Positions 1 to 64,000 of a DNA stretch of 64,000 bases are shown piece by piece. The stretch covers positions 372,001-436,000 of the forward strand of contig NZ_JAXHLN010000003.1 of assembly GCF_034522235.1 (NCBI RefSeq). Reading direction: 5' to 3'. The notes under the pieces were generated by a model. That model saw only the letters and a program-made list of their open reading frames with translations, ran no database searches and was not told the origin of the DNA. Position 1 is the first letter of the stretch. Each line of letters begins with the position of its first letter. The DNA is from Thiohalophilus sp. (lineage in GTDB: Bacteria; Pseudomonadota; Gammaproteobacteria; UBA6429; Thiohalophilaceae). The position numbers and the translations under genes were made by a program.

Positions 1-40
1 GTCATAGTTAAGATCAGATTAAACAGTGTCTAATTACCCT

Positions 41-1795
41 ATGAAAAATCAACTATTCCAGGAATCAGCACCCGGCATCTCGACGATAGAAGAGTTGGCT
101 CAACTCGCCGACTATTCCTTCATGGATACGCTCAACCGCGATCCGCAGGCGAATGAAAACGGCGCTGATCACGATCCGCGCCAGGTCTTCTCGGGGCATT
201 ATGTCCCCGTGAAACCGACGCCCATTGAGAACCCCGAGTACGTCGCACACAGCTGGCAGTTTTTCCAGGAGCTGGGTCTGGCCGACAGCCTGGCCGAGTC
301 CGCCGGTTTCATGCGGGTGTTCAGCGGGGATCTTTCGCAGGTGCCGGCGCCGATGCGCCCGGTGGGCTGGGCGACGGGGTATGCTCTTTCCATTTTCGGC
401 ACCGAATACATCCAGCAGTGCCCGTTTCAGACCGGTAACGGCTATGGGGATGGCCGTGCCATGTCGGTGCTGGAAGCGGTCATCCCTGATCGGAACTGGG
501 ATCAGAACGGGGATCGGAACCGTGATCTGAATAGGGGCCGACGCTGGGAGATGCAGCTCAAAGGGGGCGGTCGTACGCCCTATTGCCGTGGCGCGGACGG
601 TCGCGCGGTGTTGCGCTCGAGTGTTCGGGAGTTCCTGGCCCAGGAGCACATGCACGCCCTGGGGGTGCCGACCTCCCGGTCTTTGAGCCTGTATGTGTCG
701 AAAACCGAGCGGGTGCAGCGACCCTGGTATTCGGAAGGGTCACGCTCCCACGATCCCGACCGAATTGTCTCTGAGGCGGTGGCGATCTCGACGCGCGTTG
801 CACCGTCATTCATTCGGGTGGGCCAGCTCGAGCTGTTTGGTCGCCGTGCTCGCAAGCAGGAACACTCCGCTGCGCTGGCGGAACTGGAGCAGCTGGTGTT
901 GCACCTGGTCGACCGTGAGTACGCGGAGGTGATCGACCCGAGTCTGAGTACCCCCGAGAAAGTGGTATTGCTTGCACGGGAATTTCGCCACCGCCTGACC
1001 TCGCTGGTGGCAAACTGGATCCGGGTCGGTTATTGCCAGGGCAATTTCAACAGCGACAACACGCAGGCGGGAGGTATTACCCTGGATTACGGGCCCTTCG
1101 GCTTCATGGAAGTCTTTGATCCCTACTACCAGCCCTGGACGGGCGGTGGCGAGCACTTTTCGTTCTGGAACCAGCCCGTGGCCGCCGAACGCAACTTCGA
1201 GATGTTCTGCACGGCGCTGCGGCCGTTACTGGAAGGGAATTACGCGGCGAGACAGCAGCTCGACGAGATTCGAAATGGCTTTGCCAACGCGATGCAAGAG
1301 GCCATGCAAAACATGTTTGCGGCCAAACTGGGACTGGAGACGTTGGACGTCGACCTGTTCAATGAGCTCGCCAGTCTCATGATGCAAACCTCGGTCGATT
1401 ACACGATCTTTTTCCGCGAACTGTCGTCGATACCGGAGGACATTGGTCCGCTTAAGAAAAGTTTTTACGGTCAGTTGAATGACGAGTTGGAACAGCGCTG
1501 GGCCGAGTGGCTGACAAAATGGAAATCGCTGGTTACCAATGCGCCGCGCACGCCTGAAGAAATTTCAGCACAGATGAAACGCGTTAACCCCAAATACAGT
1601 TTGCGGGAATGGTTGCTGGCCCCGGCCTATCAGCAAGCGGCCAGGGGCAATTACGATCTTATTCACGAACTTCAGGACGTGATGACGCAACCCTATGCCG
1701 AGCAATCGCCAGCGATAGAAGAGAAGTACTATCGACAAAAACCCCCTGAGGTCAGTGATCTCGGTGGGGTATCGCATATGAGCTGTTCGTCCTGA
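41..1795 (+). CDS. selO: SelO/YdiU family protein adenylyltransferase (AMPylase)
   Basis: SelO pseudokinases transfer AMP from ATP to Ser/Thr/Tyr of target proteins and act in redox stress responses. Family signatures are visible: [20 protein letters not shown] near residue 115, [14 protein letters not shown] near 180 (nucleotide-binding Lys), the NSDN and [14 protein letters not shown] block near 345-365 (metal ligands Asn and Asp), and a C-terminal MSCSS tail equivalent to the redox tail that carries selenocysteine in animal SelO. About 585 residues is normal for the long form. The ATG at 41 is preferred to an in-frame GTG at 26; neither has a clear ribosome binding site. Oddity: a 12-bp tandem repeat adds an Asp/Arg/Asn-rich loop just before the [10 protein letters not shown] motif. 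Confidence 0.93.
488..535 (+). repeat. 12-bp tandem repeat (4 units) inside selO
   Basis: Four in-frame 12-bp units, each starting with GATC (GATCGGAACTGG, GATCAGAACGGG, GATCGGAACCGT, GATCTGAATAGG), encode [16 protein letters not shown]. This gives a hydrophilic loop immediately before the conserved [12 protein letters not shown] segment. A 12-bp period keeps the frame when copy number changes. Confidence 0.85.
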
Positions 1796-1798
1796 TAA

Positions 1799-2460
1799 AA
1801 GATAGTTGGCAGTTGGCAGATAGCAGTCGTCAGAAAAGATCCGAATCAAGGACCACACGAGGGCAGCGGGCAAGATCAGGGGAGTTCTAGGAGGCGATTG
1901 ACGTACATGGATGTACTAATGTCGCGGAAGGCATGGATGCCGTGAGCGACGCATCGGCGACCGGGAGATTCCGCTGCCACGGCAACGCGATACTGTGATC
2001 GTCATTTCGGGTAAGCCGGCGGCGCGACCCGGAATCCAATATTAAAGCTGGATGCCGGCTCGAGGCCGGCATGACGTGATACCTGACAACTCAGCGCAAT
2101 ACGCTGCGCTATTGCAGCCTGCGGATCTGGCAGAGGTAGGCCGGATAGAGTGAAACGGTATCCGGCGCAACAGGCAATTGCCCGATACCGCGTTGCTTTA
2201 TCGGGCCTACGGGGTCGATGGGGTTTGATAGAGACCAGCCCGCGAGTAACACGAGTGTTTTGGGTATTAGCACTACCCTGTGCGTCAATCGCGTCCTGCA
2301 GAATGAAGGGACCCGTGTAGGAGGGGCTGACGCACAGGGAAGTGGTAATGTCACGGTAGATACGGATGTCGAGAGTGACGCCAGCCGCGATTTAATGCAG
2401 GCCTGAGCGGGGACGGACCCCGCAAGCTATTGAACTACCGGATAAATACTCGGAATTCAG
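1799..2460. repeat. Intergenic cluster of dispersed repeats, no gene
   Basis: No convincing gene lies between selO and the AbiE remnant. The stretch holds a GTTGGCAGTTGGCAG-type string (1803-1833) and a GTAGGCCGGAT hairpin element (about 2133-2213) whose right half reads CCCGATACCG...TCGGGCCTAC. A segment at about 2235-2345 (GTGTTTTGGGTATTAGCACT, CCCTGTGCGTC) is related to the sequence flanking the 41.4-42.1 kb tandem array. Each recurs elsewhere in the window. Confidence 0.7.
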
Positions 2461-2676
2461 AGCTTGTCAGGGGCTTGGAAGACTTTTTTGGTTGAAATGG
2501 GCAAAGATAGTTGGCAGATAGCAGTCGGCAGAGAAGAGCCGGGGCAGGCAGCACCCTTCAGGCAGATTGAGAATCACACCCGCGGGGGCGCTCCTGCACC
2601 AACCACGGCAGTAAAATCGCGACTGTGTCGCGCACAAACCGTTATTTTATTCCGGGCTGTTCTCAAGCGTGCCTGG

Positions 2677-2779
2677 CCCCGTGAATATGCCAATGGAGAA
2701 AAGCCGGATGGAACCGGGCAGCCCCTATTTTAGCCAGTTTGCTGGTCCGAATACTGCCACTGGTGGCGAGGCAGTGAGT
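2677..2779 (+). pseudogene. Remnant of an AbiEi/AbiEii junction (duplicate of 6089-6190)
   Basis: About 60 bp starting CCCGTGAATATGCCAATGGA is almost identical to the junction of the second AbiE pair, where the antitoxin ends and the toxin starts. A more diverged tail follows (TGCCACTGGTGGCGAGGCAG against TGCCACTGGTGGCCAGGCAG). The frames run PREYANGEKPDGTGQPLF, as at the end of the 5317-6144 antitoxin, but nothing intact surrounds it. It is a leftover of a deleted or recombined copy. Confidence 0.75.
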
Positions 2780-2863
2780 TGAGTGGGTCAGATTCGCCTG
2801 TGACGGCGTAAGAAGTAATAAAATCAATAATATAGGAACTATCTGGCCCATTCACAGGTATCT

Positions 2864-2908
2864 ATAATTTACAAAAACTTGCAAAATATGGAAGTTATTG
2901 TAAATTAT
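2864..2908. promoter_or_regulatory. Large inverted repeat upstream of first AbiEi: candidate autoregulatory operator
   Basis: Arms of 17 bp (ATAATTTACAAAAACTT at 2864-2880 and AAGTTATTGTAAATTAT at 2892-2908) match at 16 of 17 positions around an 11-bp spacer. The element ends 4 bp before the ATG at 2913 and contains a TATAAT-like hexamer at 2863-2868. AbiEi antitoxins of characterised systems repress their own promoter by binding inverted repeats; assignment of this site is inference. Confidence 0.65.
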
Positions 2909-2912
2909 TGGC

Positions 2913-3563
2913 ATGGTGCCACTCACAGAAAAGATTATTCACGCCGGCCTGGCCGATCGGCCGCTCTCCGCCAGTCAGGTCGAGCGCCTGGTGGGGGGCA
3001 GCGATGCCCGTCGCTATGGTCAGGTCAATCGTGCCCTCAAGGCGGGGGAGCTAATTAAAGCCCGCCGCGGACTCTATGTTCTGAATCCGCTTTATCGTAG
3101 ACACTCCTTGCACCCTTTTGTCCTGGCCCAGCAAATGCTGCCGGGCAGTTATGTCTCGGCCGAATCGGCATTGGGGTTTCATGGCTGGATTCCGGAGTCT
3201 GTGCACACTGTGCTGAGCATGACGCATGGTGGAAAGTCCGTGACATACGAGAGTGCGCAATTGGGGCGATTCGAGTTCCGGCGTATGACGGTGAGAACCG
3301 GTTATTTCCTGCAGTCAGTCGCCAGGCATGAGCTGGGTCACCAGGTCGCCTTGATTGCCGAACCGCTGCGGGCATTGCTGGACCTGGTGTATTTGCGCAA
3401 GTTCGAGTGGCAGGGGCTGGAGTTTTTGACCAGGGGAATGCGGATCGATGAACAACAACTGCGCAGCGTGACCCGGCTGGATATTTCGCGGTTGATGGAC
3501 GTCTATAAAGGCAGGCGGGAACAGGCGTTCCTTGCCGAACTGCAGAGGGAGCTGAGACTATGA
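2913..3563 (+). CDS. abiEi: Type IV antitoxin, AbiEi family (pair 1)
   Basis: 216 residues. The N-terminal ~80 residues look like the winged-helix domain of AbiEi proteins (LSASQVERLVGG...RRYGQVNRALKAGELIKARRGLYVL), followed by the C-terminal domain (SYVSAESALGFHGWIPE; ALIAEPLRALLDLVYLRK). AbiEi neutralises the partner nucleotidyltransferase without forming a stable complex and represses its own promoter. The stop overlaps the downstream toxin start by 4 bp (ATGA at 3560-3563), so the two are translationally coupled. A strong palindrome lies directly upstream. The family assignment is confident; the cellular role (phage defence or stabilisation) is inferred from the family. Confidence 0.88.
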   Translation: MVPLTEKIIHAGLADRPLSASQVERLVGGSDARRYGQVNRALKAGELIKARRGLYVLNPLYRRHSLHPFVLAQQMLPGSYVSAESALGFHGWIPESVHTVLSMTHGGKSVTYESAQLGRFEFRRMTVRTGYFLQSVARHELGHQVALIAEPLRALLDLVYLRKFEWQGLEFLTRGMRIDEQQLRSVTRLDISRLMDVYKGRREQAFLAELQRELRL

Positions 3564-4414
3564 TTGAGTTGATTCAAAAGCGATTGGAAGCCTATAACCC
3601 CGGTAGTCCGCTTGAGGAGGAAAATGCCCTCAAGGAGATTGTGCAGGAGATTTTATTATTTGCATTATGGCGTGAAGGATTCTTTGAGGTCGCGGCATTC
3701 CAGGGTGGGACCAGCCTGCGAATTCTGCATGGGATGCCGCGATTTTCGGAAGACATTGATTTTATTCTGCTGGAACCTGATCCCGCTTTTAGCTGGCAGT
3801 CTCACCTGAAAAACCTTGCCGAGACGTGCAAGGAGTTCGGTATTGAGCCGGAGGTGTTGGACAGGAATCAAATGGATCAAAATGTGAAAGCCGCCCTGAT
3901 CAAGGATAACTCCATTGCCAATCAGCTGAATCTGGGTTTTGTGAGTCACAGGGACCAGAAATTAAAAATCAAACTGGAAATCGACTGCAACCCACCGGCC
4001 GGCTCTGAGTTTGATTACACCTATCTGGATTTCCCGGTTGACTATGAAGTTTGTCACCAGGATCTCAGTAGCAACTTTGCGCTGAAAATGCATGCCCTGT
4101 TATGCAGACCTTATCTAAAGGGACGGGATTGGTATGATTTTAACTGGTATATCGCTCGAGAAATTGTTCCTAATCTGGTGCTACTAAAAAATGCACTATT
4201 TCAATATGGACCGTATCAAAGTCAAGAATTAGATGTGAGTCGGGAATGGCTTGTCAATGCACTGAGAGAAAAGGTTGCTTCCATCAATTGGCAGGATGCG
4301 GCTAGCGATGTCGAGCGGTTTCTGAGGCCGGTTGAACATAAAAGTCTGAGTCTCTGGAGTGAGCGGTTTTATGAAAATAAATTAAGAGCATTGGAGTCTA
4401 TGTTGGGCGGCTAA
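3560..4414 (+). CDS. abiEii: Type IV toxin, AbiEii/AbiGii nucleotidyltransferase (pair 1)
   Basis: 284 residues. The nucleotidyltransferase core is clear: FQGGTSLRILHGMPRFSEDI near residue 50 carries the GG-S motif and the metal-binding D-x-D-type pair (SEDIDF). A Lys-containing segment near 180 (NFALKMHALLCRPYLKGRDW, then YDFNWYI) completes the family pattern. AbiEii toxins are GTP- or CTP-using transferases that act on RNA and stop growth until the antitoxin restores balance. The start overlaps the abiEi stop as ATGA. Base composition is visibly more AT-rich than hrpA or the carboxysome genes, in keeping with horizontal acquisition. It is clearly different in sequence from the second toxin at 6098. 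Confidence 0.88.
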   Translation: MIELIQKRLEAYNPGSPLEEENALKEIVQEILLFALWREGFFEVAAFQGGTSLRILHGMPRFSEDIDFILLEPDPAFSWQSHLKNLAETCKEFGIEPEVLDRNQMDQNVKAALIKDNSIANQLNLGFVSHRDQKLKIKLEIDCNPPAGSEFDYTYLDFPVDYEVCHQDLSSNFALKMHALLCRPYLKGRDWYDFNWYIAREIVPNLVLLKNALFQYGPYQSQELDVSREWLVNALREKVASINWQDAASDVERFLRPVEHKSLSLWSERFYENKLRALESMLGG

Positions 4415-4487
4415 GCGAGGTCTGACCTTCGCAACCCTGGAAAATTGCGACAGGAAAGTCACCGGCGCGCTATAATGGCCACACGCC

Positions 4488-5213
<726 letters not shown>

Positions 5214-5299
5214 TTCAGGTTTAAAAAACTGCCAAACGCATAGCTATTTTATGCAAATTATCAGAAGAATAAACTTGCATCGAGTTCAAATATAGCTAT

Positions 5300-5324
5300 A
5301 TTTGCATAGTATTACTATGCAAAT
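5300..5324. promoter_or_regulatory. Perfect palindrome over the start of the second AbiEi: candidate operator
   Basis: ATTTGCATAG at 5300-5309 and CTATGCAAAT at 5315-5324 form a perfect 10-bp inverted repeat around TATTA, and the palindrome contains the ATG at 5317. A weaker related site (GCATAgctattttATGCAAAT) lies at about 5238-5258. Two inverted repeats at the promoter fit the known mode of AbiEi autorepression. Confidence 0.65.
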
Positions 5325-6144
5325 AAACGAAAATCCAAACCAGTATCAGGTGTCGGGCCGGAAACCGCTGGGGGCGGTGTTGCCCGAGGGCCTGCTGGTT
5401 GATCGCAAGTGGCTGAAAAGCATGGGATTCAACCGCCCTTTGGTGGACTACTACCTGCGCAGCGGGGCGTTGCAAGCGGTTGCCCGCGGCATCTACCGCT
5501 GGCCGGGGCCCGCGCTGAAGTGGCAGCACTTGGTGTATTCACTCCAGGAACTGGGTTTTGCGCTCCATATCGGCGGGCGATCGGCGCTGGACCACCAGGG
5601 TATGGTGCATTACCTGCCCATGGCCGGGCGTGAGACGATCCATCTCTATGCCGGGGGCAAGCTGCCGGGCTGGTTATCCAGCGTCGAGACCAATGCGGAG
5701 TTTGCACTTCATTCCCGCGCCCTGTTCACCGCCGATGTGCCGGTGGCCGGCTATACCCGCCTGCCGTTTGGCAGCTGGGACTGGCCGCTGAATTATTCAA
5801 CAAGAGAGCGGGCCCTGCTGGAGTACGTGGACGGCCTGCCCGAGCGGGCCGATCTGGATATGGCGGATAAATACATGGAAGGGGCCACCAGCTTCCGGCC
5901 CGAGCTGCTGATGAGCTTGCTGCAGGCCTGCAAGCGGATCAGGACAAAGCGCCTGTTTCTATGGCTGGCGCAAAGGCATCAGCATGCCTGGTTGGCGCAA
6001 TTGAACGAGAACGCCCTGGAGCTGGGCAGCGGCAAGCGAATGGTTTACAAGAACGGGGTGTTGGACAAGCGGTACAGGATCACCGTGCCCCGCGAATATG
6101 CCAATGGAGAAAAGCCGGATGGAACCGGGCAGCCCCTATTTTAG
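5317..6144 (+). CDS. abiEi: Type IV antitoxin, AbiEi family (pair 2)
   Basis: About 275 residues of the long AbiEi type. The N-terminal region (PEGLLVDRKWLKSMGFNRPL, DYYLRSGALQAVARGIYRW) is a winged-helix-like DNA-binding domain; the middle (LHIGGRSALDHQGMVHYLPM) is characteristic of AbiEi proteins paired with AbiEii. The ATG at 5317 is chosen over an upstream TTG at 5302 because it lies in the palindrome and fits the family. The 3' end overlaps the toxin gene by 47 bp, a long coupling overlap. The same 60-bp junction is duplicated in decayed form at 2677. Confidence 0.87.
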   Translation: MQINENPNQYQVSGRKPLGAVLPEGLLVDRKWLKSMGFNRPLVDYYLRSGALQAVARGIYRWPGPALKWQHLVYSLQELGFALHIGGRSALDHQGMVHYLPMAGRETIHLYAGGKLPGWLSSVETNAEFALHSRALFTADVPVAGYTRLPFGSWDWPLNYSTRERALLEYVDGLPERADLDMADKYMEGATSFRPELLMSLLQACKRIRTKRLFLWLAQRHQHAWLAQLNENALELGSGKRMVYKNGVLDKRYRITVPREYANGEKPDGTGQPLF

Positions 6145-6778
6145 CCAGGTTGAACTGCTGGTACGCATATTGCCACTGGTGGCCAGGCAGAAATGCTTTG
6201 CCTTGAAAGGCGGTACCGCCATTAACCTGTTTGTGCGTGATTTGCCGAGACTGTCGGTGGATATCGACGTGACTTACCTTCCTGTTCATCCTCGTGATGA
6301 GGCTCTGGCGGCAATGGATGCCGCTTTGCGTGCCTTGCAGTCGGATCTGGAAAAACAATTGCCAGGTATGCGAGTGGTGGGTGCCACGCTGGCAGGGACC
6401 GGTTACTACTACAAGCTCGTCGCACAGCTGGAGGCAGTCCAGGTGAAAATCGAGGTTTCTCCGGTGATGCGTGGTGTCGTGGAGCCGTCGGTTCTGATGG
6501 GAACCTCGGCACAAACACGCCTGACATTCGGTTATGTGCAGGTGCCGGTGGTGGCCTTCAATGATTTATATGCGGGCAAGTTGTGTGCGGCATTGAGTCG
6601 TCAGCATCCGCGGGATCTATTTGATGTAGCAATACTGCTGAGGAATGAAGGCTTGAACGAGCAGTTTCTGGAAGTTTTTCTGGTTTATTTGGCATGCAGC
6701 AACAGGCCGATGGCGGAACTGTTGGACCCGGTGAAATATGAACTTGATCGGGGTTTGTTGAAGAATTTTCAGGGATGA
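6098..6778 (+). CDS. abiEii: Type IV toxin AbiEii, nucleotidyltransferase part (pair 2)
   Basis: 226 residues. Core motifs are ALKGGTAINLFVRDLPRLSV followed by DIDVTYLP (GG and D-x-D metal ligands), then a helical domain (VVAFNDLYAGKLCAALSRQH) with PRDLFDVAILL. It ends in NFQG at a TGA that overlaps the ATG of the next reading frame. Related full-length toxins of about 310 residues appear to continue with the sequence encoded next door, so this may be the N-terminal part of a split protein. ATG at 6104 is an alternative start. The catalytic half is complete. Confidence 0.85.
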   Translation: MPMEKSRMEPGSPYFSQVELLVRILPLVARQKCFALKGGTAINLFVRDLPRLSVDIDVTYLPVHPRDEALAAMDAALRALQSDLEKQLPGMRVVGATLAGTGYYYKLVAQLEAVQVKIEVSPVMRGVVEPSVLMGTSAQTRLTFGYVQVPVVAFNDLYAGKLCAALSRQHPRDLFDVAILLRNEGLNEQFLEVFLVYLACSNRPMAELLDPVKYELDRGLLKNFQG

Positions 6779-7035
6779 CCCGGGAGCCTGTCGATGTTGA
6801 AATGTTACATCAAACCCGCGAGCAATTGATTACACAAGTAAACGGAAGTCTCACTGACACTCATAAACAGTTTTTGTTGTCTTTGAAAAAAGGAGAGCCT
6901 GAATGGGGATTATTGAACAGGCCGGGAATTGAGAAACTGCCGGCAATTCAGTGGAAGCTACATAACATTCGCAGTATGTCCGGATACAAACATAAAGCGG
7001 CCCTGGTGAAGCTTGAGAAAGTATTATACGGTTAA
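6775..7035 (+). CDS. C-terminal AbiEii segment encoded as separate 86-residue frame
   Basis: The protein begins MTREPVDVEMLHQTREQLIT and contains FLLSLKKGEPEWGLLNRPGI and LPAIQWKLHNI, which I recognise as the usual C-terminal tail of AbiEii/AbiGii toxins (FLLSFKRGEPDW...LPAVRWKL). Reading back one base at GGA before the TGA joins the frames as NFQG-MTREPV, the expected family continuation. It is therefore either a genuine split with ATGA coupling, a disabling -1 frameshift, or a sequencing error. I saw no classical slippery heptamer at the junction. Confidence 0.75.
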   Translation: MTREPVDVEMLHQTREQLITQVNGSLTDTHKQFLLSLKKGEPEWGLLNRPGIEKLPAIQWKLHNIRSMSGYKHKAALVKLEKVLYG

Positions 7036-7193
7036 ATGTTGCTCAGGGCTTCGCTCGATAGAAAACCATGTGTCATTCAATATGACCCGTCTTCATTCGT
7101 TCGATGTGACCCGCATCGATAGCACTGGCCTGCCTGAAATTGCTATCATACCGTCCTTTGAATATCCCCAATACTCCCGCCCGATAATACCTG

Positions 7194-10100
7194 ATGAACG
7201 CGCCGCCGGAATCCAATACCGAATCATTATCTGAGCAGATCGCCAACGGCATGCTGCGCGATCAGTTCCGCTTTCGTCGGCGTTTGAAGAAACTCCGGCA
7301 GTCAAAGCGCAAGACGGACGATGCTGACCCGCAATGGCAGAAATTGGCGGCGGATATCCGGGCCTCGGTGTCGCGGCGTGCGCAGCGACAGGCCGCCCTG
7401 CCGGTGCCGGACTTCCCCGAGAATCTGCCGGTCAGTGAGCGCCGCGATGAGCTTCGCGAGGCGATCGAACAGCACCAGGTGGTGATCGTGGCCGGGGAGA
7501 CCGGCTCGGGCAAGACGACGCAGTTACCCAAGATTTGCATGGAGCTGGGCCGGGGCGTGGCCGGGATGATTGGCCACACCCAACCGCGGCGCCTGGCGGC
7601 GCGCAGCATTGCCGGGCGGGTGGCCGACGAGCTGCAGAGTGAGCTGGGCGCCACGGTGGGTTACAAGGTCCGGTTCAAGGACCGGGTGGGTCCCGGGACG
7701 TACCTGAAACTGATGACCGACGGCATCTTGCTGGCCGAGATCCAGGGCGATCGGTTTTTGAACGATTACGATACCCTGATCATCGATGAGGCCCACGAAC
7801 GCAGTCTGAATATTGATTTTCTGCTGGGGTATCTCAAACAGCTGTTGCCAAAGCGCCCTGACCTGAAGGTGATCATTACCTCGGCGACGATCGATACCGA
7901 ACGGTTTTCACGCCATTTTGATCATGCCCCGGTCATCGAGGTCTCGGGCCGCACGTACCCGGTCGAGGTGCGTTACCGGCCGCTGATGGATGAGAGCCAG
8001 TCCAGTCAAAACAAGTCGGGTGAAACCTCTTCTGGCGATGACAGCGACGGGTCACCCAAAGACATGCAACAGGCCCTGCTGGAAGCGGTCGATGAGCTGG
8101 CGGCAATCGATACCGCGCAGGGCAAGAGCCCGGGGCATATTTTGATCTTCTTCAGTGGCGAGCGGGAGATCCGCCAGGCGGCCGAGGCGCTGCGCAAGCA
8201 TCATCCACCGCAGACCGAGATCCTACCGTTATATGCCCGCCTGAGTGGCGCGGAACAAAACCGGGTGTTCAGCCCGGCCAGGCACCGGCGCATTGTGCTG
8301 GCAACCAATGTCGCCGAGACCTCGTTGACGGTGCCTGGCATCCATTATGTGATCGATACCGGCACGGTCCGGATCAGCCGTTATAGTTATCGCAGCAAGA
8401 TCCAGCGCCTGCCCATCGAGCCGGTCTCCCGGTCCAGCGCCAATCAGCGCAAGGGGCGTTGTGGGCGGATTGCTGAGGGGGTGTGTATTCGGCTGTACTC
8501 GGAAGCCGATTTTAACGCGCGGCCCGAGTTTACCGACCCGGAGATCAGGCGCACCAACCTGGCGGCGGTCATTCTGCAGATGGAGGCATTGCGGCTGGGG
8601 CATATTGAAGACTTCCCCTTCATCGAGCCGCCGGACGCCCGCTACATCAAGGACGGCTACAAGTTACTGTATGAGCTGGGCGCGGTCGATGAACACCAGA
8701 CGGTGACGAAGCTGGGAAAAGAACTTGCCCGCCTGCCGGCGGACCCCAAGATCGGTCGCATGTTGATCGCGGCCCGGCAGTTCAACTGCCTGCAGGAGCT
8801 GTTGATCATTGGCACTGCCCTGAGTGTGCAGGACCCGCGGGAACGCCCGGCGGACAGGCAGCAACAGGCCGATGAGAAACACCGCCTGATAAACAGCCCG
8901 CCGGAAGACGCGGACCCGGACAACCCGTCCAATACACACAAGCACAAACAGAAAAAAGACAGCTCGAAAAAGATAGAGCAACGATCTGACTTTCTGTTTT
9001 ACCTGAGGCTGTGGCAGCTATATGAAGCCAAGCGCAAGCATCTGAGCCAGAACAAGCTGCGCAGGTTCTGCAAGCAGCATTTTCTCTCCTACAACCGCAT
9101 GCAGGAGTGGCGGGATATTTACCAGCAGATCTACACGCTGTTCAAGGAGCAGGGCGTCAGGCTCAATACCACGGCGGCCGGGTATGACGACATCCACCGG
9201 GCCCTGTTGTCAGGCCTGCTGGGCAATATTGGTAACAAGTCCGTCGAGAACAACGAGTTCTTTGGCGCACGCAATATTCGTTTTCATATTCACCCGGGCT
9301 CGTGGCAGGCCAAAAAGCCGCCCAAGTGGATCATGTGTGCCGAGCTGGTGGAGACCACCCGGTTGTACGGGCGGATGGTGGCACGGATTGAGCCGCAGTG
9401 GATTGAAGAGCTCGCGGCCCATTTGCTCAAGCGCAGTTATTCGGAGCCTCATTGGCAGAAAAAACCGGCCCAGGTCGCGGCCTTTGAGCGCACCACCCTG
9501 TATGGGATTACGATTACCCCGAAACGGCGTATTAACTATGGCCCCATCGACCCGGTGCTGGCGCGCGAGATCTTTATCCGCGAGGCCCTGGTGCAGGGGG
9601 ACTATGACACCCGCGCGTCATTCTTTAAATATAACCAGTCGGTGATCGAGGAGATCGAATCGCTGGAGGCCAGGAGCCGGCGCCGGGATATCCTGGTGGA
9701 TGAACAGGCGCTGTTCGAGTTTTACGACGAGCGTATTCCGGAAGGGATCTACAGCGGCAAGGCCTTTGAGAAATGGCTCAAGACCGTGCAGCAAACGAAT
9801 CCCGAGATCCTCTATCTGCAAAAAGAATCCCTGATGCGCCATGAGGCGGAACATGTTAACGAGACACAGTTCCCCGGCGCCATGGAGGTCGACGGGGTCA
9901 CGCTCGAGCTGGATTACCACTTTGAACCGGGCCATGCCGAGGACGGGGTGACGGCGATCGTGCCGCTGGCCGTCCTGGGCCAGTTACGCCAGGCCGCGTT
10001 CGATTACCTGGTCCCCGGCCTGTTGCGCGACAAGGTGATTGCTCTGATCAAGTGTCTGCCCAAGGCGTTGCGCAAGCAGTTTGTGCCGGTGCCCGGTTAT

Positions 10101-11234
10101 GCCGATGACTTTCTGGCCTCAAACTATGATCGCAATCGGCCGTTACTGGACAATCTGACGGCGCATTTGCAAAAAATCAGTGGCACCACCATCGATCGTA
10201 ACGTCTGGCAACTGGATAACCTGCCCGAGTTTTATCACATGAACTTTCGCGTGGTGAACCCGGACAACCAGGTGCTGGGCGTCGGCCGGGACCTGGCGCA
10301 GTTGCAGCAGGAGCTCGCGACCCTGAGTGAAGGGGTGCTGGCCGAGCTGCCCACCTCGGATATTGAGAAGGTGAATATTACCCAATGGGACTTCGGCGAT
10401 CTGCCCGAGGTGGTGGAGCTGGAGCAACACGGGCTGACGATCCGCGCTTACCCGGCACTGGTGGATGACAGTGAGGATGGCGAGAGTGTGTCGGTGCGTC
10501 TGTTCAGTGATGAAGAACAGGCAAGTGATGCACAAAGACCCGGCCTGCGCGCGCTGTTCCGGCTGGTGGCCCGCAAGGAGATGAAGTATCTGCGCAAGAA
10601 TCTGCGCCACATCGACAAAAGCCAGTTGTTTTATACCTCGATCGGCGACAAGCAAAGCCTGTTGCAGGATCTCATCGATGCCATTATCGATGAGGCCCTG
10701 CTGGACGATATCGAGGATATTCGTTCACAGGAGATATTTAATCACCGGGTTGATGAGGCCAAAGGCGAGTTGATGCGCGTCTCGAATGACCTCTGTGATC
10801 GGCTGTACGAGATTTTGTCGCAATACCATAATGCCGCCAGGCGGCTGCAGGGTAATATTCCGCTGGCCTGGTTTGATGCCATCCAGGATATCCGCCAGCA
10901 ACTGGAGTGCCTGGTCTACGAAGGCTTTATCAGCCACACGCCCCGCCACTGGCTAAAACAGCTGCCGCGTTATCTCAAGGCCATTAATCTGCGACTGGAC
11001 AAGCTGGAACGCGGCGCGCTGGCGGCGGACAAACAACGCCAGGGAGAGGTGCAAAAGCACTGGAACCGGGTTTATGATCAGATCGGCGAGGCGCCGCAAC
11101 AAAAGCTCGGCCCCGAGTGGGAGATCTACCGCTGGATGGTGGAGGAAATGCGCGTGTCGTTGTTTGCGCAGGAGCTCGGGACCTCCCTGCCGGTTTCCAT
11201 CAAAAAACTCGATCAACAGGCCGCGCGGCTTTAA
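7194..11234 (+). CDS. hrpA: ATP-dependent RNA helicase HrpA (DEAH box)
   Basis: 1346 residues, normal for HrpA. Motif I is GETGSGKTTQLPK near residue 101, motif II DEAH near 198, motif III SAT near 230, and the second RecA domain has the conserved ATNVAETSLTVPGI and QRKGRCGR motifs. The helicase-associated, OB-fold and long C-terminal DUF3418-like regions follow. A Lys/Asp-rich linker near residues 560-600 is variable in the family. HrpA is a 3'-5' RNA helicase that rescues stalled or collided ribosomes and influences mRNA processing. It is probably transcribed alone. Confidence 0.95.
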   Translation: MNAPPESNTESLSEQIANGMLRDQFRFRRRLKKLRQSKRKTDDADPQWQKLAADIRASVSRRAQRQAALPVPDFPENLPVSERRDELREAIEQHQVVIVAGETGSGKTTQLPKICMELGRGVAGMIGHTQPRRLAARSIAGRVADELQSELGATVGYKVRFKDRVGPGTYLKLMTDGILLAEIQGDRFLNDYDTLIIDEAHERSLNIDFLLGYLKQLLPKRPDLKVIITSATIDTERFSRHFDHAPVIEVSGRTYPVEVRYRPLMDESQSSQNKSGETSSGDDSDGSPKDMQQALLEAVDELAAIDTAQGKSPGHILIFFSGEREIRQAAEALRKHHPPQTEILPLYARLSGAEQNRVFSPARHRRIVLATNVAETSLTVPGIHYVIDTGTVRISRYSYRSKIQRLPIEPVSRSSANQRKGRCGRIAEGVCIRLYSEADFNARPEFTDPEIRRTNLAAVILQMEALRLGHIEDFPFIEPPDARYIKDGYKLLYELGAVDEHQTVTKLGKELARLPADPKIGRMLIAARQFNCLQELLIIGTALSVQDPRERPADRQQQADEKHRLINSPPEDADPDNPSNTHKHKQKKDSSKKIEQRSDFLFYLRLWQLYEAKRKHLSQNKLRRFCKQHFLSYNRMQEWRDIYQQIYTLFKEQGVRLNTTAAGYDDIHRALLSGLLGNIGNKSVENNEFFGARNIRFHIHPGSWQAKKPPKWIMCAELVETTRLYGRMVARIEPQWIEELAAHLLKRSYSEPHWQKKPAQVAAFERTTLYGITITPKRRINYGPIDPVLAREIFIREALVQGDYDTRASFFKYNQSVIEEIESLEARSRRRDILVDEQALFEFYDERIPEGIYSGKAFEKWLKTVQQTNPEILYLQKESLMRHEAEHVNETQFPGAMEVDGVTLELDYHFEPGHAEDGVTAIVPLAVLGQLRQAAFDYLVPGLLRDKVIALIKCLPKALRKQFVPVPGYADDFLASNYDRNRPLLDNLTAHLQKISGTTIDRNVWQLDNLPEFYHMNFRVVNPDNQVLGVGRDLAQLQQELATLSEGVLAELPTSDIEKVNITQWDFGDLPEVVELEQHGLTIRAYPALVDDSEDGESVSVRLFSDEEQASDAQRPGLRALFRLVARKEMKYLRKNLRHIDKSQLFYTSIGDKQSLLQDLIDAIIDEALLDDIEDIRSQEIFNHRVDEAKGELMRVSNDLCDRLYEILSQYHNAARRLQGNIPLAWFDAIQDIRQQLECLVYEGFISHTPRHWLKQLPRYLKAINLRLDKLERGALAADKQRQGEVQKHWNRVYDQIGEAPQQKLGPEWEIYRWMVEEMRVSLFAQELGTSLPVSIKKLDQQAARL

Positions 11235-11313
11235 TATCATGCAGACGGGAATGGAGCGATACGGGGACAGTATAGCGATCTCCTGAATGCCCGGGTTATT
11301 GAAAGGTTAAAAT

Positions 11314-11991
11314 ATGACAGATGCCTGTCGGCTAAATATGGACTTTTCCCAGGTGGCCTGCGTGCTGCCCGACGATCAGCAGTGGGTGACGAGCCCCTCA
11401 GATGGCGTGTCACGCATCCACCTGGAACGCGAGGCCGCCGAGTCGGGCCACACGACCAGCTTTGTCCGTTTTGAACCCGGCTCGTTCTTTAACGCGCATA
11501 CCCATCCCATGGGAGAAGAAATCTATGTTCTCGACGGGGTGTTCTCCGATGAGAACGGGGATTACCCGGCGGGCTCTTACCTGCGTAATCCGCCGGGCTC
11601 ACGGCACCAGCCTTTTACCGAACAGGGTTGCACGTTGTTTGTGAAGCTGGATCAGTTCCAGGAAGAGGATACGCAACATGTTGTCATTCGCCCCGAGGAC
11701 CAGCACTGGCAGCCCGGGATCGGCAACCTGAAAGTCCTGCCGCTGTATACCTATGGCACCGAGAGCACGGCCCTGGTCTACTGGCCGGCCAATGAAGTCT
11801 TCCAGCCCCATACCCACTGGGGCGGCGAGGAGATCGTGGTGCTCGAAGGCCGGTTTATCGACGAACACGGCGAATACCCGGCCGGCAGCTGGCTACGCAG
11901 CCCCCACATGAGTCAACACCATCCGCGCGTGGAAGAGCCCACGTTGATCCTGGTCAAGGTTGGACACCTGGATAAGGCTACCGACGATTAA
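11314..11991 (+). CDS. ChrR-like tandem cupin protein
   Basis: 225 residues holding two cupin domains with the same pattern: FFNAHTHPMGEEIYVLDGVF with YPAGSYLRNPPGSRHQP in the first half, and FQPHTHWGGEEIVVLEGRFI with YPAGSWLRSPHMSQHHP in the second. Each has the HxH...E...H metal-binding set. This resembles the cupin domain of ChrR anti-sigma factors duplicated without the zinc N-terminal domain. No sigma-factor gene is adjacent, so a role as anti-sigma is not supported; a metal-dependent dioxygenase-like or binding function is possible. Confidence 0.8.
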   Translation: MTDACRLNMDFSQVACVLPDDQQWVTSPSDGVSRIHLEREAAESGHTTSFVRFEPGSFFNAHTHPMGEEIYVLDGVFSDENGDYPAGSYLRNPPGSRHQPFTEQGCTLFVKLDQFQEEDTQHVVIRPEDQHWQPGIGNLKVLPLYTYGTESTALVYWPANEVFQPHTHWGGEEIVVLEGRFIDEHGEYPAGSWLRSPHMSQHHPRVEEPTLILVKVGHLDKATDD

Positions 11992-12100
11992 AGGGTTTAA
12001 AAAAGAGGGCGGAGGGACAGAATTTTAATCAGAAAATAGCCTGTCAAAGCCCCACCGCCCCAGCACGGTGAGAACATTTGTTCCGGACGAAACCCGTCGA

Positions 12101-12253
12101 TCAATTCCAGTCCTGGTGATGATGTTTTCCGCTGTTTGTTCCTGCTTCTGTAAGGTTGATCGAGTCCTTGTCGCGCTTGGCGGAGCGCTTTTGCTTTGAT
12201 GTCAGCGGGGGGTTTGGTTTGTTAGCCTTATCGGCTTTCTGGCTTTTACTCAT
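12101..12253 (-). CDS. Small basic protein, paralogue A (50 aa)
   Basis: A short gene reading MSKSQKADKANKPNPPLTSK then QKRSAKRDKDSINLTEAG and ending GKHHHQDWN. An AAAGGTGA ribosome binding site lies 8 bp upstream of the ATG. It aligns over its whole length with the neighbouring 51-residue protein (shared MSK-QK, LT-K-K, AKRDK, IN, GKHH-Q), so both are likely real and arose by duplication. It is highly charged, with no signal peptide or membrane segment. Function unknown; Lys-rich disordered proteins of this kind often bind nucleic acid, but that is a guess. Confidence 0.7.
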   Translation of the reverse strand: MSKSQKADKANKPNPPLTSKQKRSAKRDKDSINLTEAGTNSGKHHHQDWN

Positions 12254-12348
12254 GTTCTGATCACCTTTGTACACCACGGTCAGAAGACTGCTGTGCGGGA
12301 ACCGTTCACAAAAAGGGAGTCAGTGCCTGTATGCACTGCTGCCCTTGA

Positions 12349-12504
12349 TTATTTCCCCTGCTGGCGGTGGTGTTTGCCGTTATCGATGGCGTCGCCGACA
12401 AGGGTGTTGATTGGTGCTTTGTCGCGTTTTGCCGCCTTTTTCTCTTTTGGCGTTAACAGGGCTTTTTTCTTGCTTTCTTTGTTACTTTTCTGATTCTTGC
12501 TCAT
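12349..12504 (-). CDS. Small basic protein, paralogue B (51 aa)
   Basis: Reads MSKNQKSNKESKKKALLTPK then EKKAAKRDKAPINTLVGDAI and ends DNGKHHRQQGK. A GAGAAG ribosome binding site precedes the ATG. It lies about 95 bp upstream of paralogue A on the same strand; the two may be co-transcribed. Conserved positions across the pair are MSK-QK at the start, LT-K-K, AKRDK, an IN pair and a C-terminal GKHH-Q. Function unknown. Confidence 0.7.
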   Translation of the reverse strand: MSKNQKSNKESKKKALLTPKEKKAAKRDKAPINTLVGDAIDNGKHHRQQGK

Positions 12505-13195
12505 GGTCTTCTCTGCGTATGTGACGGCTAACTGTCCCGCTTGTCGTCATTGCTGGCGGGGAAGGTCAGGCTCAGATTCGGGTAGTGGAACGGGATACAC
12601 CGGATTGACTGACGATTCGTTTTTATGGACAACACGGTCATCGGATCGCTGACTTTCAGGAACGGATGATACTTTGCCATCTTGATATTCTTCCCGGCCA
12701 CGGGAGCGGTAGCTGGCGGGCAAGGTGTTGGCATCAGGTCAGGCAGCCGGAACTTGTTGGCCAGGGGCCTTAGAAACGGGTGCTTGATGGCAGAGGGGGA
12801 GATGGGGGTAAATTTGACAGGCACAGGCGCCTCCGGTGACATCGCCGGCCGCTTGCAAAGCGTCGCGAAATGCGCCGCGTCTGGCGGGACTGCATCCTGT
12901 TGGTGGTTTACCGGTAAGGGTAGAGGATGTAGCGATGTTCGAGGCTGACTATAGGCTGTTATCGTTAAAATAGCTCATCATATTAACTGATGAAGGTAAG
13001 TCGGGGACCGGCTTATAAGTTGAGTTGGTTCGACCCGGTTGTGCGGCTGTGCCGGTAACAGCGGCTTTCGATTGGCCGCTTGACTCATAGGGATGTTTGA
13101 GGTGAGAGTAAAAAACAGGGACTGGGTGAAATTTGGTTGTTTAAACCAAATTCACAATAGTGCAAATACATCAGCCAAGTTTTATGTAGTGCACC
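12505..13195. other. Non-coding or unassigned stretch
   Basis: A 104-residue frame on the minus strand (12842 to 12528, starting MSPEAPVPVKFTPISPSAIK) is open but has no ribosome binding site and no recognisable family, and I do not call it. The rest, including the AT-richer 12960-13195, shows no gene, RNA or clear repeat. It probably holds the promoter for 13196. Confidence 0.4.
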
Positions 13196-13408
13196 ATGAA
13201 TAAAATTGACATTGACAATCTCCCCGATGTGCGCGACGGGCTGACGCGCAGGGAACGGATCGTGCTGTATTGTCTCCATGAGGCGCAGGCCGAACGGGAT
13301 GGCCGGAACGTGCCGACCGCGATGCTCTATGGCCGGGTGGTGGAGTACATTGATATGAGTGAGGATGAGCTGCAGCAGATCCTGCAGCGGTTGTTAAGCC
13401 AGGAATAA
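13196..13408 (+). CDS. Hypothetical 70-aa acidic protein
   Basis: The sequence starts MNKIDIDNLPDVRDGLTRRE and contains RIVLYCLHEAQAERDGRNVP and a C-terminal helix rich in Glu/Gln (MSEDELQQILQRLLSQE). It looks like a small helical protein with sensible codon use, 15 bp ahead of the DUF1499 gene on the same strand, so the two are probably in one operon. The helix-turn-helix-like organisation (YCLHEAQ...VPTAMLYGRVVEYIDMSEDE) could be a DNA-binding fold, but I do not recognise a family. Confidence 0.55.
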   Translation: MNKIDIDNLPDVRDGLTRRERIVLYCLHEAQAERDGRNVPTAMLYGRVVEYIDMSEDELQQILQRLLSQE

Positions 13409-13423
13409 GACCCTGTCGAGCTT

Positions 13424-13879
13424 TTGATGAAACCGTATATTTACTCTCTTGCCGCGCTGATCGTTGTCGTCGGCGCCATTCTGGTGGCGCTGTCGATCGC
13501 TTCACGCAAACAGCCCGAGCTGGGCCTGGTCGATGGCCGGTTACCGCCCTGTCCGGCGTCGCCAAACTGTGTCTGCAGTGAATATCCGTCGAACGATGCC
13601 TATATTAAACCGCTGGGTTATAACGGTTCACCGGAGAATGCGTTGGCCAGACTTAAACAGGTGATTGGCGATACCGGCGGGGAGGTGATTGGTGAGGAGG
13701 CGGACTATCTGCACGCGGTCTATCAAACGCCGTGGTTACGGTTTATCGATGACGTGGAGCTGCGGCTGGATAAACACCAGCAGGTGATCCATGTGCGCTC
13801 GGCGTCGCGGGTGGGGCGGTCCGATTTTGGGGCCAATCGTAAACGGGTGGAAACAATCCGGGCGGCGTTCAACGAATAA
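13424..13879 (+). CDS. DUF1499 family membrane-anchored protein
   Basis: 151 residues. An N-terminal hydrophobic segment (about residues 5-25) anchors or exports it, followed by the family hallmark LPPCPASPNCVCSEYP with three cysteines, then YLHAVYQTPWLRFIDDVELR and the closing motif HVRSASRVGRSDFGANRKRV. DUF1499 proteins are widespread in proteobacteria and plants; the biochemical function is not known. The start ATG at 13424 lies 15 bp after the preceding small gene. Confidence 0.85.
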   Translation: MMKPYIYSLAALIVVVGAILVALSIASRKQPELGLVDGRLPPCPASPNCVCSEYPSNDAYIKPLGYNGSPENALARLKQVIGDTGGEVIGEEADYLHAVYQTPWLRFIDDVELRLDKHQQVIHVRSASRVGRSDFGANRKRVETIRAAFNE

Positions 13880-13955
13880 ACAGGATCAATTCCAGGGGCA
13901 AAGCCCCCGGGGCGGTGTCGCGGCCTGGCGTTTTACGCCCTGTTGTTTCGGGACG

Positions 13956-14444
13956 TCAGTCCGGGATGAAGTTGAGGGCGAGGCCGTTGTTACACCAGCG
14001 CTGACCGGTGGGCGGCGGACCGTCATCAAACACGTGGCCCTGATGGCCTTCGCAGCGCGCGCAGTGGTATTCGGTGCGCGGCCAGACCAGTTTGAAGTCG
14101 AGGCTGGTTTCGACGGCGCCGGGCAGGGTGGTGGTGAAACTGGGCCAGCCGGTGCCGCTGTCATATTTCATCTCGGAGGTGAACAGGGGCAGGGCACAGC
14201 CGGCGCAGACATAGGTGCCCTTGCGCTTTTCGTCATTGAGGGGGCTGGTGTGGGCCGGCTCGGTGCCGTCCTCGCGCAGGATGTGGAATTCTTCCGGCGT
14301 CAGGATTCGCTTCCACTGCGCCTCGCTTTTGCTGATTTTTTCGATCGCCGCCTGGCGTTCCCCGGCACTGAGAAGCATCCGGGGCGCGAGCAGGGTCGCC
14401 GAGGTGATGCCCGCGAGCTGGATGATGAAGCGACGTCGGTTCAT
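13956..14444 (-). CDS. msrB: Exported peptide-methionine (R)-S-oxide reductase MsrB
   Basis: 162 residues. The N-terminus MNRRRFIIQLAGITSATLLA is a twin-arginine-type signal, pointing to a periplasmic enzyme. The MsrB domain follows: EEFHILREDGTEPAHTSPLN, zinc cysteine pairs CAGC and CARC, the GTGWPSF motif, and the catalytic cysteine in RWCNNGLALNF. It reduces the R epimer of methionine sulfoxide in oxidised proteins. The S-specific partner MsrA is encoded at 23248 and is also exported, so together they could cover periplasmic methionine repair. Confidence 0.92.
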   Translation of the reverse strand: MNRRRFIIQLAGITSATLLAPRMLLSAGERQAAIEKISKSEAQWKRILTPEEFHILREDGTEPAHTSPLNDEKRKGTYVCAGCALPLFTSEMKYDSGTGWPSFTTTLPGAVETSLDFKLVWPRTEYHCARCEGHQGHVFDDGPPPTGQRWCNNGLALNFIPD

Positions 14445-14960
14445 GTGCCGGACCTCCGGCCTGGCCCGTCCCGCAACGGCAGGGGCCTGGCGTTGAGTTG
14501 TTATACCGATTTCATTCGAAGTGTATTCATGTAGACAGACGGCTGGTGAATTGGTTCAGTGGCGGATTGGGGTCACGGAATAGATGAATGACAAAAGGTT
14601 ACAGTATATTTTGTGCTGGAGATGAGAGAGGGTCGGGATCAAATAGCGCGGATCCGGGGAACATTGAGAATCGTGCCTGTGGGATGCTCCCACAGGCCGG
14701 GCCCTTCGGGCGAGGGCGATTAGAGATAGTTGGCAGTTAGCAGAAGGCAGTTGGCAGTCATAGAGAAGGGCTCGACCAAGGTTATTTTTTCTCCAGTGAC
14801 GAAACACGACGTGGCGGTGTACTTTATTCAAGTATAGACAGCCGGGCGATCCGGGCAATGCAAAGCGGGCCTGGCTTTCGGGACGGGTTGGGGAATGATC
14901 CGGGCTCGGACCGGGACAAGATATTGAATGCGCGACACTTTCTATTGGAATTTGCGTGTG
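14445..14960. repeat. Intergenic repeats, no gene
   Basis: About 500 bp without a gene. It holds a GTGGGATGCTCCCACAGGC hairpin near 14680, a GGGCCCTTCGGGCGAGGGCG string, and a GTTGGCAG string (14721-14758: AGTTGGCAGTTAGCAGAAGG then CAGTTGGCAGTC). The last is the same family seen at 1.8, 2.5, 15.9, 18.4 and 62 kb. Confidence 0.65.
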
Positions 14961-15803
14961 TTAGCCGGTCGCACTGGTGTCAGGCGATTGGGCCTGCCTC
15001 GTCCGGTATTCGCTGTATAACGCGACCAGCTGTTTGGCGTGATGGAACAGCACGCGCAGTTTGCGGCGCTCGCTGCGCGACATCGCGCGCAGGATGTCCC
15101 GGGCCCGGTCGAGCCGGGCGTTGGCCCCTTTGAGATTGCCGTCCAGCAGGTGATATTGAGAGAGGGTGAGGTTCAGGATTACCTCTTCACCCTGGCTGGC
15201 GGGTTTGTCCAGGGCGTTGAGCAGCAGCTGTTTGCCGGCCTGATCGTTGTCGGCGCTTTCATCCAGCAAGTAATAGTCGGCGCGGGCATTGGCCGACAGG
15301 GCGGCCAGCTGTTCGGCGGTTTTGGGCTCCTTGAGACGCTGGTATTTCACCAGCTTGTCGCCGGCCAGGTAAAAATAGGTGCCGTAGGCGTGTCGGGCCG
15401 CCTTGCCGGTGACCACGGCCTGTTCCTTGAGGCTGTAGTTGGAAATCAGCCAGAGGATCGGTTTGTTGTCGTCGGCGATGACATCGGTGCGCAGGGTGAC
15501 GCGCAGGGGTTCGGGGCCTGCGTAGGCGTCGCGGATCTGCAGCTGGCTGAAGCGCTGGCGTTTCAGGTTGTCGAGGGTATCGAAGATGATCTCGCGGACG
15601 GCCGCCTCGGGCAGATGCCGCTCCACGTTCAGGGCCTGGATGAGATTGAAGTAGAGATAATAGATCGAATAAAAATCGTTGGCCTGGTAGGCGATGTCTG
15701 TATCGTTCGCCTGGCTGAGTACCCGGTACTCCGCCGCCTGTGTCTCGCTATAGAGTGCGGTGGCCGAGAACAGGACCAGGGTGATGAGTAGCAGTCGTCC
15801 CAT
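14961..15803 (-). CDS. Periplasmic protein of unknown function (280 aa)
   Basis: An N-terminal signal peptide (MGRLLLITLVLFSATALYSE, cleavage after TQA) is followed by a soluble, mostly helical protein: FYSIYYLYFNLIQALNVERH, RQRFSQLQIRDAY, a central beta-rich part (LRVTLRTDVIADDNKPILWL), then Leu/Ala-rich helices (LTLSQYHLLDGNLKGANARL) that resemble TPR-like repeats and end ALYSEYRTRQA. I do not recognise a named family. It is monocistronic and flanked on both sides by repeat clusters. Confidence 0.7.
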   Translation of the reverse strand: MGRLLLITLVLFSATALYSETQAAEYRVLSQANDTDIAYQANDFYSIYYLYFNLIQALNVERHLPEAAVREIIFDTLDNLKRQRFSQLQIRDAYAGPEPLRVTLRTDVIADDNKPILWLISNYSLKEQAVVTGKAARHAYGTYFYLAGDKLVKYQRLKEPKTAEQLAALSANARADYYLLDESADNDQAGKQLLLNALDKPASQGEEVILNLTLSQYHLLDGNLKGANARLDRARDILRAMSRSERRKLRVLFHHAKQLVALYSEYRTRQAQSPDTSATG

Positions 15804-15898
15804 GCTGGGTTTCTCTGATTGTTATTATCAGCCTGTTTTATAACATGTTTGGGGGCGACGGCCGAAGTCAATGCCGGAGTTTGTGAACCAGGCCCCGG

Positions 15899-16046
15899 GA
15901 GATAGTTGGCAGATAGCAGTTGGCAGAGGGCAGTTGGCAGAGGGCAGAGGGCAGAGGCGGTCGTCAGTTCCGGTAGGCCGGATCAAGCGGAGCGGATCCG
16001 GCTCGTTGAGAATCGCGCCCGTGGGGCGCTCCTACATGCCCTTCGG
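15899..16046. repeat. Dispersed repeat cluster (GTTGGCAG string plus GTAGGCCGGAT element)
   Basis: Between two minus-strand genes lies a string of AGTTGGCAGAGGGCAG units (15902-15950). It is followed by GTAGGCCGGATCAAGCGGAG and GTGGGGCGCTCCTACATGCC. Both families recur in the window. Confidence 0.75.
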
Positions 16047-16060
16047 ACAGGGCGAGGGAT

Positions 16061-17176
16061 TTATTTAGCGGGTTTGAGCCGCAGTAATGATCCGTTGGAT
16101 TCGTCGGTGAGGATCCACAGCAGGCCGTCCGGTCCCTGGCGTACGTCGCGGATGCGCTCGCCGCGCTCCTGTAACAGCTTTTCTTCTTTAACCACCTTGT
16201 TGTCTTTTATCACCAGCCGCGCGAGATGTTCGTGGGCCAGGGCGCCAACGAACAGGTTGCCCTGCCAGTCGGGGAAGGCGTCGCCGGTGTAGACGGCCAG
16301 GCCGGAGGGGGCGATGGAGGGATCCCAGTAGTAAACGGGTTGTGCCATGCCTTCTTTATGGGTGATGCCTTCGCCCACCTGAGTGCCGCTGTAGTTGATG
16401 CCGTAGCTGATTACCGGCCAGCCGTAGTTGACCCCGGCGCGGATGATGTTCAGTTCATCGCCGCCGCGCGGGCCGTGTTCCACCTGCCAGATGACGCCGG
16501 TGCCGGGATGCACGGTCATACCCTGGGCGTTGCGGTTGCCGTAGGTGTAGAACGAGGGTTTCGCGTCAGGCTTGTTCACGAACGGGTTGTCATCAGGGAT
16601 GCGCCCGTCGTCGTGCAGGCGATGGGTGCCGCCGGCATCATCGCTCAAATCCTGGGCGCGGGGTTGCTCGCCGCGATCGCCGACGGTGAGATACAGATAG
16701 CCCTGTTTATCAAAGACCAGCCGCGAGCCAAAGTGGCGGCCGGTGCGCCCGACCGGCTCGGCGATAAACAGCACTGCCACGTCACTCAGTTTGCCGTCGC
16801 GATAGCGGCCGCGCGCCACGTGGGTGGTGGCATCTCCGTGATGTTTCGCCGCATAGCTGAAGTAGAGCCAGCGGTTGTTGGCAAAATCAGGATGCAGGGC
16901 CAGATCCAGCAGCCCGCCCTGGCCGGTGGGATGGATCGGCGGCAGGCCATTGACCGCTTCGGGATCCAGCTTGCCGTCGCGGAACAGGCGCAGGCGTCCG
17001 GCTCGTTCGGTAATCAACACCACGCCATTGGGCAAAAAGGCCATGGACCAGGGATGACGGAGTTCGTCGGTCAGCACCTCCACCTGGTAGGCCCGGGACT
17101 GGTCGGTATCGGTGGCGGCGTTGCACGCGCCGAGCAACAACAGGCTCAGGCTGGCGAAAAACAGAGGTCGGAACAT
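16061..17176 (-). CDS. PQQ-dependent aldose sugar dehydrogenase (YliI-like), lipoprotein
   Basis: 371 residues. A lipoprotein signal with lipobox LLGAC near residue 17 places it in the outer membrane or periplasm. The beta-propeller of soluble glucose/sorbosone dehydrogenases is recognisable: LRHPWSMAFLPNGVVLITER, GQGGLLDLALHPDFANNRWL, GSRLVFDKQGYLYLTVGDRG, GNRNAQGMTVHPGTGVIWQV and EHGPRGGDELN, and PVYYWDPSIAPSGLAVYTGD. These carry the usual PQQ and calcium contacts. YliI-type enzymes oxidise aldoses with PQQ as cofactor; the natural substrate here is unknown. No PQQ biosynthesis gene lies in the window. Confidence 0.9.
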   Translation of the reverse strand: MFRPLFFASLSLLLLGACNAATDTDQSRAYQVEVLTDELRHPWSMAFLPNGVVLITERAGRLRLFRDGKLDPEAVNGLPPIHPTGQGGLLDLALHPDFANNRWLYFSYAAKHHGDATTHVARGRYRDGKLSDVAVLFIAEPVGRTGRHFGSRLVFDKQGYLYLTVGDRGEQPRAQDLSDDAGGTHRLHDDGRIPDDNPFVNKPDAKPSFYTYGNRNAQGMTVHPGTGVIWQVEHGPRGGDELNIIRAGVNYGWPVISYGINYSGTQVGEGITHKEGMAQPVYYWDPSIAPSGLAVYTGDAFPDWQGNLFVGALAHEHLARLVIKDNKVVKEEKLLQERGERIRDVRQGPDGLLWILTDESNGSLLRLKPAK

Positions 17177-17283
17177 ACCGGGCTCCTTATATATAGTCGG
17201 CGCTGGATACCGAGGGTGGTGCTTTCAGTGTAGTCAGACCGGCGACAGTGTCGATGGTTTCCTTATCAACAACCCGTTGGTAA

Positions 17284-17388
17284 TCAGGGCCAGGTGACTT
17301 CGAGGCCGGCGTAAAAGCGGCGTTCAGCGCCCGGCTCGTAATAGCGTTTGTCGTACAGCGCATACTCCCTCATTACCGGGTCAGTTAA
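17284..17388 (-). pseudogene. Possible C-terminal remnant of an outer-membrane (TonB-dependent receptor-like) protein
   Basis: A minus-strand frame ending at 17284 reads MREYALYDKRYYEPGAERRF then YAGLEVTWP. This resembles the last two beta strands of TonB-dependent receptors (YEPGAPR-FYAGLRYRW). No receptor body lies upstream. A neighbouring frame (17381 onward, GLSRRFLQEKGKTIPVN) may be another fragment. Called as a decayed tail with low confidence. Confidence 0.35.
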
Positions 17389-17491
17389 CCGGAATGGTTT
17401 TTCCCTTTTCCTGGAGAAAGCGCCGGGAGAGGCCCTCGTAATAACCGTCTTTTCCTTTTACTATTAGGGATGCACTATTCACGGATATCCC

Positions 17492-18418
17492 ATGCAGCCC
17501 ATCGTCTCCATTAACAACCTGTCCAAGACCTACGGCAGCGGGTTCAAGGCGCTGAAGAACGTCAACCTGGAGATTCAGCCGGGCGAGATCCTGGCGCTGC
17601 TGGGACCCAACGGCGCGGGCAAGACCACGCTGATCTCGATCATCTGCGGCATCGTCAATCCCGGCGGCGGATCGGTGACGGTGGACGGTTATGATATTCA
17701 GCGTGATTATCGCCAGACCCGCAGCCGTATCGGGCTGGTGCCGCAGGAGCTGAGCCTGGGGGCGTTCGAGAAGGTCTGGCACACGATGTGTTTCAGCCGC
17801 GGGCTGTTCGGCAAGCCGCCCAACCCGGACTATATCGAGCAGCTACTCAAAGACCTGACCCTGTGGGACAAGCGCAACAACATGCTGATGATGCTCTCCG
17901 GCGGCATGAAACGCCGGGTGCTGATCGGCAAGGCGCTGGCCCATGAGCCGATGGTTCTGTTTCTGGACGAACCGACCGCCGGGGTGGACGTGGAGCTGCG
18001 CCAGGAGATGTGGGCGCTGGTGCGGCGGCTGCGCGCCTCGGGGGTGACCATTATTCTCACGACCCACTATATCGAAGAGGCCGAGGCGATCGCGGATCGG
18101 GTCGGGGTGATTAACAATGGTGAATTGCTGCTGGTGGATGACAAGGACGCGCTGATGCACAAGCTGGGCAAGCGCCAGCTGGTAATCGAACTGGAGACGC
18201 CGTTGTCAGCCTTGCCCGGGGAACTGGCGCCCTGGAAGCTGGAGCTGTCGGAGGCCGGGGATAAACTGGCCTATACGTATGATCCGCATAAATCGCATAC
18301 CGGGATCCACGAACTGCTGCAGGCCCTCGCCGAGAGCGGACTGGTGATCAAGGATGTGCAGACGACGCAAACGTCGCTTGAAGAGATCTTCGTCAATCTG
18401 GTGAAGGGTAAAAAATGA
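17492..18418 (+). CDS. ABC transporter ATP-binding protein (YadG-like)
   Basis: 308 residues. Walker [15 protein letters not shown] near residue 40, Q-loop [10 protein letters not shown], signature [20 protein letters not shown], Walker [14 protein letters not shown] and switch His in [15 protein letters not shown] are all present. This is the ABC-2 exporter type (YadG/DRA class). It pairs with the permease at 18654, although a 235-bp block of repeats separates them where such pairs usually abut. The substrate is unknown for this family. Confidence 0.92.
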
Positions 18419-18421
18419 AAA

Positions 18422-18640
18422 GGAACAGTTGGCAGTTTGCAGTTGGCAGATGGCAGTCAAAAGAGGAAGGCCGGATCAGGCAGAGTGGAACCGGGATGAA
18501 CCAGGCTGGCATGCGATTAGTGGAAAGATTGCCGCGCTCGCGTTGCTCGCTCGCAATGACAGCAACTGGCAGGGTCATTGCGAGGAATGAAATAACGAAG
18601 CAATCTCTGTATACAAAGTATCAATTCGCGATGACAGGCT
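18422..18640. repeat. Repeat block inserted between the ABC ATPase and permease genes
   Basis: The block contains a GTTGGCAGTTTGCAGTTGGC string (18426-18457) and a pair of CATTGCGAG/GAAGCAATC elements in inverted arrangement (about 18535-18565 and 18573-18606). Both families occur many times in the window. The position splits what is normally a compact two-gene operon. Confidence 0.75.
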
Positions 18641-18653
18641 ATTACAAAAACCA

Positions 18654-19415
18654 ATGAATATTTACGCCATACGGGTGATCTACAAACACGAAATGCGCCG
18701 GGCGTTCGAGACCGTGGCGCAGAGTTTCGCCTCGCCGGTGCTGACCACGGTGCTGTACTTCGTGGTGTTCGGCTCGGCCATTGGCTCACGTATCGAGTCA
18801 GTGGGTGGTGTGGCGTATGGTTCGTTCATCGTGCCCGGGCTGATGATGCTGGCGATCCTGACCCAGAGCCTGTCTAATGCCTCGTTCGGGATATTCTTTC
18901 CCAAGTTTACCGGGGCGATCTATGAACTGCTTTCCGCGCCGGTCTCGTTTGTGGAGATCGTGATCGGTTACGTGGGCGCGGCGGCGACCAAGTCGCTGAT
19001 CATCGGCCTGGTCATCCTGGCCACTGCCGGCTTCTTTGTGCCCATCGAGATTGCCCATCCGTTCTGGATGCTGACGTTTCTGGTGCTCACCTGTGTGTCG
19101 TTCAGCCTGTTCGGGTTCATCATCGGCCTGTGGGCGACCGACTTTGAAAAACTGCAACTGATCCCGCTGCTGGTAGTGACCCCGCTGGTGTTTCTCGGCG
19201 GTACCTTCTATTCCATCGATATGCTGCCCGAGGCCTGGCAGACCGTGACCCTGTTTAACCCGGTGGTTTATCTCATCAGTGGCTTTCGCTGGAGCTTTTT
19301 CGAGATTGCTGATGTGAGTGTGGCGGTGAGTGTCGGGATGATCCTGGGGTTTTTGATTGTCTGCCTGAGCATTGTCTGGTGGATGTTCAAGACCGGGTAT
19401 CGGCTAAAACAGTGA
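18654..19415 (+). CDS. ABC-2 type permease (YadH-like)
   Basis: 253 residues with about six hydrophobic segments, for example [40 protein letters not shown] and [20 protein letters not shown]. The ABC-2 permease signature [20 protein letters not shown] followed by [13 protein letters not shown] is clear. It forms a homodimeric inner-membrane channel with the ATPase at 17492. The ATG at 18654 lies directly after the repeat block. Confidence 0.92.
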
Positions 19416-19425
19416 CGAGTGACGA

Positions 19426-19827
19426 GTGGCGAGTGGCGAGGAAAAGCAGCACGCCGGCGACATGGTTCTCAATCGGATTGTTGATGTTGTGAAAGAGACG
19501 ATTCGCCCACTGGATATGTTTGGTCGTTTCGGTGGGGAGGAATTTTTGATTCTGCTGCCGGATGTGCCGCAGGATATGGCCGTCAAGGTTGCCGAGCGGA
19601 TCCGCAAGGCGCTCGAAGCCCTGCAAATCAGCTATGAAGATCAGACTCTCGTGGTAACGGTGAGCCTGGGTGTGGCGCAGTGGGATGGACATTCTTCGCT
19701 GGATGAGCTGATCAATCGAGCAGACAACGCCCTGTATGAGGCAAAGGCGCTCGGGCGCAACCTTGTACAGCCTGCCTCACCGGCGCCTGATGCGGACCAG
19801 GCGCAGCGCGATGCCGGAAAAGCCTGA
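19426..19827 (+). pseudogene. Truncated GGDEF (diguanylate cyclase) domain
   Basis: The frame contains HAGDMVLNRIVDVV and then MFGRFGGEEFLILLPDVPQD with the GGEEF active-site loop, and ends INRADNALYEAKALGRNLVQ, the C-terminal end of a GGDEF domain. The first half of the domain, including the D-x-D metal region, is missing. The upstream boundary is a GACGAGTGGCGAGTGGCGAG string immediately after the permease stop, so the gene appears to have been cut at a repeat. It is unlikely to make cyclic di-GMP alone. Confidence 0.75.
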
Positions 19828-19907
19828 TAATCAGGTAAAAACGCAACAGGGAATGTTACTGAGTCCACAGTGGTTGTTATCAGTCCGCCGGGTGCGTGCG
19901 ATGGCCT

Positions 19908-20312
19908 CTAGAAATTATTCGGATTGCCCTCGATAAATCGCTGGTAGGTCACCACGGTTTTCTTTTGCCCGTCTTTGCCGACAGTATATTTTTTGTAAAC
20001 CCCGTTATCCTTCATGATCGGCTGACAGCGATTTTTTCCGCCGTAGGCGATACACAGCTCTCCCTGTTCGTTGACTGACCACTGCAGCTCGCTCATAAGC
20101 TGGCCTTCGCGGGTGCCGCGCAGGCTGCCGTCGGGGGCGTGGTAGACGACAAATTTGAAGCCCAGTCTTTCATGCTGGTATTCGATGGTCTTGCCGCTGA
20201 ACAACGCCCTGACCTGATCGGCATTGAGGGTTTCGGCGGCTGGTGCAGATTGCGCGAAAAACAGCAGCATCGGTAGCGTGACGACGAGGATGGTGCGGGT
20301 GAATCGGTGCAT
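19908..20312 (-). CDS. DUF995-like periplasmic protein
   Basis: About 134 residues from ATG 20312, which gives a good signal peptide (MHRFTRTILVVTLPMLLFFA, cleavage after APA); the longer frame starts with TTG at 20351. The mature part has the pattern LNADQVRALFSGKTIEYQHE, FVVYHAPDGSLRGTREGQLM, NEQGELCIAYGGKNRCQPIM with two cysteines, and ends FIEGNPNNF, which fits small DUF995-type exported proteins. Function unknown. Confidence 0.65.
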   Translation of the reverse strand: MHRFTRTILVVTLPMLLFFAQSAPAAETLNADQVRALFSGKTIEYQHERLGFKFVVYHAPDGSLRGTREGQLMSELQWSVNEQGELCIAYGGKNRCQPIMKDNGVYKKYTVGKDGQKKTVVTYQRFIEGNPNNF

Positions 20313-20461
20313 GGGAGAACGGCTCCGCCTGGCAAGAAGACCTGAAAACAATAACAGGCGTGCCCGGGATTGGCCAGTGGGCCCGGCCCGGGTATTGATT
20401 GATGTTGTGTTGTTTCCAGTTAGAATGGAACTCTGTTTACCCCATCCCGGAGTCCGTCATC

Positions 20462-21442
20462 ATGCGCCATTCTCTTCGATCGCTTTTGCCCTTGTTCATC
20501 GGTGGGATCGGCGTTGTTCTTGCCCCGGTGGTATTCGCCGCCGAGAAGGTGGTCAGGGTCACGCCACTGGGCAGTCACGACGGCGAGTTTTGCAGTCGGG
20601 ACCGGGCGCTGATTTTCGAGGACCCGGACGGCACGCGGATCCTGTATGACGCCGGGCGCACGGTGGCGGGCCCGGAGGACGAACGCCTGGGCAAGATCGA
20701 TGTGGTGCTGGTGTCGCATTTGCACGGCGATCATGTGGGTGACCGGCATATCCGGCAGCGCAATGCCGGCAGCTGCGCGCAACCCGAGACCCCGGTGAAT
20801 GTGTTGCCCAACACCAACAGCGTGAACATCGCCCTGGCCAAAAACGCCACCATCATTACAGGCAGCGAGATGCCGAAGTTTTTTGCCGCCAAGCTCAAGG
20901 CAGTGGGCGGTGATCCCGGTGCATCAAAACTGGTGCGCTTTGGCGGATCGCTCAGGGCGGGCGGGGTGACGATCACCACCGTTCCCGCGGTGCACTCCAA
21001 CGGGATCAGCGGGGAGATGATTGGCGGCGAGTTGGGGGCGATGCTCGATGCCGCGGGACTGACGGCCTATGCCGGGCCGCCCACCGGTTATGTGCTGACC
21101 TTCTCCAACGGCATGGAGGTCTATCTCTCCGGCGATACCGGCATTACTGCTGATCAGGAGTCGGCGGTACGCCGCCACTATGATGCCAAGCTGGCGGTCA
21201 TGAATATCGGCGATACCTTTACCACGGGCCCGGCCGAGGCGGCCTATGTGGTGAACGAGCTGGTCAAACCCCGCGCCGTGATCGCCTCCCATGCCAACGA
21301 GGCGGCGACCGAGGAGGGCAAGGTGATCGCCGGCACACGTACCGAGGCCTTTATCAAGGCGGCAGGGATGCCGGTGCATGTACCGCTCAGCGGCCGTACG
21401 ATAACGTTCGGGCCTAACGGGCATTGTCAGTCGGGTTGTTGA
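20462..21442 (+). CDS. Exported metallo-beta-lactamase fold hydrolase
   Basis: 326 residues from ATG 20462, which has a CCCGGAG ribosome binding site and a signal peptide (MRHSLRSLLPLFIGGIGVVL to VFA). The MBL fold is shown by VVLVSHLHGDHVGDRH (HxHxDH zinc motif), VPAVHSNGI and YLSGDTGITAD. The closing region VIASHANEAATEEGKVI supplies the last His. The overall pattern is like UlaG/YtnP-type periplasmic MBL proteins. The substrate is unknown; class B beta-lactamase is unlikely because several specific motifs are absent. Confidence 0.85.
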   Translation: MRHSLRSLLPLFIGGIGVVLAPVVFAAEKVVRVTPLGSHDGEFCSRDRALIFEDPDGTRILYDAGRTVAGPEDERLGKIDVVLVSHLHGDHVGDRHIRQRNAGSCAQPETPVNVLPNTNSVNIALAKNATIITGSEMPKFFAAKLKAVGGDPGASKLVRFGGSLRAGGVTITTVPAVHSNGISGEMIGGELGAMLDAAGLTAYAGPPTGYVLTFSNGMEVYLSGDTGITADQESAVRRHYDAKLAVMNIGDTFTTGPAEAAYVVNELVKPRAVIASHANEAATEEGKVIAGTRTEAFIKAAGMPVHVPLSGRTITFGPNGHCQSGC

Positions 21443-21589
21443 TCCCCGCAGGCGGGAAAGCGGGACTGGCCTGAATCCATCTGGTTAGCCGGCCGGGTAT
21501 CGTCCGGGAGCCACCCTGGTTCATCCCCGGAGTCGTCCCGGAGCGGGCTATATGCTAGGGTGCGTTCAGCATATCTATAAGGTAGTTCC

Positions 21590-23044
21590 ATGACGCAAAA
21601 CACCCTCTACTGGCACGATTATGAAACCTTTGGTACGGATCCCCGCCGGGATCGCCCGGTGCAGTTCGCCGGGCTGCGCACCGACGAAGATCTCAACATT
21701 ATCGGCGAGCCGCTGAATATCATGGCCCGGCCCGCGCCGGACAATCTGCCCCATCCGATGTCGACGCTGATCACCGGCATCACCCCGCAGCAGGCGCTGG
21801 AACAGGGGCTGCCCGAAACCGAGTTTATCAGCCGTATCCTGGCGGAATTGTCGCAACCGGGAACCTGCGGCGTGGGCTACAACTCGATCCGTTTTGATGA
21901 TGAGGTAACGCGCAACACGTTGTATCGCAATCTCTACGATCCTTACGGGCGGGAATGGCAGAACAGCAACTCCCGTTGGGATCTGATCGATGTAGTACGT
22001 GCCTGTCACGATCTGCGCCCGGAGGGAATCACCTGGCCGCAGCGCGAGGATGCCGATCGACCCAGCTACAAACTCGATGAGCTGAGCGTGACCAACGGCA
22101 TCGAGCATGGTCAGGCGCATGACGCACTGGCCGATGTCTATGCCACGCTGGGTATCGCGCGGCTGCTTAAAAAGCATCAACCGAATCTGTTTGATTTCTT
22201 CTATCAGCTGCGGCGCAAGCAGGAAGTGTTGAAATATATCGATCTCAAGGAGATGACACCGATCCTGCATACCTCCGGTATGTACGGCAGTGACCACGGC
22301 AATACCCGCATGGTCGTGCCGATCGCCGCACACCCGACCAACAAGAACAGCATTATCGTCTTCGACCTGAGCCAGAATCCGTCGTTGTTGCTGGATCACA
22401 GCGCCAGGACCCTGGTCGAACGACTCTATACGGCCAATGACGATCTGCCCGAGGGCGTGGAGCGTCCGGCATTAAAGCAGCTGCTGATCAACAAGTGTCC
22501 GGTTATTGCACCGACCTCGACGCTGGACGGGGCGGCTGCCAAACGCCTCAATATCGATATTATGAAGTGCAAGCAGCACCGACAAACCCTGCTCAACCAG
22601 CGCAAGGCGATCCAGCAGAAGCTGACCAAGATCTTCGAGCAGCGCCCCTTCGAGCCGGTGGAGGATCCCGATATGATGATCTACGCCGGCGGATTTTTCG
22701 ATGACAAGGACAAGGCGCTGATGCAGCGTATTCATGATACCTCGCCAGAGGAACTGGGAACGCAGACCTGGAGTTTTGGCGACAAGCGTCTGCCGGAGAT
22801 GCTGTTCCGCTACCGGGCGCGCAATTATCCCGAAAGCCTGAATCCTGATGAACAGGTCCAGTGGCTGGAACATTGCCGGGCCCGGCTGGTCGAAGGGGAG
22901 TCCGGGTTTTTGAGCTTCAAGGATTTTTATGCCGAAATCGAGGCATTGCGTAACGGCGGGGAACTGGATGCGGGTAAAGCGGGTCTATTAAAGGAAGTGG
23001 AAGCCTTCGGGCGTGAGCTGGAGAGTTTTATCAAACAGCAGTAA
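21590..23044 (+). CDS. sbcB: Exodeoxyribonuclease I
   Basis: 484 residues, the usual size of ExoI. The DEDDh exonuclease starts with LYWHDYETFGTDPRRDRPVQ (catalytic D-x-E). RPAPDNLPHPMSTLITGITP, GVGYNSIRFDDEVTRNTLYR and EHGQAHDALADVYATLGIAR supply the later acidic and His residues, and the SH3-like and C-terminal domains follow. It degrades single-stranded DNA 3' to 5' in repair and recombination. The gene is monocistronic; a repeat cluster follows. Confidence 0.96.
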   Translation: MTQNTLYWHDYETFGTDPRRDRPVQFAGLRTDEDLNIIGEPLNIMARPAPDNLPHPMSTLITGITPQQALEQGLPETEFISRILAELSQPGTCGVGYNSIRFDDEVTRNTLYRNLYDPYGREWQNSNSRWDLIDVVRACHDLRPEGITWPQREDADRPSYKLDELSVTNGIEHGQAHDALADVYATLGIARLLKKHQPNLFDFFYQLRRKQEVLKYIDLKEMTPILHTSGMYGSDHGNTRMVVPIAAHPTNKNSIIVFDLSQNPSLLLDHSARTLVERLYTANDDLPEGVERPALKQLLINKCPVIAPTSTLDGAAAKRLNIDIMKCKQHRQTLLNQRKAIQQKLTKIFEQRPFEPVEDPDMMIYAGGFFDDKDKALMQRIHDTSPEELGTQTWSFGDKRLPEMLFRYRARNYPESLNPDEQVQWLEHCRARLVEGESGFLSFKDFYAEIEALRNGGELDAGKAGLLKEVEAFGRELESFIKQQ

Positions 23045-23063
23045 TGGCCCTCCGCGGCCCTTC

Positions 23064-23196
23064 GGGCAGGGACGAGGTACGAGGTACGAGTTACGAGGTA
23101 CGAGGATTTATAGCCCCCGTCCGAAGGGCTGTGGGAGGCGCTTTTAGCGGCGACCTGCCCGGTTCGAGAGTTGCGCCTGAAAGGCGCTCCCACAGC
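23064..23196. repeat. GACGAGGTACGAG string and GGCGCTCCCAC hairpin
   Basis: GGGACGAGGTACGAGGTACG followed by AGTTACGAGGTACGAGG (23069-23105) is a short-period string seen also at 43.4, 45.9, 50.2 and 60.9 kb. GTGGGAGGCGCTTTTAGCGG...AAGGCGCTCCCACAG (about 23131-23196) forms an inverted repeat. Confidence 0.7.
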
Positions 23197-23247
23197 GTCC
23201 GGGCTGTTTATCGGCGCCTGAAACCTGTTTTACAAGAGGTTATCCCC

Positions 23248-23829
23248 ATGCATCATAAAGTCCTGGTATTTTTATTCGTGATGTTATTTCCGTTTTCTTC
23301 GGCGCTGGCCGATGAAGCCGTTTTCGCCGGAGGTTGTTTCTGGTGCATGGAAGCGGATTTTGAAAAGCTCGACGGGGTTTCCGAGGTCATCTCGGGCTTT
23401 ACCGGCGGTGAGATCAAGAACCCGACCTATAAAGGCAATCACGAAGGCCATTATGAAGCAGTGCGGGTGATCTATGATCCCGAGGTCGTGAGTTACCGGG
23501 ATCTGCTGGATCATTACTGGGTGAATATCGACCCGTTTGATGACAAGGGTCAGTTTTGCGACAAAGGGCACTCCTATTTGAGCGCCATCTTTGTTGCCAA
23601 TGACAAGCAGCGGCGCCTGGCCGAAGCCTCGCGCCAGAAAGTGGTCGAACAGTTCCCCGATAAAAAGGTGGTCACGCCGATCCTGGAGGCCGACACGTTC
23701 TGGCCAATCAAAGGCAACGAGAGTTACCACCAGGACTATTACAAGAAATCGCCCCTGCGTTACAGGTTCTACCGCCTGAGCTGTGGGCGCGACAGTCGCC
23801 TGGAAGAGATATGGGGTAAGAGGGACTAA
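23248..23829 (+). CDS. msrA: Exported peptide-methionine (S)-S-oxide reductase MsrA
   Basis: 193 residues from ATG 23248 (AAGAGGT ribosome binding site 10 bp upstream). A signal peptide (MHHKVLVFLFVMLFPFSSAL, cleavage after ALA) is followed by the MsrA core AVFAGGCFWCMEADFEKLDG with the catalytic GCFWC. Then come YEAVRVIYDPEVVSYRDLLD and GQFCDKGHSYLSAIF. It reduces S-methionine sulfoxide and probably works with the exported MsrB at 13956 in the periplasm. Confidence 0.94.
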   Translation: MHHKVLVFLFVMLFPFSSALADEAVFAGGCFWCMEADFEKLDGVSEVISGFTGGEIKNPTYKGNHEGHYEAVRVIYDPEVVSYRDLLDHYWVNIDPFDDKGQFCDKGHSYLSAIFVANDKQRRLAEASRQKVVEQFPDKKVVTPILEADTFWPIKGNESYHQDYYKKSPLRYRFYRLSCGRDSRLEEIWGKRD

Positions 23830-23867
23830 ATAACTGTTTCGAATACCCGATCACTTTGTTCGAAAGA

Positions 23868-23944
23868 TTGCTTCTCGTCGTTCGCAATGATCGAAAATAG
23901 TGCGGTCATTGCGAGGAACAACGTGACGAAGCAATCTTTCTGAA
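23868..23944. repeat. Inverted pair of CATTGCGAG/GAAGCAATC elements
   Basis: GATTGCTTCTCGTCGTTCGC then AATGATCG, followed by GTCATTGCGAGGAACAACGT then GACGAAGCAATCTTTC. The two halves are inverted copies of one dispersed element and can fold into a stem between msrA and the next, convergent gene. Confidence 0.75.
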
Positions 23945-23995
23945 ATGGTATTCTGAACACACATTAGTCTCGCCACTCCCTGTTTCTGCCGCGGC

Positions 23996-24511
23996 TTACT
24001 CGATTTTCAGATAGGCGAAGCCGTCTTCCTGCAATTCGGTAAGTCGTACGACGCCTGACTGGACCATCTCGACACCGTCATACAGTTTGTCCCTGGAGAG
24101 GTTGATTTCGGAGCGCGTGATATTGCACAGCTCGAGCTTGACGTTGTGTACATCGACCAGACTTTTCAGGCGGCCTGACAGATCCTGGCGGCGTTCACGT
24201 AATTCGCTGTCGGCTTCAAACGGTGTATCTTCCAGATTATCATCGGTCAAAAAACGGATCCCGTGGGCGACGAACACAATTCGGATATCGTAGTTCAACA
24301 ATTCACTCTTGTAGGTGGTTACCATGTTATTGATGCTGGTCAGCATGGCACTGAAGCGACGCGGATCAGAAAAATCGGCATGATAGGCCACCTTTTTCTC
24401 TTCGATGGCTTGCGCGGATGGGACAGGCACGAGATACACGGCAAAGGCAAGCAGGATCGCGGCCAACCAGGGATGAAGAGTACGCATTGAGGATAGGGTC
24501 ATGGGGGGCAT
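23996..24511 (-). CDS. DsrE-like periplasmic protein
   Basis: 171 residues from ATG 24511, chosen because a GGAGGT ribosome binding site lies 5-6 bp upstream. The signal peptide is contained in MRTLHPWLAAILLAFAVYLV to AQA. The mature protein reads KVAYHADFSDPRRFSAMLTS, INNMVTTYKSELLNYDIRIV, FVAHGIRFLTDDN and VHNVKLELCNITRSEINLSR, the DsrE/F-like fold with one Cys at the position often used for sulfur transfer. Cytoplasmic DsrE proteins relay sulfur; exported relatives are common in sulfur-oxidising bacteria but their job is unclear. Confidence 0.8.
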   Translation of the reverse strand: MPPMTLSSMRTLHPWLAAILLAFAVYLVPVPSAQAIEEKKVAYHADFSDPRRFSAMLTSINNMVTTYKSELLNYDIRIVFVAHGIRFLTDDNLEDTPFEADSELRERRQDLSGRLKSLVDVHNVKLELCNITRSEINLSRDKLYDGVEMVQSGVVRLTELQEDGFAYLKIE

Positions 24512-24763
24512 AAGAAACCTCCGCAAAGAGTTAGCGAGTCCCTCAAAATTTGTTCCGTTTTGGCAGTGAAGTTTGCAGTGATAGTTTTTGACCTTTTGGG
24601 CGACAACACGCTACTGTTAATTATAGACAAGACAAGCTGTATGATCTGTGCCGGTGTCGGGGTGCTACCCGAAAAAAGTCCGGCTAAACTGTTGCCAGGA
24701 TAAACGCTGCGTTTAAATGCGGTTTTTCCATGATCATTGCCAACTGCCTGAGCAAATACGACG

Positions 24764-25108
24764 ATGCCCCATTTGATTATCGATTACAGTGCGGATTGTA
24801 TTGACGAACATCAGGCGCAGGCCATGGCCGATGCCGTGTTCGGGGCGGCGCATGATTCCGGTCTGTTCGAGACGGCGAATATCAAATCCCGCGCGATCCC
24901 GATCACGGCATATCGGATGGGTGTTGAAGGCAAGGGTTTTGTCTGTGTGCGTTGCCGGATCCACGCCGGGCGCACGGGTGCGCAGAAAAAGCAGCTGTCC
25001 GAGGCCGTGGTCGCGACGCTGCGTGAGCTGGAGTTGGGTGTGGCGGCTATCACAGCCGAGGTGATCGACATGGACCCGGCCAGCTATACCCGCTATTACG
25101 CCGACTGA
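24764..25108 (+). CDS. 5-carboxymethyl-2-hydroxymuconate delta-isomerase family (tautomerase superfamily)
   Basis: 114 residues. After the initiator Met comes Pro2 (MPHLIIDYSADC), the catalytic proline of the tautomerase superfamily. AVFGAAHDSGLFETANIKSR, AIPITAYRMGVEGKGFVCVR and RIHAGRTGAQKKQLSEAVVA follow the CHMI (HpaF) pattern. No other homoprotocatechuate pathway genes are nearby, so the physiological substrate may differ from the named one. Confidence 0.85.
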   Translation: MPHLIIDYSADCIDEHQAQAMADAVFGAAHDSGLFETANIKSRAIPITAYRMGVEGKGFVCVRCRIHAGRTGAQKKQLSEAVVATLRELELGVAAITAEVIDMDPASYTRYYAD

Positions 25109-25129
25109 GCCGATATTCCGGATAGCCTC

Positions 25130-25335
25130 TGGAGATTGCTTCGTCACTTTGTTCCTCGCAATGACTTCGCTGTTCGTTGTCATTGCAATGCCTGTATGGA
25201 CGCAGGTGGTAGAGCGGCGCAGCTCAATGCTTTCTTCACGCACACCTTCCGGCAGATTGGTTCGTCACCTTTTTCCTCGCAATGACATCCGTGTTTGCAG
25301 TCATTGCGAGCAAAGCGAAGCAATCTGTTTGGCCA
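25130..25335. repeat. Three CATTGCGAG/GAAGCAATC elements
   Basis: Copies at 25131-25164 (GAGATTGCTTCGTCACTTTG, TTCCTCGCAATGAC), 25256-25290 (inverted, with TTGGTTCGTCACC) and 25300-25332 (GTCATTGCGAGCAAAGCGAA, GCAATCTG). They mark the boundary before the carbon-fixation island. Confidence 0.8.
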
Positions 25336-25423
25336 ACGCAATGAACATCTTCCGGTGCATACTTGTATAGTGAGGGCGCCAGCCGTTTGTCCAGACTAAT
25401 CACGCGGACTTAATTCATAGAAC

Positions 25424-25486
25424 ATCCTCTATCAGAAACGTCGATATTATCGATTTGTATTGAAGTACCGGGATTTTTAAGCTTCT
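25424..25486 (+). promoter_or_regulatory. csoS1D promoter region, matched to the cbbL promoter region
   Basis: From 25424 to 25486 this region lines up without gaps with 26893-26955 upstream of cbbL at a constant offset of 1469 bp. About two thirds of positions agree, with shared blocks TCTATC, TATCGATTTGTAT (13 of 13) and TAAGCTT. The arrangement suggests a common regulator, most simply CbbR (encoded at 37923), which as a LysR protein binds T-N11-A motifs; direct binding is inferred. Confidence 0.65.
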
Positions 25487-25528
25487 GTCTTATTCTGGCT
25501 TTGCAGGGCAGTGGCGAGCGCGCGGTAC

Positions 25529-26155
25529 ATGATCTCACTTCGAACCTACGTTTATATCGACTCCCTGCAGCCGCAACTGGCCGAATACATGGCCACGGTG
25601 TCCCAGGGGTTTCCGCCCTCGCCCGGTAACGCCTGCCTGTGGGTGGAAGTGTCGCCGGGCATGGCGGTGCATCGTCTCACCGACATGGCCCTGAAGGCGA
25701 CCCGCGTGCATCTGGCCCAGCAGGTAGTGGAGCGTGCCTACGGCTCGATGGTGATTCACCATCGCGATCATAGCGATGTGGAAGAATCGGGCCGGGTGAT
25801 ACTCAGCCACCTGGGCACGGCCGCGACCAGTCCCGAACCTTGCAAGATCGCCTGGCAGGAAACCATCCGCGGCATGACGCCCGATCACACCGTGGTAATC
25901 AACCGCCAGGATCGCAAGGGCTCGATGATCCTGCCCGATCAGAGCATGTTCATTCTCGAGACTGAGCCGGCCGGTTACATCATTTATGCCGCCAACCAGG
26001 CGGAGAAAGCCGCCAGTATCACCCTGATCGACGCCCGCGCGGTCGGCGCCTTCGGGCGCCTGACCCTTTCCGGCCGTGAGGCCGACGTGGACGAGGCCGC
26101 CGCAGCGGCTATCAATGCTGTGCAGCATCCGTGGACTTCATGGGGATCGCGCTGA
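25529..26155 (+). CDS. csoS1D: Alpha-carboxysome tandem-BMC shell protein CsoS1D
   Basis: 208 residues from ATG 25529 (GTG at 25511 is an alternative adding six residues). Two BMC-like halves: [40 protein letters not shown] and [20 protein letters not shown], then [40 protein letters not shown] and [20 protein letters not shown]. CsoS1D forms trimeric pseudohexamers that stack and have a large gated pore, probably for RuBP or other metabolites. Its stop overlaps the NUDIX gene start (TGATG). It lies upstream of cbbL instead of downstream of mcdAB. Confidence 0.9.
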
Positions 26156-26721
26156 TGCATCGCCAGGAACTGCTGCGCCTGCTCGGACAACATCAGCCCC
26201 GATTCATGGATGAGGCGGGCTTTGTCCGGCGTGCGGTTGCCTTTGTCGAACAACACCCGGATTGCTTCGAGCGCGAACTGTTGCCGACCCATGTGACCGG
26301 TTCGGCCTGGGTGGTCAGCCCGGATCGCTCGCATGTATTGATGCTGCACCATCGCAAGCTGGATCAATGGTTTCAGCCCGGCGGCCATGCCGACGGCGAT
26401 GCCGATATTCTGCGCGTCGCCCTGCGCGAGACGGCCGAGGAGAGTGGTATCGAACCCTCGCAGGTCAGTTTGTTAAGCGAGACGATCTTTGATGTAGATA
26501 TTCACTGGACGCCCGTGACGGCGGATGCCCCGGCGCACGAACACATTGATATCCGTTTTCTGGTGGAGATAGACGACAGCCTGCCCATTCCGGGTAACGA
26601 CGAGTCCCATGAGATCGGCTGGGTGGCGCTGCATGACGTGCCGCGCTTTAACAACAACCGTTCCACCTATCGCATGCTGGAAAAAACCCGGCAAATGCGG
26701 CATGGGTTTGACAACGGATAA
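26155..26721 (+). CDS. NUDIX hydrolase coupled to csoS1D
   Basis: About 188 residues. The NUDIX box reads GGHADGDADILRVALRETAE followed by ESGIE, with REx2EExG intact and Asp/Ala where the first Glu usually sits. Upstream HVLMLHHRKLDQWFQPGGHA is typical of the subfamily. The start ATG overlaps the csoS1D stop, so the two are co-translated. NUDIX enzymes split nucleoside diphosphates linked to another group; in this position a role in clearing a damaged or inhibitory metabolite near the carboxysome is an attractive but untested idea. Confidence 0.88.
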   Translation: MHRQELLRLLGQHQPRFMDEAGFVRRAVAFVEQHPDCFERELLPTHVTGSAWVVSPDRSHVLMLHHRKLDQWFQPGGHADGDADILRVALRETAEESGIEPSQVSLLSETIFDVDIHWTPVTADAPAHEHIDIRFLVEIDDSLPIPGNDESHEIGWVALHDVPRFNNNRSTYRMLEKTRQMRHGFDNG

Positions 26722-26892
26722 AGCAGTACACCTGGCGATGACAGGTGAAAAATCATCACACAGGCCCGGGTAGACCGGGTGGCATAACCACGCAAACACT
26801 GCGGTTGGAATTCAGGCGTCACGGCAGGCAACAGGCATATAGATCGCAATCGATGGGTTTGAAAATCGATATGGATGAGAATGACATAGTAA

Positions 26893-26955
26893 ATCATCTA
26901 TCGATTACGAAGATAATATCGATTTGTATCAAACAACGCAGCTCCCTAAGCTTTG
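26893..26955 (+). promoter_or_regulatory. cbbL operon upstream region with candidate CbbR site
   Basis: The region contains TCTATCGATTACGAAGATAA and TATCGATTTGTAT and is the partner of 25424-25486. An additional ATCGATGGGTTTGAAAATCG segment at 26849-26868 holds inverted TCGAT copies. The cbbL leader from here to the ATG at 27015 includes an AGGAG ribosome binding site at about 27004. Confidence 0.6.
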
Positions 26956-27014
26956 ACTGCCCAAACAGAATTTGCAGCGAACTGAAATATCAGCAACCGA
27001 AGCAGGAGTAGATC

Positions 27015-28427
27015 ATGTCTAAAGCCTATGAAGCGGGTGTAAAAGAATACCGCGATAATTACTGGACCCCGGATTATGTCCCGCTGGATACGGACCTGTT
27101 GGCCTGTTTCAAGGTCACCGGCCAGCCCGGCGTGCCTCGCGAGGAGGTTGCCGCTGCCGTGGCCGCCGAGTCTTCCACCGGGACCTGGAGTGCCGTCTGG
27201 TCCGAATTATTGACCGATCTGGAATACTACAAGGGCCGTGCTTACCGTATCGAGGATGTGCCCGGTGACTCGGAATCCTTCTATGCATTTGTCGCCTATC
27301 CGATTGACCTGTTCGAGGAAAACTCGATGACCAACGTGCTGACCTCACTGGTTGGTAACGTCTTCGGGTTCAAGGCACTCAAGCATCTGCGTCTGGAAGA
27401 CCTGCGTTTCCCGATCGCTTACATCAAGACCTGCGGCGGTCCACCGGCCGGTATCCAGGTTGAACGTGATCGCCTGAACAAGTATGGCCGTCCGCTGGTA
27501 GGCGGGACCATCAAGCCTAAACTGGGTATGTCCGCCAAGAACTACGGCCGTGCCGTCTACGAATGCCTGCGCGGCGGTCTGGACCTGACCAAGGACGACG
27601 AGAACGTCAACTCCCAGCCGTTCATGCGCTGGCGCGATCGCTACGAATTTGTCGGCGAAGCCATCCAGAAAGCCCAGCAGGAAACCGGCGAGCGCAAGGG
27701 GCATTACCTGAACGTGACCGCGCCGACCCCGGAAGACATGTACGAGCGTGCCGAATTCGCCAAGGAAGTCGGCAGCCCGATCCTCATGCACGACTTTCTG
27801 ACCGGCGGCTTTACCGCGCATACGGGTCTGGCTAACTGGTGCCGCAAGAACGGCATGCTGTTGCACGTACACCGTGCCTTGCACGCGGTTATCGACCGCC
27901 ATCCGAAACACGGTATTCACTATCGCGTCCTGGCCAAGTGCCTGCGCCTGTCCGGTGGTGATCAGCTGCATACCGGTACCGTGGTCGGCAAGCTCGAAGG
28001 TGATCGTAATTCGACCCTGGGCTTCGTGGATCAGTTGCGTGAATCGTTCGTTCCCGAAGATCGCTCGCGCGGCGTGTTTTTCGATCAGGACTGGGGTTCC
28101 CTGCCCGGCGTCTTCGCCGTGGCCTCGGGCGGTATCCATGTCTGGCACATGCCGGCACTGGTTGCCATCTTCGGTGACGATTCCTGCCTGCAGTTCGGTG
28201 GTGGTACCCAGGGGCATCCGTGGGGTAACGCGGCCGGCGCCGCGGCCAACCGTATCGCGCTGGAAGCCTGTGTGAAGGCGCGTAACCAGGGTCGTGAAAT
28301 CGAAAAAGAAGCGCGTGACATTCTCACGGACGCGGCAAAAACCAGTCCGGAACTGGCTATCGCGCTGGAAACCTGGAAAGAGATCAAGTTCGAATTCGAA
28401 ACCGTGGACAAACTGGACGTGGGCTAA
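27015..28427 (+). CDS. cbbL: RuBisCO form I large subunit
   Basis: 470 residues. Catalytic segments [40 protein letters not shown] (carbamylated Lys with DDE ligands) and [15 protein letters not shown] are intact, as are loop 6 (GKLEGDR) and [20 protein letters not shown]. The sequence is of the carboxysome-linked form IA type. It fixes CO2 onto ribulose bisphosphate inside the carboxysome. A strong AGGAG site precedes the ATG. It heads the main operon and is followed at 57 bp by cbbS. Confidence 0.98.
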
Positions 28428-28484
28428 GCCCCGTCCAGCCCGGACGAAGCAAACTGACAGCGAATTGATACGAGGTAAACAATT

Positions 28485-28823
28485 ATGAATACGCAAGAAA
28501 TGGGTGACTTCCAGACCGTCCAGACACTCGAAACTTTCGGTTTTCTGCCCAGGCTGACCGCTGAGGAAATCCAGGAACAGATCGCGTACATCCTGGCCAA
28601 TGGCTGGACACCGGCGGTCGAACACGAGCATCCCAGCGGTGCCATGAACCACTACTGGACCATGTGGAAACTGCCGTTCTTCGGCGAAACCAATCTGCAG
28701 CACGTGCTGGATGAACTGGAAGCCTGCCACCGGGCCTATCCCGATCATCACATCAAGCTGATCGGTTATGACAGCTACAGCCAGACCCAGGGACACTCCT
28801 TTGTGGTTTTCGAAGGACGCTGA
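28485..28823 (+). CDS. cbbS: RuBisCO small subunit
   Basis: 112 residues. TVQTLETFGFLPRLTAEEIQ, EQIAYILANGWTPAVEHEHP, NHYWTMWKLPFFGETNLQHV and ELEACHRAYPDHHIKLIGYD are the standard small-subunit blocks. It caps the CbbL octamer and contributes to the CsoS2 N-domain binding groove. A GAGGTAA ribosome binding site lies upstream. Transcription probably continues through a hairpin into csoS2. Confidence 0.97.
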   Translation: MNTQEMGDFQTVQTLETFGFLPRLTAEEIQEQIAYILANGWTPAVEHEHPSGAMNHYWTMWKLPFFGETNLQHVLDELEACHRAYPDHHIKLIGYDSYSQTQGHSFVVFEGR

Positions 28824-28841
28824 GCAAACACAGCAAGAAAC

Positions 28842-28867
28842 GGGACCCGGTAATGTGATCGGGTCCC
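28842..28867 (+). promoter_or_regulatory. Stem-loop between cbbS and csoS2
   Basis: GGGACCCG (28842-28849) pairs perfectly with CGGGTCCC (28860-28867) around a 10-nt loop. No T-tract follows, so it is not a strong intrinsic terminator. It more likely stabilises the cbbLS transcript or reduces downstream expression, matching the need for far more RuBisCO than CsoS2. Confidence 0.6.
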
Positions 28868-28918
28868 CGGTTACAAACAAGACTACGAACAACCAGTATC
28901 GATGTGACGGGGTTTACG

Positions 28919-30886
28919 ATGGCACAGACTGCACAGAACAACACAGCACGCGCAGCTTCCAAAGCACGACGTGAGGCAATGTCGAGCCGGGGCAAGGCCG
29001 CGCTGAATGATACCGACCGTACCCGTGGTGCGCCGGCCCAGCAGACGGCGACGCAGGCCGCGCCGGCCAAACCGGCTGATGCCGAGGCCGGCAAGAGCAG
29101 GGGTGACTGTGGTTGCAAGGGCGAAAAGGCCCGCAGTGAAGCTGAAACCGCAACGACGCCGCACACCGATACGGCGAGCAAACTGAAAGTGACGAGCCGC
29201 GCCCGGGTGCAGCAGCCGCATATCAAAATGAACAGCAGCCGCGCTGCGTCGCTGGCGCGTCGTCAGGCCATGTCCCAGCGCGGTAAGGCCGGGCTCAACG
29301 GTAACGGTATGAGCGAAGCGCAAACCGCGCGCGCCGCCAATCCGAAACTGTCCGGACGTGAACTGGCCAAAAAAGTGCGCGCCGATCGTTGCCGTAACGG
29401 CAATACCGGCAAGAAAAAGTCCGAGCCGGTCGGTCGTATGCGCCCGGGCAAGGATTACACCAGCAGTGAAACGGGCGCGGCAACCGATGCCCCCTGGAAA
29501 GTGGGCCAGAGCCTGACCGGCCACGGCCAGACCCTGACCGGCACCCTTGTCGGCCGCAGTTCACGGGTAACCGGCAATGAACCGGGCACCTGCAAGAACG
29601 TGACCGGCGTGGAATACATCGGTGCCGATCAGACCGAGGCGTTCTGCAGTACCTCGAGCGGCGGCGCGCCGAGCAAGATCACCAGCTCGCAAACCCGTCA
29701 GGGGCAGAGCGTCAGTGGTAACAACGTGGGGCGCTCCTCAAACGTCACCGGTGATGAAACCGGGGCCGGGCGCGAACTGACCGGCAGCCAGTACATGCAA
29801 AAGGGGAATGGCAAGTCACCGATGAAAGTGGGCACCAGCCAGACCCTGCGCGGTGGCAGTCTGACCGGCACCCAGGTCGGGCGTTCGGAGCGGGTTACCG
29901 GTGATGAGCCGGGCACCTGCAAATCGGTTACCGGTGATGATTATGTCGGCCAGGAGCAGTACCAGGGTTTTTGCGGCAAGGCGCCGAAACCGCAGGATCA
30001 AAAAGTCGGTTTTACCCAGACATTCCATGGCAGATCCGTCTCTGGCACCCTGACCGGCCGTTCCACGCGCATGACCGGCGATGAACCGGGCACCTGCAAG
30101 TCCGTGACCGGCACCCCGTATGCCGGGCTGGAACAGTACAGCAACTATTGCAAGCCGGAAGAGACCAGCCTGGCGAGCGCCCGTTATCGTCAGCAGCGCA
30201 GCACGCCCGGTTCAGTGATGACCGGGATTCAGCCGGGCCTGAACGGCCATTTGACCGGCGCCGACAAGGGTCTGTGCGAACCCGTGAGCGGTACGCCGTA
30301 TGTGGGTGCGGACCAGTACGCCGAGGCCTGTCCGTCGGTACCGGCTGAACCGGGCAGTCCCGATTTTCCGCAGCAACTGGGTGAAACCCCGTGGGGCAAG
30401 TTCAGTGTACAGAGCCCGGTACATGCCAGTCAGGGCGACGAGCATTTTGATGTGACCGGCAACCGTTATGAACAGGGCAAGATCACCGGCCCGTTCGGCA
30501 TGGCTGGCGGCAAGGTGACCGGTACCGAGGAAGCCCGTTTCGGCAAAGGGCATAACGCCGAACCAGCGCCCGCGCCGATGCCGGAAACAGCCCAGCAGGT
30601 CCAGGGCCGTGTCAAATCGCGGATCAGTGGTGAAGGGATCGAGGCCGGTTTGAAGATCACCGGCGACGACTGGGATCGCGGTGACCGGGTCACCGGGACC
30701 GAAGGCATGACGGCAACCAAGCGTAACCCGACCCGTCAGGGCGGGCGTGCCACCAGCGCCATGCAGATGAAACCGGAGCCGAAACGCAATGAAGATATTC
30801 CCGAGCCGATAAGTCCGGTAACCGGCGGCAGTGGGAACACGGAAAAAGGCTCATTCATTACCTATTCCGGAGGCGCCCGCGGTTAA
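28919..30886 (+). CDS. csoS2: Carboxysome scaffold protein CsoS2
   Basis: About 655 residues from ATG 28919 (a GTG at 28904 is less likely). The N-domain has basic RuBisCO-binding repeats (NTARAASKARREAMSSRGKA and SSRAASLARRQAMSQRGKAG). The middle domain carries four M repeats with VTG and GRSSRVTG motifs, cysteines in GTCKNVTG, GTCKSVTG and YVGQEQYQGFC, and the second repeat lacking most cysteines. The C-domain ends in the shell-anchoring peptide SPVTGGSGNTEKGSFITYSG. It links RuBisCO to the shell. It is markedly shorter than the Halothiobacillus protein (about 870 residues). Confidence 0.96.
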   Translation: MAQTAQNNTARAASKARREAMSSRGKAALNDTDRTRGAPAQQTATQAAPAKPADAEAGKSRGDCGCKGEKARSEAETATTPHTDTASKLKVTSRARVQQPHIKMNSSRAASLARRQAMSQRGKAGLNGNGMSEAQTARAANPKLSGRELAKKVRADRCRNGNTGKKKSEPVGRMRPGKDYTSSETGAATDAPWKVGQSLTGHGQTLTGTLVGRSSRVTGNEPGTCKNVTGVEYIGADQTEAFCSTSSGGAPSKITSSQTRQGQSVSGNNVGRSSNVTGDETGAGRELTGSQYMQKGNGKSPMKVGTSQTLRGGSLTGTQVGRSERVTGDEPGTCKSVTGDDYVGQEQYQGFCGKAPKPQDQKVGFTQTFHGRSVSGTLTGRSTRMTGDEPGTCKSVTGTPYAGLEQYSNYCKPEETSLASARYRQQRSTPGSVMTGIQPGLNGHLTGADKGLCEPVSGTPYVGADQYAEACPSVPAEPGSPDFPQQLGETPWGKFSVQSPVHASQGDEHFDVTGNRYEQGKITGPFGMAGGKVTGTEEARFGKGHNAEPAPAPMPETAQQVQGRVKSRISGEGIEAGLKITGDDWDRGDRVTGTEGMTATKRNPTRQGGRATSAMQMKPEPKRNEDIPEPISPVTGGSGNTEKGSFITYSGGARG

Positions 30887-30905
30887 TCCCGCGCGATGAA
30901 TCAGT

Positions 30906-32471
30906 ATGTTGAGTTCACGCCGTCAGTCAAACCGTTCAAACCGCTGGGTGCCGACCGCACCGCCGGGGCGTCCGGGTGCGCGTGGGGCCGAAACAGCCCC
31001 GCGCGTAAAGAATGACGATGGTGCGAAGCCGGCAAAACCACGCAATACAACGCGGGTGGCCCGGGTACCGGTCAAAGCGGGCCAGCACCCGCTGGCCAAT
31101 GCCAGCGAGAACGCGCAGTTGTTTGATTACGAGCAGCGCACCAAAGCGGCTTTTGATGCCGTCGTGCCGACGTTGAAACAGATTTCCGGCCTGCAACACA
31201 AGGCCGATTTTGAACGACGCGCCCAGGCGCTGGCGAAGGAACAACTCGGTTTTGAATTACCCGGGGATATCCTGGCCGATGCCTGGGTAACCCAACTGGA
31301 CATGCGCCGGCTGTTTGCCTGGTGTGTTTTCCAGACGTACCAGCAATTTTGTGATGATTTTTTTGCAAACGACTTCCTGAGTCGTCTGGAAACGGAATTC
31401 CAGACTTTTTTAATCGAGTGCGGCTTTCACACACTGGACATCTCACCGTGTGCGGATGGTCGCCTGGCACACGTAATCAGTTATGTATTGCGTCTGCCGC
31501 ATAAAGTGGTTCGTCGCCGATCCTATGCCGGTGCCATGTTCGATATCGAGGACAGTGTTACGAAATGGACCGAAATGGAATTGCAACGCTTTCGCGAAGG
31601 CACGCCGACCAGCGCCGATATGCCCACGCGTTATTTAAAAACCGTGGTCTATCACTTCAGCTCGGGTGATCCCGAGCATGAAGGTTGCGCGGCACACGGC
31701 TCCGATGCAGGGCGCGCCGCGCAGGGCGGACTGGAACAGCTCAAAGCGTTTCAGACCGCGGTGGAAAACAGTTTTTGCTGTGGCGCCTCGATCGATCTGA
31801 TGCTGATCGGGTTGGATACCGACAGCGATGCGATTCGCATCCACATGCCGGATCGCCATGGCGAGATCGATCTCAAGCGTTATCTGGATGCGTCGGAATT
31901 GTTTGACGCGACACTGTCGATGAGTCGCGCGCAGGCTGACGAGTATATTTACGGTCAGGTCCGGCAGGCCGGAGGCGAGATGAGTGAGGGCATGCAGAAG
32001 CTGATGTCCCATTTACTGATTAACAATGTCTCGCAGATCGAGTATGTGCGCCAGTATCACAATGGTCGTTACCAGGATATTGGTCATGCCGAGCGATTTA
32101 TCGGCGCCGGTATCGGTTTTGAAGAAGTGCAGTTACGCAATCTGACATATTTTGCATACATGCAAACCGTGGAAGAAGCGGCGGCCGATCTGGATGTGGG
32201 GATCAATATATTCAGCAAGCTGAATGTCAGTCACGATCTGCCGGTGCCGATTGTGGTGCGTTTTGACTATCACGGCCAGGTGCCGGGGGCACGCGAGCGG
32301 GCCATCGAACATTGCGAACGAGTCGATAATGCTTTGCACGATCGTTATACGGAGCTCGCCACGAAAGGACTGCTGCATACGCTGCGCGTGATTCGCGATT
32401 GCGAAGCGGGAGAGCGAATTGAAGTGATGGGTTCGTCAGTAAAAGGACAGGTATTTGAGGAGGCACACTGA
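30906..32471 (+). CDS. csoSCA: Carboxysomal beta/epsilon-type carbonic anhydrase CsoSCA (CsoS3)
   Basis: 521 residues. A disordered basic N-terminus (RRQSNRSNRWVPTAPPGRPG) resembles the RuBisCO-binding tail. The active site has Cys in SPCADGRLAHVI near 182 with the Asp-Arg pair two and four residues on, His in VYHFSS near 249, and Cys in EHEGCAAHGSD near 260. This equals the Cys-His-Cys zinc set of the characterised enzyme with the same 11-residue His-Cys spacing. It converts bicarbonate to CO2 in the lumen. Its stop overlaps the csoS4A ATG by one base. Confidence 0.96.
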   Translation: MLSSRRQSNRSNRWVPTAPPGRPGARGAETAPRVKNDDGAKPAKPRNTTRVARVPVKAGQHPLANASENAQLFDYEQRTKAAFDAVVPTLKQISGLQHKADFERRAQALAKEQLGFELPGDILADAWVTQLDMRRLFAWCVFQTYQQFCDDFFANDFLSRLETEFQTFLIECGFHTLDISPCADGRLAHVISYVLRLPHKVVRRRSYAGAMFDIEDSVTKWTEMELQRFREGTPTSADMPTRYLKTVVYHFSSGDPEHEGCAAHGSDAGRAAQGGLEQLKAFQTAVENSFCCGASIDLMLIGLDTDSDAIRIHMPDRHGEIDLKRYLDASELFDATLSMSRAQADEYIYGQVRQAGGEMSEGMQKLMSHLLINNVSQIEYVRQYHNGRYQDIGHAERFIGAGIGFEEVQLRNLTYFAYMQTVEEAAADLDVGINIFSKLNVSHDLPVPIVVRFDYHGQVPGARERAIEHCERVDNALHDRYTELATKGLLHTLRVIRDCEAGERIEVMGSSVKGQVFEEAH

Positions 32472-32728
32472 TGAAGATCTGCCAGGTTGAACGGCCGCTG
32501 GTTGCCACCAACCGTATCCCCGGTCTGGAGCACAAGCACATGCAGGTCGTGCGGGACGGCAGTTCAATGCTGGTTGCCGTGGATGCCGTGGGTTGTATTC
32601 CCGGTGACTGGGTGATTTGTGTCGGCAGTTCCGCGGCACGGGAAGCGGCGGGCAGCAAGGAGTATCCGAGTGACCTGACGATTGTCGGGATCATCGACCA
32701 CTGGCCGCCCGAGGGAGAGCGCGCGTAG
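32471..32728 (+). CDS. csoS4A: Carboxysome vertex pentamer CsoS4A
   Basis: 85 residues of the BMC vertex (EutN/CcmL) family: KICQVERPLVATNRIPGLEH, MLVAVDAVGCIPGDWVICVG, SSAAREAAGSKEYPSDLTIV and GIIDHW. It closes the twelve corners of the shell as pentamers. It overlaps both neighbours by one base (TGATG and TAGTG), showing tight translational coupling between csoSCA, csoS4A and csoS4B. Confidence 0.96.
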   Translation: MKICQVERPLVATNRIPGLEHKHMQVVRDGSSMLVAVDAVGCIPGDWVICVGSSAAREAAGSKEYPSDLTIVGIIDHWPPEGERA

Positions 32729-33021
32729 TGGATATTTTGCAGGTCGAAGCACCGCTGGTTTGTACCCGTCGGGTTGACGGGCTCAAACAGAGCAGTTTGC
32801 GGGTGTTGCGCGACGAACAGGGACAACGTCATGTGGCGGTGGATCCGGTCGGCGCACGCCAGGGCAACTGGGTATTCACGGTAAGTGGTTCGGCCGCACG
32901 TTATGCCGCTGGTGACTTTGAGATCCTGACTGATCTCACCATTGGCGGGATCATCGATTTCTGGGGGGCTGACGAGACGCGGTCAACCGGGAAGGGCGAG
33001 ACAACGGAACAGGCGTTGTAG
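32728..33021 (+). CDS. csoS4B: Carboxysome vertex pentamer CsoS4B
   Basis: 97 residues with the same fold as CsoS4A (DILQVEAPLVCTRRVDGLKQ, HVAVDPVGARQGNWVFTVSG, SAARYAAGDFEILTDLTIGG then IIDFW). It starts with GTG embedded in the csoS4A TAG stop. Having both paralogues is the usual state in alpha-carboxysome operons; the second is generally the minor pentamer. A non-conserved tail of about 20 residues follows. Confidence 0.94.
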   Translation: MDILQVEAPLVCTRRVDGLKQSSLRVLRDEQGQRHVAVDPVGARQGNWVFTVSGSAARYAAGDFEILTDLTIGGIIDFWGADETRSTGKGETTEQAL

Positions 33022-33069
33022 CGATTTTTACAGTTCAACAACCATGTCAACAGAGTAGGAGATAGAAAG

Positions 33070-33384
33070 ATGGCAAACGATAACTACGGCATTGCACTCG
33101 GTATGATCGAGACACGCGGGCTGGTTCCCGCCATCGAGGCGGCAGATGCCATGACCAAGGCGGCAGAAGTGCGCATGATCGGTCGTGAATTCGTTGGTGG
33201 CGGTTATGTCACTGTTCTGGTTCGCGGCGAAACCGGTGCGGTTAACGCGGCGGTTCGTGCTGGCGCCGATGCCTGTGAACGTGTAGGTGACGGTCTGGTT
33301 GCAGCACACATCATTGCCCGTCCGCATCGTGAAGTAGAACCGGTTCTGCCGACAGGTGGTAGTAGCAGTAAAACTGCAGCCTGA
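33070..33384 (+). CDS. csoS1: Carboxysome shell hexamer CsoS1 (copy 1)
   Basis: 104-residue single-BMC protein. [40 protein letters not shown] and [20 protein letters not shown] are diagnostic of CsoS1A/C. Hexamers tile the shell facets and the central pore is the likely metabolite entry. It has a GTAGGAG-type ribosome binding site. The next gene is nearly identical at protein level but differs at many synonymous sites, so the pair has been under strong purifying selection since duplication. Confidence 0.97.
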   Translation: MANDNYGIALGMIETRGLVPAIEAADAMTKAAEVRMIGREFVGGGYVTVLVRGETGAVNAAVRAGADACERVGDGLVAAHIIARPHREVEPVLPTGGSSSKTAA

Positions 33385-33425
33385 TTGATAGGCATTGTAT
33401 TTAACTGACTAAGGAGTAACACACC

Positions 33426-33737
33426 ATGGCCAACGAACACTACGGCATAGCACTGGGCATGATTGAAACGCGCGGGCTGGTGCCCGCCATCGAGGCGGCA
33501 GACGCCATGACCAAAGCGGCAGAAGTTCGCCTGCTCGGGCGTGAATTTGTCGGCGGCGGTTATGTCACCGTGCTCGTACGTGGCGAGACCGGTGCGGTAA
33601 ATGCAGCCGTGCGCGCAGGCGCGGATGCGTGTGAGCGCGTAGGCGATGGCCTGGTGGCTGCTCACATCATTGCCCGTCCGCATCGTGAAGTCGAGCCTAT
33701 TCTCGGCGATGCCGGTAACGGCACAACGCGTAGTTGA
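33426..33737 (+). CDS. csoS1: Carboxysome shell hexamer CsoS1 (copy 2)
   Basis: 103 residues. It differs from copy 1 mainly at residues 3-4 (EH against DN), 38-39 (LL against MI) and in the C-terminal tail ([12 protein letters not shown]). The core [20 protein letters not shown] and the pore region are conserved. An AAGGAG ribosome binding site precedes it. Many relatives have three csoS1 genes; a third single-BMC copy is not present here. Confidence 0.97.
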
Positions 33738-33768
33738 ATGATTGGTTGACGCTGACTGATCCGTCGTC

Positions 33769-34245
33769 ATGCTATACGCCAACGCTGATCAACGCGTATT
33801 GGGTTATCTCGGTCGGGCCCTGAGTCTGGAACTCTCGGCGGTCCAGCTGTACAGCACCCAGGCACGACTTGTCGCGACCTGGGGGCTGGGCGAGGTATCC
33901 AGGCGTTTGAGCAACGAGGCCAGTGAGGAAATGGCGCATGCGGACCGGATTATCGGCCGCATGCTCGCCCTTGGCGTGGCACCCAATGCCTCGCAACTGC
34001 GCCCGCCCAAACTTGGCCGCAGCCTGCAGGAACTGTTGCAGCACAACCATGCATTCGAAAACGAACTGATCCGGTTGTATACCGAGGCGACACAGTACTG
34101 TGCACGCAGCGGTGACCATGACAACCGGCTGTTTTTTGAAGAACTCCTCGGTGAGGAGCAGGGCCATGCCGCCGAACTGGTGAAATGGCTGAAAGAACTG
34201 GAACAACCCGGCGTAACGGTCGACAAGACACGCGCCACTTTTTAA
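33769..34245 (+). CDS. Carboxysome-operon bacterioferritin-like protein
   Basis: 158 residues of the ferritin-like four-helix type: RALSLELSAVQLYSTQARLV, NEASEEMAHADRIIGRMLAL, HNHAFENELIRLYTEATQYC and FFEELLGEEQGHAAELVKWL. The helices supply Glu, Glu-x2-His, Glu, and Glu-x2-His ligands for a di-iron centre. Such a gene is a regular member of alpha-carboxysome operons, but its role (iron or redox protection) is not established. It lies 31 bp after csoS1 and 12 bp before acRAF. Confidence 0.9.
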   Translation: MLYANADQRVLGYLGRALSLELSAVQLYSTQARLVATWGLGEVSRRLSNEASEEMAHADRIIGRMLALGVAPNASQLRPPKLGRSLQELLQHNHAFENELIRLYTEATQYCARSGDHDNRLFFEELLGEEQGHAAELVKWLKELEQPGVTVDKTRATF

Positions 34246-34257
34246 CGGAGGCGAACC

Positions 34258-34524
34258 ATGAGTCAACAATGGCAGGAACGTATCCGACCCGCTCGCCTGG
34301 AACGGCGTTATGACTTTGCCGATTACCCGAGCCTGCGAGATTTTCTCGATCGCGCCGCGGATGTCTCCGAGCGTGAAGGTTTGTATCCCGACATGGGCTT
34401 CGGTCGTGACTATGTCAACGTGACCATCCATGCCGATGAAGAAAGCAATGAGCTGGGCGAACAGCAACGCCGTCTGGCTGCCGAATACGATGCCTTGCTT
34501 GATCAAGAGCAAGGGACGCACTAG
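34258..34524 (+). CDS. acRAF: Alpha-carboxysome RuBisCO assembly factor (PCD-like)
   Basis: 88 residues of the pterin-carbinolamine dehydratase-like fold: RPARLERRYDFADYPSLRDF, LDRAADVSEREGLYPDMGFG and RDYVNVTIHADEES. The motif that dehydratases use for catalysis is altered, as in acRAF proteins, which chaperone RuBisCO large subunits into L8S8. A GGAGG ribosome binding site lies just before the ATG. Position between the bacterioferritin and mcdA genes is the standard one. Confidence 0.93.
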   Translation: MSQQWQERIRPARLERRYDFADYPSLRDFLDRAADVSEREGLYPDMGFGRDYVNVTIHADEESNELGEQQRRLAAEYDALLDQEQGTH

Positions 34525-34535
34525 GGGACGGCAGA

Positions 34536-35156
34536 ATGTCGGTTATCGCTCTGGTGGGAAACAAAGGCGGTGCCGGCAAGACAACATTGTCCATCAATCT
34601 GGCCGTGGCACTGGCCGAACAGGCGGACACCGTATTGATGGATGCCGATCCGCAGGGCTCTTCGGTGCAATGGAAAGTGATCGGCGATAGCCGGTTACCC
34701 GTGGTTGTCGCCGGCGAGACGCTGGACGAGGCTATCGCCACAATGGCGCGGCAATATCATCATGTGATTGTGGATTGTCCACCTTCGGTCCAGGCCCCAC
34801 AGACCCATGAAGCACTGCAGGCCTGCGATGTGGCCCTGATACCGGTACAACCCTCGCCGGTCGATCTGTGGGCGACGGTGCATATCGAACAAGCCATTAA
34901 GCAGGCGAAACAGGTCAATGCGCAACTATCGGCCTGGTTGATTATCAATCAGCTGGAGCCCCGCACCACCTTATCGCGACTGGTGCGCGAAGCAGTGGCC
35001 GAAATCGATATACCGGTTGCCGAAACACCAATTCGTCGCCGTGCCATTTATCGCAGTAGCATACTGGAAGGCAAAAGCGTGTACGACATGGGACGTCGGG
35101 GTATTGATGCGGTGAGCGAACTCAATCAATTGATTCGGGAGGTAGTACCCTCATGA
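34536..35156 (+). CDS. mcdA: ParA-type ATPase McdA (carboxysome positioning)
   Basis: 206 residues. Deviant Walker A VGNKGGAGKTTLSINLAVAL with both lysines, A-prime motif LMDADPQGSS, and Walker B VIVDCPPSVQ are present. McdA coats the nucleoid as an ATP-bound dimer and, with McdB on the carboxysome surface, spaces carboxysomes along the cell. The stop overlaps the mcdB ATG (ATGA, 35153-35156). A plasmid or chromosome ParA is excluded by the context and by the lack of a ParB-like gene. Confidence 0.92.
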   Translation: MSVIALVGNKGGAGKTTLSINLAVALAEQADTVLMDADPQGSSVQWKVIGDSRLPVVVAGETLDEAIATMARQYHHVIVDCPPSVQAPQTHEALQACDVALIPVQPSPVDLWATVHIEQAIKQAKQVNAQLSAWLIINQLEPRTTLSRLVREAVAEIDIPVAETPIRRRAIYRSSILEGKSVYDMGRRGIDAVSELNQLIREVVPS

Positions 35157-35395
35157 GCGAGAGTGACAAGACACGGCAAAAGCTGGTGGACTCCATGCGC
35201 AAGACCAAGTCAGATTCTGCGGACAAAGCCCAGTCGAACCCGACGTCCGGGAAAACAGAGCCTGAAAAAACACCACCTGCCGCTTCAGGCAATAAAGCCG
35301 ATAAGACAGTGAAAAAGACAGCAAAAACAAAACCGGAAAATTCCGGCGCTGCTGACCCCTATCAGTCCAGGCAAAGGCGGGTCTGGCCGGATTGA
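35153..35395 (+). CDS. mcdB: McdB-like carboxysome adaptor protein
   Basis: 80 residues, very rich in Lys, Ser, Thr and Pro (SDKTRQKLVDSMRKTKSDSA; KADKTVKKTAKTKPENSG), disordered in appearance, ending in QSRQRRVWPD. Alpha-McdB proteins share low-complexity sequence and an invariant Trp near the C-terminus that ties them to the carboxysome. It is co-translated with mcdA. The family is hard to find by similarity search, so position and the terminal motif carry the assignment. Confidence 0.88.
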   Translation: MSESDKTRQKLVDSMRKTKSDSADKAQSNPTSGKTEPEKTPPAASGNKADKTVKKTAKTKPENSGAADPYQSRQRRVWPD

Positions 35396-35763
35396 GCGTT
35401 TTGTATCGCCAGCCATCAATTCGTTATCGGTACATTGTCGGCCAGATGATGTGTTGTACACAGCACATACCTGAAATGAAAAGCAAACAAAGAGGGTTAA
35501 ACGATGTCGGCTCTCAGCAGGGGGAGGCATTTCTTTGGTGCTGCATACTGTTCCGGATTTCAGTCACCGGCGTAATTGCGCCTCAAAGCAGATCGCCCGG
35601 ACACAAGTCGGCTTTGCCAAAGGTGTGATCTGTGCATCTTTTTCTCCGAGAAGCCCCACGGCCGACAGCTTCACCAGTCATGAAGTTTGTTAGAGATGCC
35701 GGTTTTCGCCAAGGCAGTACCGAGCGTAATTAATGATTTTGAAGTGATGGAGTAACCCCTGTT
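35396..35763. other. Intergenic region before sulP
   Basis: About 370 bp with no convincing gene; a 78-residue frame at 35392-35628 overlaps the mcdB stop and has no ribosome binding site or family. I see no clear terminator. The stretch probably carries the sulP promoter. Confidence 0.45.
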
Positions 35764-37914
35764 ATGCAGGCATGGTTGACTACGTTGTTCCCTTTCCTGC
35801 GCTGGTTCCCCATGAACCGCGAGATAATACGCGCGGATCTGATCGCGGGGATCACAGTCGCCCTGGTACTGGTGCCGCAGAGCATGGCCTATGCCCAGCT
35901 GGCTGGCCTGCCGGTGGTTTACGGGTTATATGCGTCGTTCGTGCCGGTGATTGTGGCATCCCTGTGGGGCTCATCCAGCCAGCTGCACACCGGGCCGGTG
36001 GCCATGCTCTCTTTGATGTCGGCCGCGGCATTGATCCCCCTTGCCAGTCCGGGCAGCGCTGAATTTATCGAACTGTCTGTCATGCTGGCCCTGATGGTTG
36101 GCATTCTACGCCTGGCGCTGGGTCTGTTCCGACTCGGGGCGATTGTTAATTTACTCTCCAGTCCGGTGATCGTTGGCTTCACCAATGCCGCGGCATTGAT
36201 CATTGGCCTGTCGCAGTTGAACAAGGTCGTCGGTGTCCCCTTCCCGCGTGGGGACTCTTATCTGATGGATCTGTGGCGGGTATTCGAACAGCTTCCGCAT
36301 CTTCACATCCCGACACTGCTGTTTGCCGTTGCGGCTTTTTTTCTGATGGTCGCTCTCAAGAAGAAGCTGCCTTCGTTGCCGGGAGTACTCATTGCCGTGG
36401 CGGTGACCACATTGGTGAGTGCGTTTGTCTCCTATGAGAACAGACAGATGGTCGGTTTGGAACAGATACAGGATGAGACGGTTGCCGCGAAAATGGCGAC
36501 TTTCGCGCAAAGTGAACAGCGTATCGCCGGGTTGACGGATGAAATTGCCAGCCTCAACCAGCGGGCCAAAAAGCTCGAGGAGCAGGGTGAGTTGCCCGCG
36601 ATCGAGCAGGCTGCCTCACTGCGTGCCGATATTCAGGTTCGCCGACATGAGCTGAGACAACTGAAAAAAGACAATATCCGACGCCTGATCGATCTGCATA
36701 AAGTCCGGCTACAGGGGGTTAAAACCGATAACGGACAATGGACGTTCCTTCCCTATGAAAGCGCTCCATCCAACATCGAGGGCGACGAAAAAACCTGGCG
36801 CTTCAATGGCGTCGATGGTAAGGAGATTGTATTGTCTGCCGGTGGTGCTGTTGTCGGAACGATTCCGGAAGGCCTGCCGCAGTTCGAGGTGCCTGCTCTG
36901 CGATGGGATCTCATACTGACCTTGTTGCCGGCAGCGCTGGTTATGGCGCTGATTGGGTTTATGGAGGCGACCTCGATTTCCAAGGCCATAGCCAGTACTA
37001 CCGGTGAAAGAGTCAATACCAACAAGGAGCTGGTCGGGCAGGGGCTGGCCAATATTGCCGGCAGTTTTTTCAGTTCCTATACGGTCAGCGGTTCATTCTC
37101 TCGCTCGGCAGTGGCCGCGAGAACCGGCGCGAAAACCGGACTGTTTTCAATTATCAGTGCGATTGCGGTGGTGCTGGTGTTGCTGTTTTTTACCACTTAC
37201 CTCTACCACCTCCCACAGGCCGTGCTGGCCGTGATCGTGATGATGGCAGTATTCAGCCTGATCAAGATCGAACCGCTGCGTCATGCCTGGCGAGTCGACA
37301 GGGTCAGCGCACTGATCGGTGTCATTACATTTTTCGCCACGTTGCTGATGGCGCCCGCGCTGGCCAACGGCATCTTGCTGGGGATCGGGCTGACCGTCCT
37401 GCATTATTTCATCCGCATAATGCGGCCCCGAGCCGAGATTGTTGCACCGAAGCCGGATGGCACACTGGGCGGCATCGAGGCTCACGGGTTAAAGCCGGTC
37501 AGCGAGGTATATGTTCCGGTACGTTTCGATGGTTCCCTGACATTTATTAATGTGGCTTATTTCGAGGACATCATCCTCGAAGCCCTGCGTGATTTTCCCA
37601 AAGGGCGAGTGATTCTCGTAATCGGTAGCAGCATCAATGAAATTGACGCTTCCGGGGAAGAAAAAATCCGGGAAGTGGCCGGTCGTCTTCGCGAGGTGGG
37701 CGTGGAACTGATGTTCAGCGGTCTGAAACACCAGGTTATGCAGGTGATCCAGTCCAGTGGCCTGGTCGATGAGCTGGGCAGAGAGGCCTTTTTCCCCGAC
37801 AAACAGACTGCTATGCAAGTCCTGCAAAAGCGTTTCGACGAGAGTGCGCTGCCTTTTCCGGAGCGGGAGAGTCGCCCCTATCGTGGCGGCAGTCTTGCCA
37901 GCCATCTTTTATGA
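35764..37914 (+). CDS. SulP-family anion (bicarbonate/sulfate) transporter with a long inserted loop
   Basis: 716 residues, longer than the usual 550-600. The membrane domain begins ITVALVLVPQSMAYAQLAGL and PVVYGLYASFVPVIVASLWG, the SulP signature. The C-terminal STAS domain starts near residue 580 (VPVRFDGSLTFINVAYFEDI, SSINEIDASGEEKIREVAG). Between residues about 225 and 365 lies a hydrophilic insert with heptad-like segments (MATFAQSEQRIAGLTDEIAS, LRADIQVRRHELRQLKKDNI). Location between mcdB and cbbR suggests inorganic carbon uptake, but sulfate is possible. Confidence 0.9.
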   Translation: MQAWLTTLFPFLRWFPMNREIIRADLIAGITVALVLVPQSMAYAQLAGLPVVYGLYASFVPVIVASLWGSSSQLHTGPVAMLSLMSAAALIPLASPGSAEFIELSVMLALMVGILRLALGLFRLGAIVNLLSSPVIVGFTNAAALIIGLSQLNKVVGVPFPRGDSYLMDLWRVFEQLPHLHIPTLLFAVAAFFLMVALKKKLPSLPGVLIAVAVTTLVSAFVSYENRQMVGLEQIQDETVAAKMATFAQSEQRIAGLTDEIASLNQRAKKLEEQGELPAIEQAASLRADIQVRRHELRQLKKDNIRRLIDLHKVRLQGVKTDNGQWTFLPYESAPSNIEGDEKTWRFNGVDGKEIVLSAGGAVVGTIPEGLPQFEVPALRWDLILTLLPAALVMALIGFMEATSISKAIASTTGERVNTNKELVGQGLANIAGSFFSSYTVSGSFSRSAVAARTGAKTGLFSIISAIAVVLVLLFFTTYLYHLPQAVLAVIVMMAVFSLIKIEPLRHAWRVDRVSALIGVITFFATLLMAPALANGILLGIGLTVLHYFIRIMRPRAEIVAPKPDGTLGGIEAHGLKPVSEVYVPVRFDGSLTFINVAYFEDIILEALRDFPKGRVILVIGSSINEIDASGEEKIREVAGRLREVGVELMFSGLKHQVMQVIQSSGLVDELGREAFFPDKQTAMQVLQKRFDESALPFPERESRPYRGGSLASHLL

Positions 37915-37922
37915 GGTGAAAT

Positions 37923-39032
37923 ATGCCCCGACGTGTAGACAAGTCAAAGCGCGCGCGATATAAGAACGGAGAAATGGCCAATGCCTCTGATTATACCTAT
38001 ACGCCGCCTGGTGCTATACCGGATTTTCTGATCCGTCATGCCACTCTGCGTCAGTTGCAGGTGTTTGAAACGATTGTCCGGCTGGGCAGTTTTACCCGTG
38101 CGGCCGAGGAGTTGTTTCTGACCCAGCCCACCGTTTCGATGCAGATCAAGAAATTAACCGATGTCATCGGCCTGCCGCTATTCGAGCATGTCGGGCGCAA
38201 TGTCGAGCCGACCGAGGCCGGGCTGGAGCTGTATGAGGCATGCCGGGGTATTTTTCAGGTCATGGCGAACCTGGAAATGAAGATTTCCGACCTCAAGGGC
38301 ATGCGTCGCGGGCGTCTGCGTCTGGGCGCAATCACGACCGCCAAATATTTCGCCCCGGAGGTTTTGGGTGAATTCAGCGCCCTGTACCCGGGCATCGACG
38401 TGGCGCTGAAGGTGACCAATCGCGACCGAATCATTGAGCGCATGCGCACCAACGAAGACGACCTGTACATTATGGGGCAGGCGCCTACCGATGAGATGGA
38501 GATGGTCGCTTTTCCGATTGCGCCCAATCCCCTGGTGGTCATGGCGCCGCGGAATCATCCGCTGGTCGGCGAAAAGAATATTTCCCTGGAGCGGATTACC
38601 GAGGAACCCTTTATCCTGCGTGAGCCGGGTTCGGGCATTCGCGATGCCATGTTACGCAAGTTCGACGAACACAAATTGCGGCCCAGAGTTAAAATGGAAC
38701 TGGGGAGTAACGAGGCGATCAAGCATGCCATCGTGGGCGGACTCGGTCTGTCGGTACTGTCGTTACATACCTTGACGCTCGAAGGTATCGATGGACCGGT
38801 CGCCATTCTTGATGTGGAAGGCTTTCCCATCATGCGTCAATGGTATCTGGTCTATCCCAGGGCCAAGGAGCTGTCACTGGTGTCCAGGGCATTCGTCGAC
38901 TTTGCCAGGGAACTCGAGCCGCAGATGCGCGAACGCATCATTACTATGTGGCCGGAGGTAACTCAGTATTTGACCAAACAAGACACCGCGGCGTCCGAAA
39001 AAGCCACCTCACGCAAGACCAAACGCATCTGA
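37923..39032 (+). CDS. cbbR: LysR-type regulator CbbR
   Basis: 369 residues. A GAGGTG ribosome binding site 5 bp upstream supports the ATG at 37923, giving a 38-residue leader before the winged helix-turn-helix (RHATLRQLQVFETIVRLGSF, TRAAEELFLTQPTVSMQIKK). The effector domain follows (RRGRLRLGAITTAKYFAPEV, EPFILREPGSGIRDAML). CbbR activates CO2-fixation operons in response to metabolites such as RuBP. It lies downstream of sulP in the same direction instead of divergent from cbbL. Confidence 0.93.
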   Translation: MPRRVDKSKRARYKNGEMANASDYTYTPPGAIPDFLIRHATLRQLQVFETIVRLGSFTRAAEELFLTQPTVSMQIKKLTDVIGLPLFEHVGRNVEPTEAGLELYEACRGIFQVMANLEMKISDLKGMRRGRLRLGAITTAKYFAPEVLGEFSALYPGIDVALKVTNRDRIIERMRTNEDDLYIMGQAPTDEMEMVAFPIAPNPLVVMAPRNHPLVGEKNISLERITEEPFILREPGSGIRDAMLRKFDEHKLRPRVKMELGSNEAIKHAIVGGLGLSVLSLHTLTLEGIDGPVAILDVEGFPIMRQWYLVYPRAKELSLVSRAFVDFARELEPQMRERIITMWPEVTQYLTKQDTAASEKATSRKTKRI

Positions 39033-39049
39033 ATACTGGCTAATCCCGT

Positions 39050-39125
39050 AGGTCACGCTGGCGTTAGCCTGCGTGACACCCCTGCCGATACACTGAATGT
39101 CAGGTGGCGCTGCGCGCAACCTGAC
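39050..39125. repeat. Dispersed palindromic element (GGTCACGCTGGCGTTAGCC)
   Basis: A copy reading GGTCACGCTGGCGTTAGCCT, GCGTGACACCCCTGCCGATA, then AATGTCAGGTGGCGCTGCGC and GCAACCTGACC. The two halves are each inverted repeats. Other copies are at 50381, 50581 and 62039, with a fragment at 44427. Confidence 0.85.
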
Positions 39126-39230
39126 CTGCGCCTTCAACCAAAAAAACACCTCACCCAGGAAAAAACCGCCTGCTTCGGCTTGCTATTGATTAAACTATTA
39201 ATGCGTTATCAGTAACTTGATCCCCTGAGT

Positions 39231-39626
39231 TCAGGAGGCCCTGGCCTGTTGATAATCGAGGATCAGTGCCGGTTGTGTGTAGCGGGGCTCTGGCAGAGAT
39301 TCGGCGGGAGGCGGTGCCTGATGGTCGGGGGTATGAATCCAGTAGATAAAATGAGATTCGGGGCGAACTTTTTCGGCATACAATCTAACCGGATGTAGGG
39401 GATAATTCAGTCGACAGGCCAGGATCGCCTCGTTGAGTGATCTGGCGTTCTGCAGGGCAAAGAACGGGCTTTGCCATTGATGCCAGCCAAGCGTGTTGTC
39501 CGAGGTTGATACGCCATATTGAATACGGACAATCCAGTCTCCCCGGAGGCTGTGCTGCACGAGGTTCTCTACCTTGTTAAACAGGGCCAGGCAAGTCAAT
39601 TTAATGTAGTAGCTATCCAGTTGCAT
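39231..39626 (-). CDS. Hypothetical protein (131 aa)
   Basis: 131 residues, starting MQLDSYYIKLTCLALFNKVE and containing GDWIVRIQYGVSTSDNTLGW, NARSLNEAILACRLNYPLHP and a Pro-rich C-terminus (HQAPPPAESLPEPRYTQPAL). No signal peptide or membrane segment. Codon use is ordinary and the ATG at 39626 is the only good start. I do not recognise a family. It is convergent with cbbR and may simply be a neighbour of the carbon-fixation island. Confidence 0.65.
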   Translation of the reverse strand: MQLDSYYIKLTCLALFNKVENLVQHSLRGDWIVRIQYGVSTSDNTLGWHQWQSPFFALQNARSLNEAILACRLNYPLHPVRLYAEKVRPESHFIYWIHTPDHQAPPPAESLPEPRYTQPALILDYQQARAS

Positions 39627-39982
39627 AAGCAGTGCCTCATGTAATTACCGTACGTGTTACGCGGTTACCTGTCTGACGGCGTTAAAGTCATCGTAGTATT
39701 GTTCGATATTCAGTCGGGTTAATCCCGAGTGTTATACTTGGGTAAAATGAGAGTACCGTGGTGGCGGGGGATTAGGAAGGGTCTTTTGGATTGTTTATTT
39801 CTATAAAAGTATCGATCAATATCTATGTATAGTTGCTTTGCTCAAGTCCCTTTGAATAACCTGTTATTCCATCGTGCAACAAGGCGATAGGACACTGAGA
39901 ATCATGATTCGATGTCGTACCTGATTCATTAAGCATTCGCTAATACGTGACAAGCAGAACAACAACACTCAAAAGCCATCTT
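39627..39982. other. Intergenic region, no gene seen
   Basis: About 355 AT-richer bases between divergent genes. It contains no recognisable gene, RNA or repeat of the families noted elsewhere. It presumably holds promoters for both the hypothetical gene and the MFS gene. Confidence 0.5.
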
Positions 39983-41302
39983 ATGTCTCAACGTAACAAG
40001 GACCTCACCACCAGCCTGCACGATTTGATTACCGGTGATGAAGATGCTCGCGTTTGCAAGGATATATCTGATTCAGCATGCAACGATCAGCCGCGTAATT
40101 TTTTCGCTTACCTGATCGCCAACCTGCTGGGAAAAATTGCCGATGAAATTGCCAGTGCACGATTGATTCTGCCCTGGTTGCTGGCCAGTGTGGGTGCGCC
40201 GGCGGCCTTTACCGGTTTTCTGGTGCCGATTCGCGAGGCGGGGGTGCTGCTGCCGCAACTGGTGGTGGCGGCTATCATCCGTCGCATGGCGATTCGCAAG
40301 ACAGTCTGGCTGCTGGGAGCGGGATTATCCGGGATCGCGCTGGCGTTGATGGCGGTGGCGACGGGGAACCTGTCCGGGATTGCGGCCGGCTGGGCGATAC
40401 TGGGGCTGCTGATTGTGTTCTCGCTGGCGCGCGGCCTGTGTTCGGTCTCGGCCAAGGATGTGCTGGGCAAGACGGTTTCCAAAGGCAAGCGCGGCACCCT
40501 GATGGGCTGGAGCGCCGGCATCTCCGGCCTGGCGGTGCTGGGTATCGGGGTCTATGTGGAATGGTTCGCGGGTGACGCACCGCTGACAATGCTGGCCTGG
40601 CTGCTGGCGGGCGGGGCATTGTTGTGGTTTATCGCGATGGGGTTTTTTGCGGCGATTCGCGAGCAGCCCGGCGCCACCGAAGGCGGCGGGAATGCCCTGA
40701 GCGTGGCGCTGCAAAGTTTTGGCCGGCTGAAAAGCGATTCGCTGTTCCGTGATTTTGTGATCGGCCGGGCGCTGCTGTTGAGCGTGGCGCTGGCACCGCC
40801 CTTTTACGTCCTGCTGGCACAGCAACATACCGCGGAGGGGTTGGTCGGGCTCGGGATGCTGATTATCGCCAGCGGCATCGCCGGCAGCCTCAGCTCCCCG
40901 GTGTGGGGCAGATTGAGCGACTACTCCAGCCGGCTGGTGATGGTGATCGCCGCGCTGGCCGCCGGGGTGCAGGGGATCCTGCTCTATGGCCTGGTGGAGG
41001 CCGACTCGCCCTGGATCGACAGCCCCTGGTTGTATGCCGGGCTGTTTTTGACCCTGAGCGTCTTCCACGGCGGGGTGCGCCTGGGGCGCAAGGTTTACCT
41101 GGTGGACATGGCCACGGCCGATACCCGGGCGATCTACGTGGCCCTGAGCAATACCCTGATCGGCATCGCCATGCTGGCGGGCGGCGTAATCGGGGTGCTG
41201 GCCGATGTGCTCGACGTGCAGACGGTGATCCTGTTGCTGGCATTTTTGAGCCTGCTGGCGGCAATCTGGGCGCTGGGCCTGCCTGAGGTGACAAAAGAAT
41301 AA
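39983..41302 (+). CDS. Major facilitator superfamily transporter
   Basis: About 439 residues from ATG 39983 (a GTG at 39947 is an alternative). Around 11-12 hydrophobic segments are visible, for example LILPWLLASVGAPAAFTGFL, GLLIVFSLARGLCSVSAKDV and LSNTLIGIAMLAGGVIGVLA. The inter-domain pattern fits MFS permeases; the second-half motif WGRLSDYSSRLVMVIAALAA is a typical MFS loop. A leading cytoplasmic stretch of ~40 residues precedes the first helix. The substrate cannot be told. It is monocistronic and followed by a tandem repeat array. Confidence 0.85.
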   Translation: MSQRNKDLTTSLHDLITGDEDARVCKDISDSACNDQPRNFFAYLIANLLGKIADEIASARLILPWLLASVGAPAAFTGFLVPIREAGVLLPQLVVAAIIRRMAIRKTVWLLGAGLSGIALALMAVATGNLSGIAAGWAILGLLIVFSLARGLCSVSAKDVLGKTVSKGKRGTLMGWSAGISGLAVLGIGVYVEWFAGDAPLTMLAWLLAGGALLWFIAMGFFAAIREQPGATEGGGNALSVALQSFGRLKSDSLFRDFVIGRALLLSVALAPPFYVLLAQQHTAEGLVGLGMLIIASGIAGSLSSPVWGRLSDYSSRLVMVIAALAAGVQGILLYGLVEADSPWIDSPWLYAGLFLTLSVFHGGVRLGRKVYLVDMATADTRAIYVALSNTLIGIAMLAGGVIGVLADVLDVQTVILLLAFLSLLAAIWALGLPEVTKE

Positions 41303-41397
41303 TGTTGAATTTTTTAGTGTTTAATTTTGAATTTGAAGGTCTCGGTCAGCGCTTGCGGTCGGCGTCACCAGATAAATGGATCCGCGGTTGCAGGCCC

Positions 41398-42070
41398 TGT
41401 CGCGGTCGAAGTCTCTCTCGGCAGTCGCTTCGACCATCCCTGGTCTCTCGCGACACTTGTACTTCCTGTACATCGTCCTGCCTTCCGTGGCAGAGCCCAC
41501 CCCGTGAGCAAAGCGAGTGCTTTGGGTGTTAGCACTTCCCTGTGCGTCGCCCGCTCCTACACATAAAACCGGTTACCGGCACAGCCCCGTAGGAGCGCCC
41601 CGCGGGCGCGAATCTCGAACCAAAGGCCGGTCGCGGTCGAAGCCCGCTCCTACACACATAAAACCGGTTACCGGCACAGCCCGTAGGAGCGCCCCGCGGG
41701 CACGAATCTCGAACCAAAGGCCGGTCGCGGTCGAAGCCCGCTCCTACACACATAAAACCGGTTACCGGCACAGCCCCGTAGGAGCGCCCCGCGGGCGCGA
41801 ATCTCGAACCAAAGGCCGGTCGCGGTCGAAGCCCGCTCCTACACATAAAACCGGTTACCGGCACAGCCCCGTAGGAGCGCCCCGCGGGCGCGAATCTCGA
41901 ACCAAAGGCCGATCGCGGTCGAAGTCTCTCTCGGCAGTCGCTTCGACCATCCCTGGTCTCTCGCGACACTTGTACTTCCTGTACATCGTCCTGCCTTCCG
42001 TGGCAGAGCCCACCCCGTGAGCAAAGCGAGTGCCTTTGGGTGTTAGCACTTCCCTGTGCGTCGCCCGCTC
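41398..42070. repeat. Four ~94-bp tandem repeats between two long direct repeats
   Basis: Units begin ACATAAAACCGGTTACCGGC at 41561, 41655, 41750 and 41843 (periods 94, 95, 93) and contain GTAGGAGCGCCCCGCGGGCG and AACCAAAGGCCGGTCGCGGT. The array is bounded by two copies of a ~155-bp segment (41398-41553 and 41912-42068) with TCTCTCGGCAGTCGCTTCGA and AGCACTTCCCTGTGCGTCGC. Long open frames across it on both strands (167 and 203 codons) merely repeat the DNA period and are not genes. Confidence 0.92.
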
Positions 42071-42250
42071 CCATATACCCGCCTTTTGATTTATCCACAG
42101 AACTCCCCGGGGGAACCAACCCCATGTGGGAGCGCCCCACGGGCGCGAACCAGATTGAGGCGGGTTTTCCGCTGATTGACCTGCGCCCTGTTAAATTCCC
42201 CTGCCAGAAAATCCTGATATTTCAATAACCTGGGAAAACATAAAATAATG

Positions 42251-42287
42251 ATAGGTATTGACTATCGATACAATATAAACAAACGAT
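42251..42287 (+). promoter_or_regulatory. OxyR-like binding site
   Basis: Four tetranucleotides at exact 7-base spacing: ATAG (42251), CTAT (42262), ATAT (42273), CGAT (42284). This matches the OxyR consensus ATAG-N7-CTAT-N7-ATAG-N7-CTAT in 14 of 16 defined positions. It lies about 75 bp before the DUF2061 start codon and upstream of the peroxiredoxin-glutaredoxin gene, a classical OxyR target type. Confidence 0.65.
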
Positions 42288-42361
42288 TTTATATATCATC
42301 AAGCGGCCCCGATAATGATTCCCGTAGAGAGCAAACACCCTGTTCCAGGGAGGACAAGGCG

Positions 42362-42571
42362 ATGAGCAAGACAATGAGTTTTGCAGCAGTGCATTTCACG
42401 GTGGCATTCACCGTCGGTTATGCCATGACCGGCAGCGTGCTGGTGGGCGGGGCTCTGGCGCTGGTCGAGCCGGCCATCAATACCGTCGCCTATCACATTC
42501 ATGAACAGGTGTGGGCGCGGTTTAAATCGGCAAAGCCTGACAGTCCCCGTGACGCGCTGCCGCAAGTATAA
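42362..42571 (+). CDS. DUF2061 membrane protein
   Basis: 69 residues from ATG 42362, chosen for its AGGGAGG ribosome binding site 8-12 bp upstream. Two hydrophobic segments (SFAAVHFTVAFTVGYAMTGS, VLVGGALALVEPAINTVAYH) with the conserved H-E-x-W (HIHEQVWAR) are diagnostic of DUF2061. These small membrane proteins have no known function. It precedes the peroxiredoxin-glutaredoxin gene by 49 bp in the same direction and may share its OxyR-type promoter. Confidence 0.85.
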   Translation: MSKTMSFAAVHFTVAFTVGYAMTGSVLVGGALALVEPAINTVAYHIHEQVWARFKSAKPDSPRDALPQV

Positions 42572-42620
42572 ACAAATTTTTTAATCCACTTTATTAACTG
42601 AAACAGAAGGAGCAATACCT

Positions 42621-43355
42621 ATGTTAGAGAACAAAGAAGGTCAGAACATTCCGCAGGTGACTTTCCGTACCCGTCGGGATCATGAATGGGTCGATGTCAG
42701 CAGTGACGATATCTTCAAGGGCAAGACCGTGGTGGTCTTCGCACTGCCGGGCGCCTTTACCCCGACCTGTTCCTCCACCCATGTGCCGCGCTACAACCAG
42801 TTGACCCCCGCACTGAAAGAACAGGGCGTGGACGATGTGATCTGCGTGTCGGTTAACGATGCCTTCGTCATGAACGAATGGAAGAAGGAGCAGAATGCCA
42901 GCAATGTGACATTCCTGCCCGACGGTAACGGCGACTTCACCCGTGGCATGGGCATGCTGGTACCCAAGAGCGACCTGGGTTTCGGTGAACGCTCCTGGCG
43001 TTATTCCATGCTGGTCAAGGACGGCGTGATCGACAAGATGTTCATCGAGCCGGACGTGCCGGGCGATCCCTTCGAGGTCTCCGATGCCGATACCATGCTC
43101 GAATACATCGCGCCGAATGCCAGCAAGCCGCTGAATGTGACCGTGTTCAGCCGTGAAGGCTGCCCCTACTGTGTTCGCGCCAAGGGCATGCTGCGCGATG
43201 CCGGCATCGACTTCGAGGAACTGGTCCTCAACCGCGACTTCAGCGAAGGCACCATCCGCGCGGTTTCCGGTGAAGCGACCGTGCCACAGGTGTTCATCAA
43301 CGGTGAACGCATCGGCGGCTCCGAAGCGCTGGAAGCATACCTACGCGCAGCGTAA
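42621..43355 (+). CDS. Peroxiredoxin-glutaredoxin fusion (hybrid Prx5/Grx)
   Basis: 244 residues in two domains. Prx5-type peroxiredoxin, residues ~1-165: [20 protein letters not shown] with the peroxidatic Cys. Glutaredoxin, residues ~170-244: [20 protein letters not shown] with CPYC, then [20 protein letters not shown]. The enzyme reduces peroxides with glutathione recycled through its own Grx domain and needs glutathione reductase. An AGAAGGAG ribosome binding site lies upstream. The adjacent reductase gene is broken. Confidence 0.96.
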
Positions 43356-43375
43356 CGCTGCGCAGGGCCAAGTAA

Positions 43376-43430
43376 CGAGGGACGAGGTACGAGGGCTAAA
43401 ACCTCCGGCCCTCGTCACTCGTACCTCGGA
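43376..43430. repeat. Inverted GACGAGGTACGAG element
   Basis: GAGGGACGAGGTACGAGGGC at 43377-43396 pairs with GCCCTCGTCACTCGTACCTC at 43409-43428. The element forms a long stem between the hybrid peroxiredoxin gene and the reductase remnant, so it could act as a transcript end, although no T-tract follows. Confidence 0.7.
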
Positions 43431-43503
43431 CCAGTATCGGTCTGCAGAGACGCGTTACGCGTAATAAGGTTTCAATTTAACGACGATATTTAAAGGATGT
43501 GCC

Positions 43504-44378
43504 ATGCATTATGACTTAATCGTAATCGGCGGCGGCAGTGGCGGCCTGGCTGTGGCCGGCCGCGATCGGTATATTCGCAATATCAATGACTACTGGAAAA
43601 CGAGATGCACAAGCAGGGTATTCATGTGCAGACCGGCTTTCAGGTCTCGGCCCTGTCCGACAGTGCCGAAGGGGTCGTGATCGGCGGCAAGGACGGTCGC
43701 AGCCTGGCCGCGTTCGATACGGTGATCTGGGCCGTGGGCCGCGCGCCCAATACCCGTGAACTGAACCTGGAAGCCGCCGGGGTGACCATGGCGCGCAACG
43801 GCATCGTGCCGGTGGATAATTTTCAGAACACCAGTGTGCCGGGGATCTATGCCATCGGCGACATTACCGGCAAAATACCACTGACGCCGGTAGCGATCGC
43901 GGCCGGACGGCGACTGGCCGAGCGGCTGTTCAATCACAAGCCGTTCAGCCGGGTGGAGTACGACAACATCCCCAGTGTGGTGTTTGCCCATCCACCGATC
44001 GGCGCGGTCGGGCTCACCGAAGCCCAGGCGCGCGAGCGTTATGGTTGCGAAGTGACGGTGTATAAAACCGGGTTCACACTGATGCGTTACGCGCTGAATG
44101 ACCACGGTACGGCCACGGCTATGAAACTGGTCTGCGCCGGCAAGGACGAGCAGGTAGTCGGGATCCACCTGATCGGCGACGGCGTGGACGAGATGCTGCA
44201 GGGCTTTGCGGTGGCGGTGAAAATGAAAGCCACCAGGGCCGACTTCGACAGCACCATCACCATTCACCCGACCAGCAGCGAGGAGCTGGTGACGCTCAGG
44301 CAGCCGGAGTCAAGTCATGACATAGAAGATAAAACGCATGACGTGGATGCCGGCAACGAGTGGAAGGCCGTAAGCTAA
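43504..44378 (+). pseudogene. gor: Glutathione reductase (gor) with internal deletions
   Basis: The start is intact (MHYDLIVIGGGSGGLAVAG, FAD-binding GxGxxG type), then jumps to [12 protein letters not shown], normally found ~85 residues on. It then changes frame to [18 protein letters not shown], beyond the redox CxxxxC centre and much of the NADPH domain. From there to the end the FAD ([20 protein letters not shown]) and dimerisation ([13 protein letters not shown]) parts are intact in another frame. The loss of the catalytic disulfide means it cannot work as a reductase. An intact gor copy elsewhere is likely but not visible. Confidence 0.88.
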
Positions 44379-44419
44379 TTGACCTGTCTTACAGGGGTGT
44401 ACATCACCCCTGGTTCTTT

Positions 44420-44637
44420 TAACCCAATGTCAGGTAGCGCGATGCGCAACCTGACCTGCATCGTCGCGCACGATTGTGAAATGGTTATTTAGTTGGGCAG
44501 GGTGCGTCCTGCGCACCGCATCCTGGATACCCGGATAATGGTGCGTAGAACGCACCCTATCCCTAAATGTGAGTCACTAGGACACGAAGCGTGAAAAATC
44601 TATATCTTGGTGTCTTCGCGTCTTGGTGGTTATTCTT
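44420..44637. repeat. Partial repeat elements after gor
   Basis: This stretch holds a fragment of the GGTCACGCTGGC family (AATGTCAGGTAGCGCGATGC at 44425-44444), an inverted GGTGCGTCCTGCGCACCGCA / GGTGCGTAGAACGCACCCTA pair (about 44502-44562), and a hairpin-type CTTGGTGTCTTCGCGTCTTG (44612-44631) of the ACCACCAAGACACC family. Confidence 0.65.
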
Positions 44638-44640
44638 TAT

Positions 44641-45246
44641 TTAGTCGCCAGCCACGGCCTTCTGGATCAAGGGCACCAGCGGCTCGGGCAGTTGGATATT
44701 CCCGGCCAGAGCGAACTGTTGCGCCTCGGGTGACATCTTGTTCCAGGTCTTGCGGATGATGTCGATCCACTTCTCTTCGGAGTATTCCGGGTGCTTGTTG
44801 GCGAACGCCAGCATGTAATGCTCGATAAACACCAGATCGGTGACATCTTCGAGTAACTGGGTATCGGGGTTGCTTTTCAGGCCGCGCTTGGCGACGGCTT
44901 TTTTGACCCGTTCGATAAATTCTTCATCATAGCCGGCCTGGGCCAACAGTTCGCCGGCGGTTTCGGCGTGGAACTTGTACAGGTCACTGCGCCATTTGAG
45001 ATAGCCCTTGCGATCCATGGGATAGGCGTCGCGCGGTGATTTCCAGCGCTGGATATGCTGGGCGCGAATCGCCAGTTTCGGGGCATCATCGGCATCGGGG
45101 GCATAACGTTCCTGCATGTCGCTCATGCGGTGGGAATAGAGCAATTCTTTTGGCCACTCCTTTTCACCATCGGACTCCATGTTGGGATCTTCACGGTTGG
45201 CATTATCGATCAGTTCGACAGCCTTCTCATACAGCGATTGCGACAT
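44641..45246 (-). CDS. DUF4202 domain protein
   Basis: 201 residues. YEKAVELIDNANREDPNMES, KELLYSHRMSDMQERYAPDA, AIRAQHIQRWKSPRDAYPMD and LVFIEHYMLAFANKHPEYSE match DUF4202, a family with a His-rich all-helical HD-like arrangement (H and R residues in YSHRMS, RAQHIQRW). The function is unknown. Sequence is cytoplasmic and well conserved; the family is common in autotrophic proteobacteria and cyanobacteria as far as I recall. Monocistronic. Confidence 0.8.
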   Translation of the reverse strand: MSQSLYEKAVELIDNANREDPNMESDGEKEWPKELLYSHRMSDMQERYAPDADDAPKLAIRAQHIQRWKSPRDAYPMDRKGYLKWRSDLYKFHAETAGELLAQAGYDEEFIERVKKAVAKRGLKSNPDTQLLEDVTDLVFIEHYMLAFANKHPEYSEEKWIDIIRKTWNKMSPEAQQFALAGNIQLPEPLVPLIQKAVAGD

Positions 45247-45428
45247 AACATGCCTCCGTTAAATACAGGTTGTTCATAGCCGGTTAGAAACGATACTGGC
45301 AGTTAAACGGTTACGGCATTGGCGCTGGCACCAGCGCCAGAGGGCAACAGAACGGTTAACGCCGGTAATGTGGAGTCAGAAATACTTCTTTATAGTGACC
45401 CGAAAGTCCAACTATACCAGTTTCCGGA

Positions 45429-45920
45429 TCAGTCTTTCAGCCATTTGCTGATGTCGGGGAGGTTATGGCCGTAGAAAAGCACCCGGTTGTCAGGGCTGAC
45501 CAGCACGAGTGTCGGGGTGCCGACGACATGATAGTCCTCGGCGACATCAAGGTTATCGAGACGATCGGCCAGCACGAGATATTTGAGACCGTTGCTCTGC
45601 GCATATTCACGTACTTCCTGCGCATACTCGCCGGCGATATTGATCGCCGCCACCGTCAGGCCACGGTCATGATATTGATCGTGCAGCGCGTTGAAGTCGG
45701 AAATATGCGCATAGCAGTAAACACATTCGGTCGCCCAGAACACCAGCAGCACATGCCCCTGCTGTGTCAGGGAGTCCAGCGAGACCTTGTCACCTTCAAG
45801 ACTGGTCAGTTCAAACCCCGGCGCCGTCTGCCCGACCCGGTGCCCCGTTTCGGCATATGACGAAGTGCAGGATATAAAAAGAAGAAAAATGGAAAGGAGA
45901 GAGCGAGGTAACAAAGTCAT
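45429..45920 (-). CDS. TlpA/ResA-like periplasmic thioredoxin
   Basis: 163 residues from ATG 45920, supported by a GGAG ribosome binding site; the longer frame to 45947 is less likely. A signal peptide (MTLLPRSLLSIFLLFISCTS to YAE) precedes the TlpA fold: VGQTAPGFELTSLEGDKVSL, LLVFWATECVYCYAHISDFN with CxxC (CVYC), and the cis-Pro segment VVGTPTLVLVSPDNRV. It probably reduces or isomerises disulfides in the periplasm, possibly for cytochrome maturation. No ccm genes are in view. Confidence 0.88.
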   Translation of the reverse strand: MTLLPRSLLSIFLLFISCTSSYAETGHRVGQTAPGFELTSLEGDKVSLDSLTQQGHVLLVFWATECVYCYAHISDFNALHDQYHDRGLTVAAINIAGEYAQEVREYAQSNGLKYLVLADRLDNLDVAEDYHVVGTPTLVLVSPDNRVLFYGHNLPDISKWLKD

Positions 45921-45993
45921 ATTTGTACTCCGGAATGTCCGGGGCAAGTTGTTTTCCTCGTAACTCGCCCCTCGTACCTCGTCACTGTATTTA

Positions 45994-46336
45994 TGGTGGG
46001 CCCGCCAGGACTCGAACCTGGGACCAAGGGATTCACAATCTCACGATATTTCTATCGCGTGCGGACTATCTCATCACCCTCGACAGCTATTGAATAGCTC
46101 GTTAGGGTGCGGGACGCTCGAAGCCTGTTATTAAGAGCACTCGGTTCCGAGGAACCCGCTCCCAGGTAGTCTCTGCACCTTCCGGCGGTGTACCGCCGGC
46201 TTGGCTCAGGGTTGCCATCAGTCCCACCGGCGTGGCTGTAAGGTTCCCCTGAATTCATCCCGTTCATTTCATGCCTTTCGGCATGAACGCACCTTTTTGA
46301 TGAGTCCCCTGCTCTAACCAACTGAGCTACAGGCCC
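45994..46336 (-). tRNA. tRNA-Ile2 (CAU anticodon) interrupted by a group I intron
   Basis: The 5' exon (46300-46336, 37 nt) runs GGGCCTGTAGCTCAGTTGGT through to CTCAT. The 3' exon (45994-46033, 40 nt) runs AATCCCTTGGTCCCAGGTTC to GGGCCCACCA with encoded CCA. Joined, they give a 77-nt cloverleaf: seven-pair acceptor with one G-U, a CTCATAA anticodon loop, and a GGTTCGAGTCC T arm. The TTGGTCCC variable region fits tRNA-Ile2 (AUA codons, needs lysidine at C34) better than elongator Met. Confidence 0.92.
46034..46299 (-). ncRNA. Group I intron (Azoarcus type) in the anticodon loop of tRNA-Ile2
   Basis: 266 nt inserted between anticodon U36 and A37. Diagnostic group I core elements are in order: the internal guide GGTGCG near the 5' end (GUG pairs with exon CAU, giving the U-G splice pair), GATGGCAACCCTGAGCCAAG (P4-P6 side), GAAGGTGCAGAGACTACCTG (P3/P7 side), GATGAGATAGTCCGCAC (P7-P3 end), and a terminal G. 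These match the small intron in Azoarcus tRNA-Ile(CAU), closely related in core sequence. It contains no homing-endonuclease gene. Confidence 0.9.
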
Positions 46337-46357
46337 AATAAGACTGGAAGTATAACG

Positions 46358-46392
46358 AAAAAAGGCCGCCCGGGGTATCGGGACGGCCTTTC
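46358..46392 (-). terminator. Intrinsic terminator after rpoD
   Basis: On the minus strand AAAGGCCGTCCCG pairs with CGGGCGGCCTTT, followed by a T-run (A-run 46358-46363 on the plus strand). It lies 22 bp after the rpoD stop codon and closes the rpsU-yqeY-dnaG-rpoD operon before the tRNA gene. Confidence 0.85.
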
Positions 46393-46413
46393 TGGTGACG
46401 GCATTCGCCGGGT

Positions 46414-48252
46414 TTATTCGTAGTCGAGGAAGCTGCGCAGGTGATCCGAGCGGGTCGGGTGACGCAGTTTGCGCAGTGCCTTGGCTTCGATCTGGCGAAT
46501 GCGCTCACGAGTGACATCGAACTGTTTGCCGACCTCTTCCAGGGTATGGTCGGTGTTCATGTCGATCCCGAAGCGCATGCGCAGTACTTTGGCCTCGCGC
46601 GCGGTCAGTCCTTCCAGTACACCCTGCACGGTTTCCATCAGGCCACTGGAGGTGGCGTGGTCCATCGGTGACAACACGTTGAGGTCCTCGATGAAGTCGC
46701 CCAGGTGGGAATCCTCGTCGTCGCCGATCGGGGTTTCCATGGAGATCGGTTCCTTGGCGATCTTCAGCACCTTGCGCACCTTGTCTTCGGGCATTTCCAT
46801 GCGTTCGGCCAGCTCTTCGGGCGTCGGTTCGCGGCCCATCTCCTGCAGCATCTGCCGCGAGATGCGGTTGAGCTTGTTGATGGTTTCGATCATATGCACC
46901 GGAATACGAATGGTGCGGGCCTGGTCCGCGATGGAGCGGGTGATGGCCTGACGAATCCACCAGGTGGCGTAGGTCGAGAACTTGTAACCGCGACGGTATT
47001 CGAATTTGTCGACCGCTTTCATCAGGCCGATGTTGCCTTCCTGGATCAGATCCAGGAACTGCAGCCCGCGGTTGGTGTACTTCTTGGCGATGGAGATCAC
47101 CAGGCGCAGGTTGGCCTCAACCATCTCTTTCTTGGCACGGCGGGCCTTGGCTTCGCCAATGGACATCTTGCGGTTGATATCCTTGACTTCGGAAATGGTC
47201 AGGCCGCAGATCTCCTCGATGGAGGCGAGCTTTTGCTGGGCACGCAGGATATCGTCCTTGTGCGCCAGCAGGACCGGCGAGTATTTGGTGTCGGCTTCAA
47301 TCTGTTGTTCCAGCCACTCGGGCTTGGCTTCATTCTCGGGGAACGAGGTGATGAATTCCTTGCGCGGCATGTGTGCGCGATCCACGCAGATGTCCATGAT
47401 GACTTTTTCATGGCTGCGAATACGATCGATCAGTTCGCGCATGGCCAGAACCAGGCTGTCCACGACCTTCTGGGTCAGTTTGAGCTGCATGACCTGTTCG
47501 ACCAGCTCGTCGCGATGCCTGGCGGTTTTCTTGTCGCGATGGCCGTATTTGCGGGTCGAGGTCACCAGCTTCTTATGGATCTTGCGAATGTTCTCGAAAC
47601 GCTGACGCGCCTCTTCGGGATCCGGGCCGGTATCGACTTCCTCGGCATCATCATCGTCGCTCTCGGTCGCGGCGGCGTTGGCGTCGACCGGGGTATGGGT
47701 CGGAATTTCATCCGGCGCATTGGGATCGATAAAGTCGGTAATCAGATCGGTCAGTTTCATTTCGCCGGCGTCGACCCGGTCCCACAGCAGCAGCAACTGG
47801 CTGGCGGTTTCGGGGTACATGGTCAGCGCGGAGAGCATCTGGTTGAGGCCGTCTTCGATGCGCTTGGCGATCTCGATTTCGCCGGCGCGGGTCAGCAGTT
47901 CCACCGCACCCATCTCGCGCATGTACATGCGCACGGGATCGGTGGTGCGACCGAACTCGCTGTCGACCGATGCCAGCGCGGCGGCGGCCTCTTCGGCGGC
48001 GTCTTCGTCCACCTCGGTGGTGGTCTCCAGAATGGTATCCGCGTCGGGGGCTGCCTCGTAGACGACGATACCCATATCGTTGATCATGGCAACGATATCT
48101 TCGATCTGCTCGGGGTCGACAATATCATCGGGCAGGTGGTCGTTGACCTCGGCATAGGTCAGAAAACCCTGTTCTTTACCCTTGGCAATCAACGACTTGA
48201 GCTGAGATTGCTGTTGAGTTAAATCCATCGCTTCGGCTTTTGCAGGCTTCAT
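46414..48252 (-). CDS. rpoD: RNA polymerase sigma factor RpoD (sigma-70)
   Basis: 612 residues. Region 1.1, 1.2 ([20 protein letters not shown]), the non-conserved insert, and regions 2-4 are complete: [40 protein letters not shown], and [20 protein letters not shown] with the promoter -35 recognition helix. It is the primary housekeeping sigma factor. ATG at 48228 (MDLTQQQSQ) is an alternative start. It is last in the classical macromolecular synthesis operon. Confidence 0.97.
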
Positions 48253-48404
48253 TTAGTCAGATCCCAAAATAGCAGCGTAAAACCATCCAATTTTACACTA
48301 ATTTGCCCGATTTTCCAGGTAATCGGGACAGGTTTACATAAGGTGGCTGCCCCTATATGACGGCACAGCCCCCCGATTTATTTAATTTTTTTCTGAAAAA
48401 GACA

Positions 48405-50204
48405 TCAGTGGAACAGCTGGCTGGACAGTTGCCGGATTTCGACCTTCTCCTCCGGCGAGAGGTTACCGTGGTTGGACTTGGCCATCAGCATGTCGTAGCG
48501 GGACTCCAGCCGGTGGCGATCCAGGGCCTCGATAGCGGCCGTAAATTCCTGTTTCAGGCTCGCGGTGTCGTCAATTTCCGGCTGCCAGGCGGCCAGCTTT
48601 TCCAGGGGCCGGATGTGTTCCGACTCGCGCCAGCGTTCCAGCAGGGCGCTGGTGGTTAGATTGGGGTGATGGTGCAAAGTTTCAAGCAGATCAATCAATA
48701 AATCGATCCCCGGCATCTCCAGCTGGCTGAAACGCCGGGGATCCCCGGCCTCGGCGGCCAGGCCCGGGTCGTGCAGCAGCCGGGCCAGGGCGCGACGTAC
48801 CGGCGAGAAGGTCTGCCGCTCCTGACCGCCGCCGCGGGCCGCCCGGCGGGGCGGCGCGGCCGGGGCGGACTCGGTGCCGCGTTTGCCCCGACTTTTTGTC
48901 TGGTTGAGGGCGGTTTCGATCCGGCTCTCGTCGATCCGGGCCAGCTGCGCCAGCTGGCTGATCATCATCTGCCGGTAAACCCCCGGCGGCAGCCTGGCCA
49001 GCAGCGGCCGGGCCTGCTCCACCAGATTGGCCCGGCCGTCGATGGAGGCGGTGTCATTCTGTGTGCTCAGCGAGTTGAACAGGTAGTCGGAGAAGGGCGC
49101 GGCACGGCGGATCAGCTGCTCGAATTCGGCCTTGCCGGCGCTGCGTACCAGCGTGTCGGGATCCTCGCCCTCGGGCAGGAACAGGAACCGGATCTGGTGC
49201 CCCTCGCGCATCACCGGCAGGGCGTTTTCCATCGCCCGCCAGGCGGCGTCGCGCCCGGCGCGATCGCCGTCGAAGCAGAACACCACCTCGGACGTGACCT
49301 TGAACAGCTGTTGCAGGTGATCGGCGGTGGTGGCCGTGCCCAGGGTGGCGACCGCGTAGCGGATATCGAACTGGGCCAGCGACACCACGTCCATATAGCC
49401 TTCCACCACCAGCAGCCGGGGAATCTGGCGCAGCGCCTGGCGCGCCTCGTACAGGCCGTACAGCTCGCGGCCCTTGTGAAATAGCGGGGTTTCAGGCGAG
49501 TTCAGATATTTCGGTGAATCTTCGTCAGAGAGGACCCGGCCGCCGAAGGCGATGGTGCGTCCGCGCCGGTCCCGGATAGGGAACATGATGCGGTGGCGAA
49601 AGCGGTCGTAGCGCTTGCCCTCGTCTTTTTCGATCAGCATCCCGGTGGTGACCAGCTGTTTCTGGCGTTCGGCGGCGGTGCCGAGTTTTTTCAGCAGATT
49701 GTCCCAGCCCGGCGGAGCATAGCCGATACCGAATTCGACGGCGATCTGGCCGCTCAGGCCCCGGCCCTTGAGGTAGTCCACTGCCGCCTGGCGCTGCGGG
49801 TGGTCGCGCAATTGCTGGCGATAATAGTCATCCGCCTGCTGCATCAGGGCATAGAGATCGTCCGTATCGCGGCTGGCCTGGCGATCCTGCGCCGTGGAGC
49901 GCCCGCCCTCGTAGGGCACGTTCATCCCGGCATTGCGGGCCAGCTCCTCGACCGCCTCGGGGAAGGCCAGATGCTCGTATTCCATCAAAAAGCCGATGGC
50001 GGTGCCGTGGGCACCGCAGCCGAAGCAGTGATAGAACTGCTTGTTCTGGCTGACGGTGAACGAGGGGGTTTTCTCGTTATGAAACGGGCAGCAGGCCTTG
50101 TACTCGTGGCCGGCCTTTTTCAGCGGCACGCGCGCGTCGATCACATCGACAATGTCGATGCGGCTCATCAGCTCGTCAATGAAGGATTGGGGGATCAAGG
50201 CCAT
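48405..50204 (-). CDS. dnaG: DNA primase DnaG
   Basis: 599 residues. N-terminal zinc ribbon KACCPFHNEKTPSFTVSQNK followed by QFYHCFGCGAHG. The TOPRIM core reads LLVVEGYMDVVSLAQFDIRY (Glu) and VVFCFDGDRAGRDAAWRAME (DxD). The helical DnaB-binding C-terminal domain is present. It makes RNA primers on the lagging strand. It sits upstream of rpoD with a 150-bp gap; the gap from yqeY to dnaG is filled by repeat elements. Confidence 0.97.
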   Translation of the reverse strand: MALIPQSFIDELMSRIDIVDVIDARVPLKKAGHEYKACCPFHNEKTPSFTVSQNKQFYHCFGCGAHGTAIGFLMEYEHLAFPEAVEELARNAGMNVPYEGGRSTAQDRQASRDTDDLYALMQQADDYYRQQLRDHPQRQAAVDYLKGRGLSGQIAVEFGIGYAPPGWDNLLKKLGTAAERQKQLVTTGMLIEKDEGKRYDRFRHRIMFPIRDRRGRTIAFGGRVLSDEDSPKYLNSPETPLFHKGRELYGLYEARQALRQIPRLLVVEGYMDVVSLAQFDIRYAVATLGTATTADHLQQLFKVTSEVVFCFDGDRAGRDAAWRAMENALPVMREGHQIRFLFLPEGEDPDTLVRSAGKAEFEQLIRRAAPFSDYLFNSLSTQNDTASIDGRANLVEQARPLLARLPPGVYRQMMISQLAQLARIDESRIETALNQTKSRGKRGTESAPAAPPRRAARGGGQERQTFSPVRRALARLLHDPGLAAEAGDPRRFSQLEMPGIDLLIDLLETLHHHPNLTTSALLERWRESEHIRPLEKLAAWQPEIDDTASLKQEFTAAIEALDRHRLESRYDMLMAKSNHGNLSPEEKVEIRQLSSQLFH

Positions 50205-50224
50205 GCTGCTGATTGTACAGCACA

Positions 50225-50780
50225 GACACAGGGCCGAGGGACGAGTTACGAGGGACGAGGTAAAGGGGGGTGGCGGATTGCTGCAGGAGCGCTTCCAGCG
50301 CGATGGCGGGATTTACCCGGGTCGGCTTATCGCGGCGCAGCCGCTCCTACAGGGAAAGCGGTCGTTCAGGAAAGTTCGGTAGGTCACGCTGGCGTTAGTC
50401 TGCGTGACACCCCTGCCGATACGGCGAATGTCAGGTAGCGCTGCGCGCAACCTACGCCCGGGTACCGGAAAAAAGGGGGCGGATTGCTGTAGGAGCGCTT
50501 CCAGCGCGATGGCGAGATATGCCCGGGCCGCTTATCGCGGCGTAGCCGCTCCTACAGGGAAAGCGGTCGTACAGTCCTGCAGGTCACGCTGGCGTTAGCC
50601 TGCGTGACACCCCTGGCGATACGGCGAATGTCAGGTAGCGCTGCGCGCAACCTACGCCTGGTCGGGAAAAAGGGGTGGCGGCGTGTTGTAGGAGCGCTTC
50701 CAGCGCGATGGCGGGATTTACCCGGGCTGCTTATCGCGGCGCAGCCGCTCCTACAGGGAAAGCGGTCGTTCAGGGAAGGC
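50225..50780. repeat. Composite repeat array inside the rpsU-yqeY-dnaG-rpoD operon
   Basis: About 550 bp between yqeY and dnaG. Three copies of a hairpin element (TGTAGGAGCGCTTCCAGCGC, then CGCAGCCGCTCCTACAGGGA) begin near 50283, 50489 and 50689. They alternate with two copies (50381, 50581) of the GGTCACGCTGGCGTTAGCCT element. A GACGAGTTACGAGGGACGAG string opens it (50232). The alternating period is about 200 bp. The elements lie in a co-directional operon and must be transcribed. Confidence 0.88.
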
Positions 50781-50786
50781 GGTCGT

Positions 50787-51239
50787 TCAGGAAAGTTTGG
50801 CTTTGATCAGCGCGGAAACCTGGCCCATGTCGGCGCGGCCGGCCAGTTTGGGTTTGAGCAGGCCCATGACCTTGCCCATCTCTTTCATTTCGCTGGCGCC
50901 GGTCTGGCTGATGGCGTCGTCGATCAGAGCGGTGATTTCGGTCTCGGAGAGCTGGGCGGGCATGTATTCCTGGATGACGACCCGTTCGGCCTTCTCCTTG
51001 TCCGCCAGGTCGCTGCGACCGGCATTGTCGTACTGTTCGATGGAGTCTTTGTGCTGCTTGATCATCTTCTCCAGCACATTGAGGATCTGATCGTCATTGA
51101 GCTCGATGCGCTCGTCGACTTCCTTTTGCTTGATGGCCGCCGTGATCAGGCGCAGGGTGCCGAGGCGCTCCCTGTCCTTGTTGCGCATCGCTGTCTTGAC
51201 GTCGTCATTGATGCGCTGCTTGAGAGATGGTTCGCTCAT
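50787..51239 (-). CDS. yqeY: GatB/YqeY domain protein
   Basis: 150 residues, the common length. KQRINDDVKTAMRNKDRERL, GTLRLITAAIKQKEVDERIE and ADKEKAERVVIQEYMPAQLS, then SQTGASEMKEMGKVMGLLKP. This is the tail domain of GatB in free-standing form. It may assist tRNA-dependent amidation or RNA binding; no enzymatic role is proven. It follows rpsU by 49 bp on the same strand. Confidence 0.93.
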   Translation of the reverse strand: MSEPSLKQRINDDVKTAMRNKDRERLGTLRLITAAIKQKEVDERIELNDDQILNVLEKMIKQHKDSIEQYDNAGRSDLADKEKAERVVIQEYMPAQLSETEITALIDDAISQTGASEMKEMGKVMGLLKPKLAGRADMGQVSALIKAKLS

Positions 51240-51288
51240 ACCGGTTTGTCAGGTAACCCGCCCGGAAAACCGGACGGTAAGTGAGGGA

Positions 51289-51504
51289 TCAATACAGGCG
51301 TTTCAGACGGGAGCGTTCGCGAGACAGTTTCTTCTGGTGGCGCTTGACCGCGGCAGCCAGCTTGCGCTTACGCACGGCGGTCGGCTTCTCGTAGTATTCG
51401 CGACGGCGAACTTCAGAGAGGACACCGGCTTTCTCACAGGAACGCTTGAAACGGCGCAGAGCGACGTCAAAAGGTTCGTTTTCCTTCACACGTACAGAAG
51501 GCAT
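51289..51504 (-). CDS. rpsU: 30S ribosomal protein S21
   Basis: 71 residues: [60 protein letters not shown] and [11 protein letters not shown] are nearly invariant in gammaproteobacteria. It starts the macromolecular synthesis operon and diverges from tsaD, whose ATG lies 128 bp away. The promoter region between them is AT-rich (51510-51630). Confidence 0.97.
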
Positions 51505-51631
51505 TCAGCATCACCTCGATAAAATTGTTGAAAAAGTTAAAGCGCGCAAGTTTAATACCTGCCCCTGCCAATTGCAAAGTCTAAATGCGCGCAGCCACAG
51601 TGAATTTCAAGGCTATTAAGGACTAATCACC

Positions 51632-52645
51632 ATGCGGGTACTGGGCATCGAAACCTCCTGCGACGAAACCGGGATCGCCATCTACGACAGCGACGCCGGG
51701 CTGCTGGGCCACGCCCTGTACAGCCAGGTGGCGCTGCACGCCGAGTTCGGCGGGGTGGTGCCGGAGCTGGCCTCGCGGGATCACGTGCGCAAGACGCTGC
51801 CCCTGATACGCGAAGTGATGACTCACTCTGGTTGTGAAAAAAGCGACATCGACGGCATCGCCTACACCGCCGGCCCGGGGCTGATGGGCGCACTGCTGGT
51901 GGGGGCGGGCATCGCCCGCAGCCTGGCCTACGGCTGGGGCGTGCCGGCCATCGGGGTGCACCACATGGAGGGCCACCTGCTGGCGCCGATGCTGGAGCCC
52001 GATCCCCCCGAATTCCCCTTCGTCGCCCTGCTGGTCTCCGGGGGCCACACCATGCTGGTGCGGGTCGAGGGGATCGGCCGCTACCAGTTGCTCGGCGAGT
52101 CGCTGGACGACGCCGCCGGCGAGGCCTTCGACAAGACCGCCAAGCTGCTGGGCCTGGGCTACCCCGGCGGCCCGGCGGTGGCCAAACTGGCCGAGCAGGG
52201 CGACCCAGGCCGTTTTCGCTTCCCGCGACCGATGACCGACCGCCCCGGCCTCGATTTCAGCTTCAGCGGGCTCAAGACCTTTACTCTCAATACCTATAAA
52301 AAGTATGAAGGCGACGCGCAGGCCAGAGCCGACATCGCCCGCGCCTTCGAGGAGGCGGTGGTCGATACCCTGGCCATCAAATGCCGCCGCGCCCTGCAGG
52401 CGACCGGCCTCACCCGGCTGGTGATCGCCGGCGGGGTCAGCGCCAACCGCAAGCTGCGCGAGAAACTCGATCAACTGGCCGACAAGGAAGGTGCCCGGGT
52501 CTATTACCCGCGGCTGGAATTTTGCACCGACAACGGCGCCATGATCGCCTTCGCCGGCTGCCAGCGCCTGGCCGCCGGCCAGCACGAAAGCCTCGAATTC
52601 ACCGGCCGCGCCCGCTGGTCGCTGGCGGAACTCGACGCAGTCTAA
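51632..52645 (+). CDS. tsaD: tRNA threonylcarbamoyladenosine transferase TsaD
   Basis: 337 residues. [20 protein letters not shown], the metal motif [26 protein letters not shown], and [20 protein letters not shown] with [13 protein letters not shown]-like [13 protein letters not shown] are diagnostic. With TsaB and TsaE it puts threonylcarbamoyl on A37 of ANN-reading tRNAs, which include the tRNA-Ile2 encoded nearby. It diverges from rpsU. Confidence 0.96.
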
Positions 52646-52654
52646 ACAATAAAA

Positions 52655-52733
52655 TCTCACCACCAAGACACCAAGACACCAAGTTTTTTTAAATATCATT
52701 CTTCTTGGTGCCTTGGTGTCTTGGTGGTGAGCT
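52655..52733. repeat. ACCACCAAGACACC hairpin (bidirectional terminator-like)
   Basis: CTCACCACCAAGACACCAAG at 52657-52676 and CTTGGTGTCTTGGTGGTGAG at 52711-52730 are perfect inverted copies with an AT-rich loop including a T7 run. Related hairpins are at 44.6, 55.0 and 63.5 kb, each at a gene end. The position after tsaD suggests use as a terminator. Confidence 0.8.
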
Positions 52734-52758
52734 CTTTTCATGTGTATGGTCATGACTG

Positions 52759-53451
52759 ATGAATGAAAGCAAACCGTTTTACCGCCGCATCCGCAGCTTC
52801 GTGCGCCGCGAGGGTCGCCTGACCAAAGGCCAGCAGCGGGCACTGGACGAACTGTTTCCCCGTTACGGCGTGCCGTTTACACCACAGTTACTCGATCTGG
52901 ACGAGCTGTTCGGCCGCCGGGCGCCGCGTATCCTGGAGATCGGTTTCGGCAACGGCGGGGCGCTGGCGCAACTGGCGCAGGATCATCCCGAGAACGATTA
53001 TTTCGGTATCGAGGTGCACCGCCCCGGCGTGGGTAACCTGTTATTGCAGATCGAACAACACGACCTGAGTAACGTGCGGGTCAGCCAGCATGATGCCGTA
53101 GAAGTCCTGGAAGATCAGATCCCGGATCACAGCCTGGATGCGGTGTATCTGTTTTTCCCCGATCCCTGGCACAAGAAAAAGCACCACAAGCGACGCATCG
53201 TGCAACCCGCCTTTACCCAACTGCTGCGGCGTAAACTCAAACCCGGGGGCCTGTTTCACATGGCGACCGACTGGGAAGACTATGCCGGGCATGCACAGGC
53301 AGTGATGGAACAGGCCGAAGGCTTTGAAAATACCGCCGGCGTCGGGCACTATGCCAAAAGACCGGACTACCGGCCCCTGACCAGGTTCGAACAGCGCGGC
53401 CAGCGTCTGGGGCATGGTGTGTGGGATCTGATCTACAAGAAAGTGGATTAG
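52759..53451 (+). CDS. trmB: tRNA (guanine-N7)-methyltransferase TrmB
   Basis: 230 residues. The SAM-binding region ILEIGFGNGGALAQLAQDHP, NDYFGIEVHRPGVGNLLLQI and VYLFFPDPWHKKKHHKRRIV are the TrmB motifs, and FHMATDWEDYAGHAQAVMEQ follows. It methylates G46 of many tRNAs. The ATG at 52759 follows a hairpin element. Confidence 0.95.
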   Translation: MNESKPFYRRIRSFVRREGRLTKGQQRALDELFPRYGVPFTPQLLDLDELFGRRAPRILEIGFGNGGALAQLAQDHPENDYFGIEVHRPGVGNLLLQIEQHDLSNVRVSQHDAVEVLEDQIPDHSLDAVYLFFPDPWHKKKHHKRRIVQPAFTQLLRRKLKPGGLFHMATDWEDYAGHAQAVMEQAEGFENTAGVGHYAKRPDYRPLTRFEQRGQRLGHGVWDLIYKKVD

Positions 53452-53473
53452 CAGGAATATCGAGTATTGATTG

Positions 53474-53632
53474 AAGAGATTGCTTCGTCACGTTGTTCCT
53501 CGCAATGACACCAGTCGTTGAGATCCTATAATAAAGTGACGTCATTACGAGCGCAGCGAAGTAATCTCCAGATGCCAGCGAAAATCAGGAAAAGTGACTG
53601 TCATTGCGAGCAGAGCGAAGCAATCTCTCGGA
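53474..53632. repeat. CATTGCGAG/GAAGCAATC elements upstream of the GIY-YIG gene
   Basis: Three copies: an inverted one at 53478-53510 (GAGATTGCTTCGTCACGTTG), then 53541-53568 (GTCATTACGAGCGCAGCGAA) and 53600-53626 (GTCATTGCGAGCAGAGCGAA). With the copies downstream they frame the nuclease gene. Confidence 0.85.
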
Positions 53633-53673
53633 GATAAACCAAATCCAATTAATTATTTATCTGGAGACTTGCC

Positions 53674-53961
53674 ATGGAACGGCAATATTACATCTATATC
53701 CTGACCAATCGTTCAAATACTGTCCTGTATACCGGTGTGACCAACAATCTGATACGCCGGGTGTACGAGCACAAGGAGAAACTCCAGCCGGGTTTTACCC
53801 GAAAATACAACGTCGATAAACTGGTGTATTACGAAATATTGATTGATCCTGAAAACGCTATAGCCAGAGAAAAGCAGATAAAAGCGGGTTCCAGACAGAA
53901 AAAGCTGGACTTGATTCGCAGTTTTAATCCAGGCTGGAATGATTTGTACTATGATCTTTAG
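53674..53961 (+). CDS. GIY-YIG nuclease superfamily protein (UPF0213 type)
   Basis: 95 residues. The N-terminus YYIYILTNRSNTVLYTGVTN has the Y-x10-11-YTG pair of the GIY-YIG fold, followed by NLIRRVYEHKEKLQPGFTRK (catalytic Arg) and EILIDPENAIAREKQIKAGS (metal-binding Glu) with QKKLDLIRSFNPGWNDLY. All expected catalytic residues are present. Stand-alone proteins of this family are common and mostly uncharacterised. It is AT-richer than its neighbours and framed by six copies of a dispersed palindromic repeat, which suggests joint mobility. Confidence 0.92.
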   Translation: MERQYYIYILTNRSNTVLYTGVTNNLIRRVYEHKEKLQPGFTRKYNVDKLVYYEILIDPENAIAREKQIKAGSRQKKLDLIRSFNPGWNDLYYDL

Positions 53962-54009
53962 GCCTGCCATGCAATGGTAGCAAGAAATGAAGTGCTCAAT
54001 GTAACCGTG

Positions 54010-54150
54010 TGTCATTGCGAGCGAAGCGAAGTAATCTCTCGGTACCAGTCAGGACCGGACAAGCTGTCATTGCGAGCGAAGCGAAGTAATCTCTCGGTAC
54101 CAGTCAGGACCGGACAAGCTGTCATTGCGAGCGAAGCGAAGCAATCTCCT
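54010..54150. repeat. Three direct CATTGCGAG/GAAGCAATC copies downstream of the GIY-YIG gene
   Basis: Copies begin at 54012, 54067 and 54122 (GTCATTGCGAGCGAAGCGAA, GTAATCTC or GCAATCTC) at a period of 55 bp; the first two share the spacer GGTACCAGTCAGGACCGGAC. The exact spacer repetition points to recent duplication. Confidence 0.88.
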
Positions 54151-54172
54151 GGAAGCGAGAAAGAATATAAAA

Positions 54173-54919
54173 ATGAACAGACAACGGCACGATTCAAGCA
54201 TATTGAAATCACTTATCTTCGTGATATTGAGCAGCCTGTTTTTAACTGCCTGTAACGGCGACCTGCTCAGGCAGGGTGAGGATATGCTGAATCAATACCG
54301 GCCGTTGACCGAAGAAGAGATCGCTGCCGGTCTGAAAGAGGCCTTGAAAGTCGGCACCGAACGGGTGGTCGACCAGGTGGGACACCAGGGCGGTTATTAC
54401 CAGGACGAGGCGATTCATATTCCGCTGCCGGCCAGACTGCAGCCGGTGCAGGAAACGTTGACGAAAGTTGGTCTGGGTCATTATCTGGCGGAGCTGGAAC
54501 AGGGAATGAATCGGGCGGCCGAAGTGGCCGCACCCAAAGCCAGAAAGTTGTTCATCGACGCGATCCGGCAGATGAGTTGGCAGGACGTCAAGCAGATCTA
54601 CAATGGCCCGGACGATGCGGCCACGCGATATTTTCAGAATGCAATGACACCCGAACTCAAGCGCCTGATGCGTTCGGTCGTCGACGACAGCCTGGCACAG
54701 GTGGGTGTGGTGCAGCTTTATGAGCGGGTGATGGACCGGTACCGGTCAATTCCGCTCGCGCCCGAAGTCAATGTTGATCTGGGCGGCTATGTGATCCAGC
54801 ACGGGATCGACGGGATGTTCTATTACCTGGCAAAGGAAGAAGCCGCCATTCGCCAGGACCCGGCCAAACGCACCACCGAAATCCTGCAGCGCGTCTTTGG
54901 TCCTTCGAACCGGCGCTAG
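54173..54919 (+). CDS. DUF4197 family lipoprotein
   Basis: About 248 residues from ATG 54173. The lipobox is LFLTAC near residue 25. The mature part (EEEIAAGLKEALKVGTERVV, YQDEAIHIPLPARLQPVQET, RKLFIDAIRQMSWQDVKQIY, NGPDDAATRYFQNAMTPELK, ending YYLAKEEAAIRQDPAKRTTE) is the DUF4197 pattern. Function unknown; a periplasmic envelope protein. A longer frame starting in the upstream repeat (54125) is not biologically sensible. Confidence 0.85.
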   Translation: MNRQRHDSSILKSLIFVILSSLFLTACNGDLLRQGEDMLNQYRPLTEEEIAAGLKEALKVGTERVVDQVGHQGGYYQDEAIHIPLPARLQPVQETLTKVGLGHYLAELEQGMNRAAEVAAPKARKLFIDAIRQMSWQDVKQIYNGPDDAATRYFQNAMTPELKRLMRSVVDDSLAQVGVVQLYERVMDRYRSIPLAPEVNVDLGGYVIQHGIDGMFYYLAKEEAAIRQDPAKRTTEILQRVFGPSNRR

Positions 54920-54988
54920 GTACTGGTATCCAGGTGCGGGTATTCAAAAGGCGCTTGTCCGAGAAAAAACCGATACCGCTGCTTTTTT

Positions 54989-55055
54989 ACCACGAAGACA
55001 CGAAGTCTCGAAGTAATGAATTTGTTTTTCTTCGTGCCTTCGTGGTTAAGATTTT
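54989..55055. repeat. ACCACGAAGACACGAAG hairpin
   Basis: TTACCACGAAGACACGAAGT and TTCTTCGTGCCTTCGTGGTT at 54989 and 55033 are inverted partners, the same family as at 52.7 and 63.5 kb with A/G variation. It lies between two convergent genes, so it may terminate both. Confidence 0.75.
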
Positions 55056-55098
55056 TAAAATCCTGCCATCTGACGACTGCCAACTGCCTACTTTTTTA

Positions 55099-55995
55099 TC
55101 ATTGCGGCCACAACCATGCCGCCCCCCTGACACCGCTGGAGTCGCCGTGTTTCGGCGGCACCAGTTGGGTGTCGACCCGATCGGAGAAGACGTAGGGGTT
55201 CCAGAGCTTGGGCACGTTGTCATACAGGCGCTGGATGTTGGACATGCCGCCGCCCAGCACGATGACATCCGGATCGAGTATGTTAATGACCGAGGCCAGG
55301 CTCTTGGCCATGCGTTCTTCGTAGCGTTCCAGTGAAGCTTCGGCGAAGTTGTCGCCTTCCTGTGCCAGTTTAACGATCTCGTTGGGCGTGTGGTCCTGGC
55401 CGGTACTCATGCGGTGGTCGTAGGCGAAGCCGGGGCCGGAGAGCCAGGTTTCGATGCAGCCCTTGCGACCGCAGTAGCAGTCGCGGCCGGGGTATTCGTC
55501 TTCTTTGGGCCAGGGCAGGGGGTTGTGACCCCATTCGCCGGCGATGGCGTTGCGGCCAACGATAGAGTGACCGCGCACGTAGACGCCGCCGCCGGTTCCG
55601 GTACCGACGATGACACCGAAGACGATCTCGGCGCCGGCGGCAGCGCCGTCGGTAGCTTCGGAGGTGATGAAACAGTTAGCGTCGTTTTCGATCTTCAGTT
55701 CGCGCCCGAGTTTGTCTTGCAGATCTATTTGTAACGGCTGGCCGATCAGCCAGGTGGAGTTGGCGTTCTTGACCCGACCGGTGGCCGGTGAGATGGCGCC
55801 GGGAATGCCCATGCCGACTGTTGCGCGTTGTTCTGTTTCGGCTTCGAGGTCGTGCACCAGATCGGTGACGGCCTGCAGGGTAGCGGGATAATCGCCCCTG
55901 GGCGTATCGACCCGCTTGCGCAGCAGCTCGTTGCCCTGATCATCCAGGGCGATGCCTTCGATCTTGGTGCCACCGAGATCGATTCCGATGCGCAT
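55099..55995 (-). CDS. ROK-family sugar kinase (fructokinase-like)
   Basis: 298 residues. [20 protein letters not shown] (phosphate loop), [40 protein letters not shown] (catalytic Asp), [10 protein letters not shown] and a [20 protein letters not shown] zinc motif identify the ROK family; the order resembles Mak fructokinase. It phosphorylates a hexose with ATP. It is last in a five-gene run and 3 bp after the cupin gene. The substrate cannot be read from sequence. Confidence 0.9.
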
Positions 55996-55998
55996 AAT

Positions 55999-56361
55999 TT
56001 ACTCCAGTAGTTCGGTGTCGTCGTGGGCGTAGGGCGGCGAACAGCTGCAGAGGATATGCAGCGGTTCGTCACCCGTGTTTTTGATCCGATGCGGGGTGCC
56101 GGGGGCGATGGCCACGGTATCACCGAGGTTCACTTCGAACTCCTGCTCGCCCAGGGTCATCCAGCCGCGGCCCTGCGTAATGTGATAGAGCTCTTCGCTG
56201 TGTCCGTGACGGTGCAGCTGGGTGATCTCCCCGGGGGGAACGATCGCTTCGGCCAGGCTCTGGTTGCGGTTACCGTGCACGGCCGGATGCATCAGCTCAC
56301 GAATTTGCGAACCGTCTTTGGTGGTGTAGGTGTCGATGTCACGATCGCGGCTATGGGCCAT
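55999..56361 (-). CDS. Single-domain cupin protein
   Basis: 120 residues from ATG 56361; a longer frame upstream lies inside rof and is spurious. IVPPGEITQLHRHGHSEELY, HITQGRGWMTLGEQEFEVNL and GDTVAIAPGTPHRIKNTGDE give the cupin motifs with H-x-H, E and H metal ligands. The type resembles mannose-6-phosphate isomerase-like or storage cupins. It lies 2 bp after rof and 3 bp before the sugar kinase, so a role in sugar metabolism is plausible. Confidence 0.85.
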   Translation of the reverse strand: MAHSRDRDIDTYTTKDGSQIRELMHPAVHGNRNQSLAEAIVPPGEITQLHRHGHSEELYHITQGRGWMTLGEQEFEVNLGDTVAIAPGTPHRIKNTGDEPLHILCSCSPPYAHDDTELLE

Positions 56362-56363
56362 GC

Positions 56364-56618
56364 TCACTCCGGTTTGCAACGAATAATCCGATCCAGGCGA
56401 ATCTGGATGGGGATGTTGTGATCGGCGAGTCGGGCGATCAGAAATTCCTGCTTGTCCCGGGTTAACAGATCCAGCGGTTGCAGGATGCCGATATGGTCCT
56501 GACCGTGCTCGTCCCGCCAGGCCAGCTGCAGGCGGCGGCCCTGCATGATCCACAGCTCGTAGTGGCTGTAGTCGGCGCAGGGGATGGCCTGGTACGGATC
56601 GTCGTGGTCGTTACTCAT
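56364..56618 (-). CDS. rof: Rho-binding antiterminator (Rof/YaeO family)
   Basis: 84 residues: YQAIPCADYSHYELWIMQGR, RLQLAWRDEHGQDHIGILQP and LDLLTRDKQEFLIARLADHN then IPIQIRLDRI match Rof. Rof binds the Rho hexamer near its RNA-binding cleft and inhibits Rho-dependent termination. It overlaps the CPXCG gene by 8 bp and shares its operon. Length equals the E. coli protein. Confidence 0.85.
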   Translation of the reverse strand: MSNDHDDPYQAIPCADYSHYELWIMQGRRLQLAWRDEHGQDHIGILQPLDLLTRDKQEFLIARLADHNIPIQIRLDRIIRCKPE

Positions 56619-56799
56619 TGTCCTGCTGCGTGATCACATCGCTCAGTTCGCCGTTCATATCCACCATAACCCTGAACTGAATGGGGCGACAACAGACATA
56701 ACAGTCCTCCACGTATTCCTGGGGGCCGGCCGAATAGTCTACCACGGTGGTAAAGGTTTCGCCGCAATACGGACAGCTGACTCGGATTTCATCAATCAT
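56611..56799 (-). CDS. CPXCG-motif cysteine-rich protein
   Basis: 62 residues, MIDEIRVSCPYCGETFTTVV then EDCYVCCRPIQFRVMVDMNG. It has the CPxCG and CxxCC pairs that bind zinc (rubredoxin-like knuckles). This small family is widespread in gammaproteobacteria with no known role. It overlaps both hemW (8 bp) and rof (8 bp). Confidence 0.88.
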   Translation of the reverse strand: MIDEIRVSCPYCGETFTTVVDYSAGPQEYVEDCYVCCRPIQFRVMVDMNGELSDVITQQDNE

Positions 56800-57946
56800 C
56801 GGGTAAAAAGCGCTCTATCAGATCGTTCAGGTACTGTTTGCCTCGTTCGGTGGTTTGTATATGGGCCGTATCGGCCTCAATCAAGCCGTCCTCGCGGGCC
56901 TGTTGCAGCGGCCCGGCGAGGCGCTCGCGCGTCAGACCGGTATGCGCTTCGAACAGATCAAGATCAAAACCGTCGTTCAGGCGCAGGGCATTGAGCATGA
57001 ATTCGAACACGCTGTCGGCCTCGTTGGGTTGCGCCTGGCGCTGGACGAAATCCCGGGCCTGGAGATAATCCTGCGGGTTGCGCTGCTTGCTGCGGCGCAG
57101 GATACGCCCGGCGGTCACGTCGCTGAGCTTGTCGTGGGCACCGGCGCCGATGCCCAGGTAATCGCCGAACTCCCAGTAGTTACGGTTATGCCGGCATTGC
57201 TGGCCGGGCCGGGCATAGGCCGAGACTTCGTACTGGGCATAACCGTGTTCGCTCAGGGTCGCCTGGGCGCGGGACTGCATTTGCCAGGCGATATCCTCGT
57301 CGGGCAACGGCGGAGGATGATGGTAAAACCAGGTATTGGGTTCCAGGGTCAGCTGGTAATAGGAGAGGTGCGCCGGCTCCAGCGACAGGGCGTTGTGCAG
57401 ATCGGCCAGTGCCCCGTCCACGCTCTGTCGTGGCAGGGCGAACATCAGATCCAGGTTGAAGTTGTCCAGCCCGGCCCGGTGGGCGGCTTCGGCGGCGGCA
57501 AACGCCTGCCGGCGATCATGGATGCGACCCAGGGCCTCTAATTGCGTGTTGTCGAAACTCTGGATGCCGATGGAGAGCCGGTTGATACCCGCGGCACGAA
57601 ATTCGGCAAACTTGTCGGCCTCCACCGAGCCCGGGTTGGCCTCCAGGGTGATCTCGATATCCGCCGCCAGGTTCAGCCGGGCGCGCAGTTCCCCCAGCAG
57701 GCGTTCCAGGGCTTCGGGCGAAAACAGGCTGGGCGTGCCGCCGCCCATGAAGATGGTGTTGACCCGCCGGCCCCAGATCAACGGCAGATCCTGTTCCAGA
57801 TCCCGCACCAGGGTATCGATGTAAGCCTGTTCCGGTAACGCCTCGCTCAGGGCGTGGGAGTTGAAATCGCAATAGGGGCATTTGCGGATGCACCACGGGA
57901 AGTGGATGTAGAGTGACAGCGGGGGCAGTGAGCGAAAAACAAACAT
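56792..57946 (-). CDS. hemW: Radical SAM heme chaperone HemW
   Basis: 384 residues. SLYIHFPWCIRKCPYCDFNS has the CxxxCxxC cluster motif. NTIFMGGGTPSLFSPEALER, RLSIGIQSFDNTQLEALGRI and NFNLDLMFALPRQSV follow the HemN/HemW pattern. HemW lacks the coproporphyrinogen oxidase activity and delivers heme to membrane proteins. It heads the tight operon hemW-CPXCG-rof-cupin-ROK. In relatives hemW usually follows rdgB; here 4.2 kb separate them. Confidence 0.93.
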   Translation of the reverse strand: MFVFRSLPPLSLYIHFPWCIRKCPYCDFNSHALSEALPEQAYIDTLVRDLEQDLPLIWGRRVNTIFMGGGTPSLFSPEALERLLGELRARLNLAADIEITLEANPGSVEADKFAEFRAAGINRLSIGIQSFDNTQLEALGRIHDRRQAFAAAEAAHRAGLDNFNLDLMFALPRQSVDGALADLHNALSLEPAHLSYYQLTLEPNTWFYHHPPPLPDEDIAWQMQSRAQATLSEHGYAQYEVSAYARPGQQCRHNRNYWEFGDYLGIGAGAHDKLSDVTAGRILRRSKQRNPQDYLQARDFVQRQAQPNEADSVFEFMLNALRLNDGFDLDLFEAHTGLTRERLAGPLQQAREDGLIEADTAHIQTTERGKQYLNDLIERFLPDD

Positions 57947-58179
57947 AGAACGGGAACAACCTGCGAATCAGGGCCTTGAGAGCACCGGGAACGCTGCTAG
58001 AGTAGCAGAAGTATGCGCGGATGCGCGCCATTTAACCCCCTTGTATTATCAGATCCGGAAGGGCTGTGGGGATCGGCCAGATCGACGCGGCGAATATATC
58101 GGGCACTAAAGTTAATGAAATTCAGTGGCTTGACGATATAATTGATTGGAGTAGGGAGAAAGGATACCAAATCATTAAT

Positions 58180-60804
58180 ATGGGACGATGCTCACGCCAA
58201 CACCTCGCCTGCCTGCTTCTGGCTTTGACCTGGCAAACCGGCATTAGCGCCGAGCTTGATGAGGACCGTCCCGTGGATGCCAGGCAGACGGTTGTTGCCG
58301 TATTTCCTGAACGCTTTGCGCCGATCTACAGCATCACGGTCAACAGTTTGCCTACGGGTTTTGGTATCGAAATCATGGAGGAGGTGGCCTCGCGGGCCGG
58401 GGTGACGGTTGAATATGTTCCGGTCGCCTCCTGGGACGCGGCCTTCGCGCAGCTGAAAAGCGGCCAGGCGGATATCATTCCCAATCTGGGGATCACCGAG
58501 AAACGAAAAGCCTTCGTTAACTTCACCCGCCCGATCAACAAGATACCCGTCTCGTTACTGGTGCTGGAGGACAAGGGGCTATTCGATCAGTTAGATGATT
58601 TGAGGGGCTCCCGATACATTGTCGGTGTGGTGCGGGATAATGTCGGGGTCAATATTTTAAATCAAGAGCCGGCAATCAGAAGCCGTGAATATCCGCATCT
58701 GGCGGATGCCTTGCTGGATCTGGCAACAAACAAGATCGATGCGATCATCTATCCGACACCCCTCGCAAAATACCTTGCCAGGAATCTGCGGCTAAAAGGC
58801 CAGATACAGGCGATCGGTGAGCCGCTGCGCGAAATACCCCGGGCTATCGCCGTGAACAAACAACAACCTGAACTGGCAGAAAAGCTGGACCGGGCATTGC
58901 AGGAAGTCCTGGCGTCGAAGACCTACGGGACAATCTATTCGCGCTGGCATCCGGAGACGGTGTTCTGGGACCATCGGCGTGTGACCTATCTGGTCCTGGC
59001 GCTGGTGGTCATGGGCCTGCTGGCTTATGGCTACTTCCGGTTCAATGTGTTACGACGAATAAACAAGGCGCTGGAGTCAACCAATGCGTTCATTAATACC
59101 GTGCTGGATATCTCCGCCGAAGGGATTCTGACACTGAATCGCAATGGCATGGTGTTGACCGCTAACAAGGCGGCGGAGGAAATTTTCGGGCGGAATAAAG
59201 CCAGCCTGGTTGAATACAGTATTGCCAGCCTGATGCCGGAAGTGGAAGCCAATGAATTCAGTAAAACCCTCGAATCTTTTGATAGCGAAGCGCAGGCAAG
59301 GAAAAACCGGAACATTGAGGAGCAATTCAGAGAGTATCGGATCAAGTCTGACGATGGCCGACTCCGATCCGTCAGGATCGCATTGGATGTGACCCGGGTT
59401 GAAGGAGTTCAGTATTTTATCTGTACGGTCCAGGACGTCAGCCAGCTGCGTGAGGCCCAACAACTGGCGGATTTTTATGTGACGCATGATCCCATGACCG
59501 GGTTGATTAATCAAAACGGGTTCTCGGTCATTCTGGAAAACCTGTTGTCACAATCAAAACGCCATGGCCGGAGTTTGTCCTGTTTGCACATTGATATTGA
59601 TCGGATGCATGCCATTAACAATACCTATGGGCGTGCAGGTGGTGACGAGGTGCTCATCCAGTTTGCGAAACGCCTCGGCGAGCTAATAAGAATCAGCGAT
59701 TTGGCGGTTGTTTATGACGATAACCTGCTTGTCCGGGCAGGGGGGAACCGGTTTGTGGTGATATTACCGGAAACTGATCAAACAGGCGCGGTTTATGCCG
59801 GTAAAAGAATTATTTACGCTATCGAGGCGAAACCCTTCGAGGTAAACCAGAACTATATCAATGTTACCTGCAAAATCGGGGTGGCAATCTATCCTGAGCA
59901 TGGCACTACGCCGGCCGAGTTACTGGCACGTTCGGAAGCCGCCCTGCGCAGTGCCAAAGCCAACAGTCGGAAACGTATTCATTTTTATGTGAAAGAAGAT
60001 GACGAAGGAGAAAGGGCCAGTGAGGCCTGGGCTGACAGGATTATTCCGGGTATCAGGGAGAATCGGTTTTTCCTGCTGTTTCAACCCATCCTTGAAATAC
60101 AGTCCGGGAAGGTGACTCACTACGAGGCTCTGGTGCGATATAAAGGCGCGGATGACAAGATTATTTTGCCGGGGGAGTTTATCCCCGTGGCAGAGCGCTA
60201 TGGCTCGATCAAACAAATTGATCGGCGGGTTATGGAGCTGGCCATCACTCATTTGGCAGGCCATGACGCCATAGGCTCTGGTATTTCCATTTCCATCAAT
60301 CTGAGCGGCGCAAATATCGGCGATCCCGAGTTGTTCGAGTGGCTGGAAGGGCTGTTTGAGGAACAGCAACTGGATCCGGGGCATCTGGTTTTTGAAATTA
60401 CCGAGACGGCGTCGCTGCATAGTATCAGCACGGCGCGTTCGTTTATCGATTCCATTAAAGCACTTGGTTGTCGGATCGCGCTGGATGATTTTGGAACTGG
60501 CTTATCCTCATTTACCTATTTGCGAAATTTTCCGGTGGATATTCTGAAAATAGATGGCTCGTTTATTCGTAACCTGCCCAATAGTGAGGAAGATCGGGTG
60601 ATGGTCCGCTCGATGGTGGATGTCGCGCACAGTCTTGGCAAGCAGGTGGTGGCGGAATTTGTCTGCTCGGAAGAGATATTCAATATCGTCAAGGACTTTG
60701 GCGTGGATTATGCGCAGGGCTATTTCATCAGCAAGCCCATAGAACTGGAGAAGTTTGTGGCAAGTAACAGTTCATTGCCCTCCCTCGCCCGTCAGGTGAG
60801 ATAA
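58180..60804 (+). CDS. Periplasmic-binding-domain / PAS / degenerate GGDEF / EAL signalling protein
   Basis: About 874 residues from ATG 58180 (signal peptide MGRCSRQHLACLLLALTWQT). The SBP_bac_3 sensor runs to ~265 (LKSGQADIIPNLGITEKRKA), a membrane helix near 270-290, PAS ~310-425, then a GGDEF-like domain whose loop reads AGGNRF and is probably inactive. The EAL domain carries EALVR, NLSGAN, FEITET, ALDDFGTG, LKIDGSFI, AEFV and YAQGY, so it is probably an active cyclic di-GMP phosphodiesterase. It senses a periplasmic ligand and adjusts c-di-GMP. Confidence 0.92.
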   Translation: MGRCSRQHLACLLLALTWQTGISAELDEDRPVDARQTVVAVFPERFAPIYSITVNSLPTGFGIEIMEEVASRAGVTVEYVPVASWDAAFAQLKSGQADIIPNLGITEKRKAFVNFTRPINKIPVSLLVLEDKGLFDQLDDLRGSRYIVGVVRDNVGVNILNQEPAIRSREYPHLADALLDLATNKIDAIIYPTPLAKYLARNLRLKGQIQAIGEPLREIPRAIAVNKQQPELAEKLDRALQEVLASKTYGTIYSRWHPETVFWDHRRVTYLVLALVVMGLLAYGYFRFNVLRRINKALESTNAFINTVLDISAEGILTLNRNGMVLTANKAAEEIFGRNKASLVEYSIASLMPEVEANEFSKTLESFDSEAQARKNRNIEEQFREYRIKSDDGRLRSVRIALDVTRVEGVQYFICTVQDVSQLREAQQLADFYVTHDPMTGLINQNGFSVILENLLSQSKRHGRSLSCLHIDIDRMHAINNTYGRAGGDEVLIQFAKRLGELIRISDLAVVYDDNLLVRAGGNRFVVILPETDQTGAVYAGKRIIYAIEAKPFEVNQNYINVTCKIGVAIYPEHGTTPAELLARSEAALRSAKANSRKRIHFYVKEDDEGERASEAWADRIIPGIRENRFFLLFQPILEIQSGKVTHYEALVRYKGADDKIILPGEFIPVAERYGSIKQIDRRVMELAITHLAGHDAIGSGISISINLSGANIGDPELFEWLEGLFEEQQLDPGHLVFEITETASLHSISTARSFIDSIKALGCRIALDDFGTGLSSFTYLRNFPVDILKIDGSFIRNLPNSEEDRVMVRSMVDVAHSLGKQVVAEFVCSEEIFNIVKDFGVDYAQGYFISKPIELEKFVASNSSLPSLARQVR

Positions 60805-60942
60805 AAAGAGAGTCGAAAGCCCCCATCTCCCGGTACGGAAAATGGATTTACAACGAGAACAGAGCAGCATGGTGAAGTGGAGCATAGGGTTATTGTAAGC
60901 CAAACCCGCCGGGAAGTGACGAGGTACGAGTTACGAGGAAAT

Positions 60943-60984
60943 AAAAACACCGGAACTTCGGGTTGTTCAACCTGAAGTTCCGGT
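60943..60984 (-). terminator. Intrinsic terminator after ompW
   Basis: On the minus strand, ACCGGAACTTCAGGTT and AACCCGAAGTTCCGGT pair with one mismatch around GAAC, followed by GTTTTTAT (A-run at 60943-60947 on the plus strand). It lies about 50 bp after the ompW stop codon. Confidence 0.8.
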
Positions 60985-61037
60985 AGTAGGGGGGGGGTGG
61001 GCTTGTGACTCGTCCCTCGTCACTCGGCCCTGTATTT

Positions 61038-61676
61038 TTAGAAGCGCGTACCCACGCCCAGGCCGAACACCCAGGGATTAATCTGCACATCGACGCTGCC
61101 TGCACCGTCAATGGTTGCCGTGGTTTCGATGTTCATATAACGCAGATCGGCGTTGAAGAACCAGTCGTCGTTGATGTCGACATCGACACCGGCCTGGACG
61201 GCCAGTCCCAGGGAGTCATCCAGGCTCATATCGGTCCCCGCCAGGGCGCCCGTGGTTTCCTCGCTGAAGAAGGTGGTGTAGTTGATACCGGCGCCGACAT
61301 AGGGACGAACATTATCTTGCGGGCTGAAGTGGTATTGCAGACCGACCGTGGGCGGCAGATGTTTGGTTTCCCCGACTTTACCGGCTCCGTCCAGGGTGAT
61401 GTCGTGGGTGAACGGGGTGGCACCCAGGATGTCCAGCCCCAGATTGTCGCGGAACATCCAGGTGGCGTTGATATACAGCTGGGTATCGTCGTCGACACCG
61501 ATGTCATCAGCCCCGAGTCCAAGGGACCCCGAGGCGTCGCTGCCGTCGTTGGGACTGACGTTGACCACGCCAAAACGCAGTAACAGATCGCCTTTTTCCA
61601 GCGCGGTCGCCGGCTGGCTGGCCAGTCCCAGTGCTGTGGTGGCGGCAATAGTTGATAACAGTGCTTTGTAATTCAT
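61038..61676 (-). CDS. ompW: OmpW family outer-membrane protein
   Basis: 212 residues. Signal peptide MNYKALLSTIAATTALGLAS to ATA, then the eight-stranded beta barrel: KGDLLLRFGVVNVSPNDGSD, YINATWMFRDNLGLDILGAT, HLPPTVGLQYHFSPQDNVRP and YVGAGINYTTFF, ending WVFGLGVGTRF with the terminal Phe. OmpW forms a small hydrophobic-compound channel and in other bacteria is raised under low oxygen by FNR. Two FNR-type boxes lie upstream. Confidence 0.93.
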   Translation of the reverse strand: MNYKALLSTIAATTALGLASQPATALEKGDLLLRFGVVNVSPNDGSDASGSLGLGADDIGVDDDTQLYINATWMFRDNLGLDILGATPFTHDITLDGAGKVGETKHLPPTVGLQYHFSPQDNVRPYVGAGINYTTFFSEETTGALAGTDMSLDDSLGLAVQAGVDVDINDDWFFNADLRYMNIETTATIDGAGSVDVQINPWVFGLGVGTRF

Positions 61677-61745
61677 GATAATGCCTCATCTCGTCGTGAA
61701 AAGCCGTTGTTGATAAGGACTGTGACAGAGGCGGGGAAAGGGGTA

Positions 61746-61809
61746 TTGATCTGGATCAGGTTGTGTCACATGAATGAAAAGTGAGAGACAAAACATTGAT
61801 CTGGATCAA
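61746..61809 (-). promoter_or_regulatory. Two FNR/Anr boxes upstream of ompW
   Basis: TTGATctggATCAA at 61796-61809 is a perfect FNR palindrome (TTGAT-N4-ATCAA), and TTGATctggATCAG at 61746-61759 differs at one base. They are centred about 77 and 127 bp upstream of the ompW ATG and 50 bp apart, close to five helical turns. The same inner spacer (ctgg) in both suggests duplication. Confidence 0.75.
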
Positions 61810-61814
61810 ACTAC

Positions 61815-61863
61815 CTGAGTGCTGAGTGCTGAGTGCTGAGTGCTGAGTGCTGAGTGCTGAGTG
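61815..61863. repeat. Heptanucleotide tandem repeat (CTGAGTG)x7
   Basis: Seven exact head-to-tail copies of CTGAGTG directly adjoining the perfect FNR box. Such perfect short arrays change length by replication slippage. It lies outside any coding frame. Confidence 0.92.
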
Positions 61864-61880
61864 GGAGAAAGTCGGCAGGG

Positions 61881-62115
61881 AGTAGGTCGGACAGAGCGAA
61901 GGCGGTGTCCGGCAATCCGGGGATGCCCGATACCGCTTTGCTCTATCGGGCCTACCAGGCTAAAAGAAAGTTGGCAGTCGCAGTTTGCAGTTGGTAGCTG
62001 TAGGAGCGGCTACGCCGCGAGGGTGTTCAATCAGGCGCAGGTCACGCTGGCAGGTAGCCTGCGTGACATCTACCCGATAGAGAGAATGTCAGGTAGCGTT
62101 TCACGTAACCTGATT
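61881..62115. repeat. Dispersed elements between ompW and rdgB
   Basis: The region holds in order a GTAGGTCGGACAGAGCGAAG hairpin element ending TCGGGCCTACC (61882-61959), a GTTGGCAGTCGCAGTTTGCA string (61970-61996), a TGTAGGAGCGGCTACGCCGC hairpin (61999-62020) and a GGTCACGCTGGCAGGTAGCC element (62040-62115). Four families side by side. Confidence 0.8.
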
Positions 62116-62142
62116 GAGGCACCAGTCACCAGCCGCCAGAAA

Positions 62143-62745
62143 CTAGCCCCTGTTGCCGCGCGAGAGCGCGGTAACGAGTTTGCGCAGGGCCTGGCCGCGG
62201 TGGCTGAGCTGGTTCTTGGTTTCGGCGGGCAGCTGGGCCGAGGTGCAGTGGTGGTCCGGGACATAAAACACCGGGTCGTAACCGAAGCCGTTGTCGCCCT
62301 GCGGTTCACGGGTGATGACGCCTTCCCAGGAGCCCTGACAGATCAGGGGCGTGGGATCGTTGGCGTGGCGCATGTAGACCAGCAGGCACTGAAAACGGGC
62401 GCTGCGGTCGGCGTCGGGGACATCGGCTAAATCCGTCAGCAGTTTTTGCAGGTTCTGCGCGTCACTGGCGCCGGGACCGGCATAGCGGGCGGAATAGATA
62501 CCGGGTGCGCCGTTAAGGGCGTCCACCTCCAGGCCCGAGTCGTCGGCGATGGCCGGCAGCCCTGAGTGGTGCGCGGCGTTGCGGGCCTTGAGGATCGCAT
62601 TTTCGACAAAGGTCAGACCGGTCTCGTCCACATCGCCGGCGTTGAACTCGGACTGGGGCAGCACCTGCATGTCGACCCCGGCCAGCATCTGGTCGATCTC
62701 GCGCACCTTGCCGGGATTGTTACTGGCCAGCACGAGGCGCTGCAT
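62143..62745 (-). CDS. rdgB: XTP/dITP diphosphatase RdgB (Ham1)
   Basis: 200 residues: [60 protein letters not shown] and [20 protein letters not shown] are the Ham1 motifs. It hydrolyses ITP, dITP and XTP to keep them out of DNA and RNA. It follows rph by 2 bp and forms the usual rph-rdgB pair. Confidence 0.95.
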
Positions 62746-62747
62746 AC

Positions 62748-63464
62748 TCAGGCACCCAGTGCTTCGCGCTGTTTGTCGATCAGCTGATCGATGGCCTGTT
62801 TGCCGAGATCCAGCATGGCCTGCAACTCCTGCGGCGAGAAAGGCACGCCTTCGGCGGTGCCCTGGATCTCGATGAACTTGCCTTCGTCGGTCATCACCAG
62901 GTTCATGTCGGTTTCACAATTGGAGTCCTCGGGGTAATCGAGATCCATGACCGGCGTGCCCTGGTAGACGCCAACAGAAATGGAGGCGACATGATTGATT
63001 AACGGATCTTTTTGGATCCGTTTGGTGTCCAGCATATGGTTGATCGCATCGGCCAGGGCCACGTAGCCGCCGGTGATCGAGGCGGTCCGGGTGCCGCCGT
63101 CGGCCTGGATCACGTCGCAATCGACGGTGATGGAAAATTCGCCCAGCGCCTTGAGATCCACGGCGGCGCGCAGCGAGCGGCCGATCAGCCGTTGAATTTC
63201 CACCGTGCGCCCGCCCTGCTTGCCGCGCGCCGCTTCGCGGCCCATGCGGCTGCCGGTGGAACGGGGCAGCATGCCGTATTCGGCGGTAATCCAGCCCTGG
63301 CCCTGGCCGCGCAAAAAGCCCGGCACCCGATCCTCGACACTGGCGGTACAGATCACCTTGGTGTCACCAAACTCGATCAGCACCGAGCCCTCGGCATGTT
63401 TGGTGTAATGACGGGTAATCTTGATATCGCGTAACTGATCGGGAGCTCGGCCGCTGGGTCGCAT
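62748..63464 (-). CDS. rph: Ribonuclease PH
   Basis: 238 residues, the family length. [60 protein letters not shown] and [20 protein letters not shown] include the phosphate-binding and catalytic residues. It trims the 3' ends of tRNA precursors with phosphate. It lies between the PP2C phosphatase and rdgB, as in many relatives. Confidence 0.96.
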
Positions 63465-63539
63465 AATCTGGAATCTCTTTGCTTGAATGAGGCGGCAGTA
63501 TAGCGCGTCTGGCTCTGGCCGTTAACGCCTAAAAATATT

Positions 63540-63613
63540 AACCACCAAGACACAAAGACACCAAGTTTTACAAAATAAATATCTTTTCTTCGTGCCTTGG
63601 TGTCTTGGTGGTG
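63540..63613. repeat. ACCACCAAGACAC hairpin between PP2C and rph
   Basis: AACCACCAAGACACAAAGAC at 63540 pairs with CTTGGTGTCTTGGTGGTGAG at 63596. It is closely similar to the element after tsaD. It lies inside the PP2C-rph gene run and could separate their transcripts. Confidence 0.75.
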
Positions 63614-63619
63614 AGCTGT

Positions 63620-64000
63620 TTATTTCATTTCGTCTTCGTAGGCCTTGATGGCGCGTTCGATCTCCTCGATGGCGCCGTCGAGGGTGTTCACGTCACTTCG
63701 GCGCTGGCTGGTCTGTCGGGGGTTTGGCTGCGGTTGTTGCAGCGAGATGATGCGGGCGGCCACCGCACTGGTGTTATCGCTTTGGGGGTAACTGGCCTGT
63801 TCGGCGCGCTCGGCCAGTTTGTCGATGTTGTCGCGCAGGCTGCCCGACGCCAGGCTGGAGCCGATCAGGGCGTCATCCAGCGGCTCCCAGAATCCGTCGG
63901 AGCACAACAGCAATACATCGCCTTCCTGCAGGGCGATGCTGTTGCTGATGGTGACCTGGGGCTCACCGGGGTTGAGGCCGATGCACTGGGTGACGAAGTT
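63620..64000 (-). CDS. PP2C-type protein phosphatase, C-terminal part (runs off the window)
   Basis: The frame stays open to the edge at 64000, so the N-terminus is missing. NFVTQCIGLNPGEPQVTISN, LLLCSDGFWEPLDDALIGSS and SDNTSAVAARII match the C-terminal PP2C motifs (metal-binding Asp in SDGFWE and the final DN). It dephosphorylates Ser/Thr residues; relatives sit next to rph with a partner kinase. An 80-residue tail ends IERAIKAYEDEMK. Confidence 0.88.
   Translation of the reverse strand, partial: NFVTQCIGLNPGEPQVTISNSIALQEGDVLLLCSDGFWEPLDDALIGSSLASGSLRDNIDKLAERAEQASYPQSDNTSAVAARIISLQQPQPNPRQTSQRRSDVNTLDGAIEEIERAIKAYEDEMK

Follow-up and report, generated by a model that had tools for sequence, protein, structure and literature searches.

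The tRNA-Ile2(CAU) gene located at positions 46336-45994 (minus strand) of the window, by which is meant the whole 64,000-nt stretch of Thiohalophilus sp. DNA analysed here, is split by a group I intron of 266 nt. We read this insertion, with a probability of roughly 0.8, as a self-splicing intron, of a lineage shared with phages, that resides in the sole tRNA-Ile2 gene of the genome, on which AUA decoding would depend and which would have spread horizontally in connection with phages. An essential decoding step would then depend on a ribozyme presumably derived from a phage. Earlier examples of group I introns in tRNA-Ile2 come from Azoarcus, Acidovorax and Burkholderia, and what is new is a variant with a phage connection. 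As a model ribozyme the Azoarcus intron is a standard, and it is commonly regarded as a bacterial tRNA intron. The nucleotide position that it occupies is used not only by its own lineage but also by a second ribozyme lineage that is shared with phages.

The interrupted tRNA-Ile2 gene at the rpoD locus

The only Rfam match within the 64-kb window was a full-length alignment of the group I intron model RF00028 to the intron (83.3 bits with a gathering threshold of 50, E 1e-19). A sequence-only reading of this DNA had proposed a 266-nt group I intron with a terminal G in tRNA-Ile2(CAU) and had named the Rfam covariance model as a check; both this match and the intronless orthologues bear the proposal out. 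At intronless orthologous loci 3' of rpoD in other Gammaproteobacteria the junction reads GACTCAT/AATCCC. Because these orthologues share the exon junction, both splice sites are fixed: the intron has G as its last nucleotide and separates U36 from A37, the insertion site that had been claimed. A chance match was rejected as an account of the intron. The rpoD stop codon precedes the tRNA gene by 77 nt on the minus strand, and the rpoD-tRNA-Ile2 neighbourhood is kept in many Gammaproteobacteria, with the insertion occupied at five of 80 named rpoD loci. When the exons were joined in silico, ARAGORN returned a 77-nt tRNA with a cloverleaf and a CAT anticodon. The coordinates of the gene and of the ribozyme elements are collected in Table 1.

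Table 1. Features of the interrupted tRNA-Ile2(CAU) gene and its surroundings, in window coordinates
Feature	Position	Strand	Remarks
rpoD (RpoD, sigma-70)	46414..48252	-	immediately upstream of tRNA-Ile2; conserved rpoD-tRNA-Ile2 neighbourhood
5' exon, tRNA-Ile2(CAU)	46300..46336	-	37 nt, positions 1-36, ends ACUCAU (anticodon C34 A35 U36); from intronless orthologues
Group I intron	46034..46299	-	266 nt, terminal G at 46034; from RF00028 match and intronless orthologues
Internal guide GGUG	46290..46293	-	GUG opposite exon CAU, U.G pair at splice site; pairing read from the sequence
P2 hairpin, GAAA loop	46268..46287	-	two-sided changes at 8/8 pairs, 99.4% paired
P3 5' strand CGGGATG	46256..46262	-	partner 46116-46110
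P6a hairpin	46182..46199	-	6/7 pairs covary, 99.6% paired
P7 5' strand GACTA (G-binding helix)	46167..46171	-	partner 46068-46064; invariant in 39 introns; P7 by RF00028 alignment
J7/3 extension, P7.1-like stem	46117..46166	-	50 nt; CCTG/CAGG and covarying five-pair stem
P3 3' strand CGTCCCG	46110..46116	-	partner 46256..46262
P8	46075..46109	-	39-intron alignment
P9 hairpin, GAAA loop	46044..46057	-	5/5 pairs covary, 92.8% paired
3' exon, tRNA-Ile2(CAU)	45994..46033	-	40 nt, starts at A37, CCA encoded

It had been predicted that standard tRNA scanners would miss the gene. This is so for ARAGORN in its default mode, which did not find it, and for tRNAscan-SE, which is described as not designed to detect such introns (PMC8450103), but not for ARAGORN with introns enabled, which gives exactly 45994-46336 with a 266-nt intron, the anticodon being misread as Gln(ctg). 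The Rfam tRNA model misses the interrupted gene as well, recovering a fragment only at 20.5 bits. The ORF list of the window holds no endonuclease-sized reading frame within the 266-nt intron, in keeping with the earlier statement that it has no endonuclease; an 89-aa mechanical ORF that runs across the intron was not counted as evidence of a gene. A prophage-borne tRNA was rejected for the window, where the gene stands next to the core genes rpoD and dnaG. A scan for sigma-70 promoters 5' of the tRNA gene found none, and a TATACT at about 46356-46351 in that region was not counted as evidence. Two repeats were also noted in the window. The short repeat CTCGTACCTCGTCACT occurs at 11 sites with up to two mismatches (chance 0.02), including an exact copy at 45971-45986, just past the tRNA gene, and a 93-bp GC-rich repeat is found in four tandem copies at 41549-41924 with 96% matches.

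Structure and lineage of the ribozyme

The secondary structure was examined in an alignment of 39 gammaproteobacterial tRNA-Ile2 introns. Of 2105 pair cells in the 54-pair structure, 99.0% are standard; two-sided changes occur at 24 pairs, compared with 16.5 in shuffles, and pairing falls to 34-45% when the partners are slid. P3, P4, P6, P7, P8 and P9 are paired in the 39 homologues, which together with a score above gathering for RF00028 gives a group I core, and the 5' splice-site U36 facing the GUG guide and the terminal G are likewise those of a group I intron. The guide opposite CAU, which had been claimed from the single sequence, is supported by the sequence GGTGC (columns G7, G8, T9, G10 and C11), invariant in the 39 introns, as is the GTG at the 3' end of the intron. 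About 3-4 pairs make up the short P1 with the tRNA exon. The motifs GGCAACCCTGAGCCAAG and AGGTGCAGAGACTA, earlier picked out as parts of the core, are real; left unmentioned was the 50-nt domain that follows AGGTGCAGAGACTA at 46166-46117.

This J7/3 domain consists, in order, of CCTG, the covarying five-pair stem, a variable hairpin and CTTAATAACAGG, and its inner helix shows 27 compensatory cells and 0 broken pairs across the 39 introns. The extension is found in all tRNA-Ile2, tRNA-Thr and tRNA-Lys introns, those of tRNA-Thr(UGU) and tRNA-Lys(CUU) lying at the same 36/37 position, with its presence at two loci (L040 and L048) read from the sequence outside the script scoring. Introns in tRNA-Leu(UAA) and tRNA-Arg(CCU) have a short J7/3, which is 4 nt in most of the Leu introns measured.

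A P7.1/P7.2 extension between P7 and P3 defines the IA2 introns (PMC4498298, PMC4227781), and it is by this extension that the T4 td ribozyme (IA2) differs from the IC3 ribozymes of Azoarcus and Synechococcus (PMC4498298). Because it sets T4 td apart from IC3, the window intron is IA2-like in this respect; its P7-P3 domain covaries, as one composite stem and not clearly as two separate hairpins. With 50 nt at this point, it lacks the short J7/3, free of P7.1/P7.2, of an Azoarcus-type IC3 intron. In core-alignment trees of 132-167 columns, in which many nodes are weak, the chromosomal and phage P7.1 introns form one clade apart from IC3 (83.7/90, and 84.1/80 in a second tree; 98.8/100 with L176), and the window intron falls with phage major capsid and terminase introns, away from Azoarcus. 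For the Azoarcus intron a presumed sequence was used in the identity comparisons and in the core tree, where it stands in a separate clade from the window intron and clusters with viral introns of Azoarcus type (96.9/93). Given the J7/3 extension and the tree, the window intron appears to be IA2-like and not IC3 like that of Azoarcus.

The IC3 intron of the Azoarcus sp. BH72 pre-tRNA-Ile nonetheless shares with the window intron the tRNA, the position (after CAU and before A37), the GUG guide, the GAAA loops in P2 and P9, and the lack of an endonuclease. An earlier identification with the Azoarcus intron thus stands as to site and guide and fails as to the ribozyme itself, since Azoarcus-type introns have about 190-210 nt and a 4-nt J7/3 (seen in the viral relatives), whereas the window intron has 266 nt, a 50-nt P7.1-like domain and a place in the other clade. 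Group I introns that interrupt tRNA-Ile2, as here, were found by manual search in Acidovorax and Burkholderia (PMC8450103). The cyanobacterial and plastid tRNA-Leu(UAA) IC3 introns resemble the window intron in lying in the anticodon loop, but differ in their site (U34/A35), short J7/3 and separate clade. The same genome has a copy of this kind, a second group I intron of about 297 nt, of IC3 type with a short J7/3, in the only tRNA-Leu(UAA) found (L002 1480-1868, G000:C3 about 1698400-1698788). It sits at U34/A35 as in cyanobacteria, and its P6 loop has taken in copies of a 7-nt repeat element. Two tRNAs of the organism are therefore interrupted.

Relatives in phages and viral contigs

When the Azoarcus core was searched against 370 genomes of the class, IC3 introns were obtained in tRNAs for Leu, Ser, Thr and others, and none in tRNA-Ile2 at 36/37; Azoarcus-type tRNA-Ile2 introns were later found in viral contigs. 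The J7/3 motif TTAATAACAGGYNAGAGCGYCC, from the 3' part of the domain, gave at least 120 matches in viral contigs. Many of the viral introns of this J7/3 type lie in the SU10-type major capsid gene (PF17236), directly after CAU and with the guide GGUG, as in the window, while others lie in terminase genes of Vibrio phages. Two broad patterns were also tried against the viral contigs and rejected, as the matches listed were mostly due to chance, and a plasmid search with the window intron gave no match. Phage IA2 introns (T4 td, and those in the capsid and terminase genes of marine and Vibrio phages) have the P7.1-type extension between P7 and P3 in common with the window intron (PMC4498298), and in the capsid and terminase introns the J7/3 (CCTG..CTTAATAACAGG) and the P3-P8 core are near-identical to it. 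The window intron differs from them in being housed in a tRNA and not a protein gene, in having no homing endonuclease, and in its short P1 with the exon.

Introns of the P7.1 type are also present in the tRNA-Ile2(CAU) genes of phages. Four isolated Klebsiella jumbo phages (Muenster, KP13-7, phiKp_21 and RCIP0023) carry one at the identical position (104 bits with RF00028 for Muenster, L596); the interrupted gene is unannotated and lies between tRNA-Ser and tRNA-Asn, at 302828-303173 in Muenster. In three viral contigs tRNA-Ile2(CAU) is interrupted at this site by an intron of the P7.1 type; of these, L243 is T4-like, with RNA ligases and ribonucleotide reductase, and a terminase is reported for the other two (L712 and L726). 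A further phage tRNA-Ile2 intron, in L727, has 450 nt and an extra, possibly coding segment, the translation of which resembles by eye the end of an HNH-type endonuclease. Six viral contigs (L733, L734, L736, L737, L702 and L739) contain Azoarcus-type introns with a 4-nt J7/3 in tRNA-Ile2, which are 79-89% identical to the presumed Azoarcus core; a terminase is encoded in L733 and a UvsX-like recombinase in L702. Both lineages therefore use the same nucleotide position. That both kinds of intron occur at the CAU anticodon of phage tRNA genes, outside the coordinates of the sequence-only reading, is in our opinion the most interesting part of the analysis.

A 2014 review knew of phage introns only in protein genes (PMC3984707), and in the later literature, of which our coverage was incomplete, no report of phage introns outside protein genes was found. 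According to a 2025 database paper, IA2 introns occur mainly in viruses and bacteria, and phage-host exchange is suggested for them (PMC11835236). Should splicing be confirmed, the phages with interrupted tRNA-Ile2 genes would allow a direct test of whether introns pass between the tRNA genes of phage and host, and they would help to explain the seeming absence of tRNA-Ile2 in some genomes and phages.

Other interrupted RNA genes were seen in the course of the searches. Four viral contigs (L294 and L319; L236 and L328) have introns in another CAU tRNA (GGCTCAT/..G/AACC) and in tRNA-Leu(UAA), the tRNA-Leu(UAA) introns of this set lying near the 31/32 position with A, not U, as the last exon base. 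IC3-type introns were found in two CAU tRNAs at U33/C34, not 36/37 (L175 and L198). Near the interrupted tRNA-Ile2 of L243, positions 10966-11236 match a permuted tmRNA (RF04321, 62 bits), and at seven loci in several Gammaproteobacteria group I introns lie near the 3' end of tmRNA-like genes.

Dependence on splicing, distribution and origin

The tRNA inventory was taken from an RF00005 search of the genome, with ARAGORN run on the loci. The assembly is listed as 100% complete in three contigs. Among its 37 tRNA matches above the cut-off no second tRNA-Ile2 gene was found, the other CAT tRNAs being one elongator and one initiator Met, so the earlier claim of a sole copy of an essential tRNA is upheld. 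The exons match the rpoD-linked CAT tRNA of relatives, separate from both Met tRNAs, and TilS is encoded in the genome, which identifies the gene as tRNA-Ile2(CAU). Since no other tRNA-Ile2 was found and TilS is present, splicing should be obligatory for AUA decoding, as judged from gene content. AUA codons are rare, with one counted in five neighbouring genes.

In the course of events that we propose, the precursor would be transcribed and the intron would fold, its guide GUG pairing with the anticodon CAU, so that the splice site would be the U36.G wobble. Guanosine would attack after U36, and U36 would then attack after the terminal G, joining U36 to A37. TilS would convert C34 to lysidine only once the tRNA had been spliced, and for this reason AUA decoding would depend on the ribozyme. 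The intron, which lacks a mobility gene of its own, would spread by horizontal transfer within the Gammaproteobacteria, and phages, in which interrupted tRNA-Ile2 genes and related capsid and terminase introns are found, would be the most likely vehicle. It would be lost where an intact tRNA gene replaced the interrupted one.

The P7.1 intron was found in tRNA-Ile2 in 23 of 370 genomes of the class, from 16 families; given the strict filters, this is a lower bound. Of 40 genomes searched in the window's own family, 12 contain a complete copy, and in no fewer than 12 the site at this rpoD locus is empty. Intron identity between genera averages nearly the same within families as between them (0.793 and 0.783, permutation p 0.19), and the best matches of the window intron are in other families (0.80-0.84), most of its own family reaching 0.71-0.79. 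Within a genus the introns mostly resemble one another (0.87-0.94), so that over short times vertical descent does take place. In the nearest congener (G001, RpoD 98% identical) the old tRNA gene is reduced at that place to its first 13 nt, and a new, intronless tRNA-Ile2 stands just downstream; G042 and G046 retain, beside an intact CAT tRNA, the 3' halves of intron and tRNA. Loss thus takes place through replacement of the gene, as would be expected were the function indispensable. The vertical inheritance offered in the sequence-only reading does not agree with identities that do not track the host family or with an intronless nearest congener; the RNA-level transfer offered beside it is possible. 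Horizontal spread, probably linked to phages, fits the comparisons better; reverse splicing at CAU, homing and exchange of the whole gene are candidate routes. In a sample of the phylum, the J7/3 pattern was found only in the window genome and in one chance coding match, an absence that is weak evidence because the sample is rich in complete isolate genomes.

It is very improbable that the intron is decayed or unspliced and the tRNA a pseudogene. Relatives do hold remnants, namely the 3' half-introns of G042 and G046 and the 13-nt 5' remnant of G001, yet each of these has an intact CAT tRNA at the same locus and the window genome has none. Moreover, the core helices and catalytic motifs are all intact and conserved, the exons make a complete tRNA, TilS is retained, and one of the neighbouring genes contains an AUA codon. 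An Azoarcus-type IC3 intron, vertically inherited in the lineage and with a hairpin secondarily inserted in J7/3, would share the insertion site, the GUG guide, the GAAA loops L2 and L9 and the lack of an endonuclease, and the complete copies in 12 of the 40 genomes searched in the same family could be read that way. We consider this unlikely, however, as true Azoarcus-like introns with a 4-nt J7/3 exist at the same site in the six viral contigs and cluster with the presumed Azoarcus sequence while the P7.1 introns form another clade, and as the J7/3 domain sequence is common to phage capsid and terminase introns and no host-family signal is present.

What moved may also have been the whole interrupted tRNA gene, for example by recombination of a prophage or island at the tRNA, and not the intron alone. 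The exons are very similar across families, G001 is a case of whole-gene replacement, and in three proviral contigs an integrase-like reading frame lies beside the 3' end of an intron-bearing tRNA-Ile2; but the T-arm exons of the window differ from those of most carriers although the introns are similar, and the rpoD neighbourhood is conserved, so that we regard transfer of the whole gene as somewhat doubtful. Within the preferred reading of a phage-lineage intron that spreads horizontally, we suggest tentatively that the CAU landing site was reached independently by the Azoarcus-type and the P7.1 phage-type introns, because both guides read CAU, and that phages shuttle introns between capsid CAU sites and the CAU anticodons of phages and hosts. 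If this is true, hosts have come to need a phage ribozyme for AUA decoding.

Two further observations concern loci of this kind. In the proviral contigs mentioned above (L233, L234 and L235), which are joined to the 3' end of the intron-bearing tRNA-Ile2, the reading frame that looks integrase-like by eye lies downstream, and the interrupted gene seems to serve as an attachment site. Two loci (L143 and L144) have, after rpoD, a remnant consisting of a half-intron and the 3' half of the tRNA beside an intact CAT tRNA.
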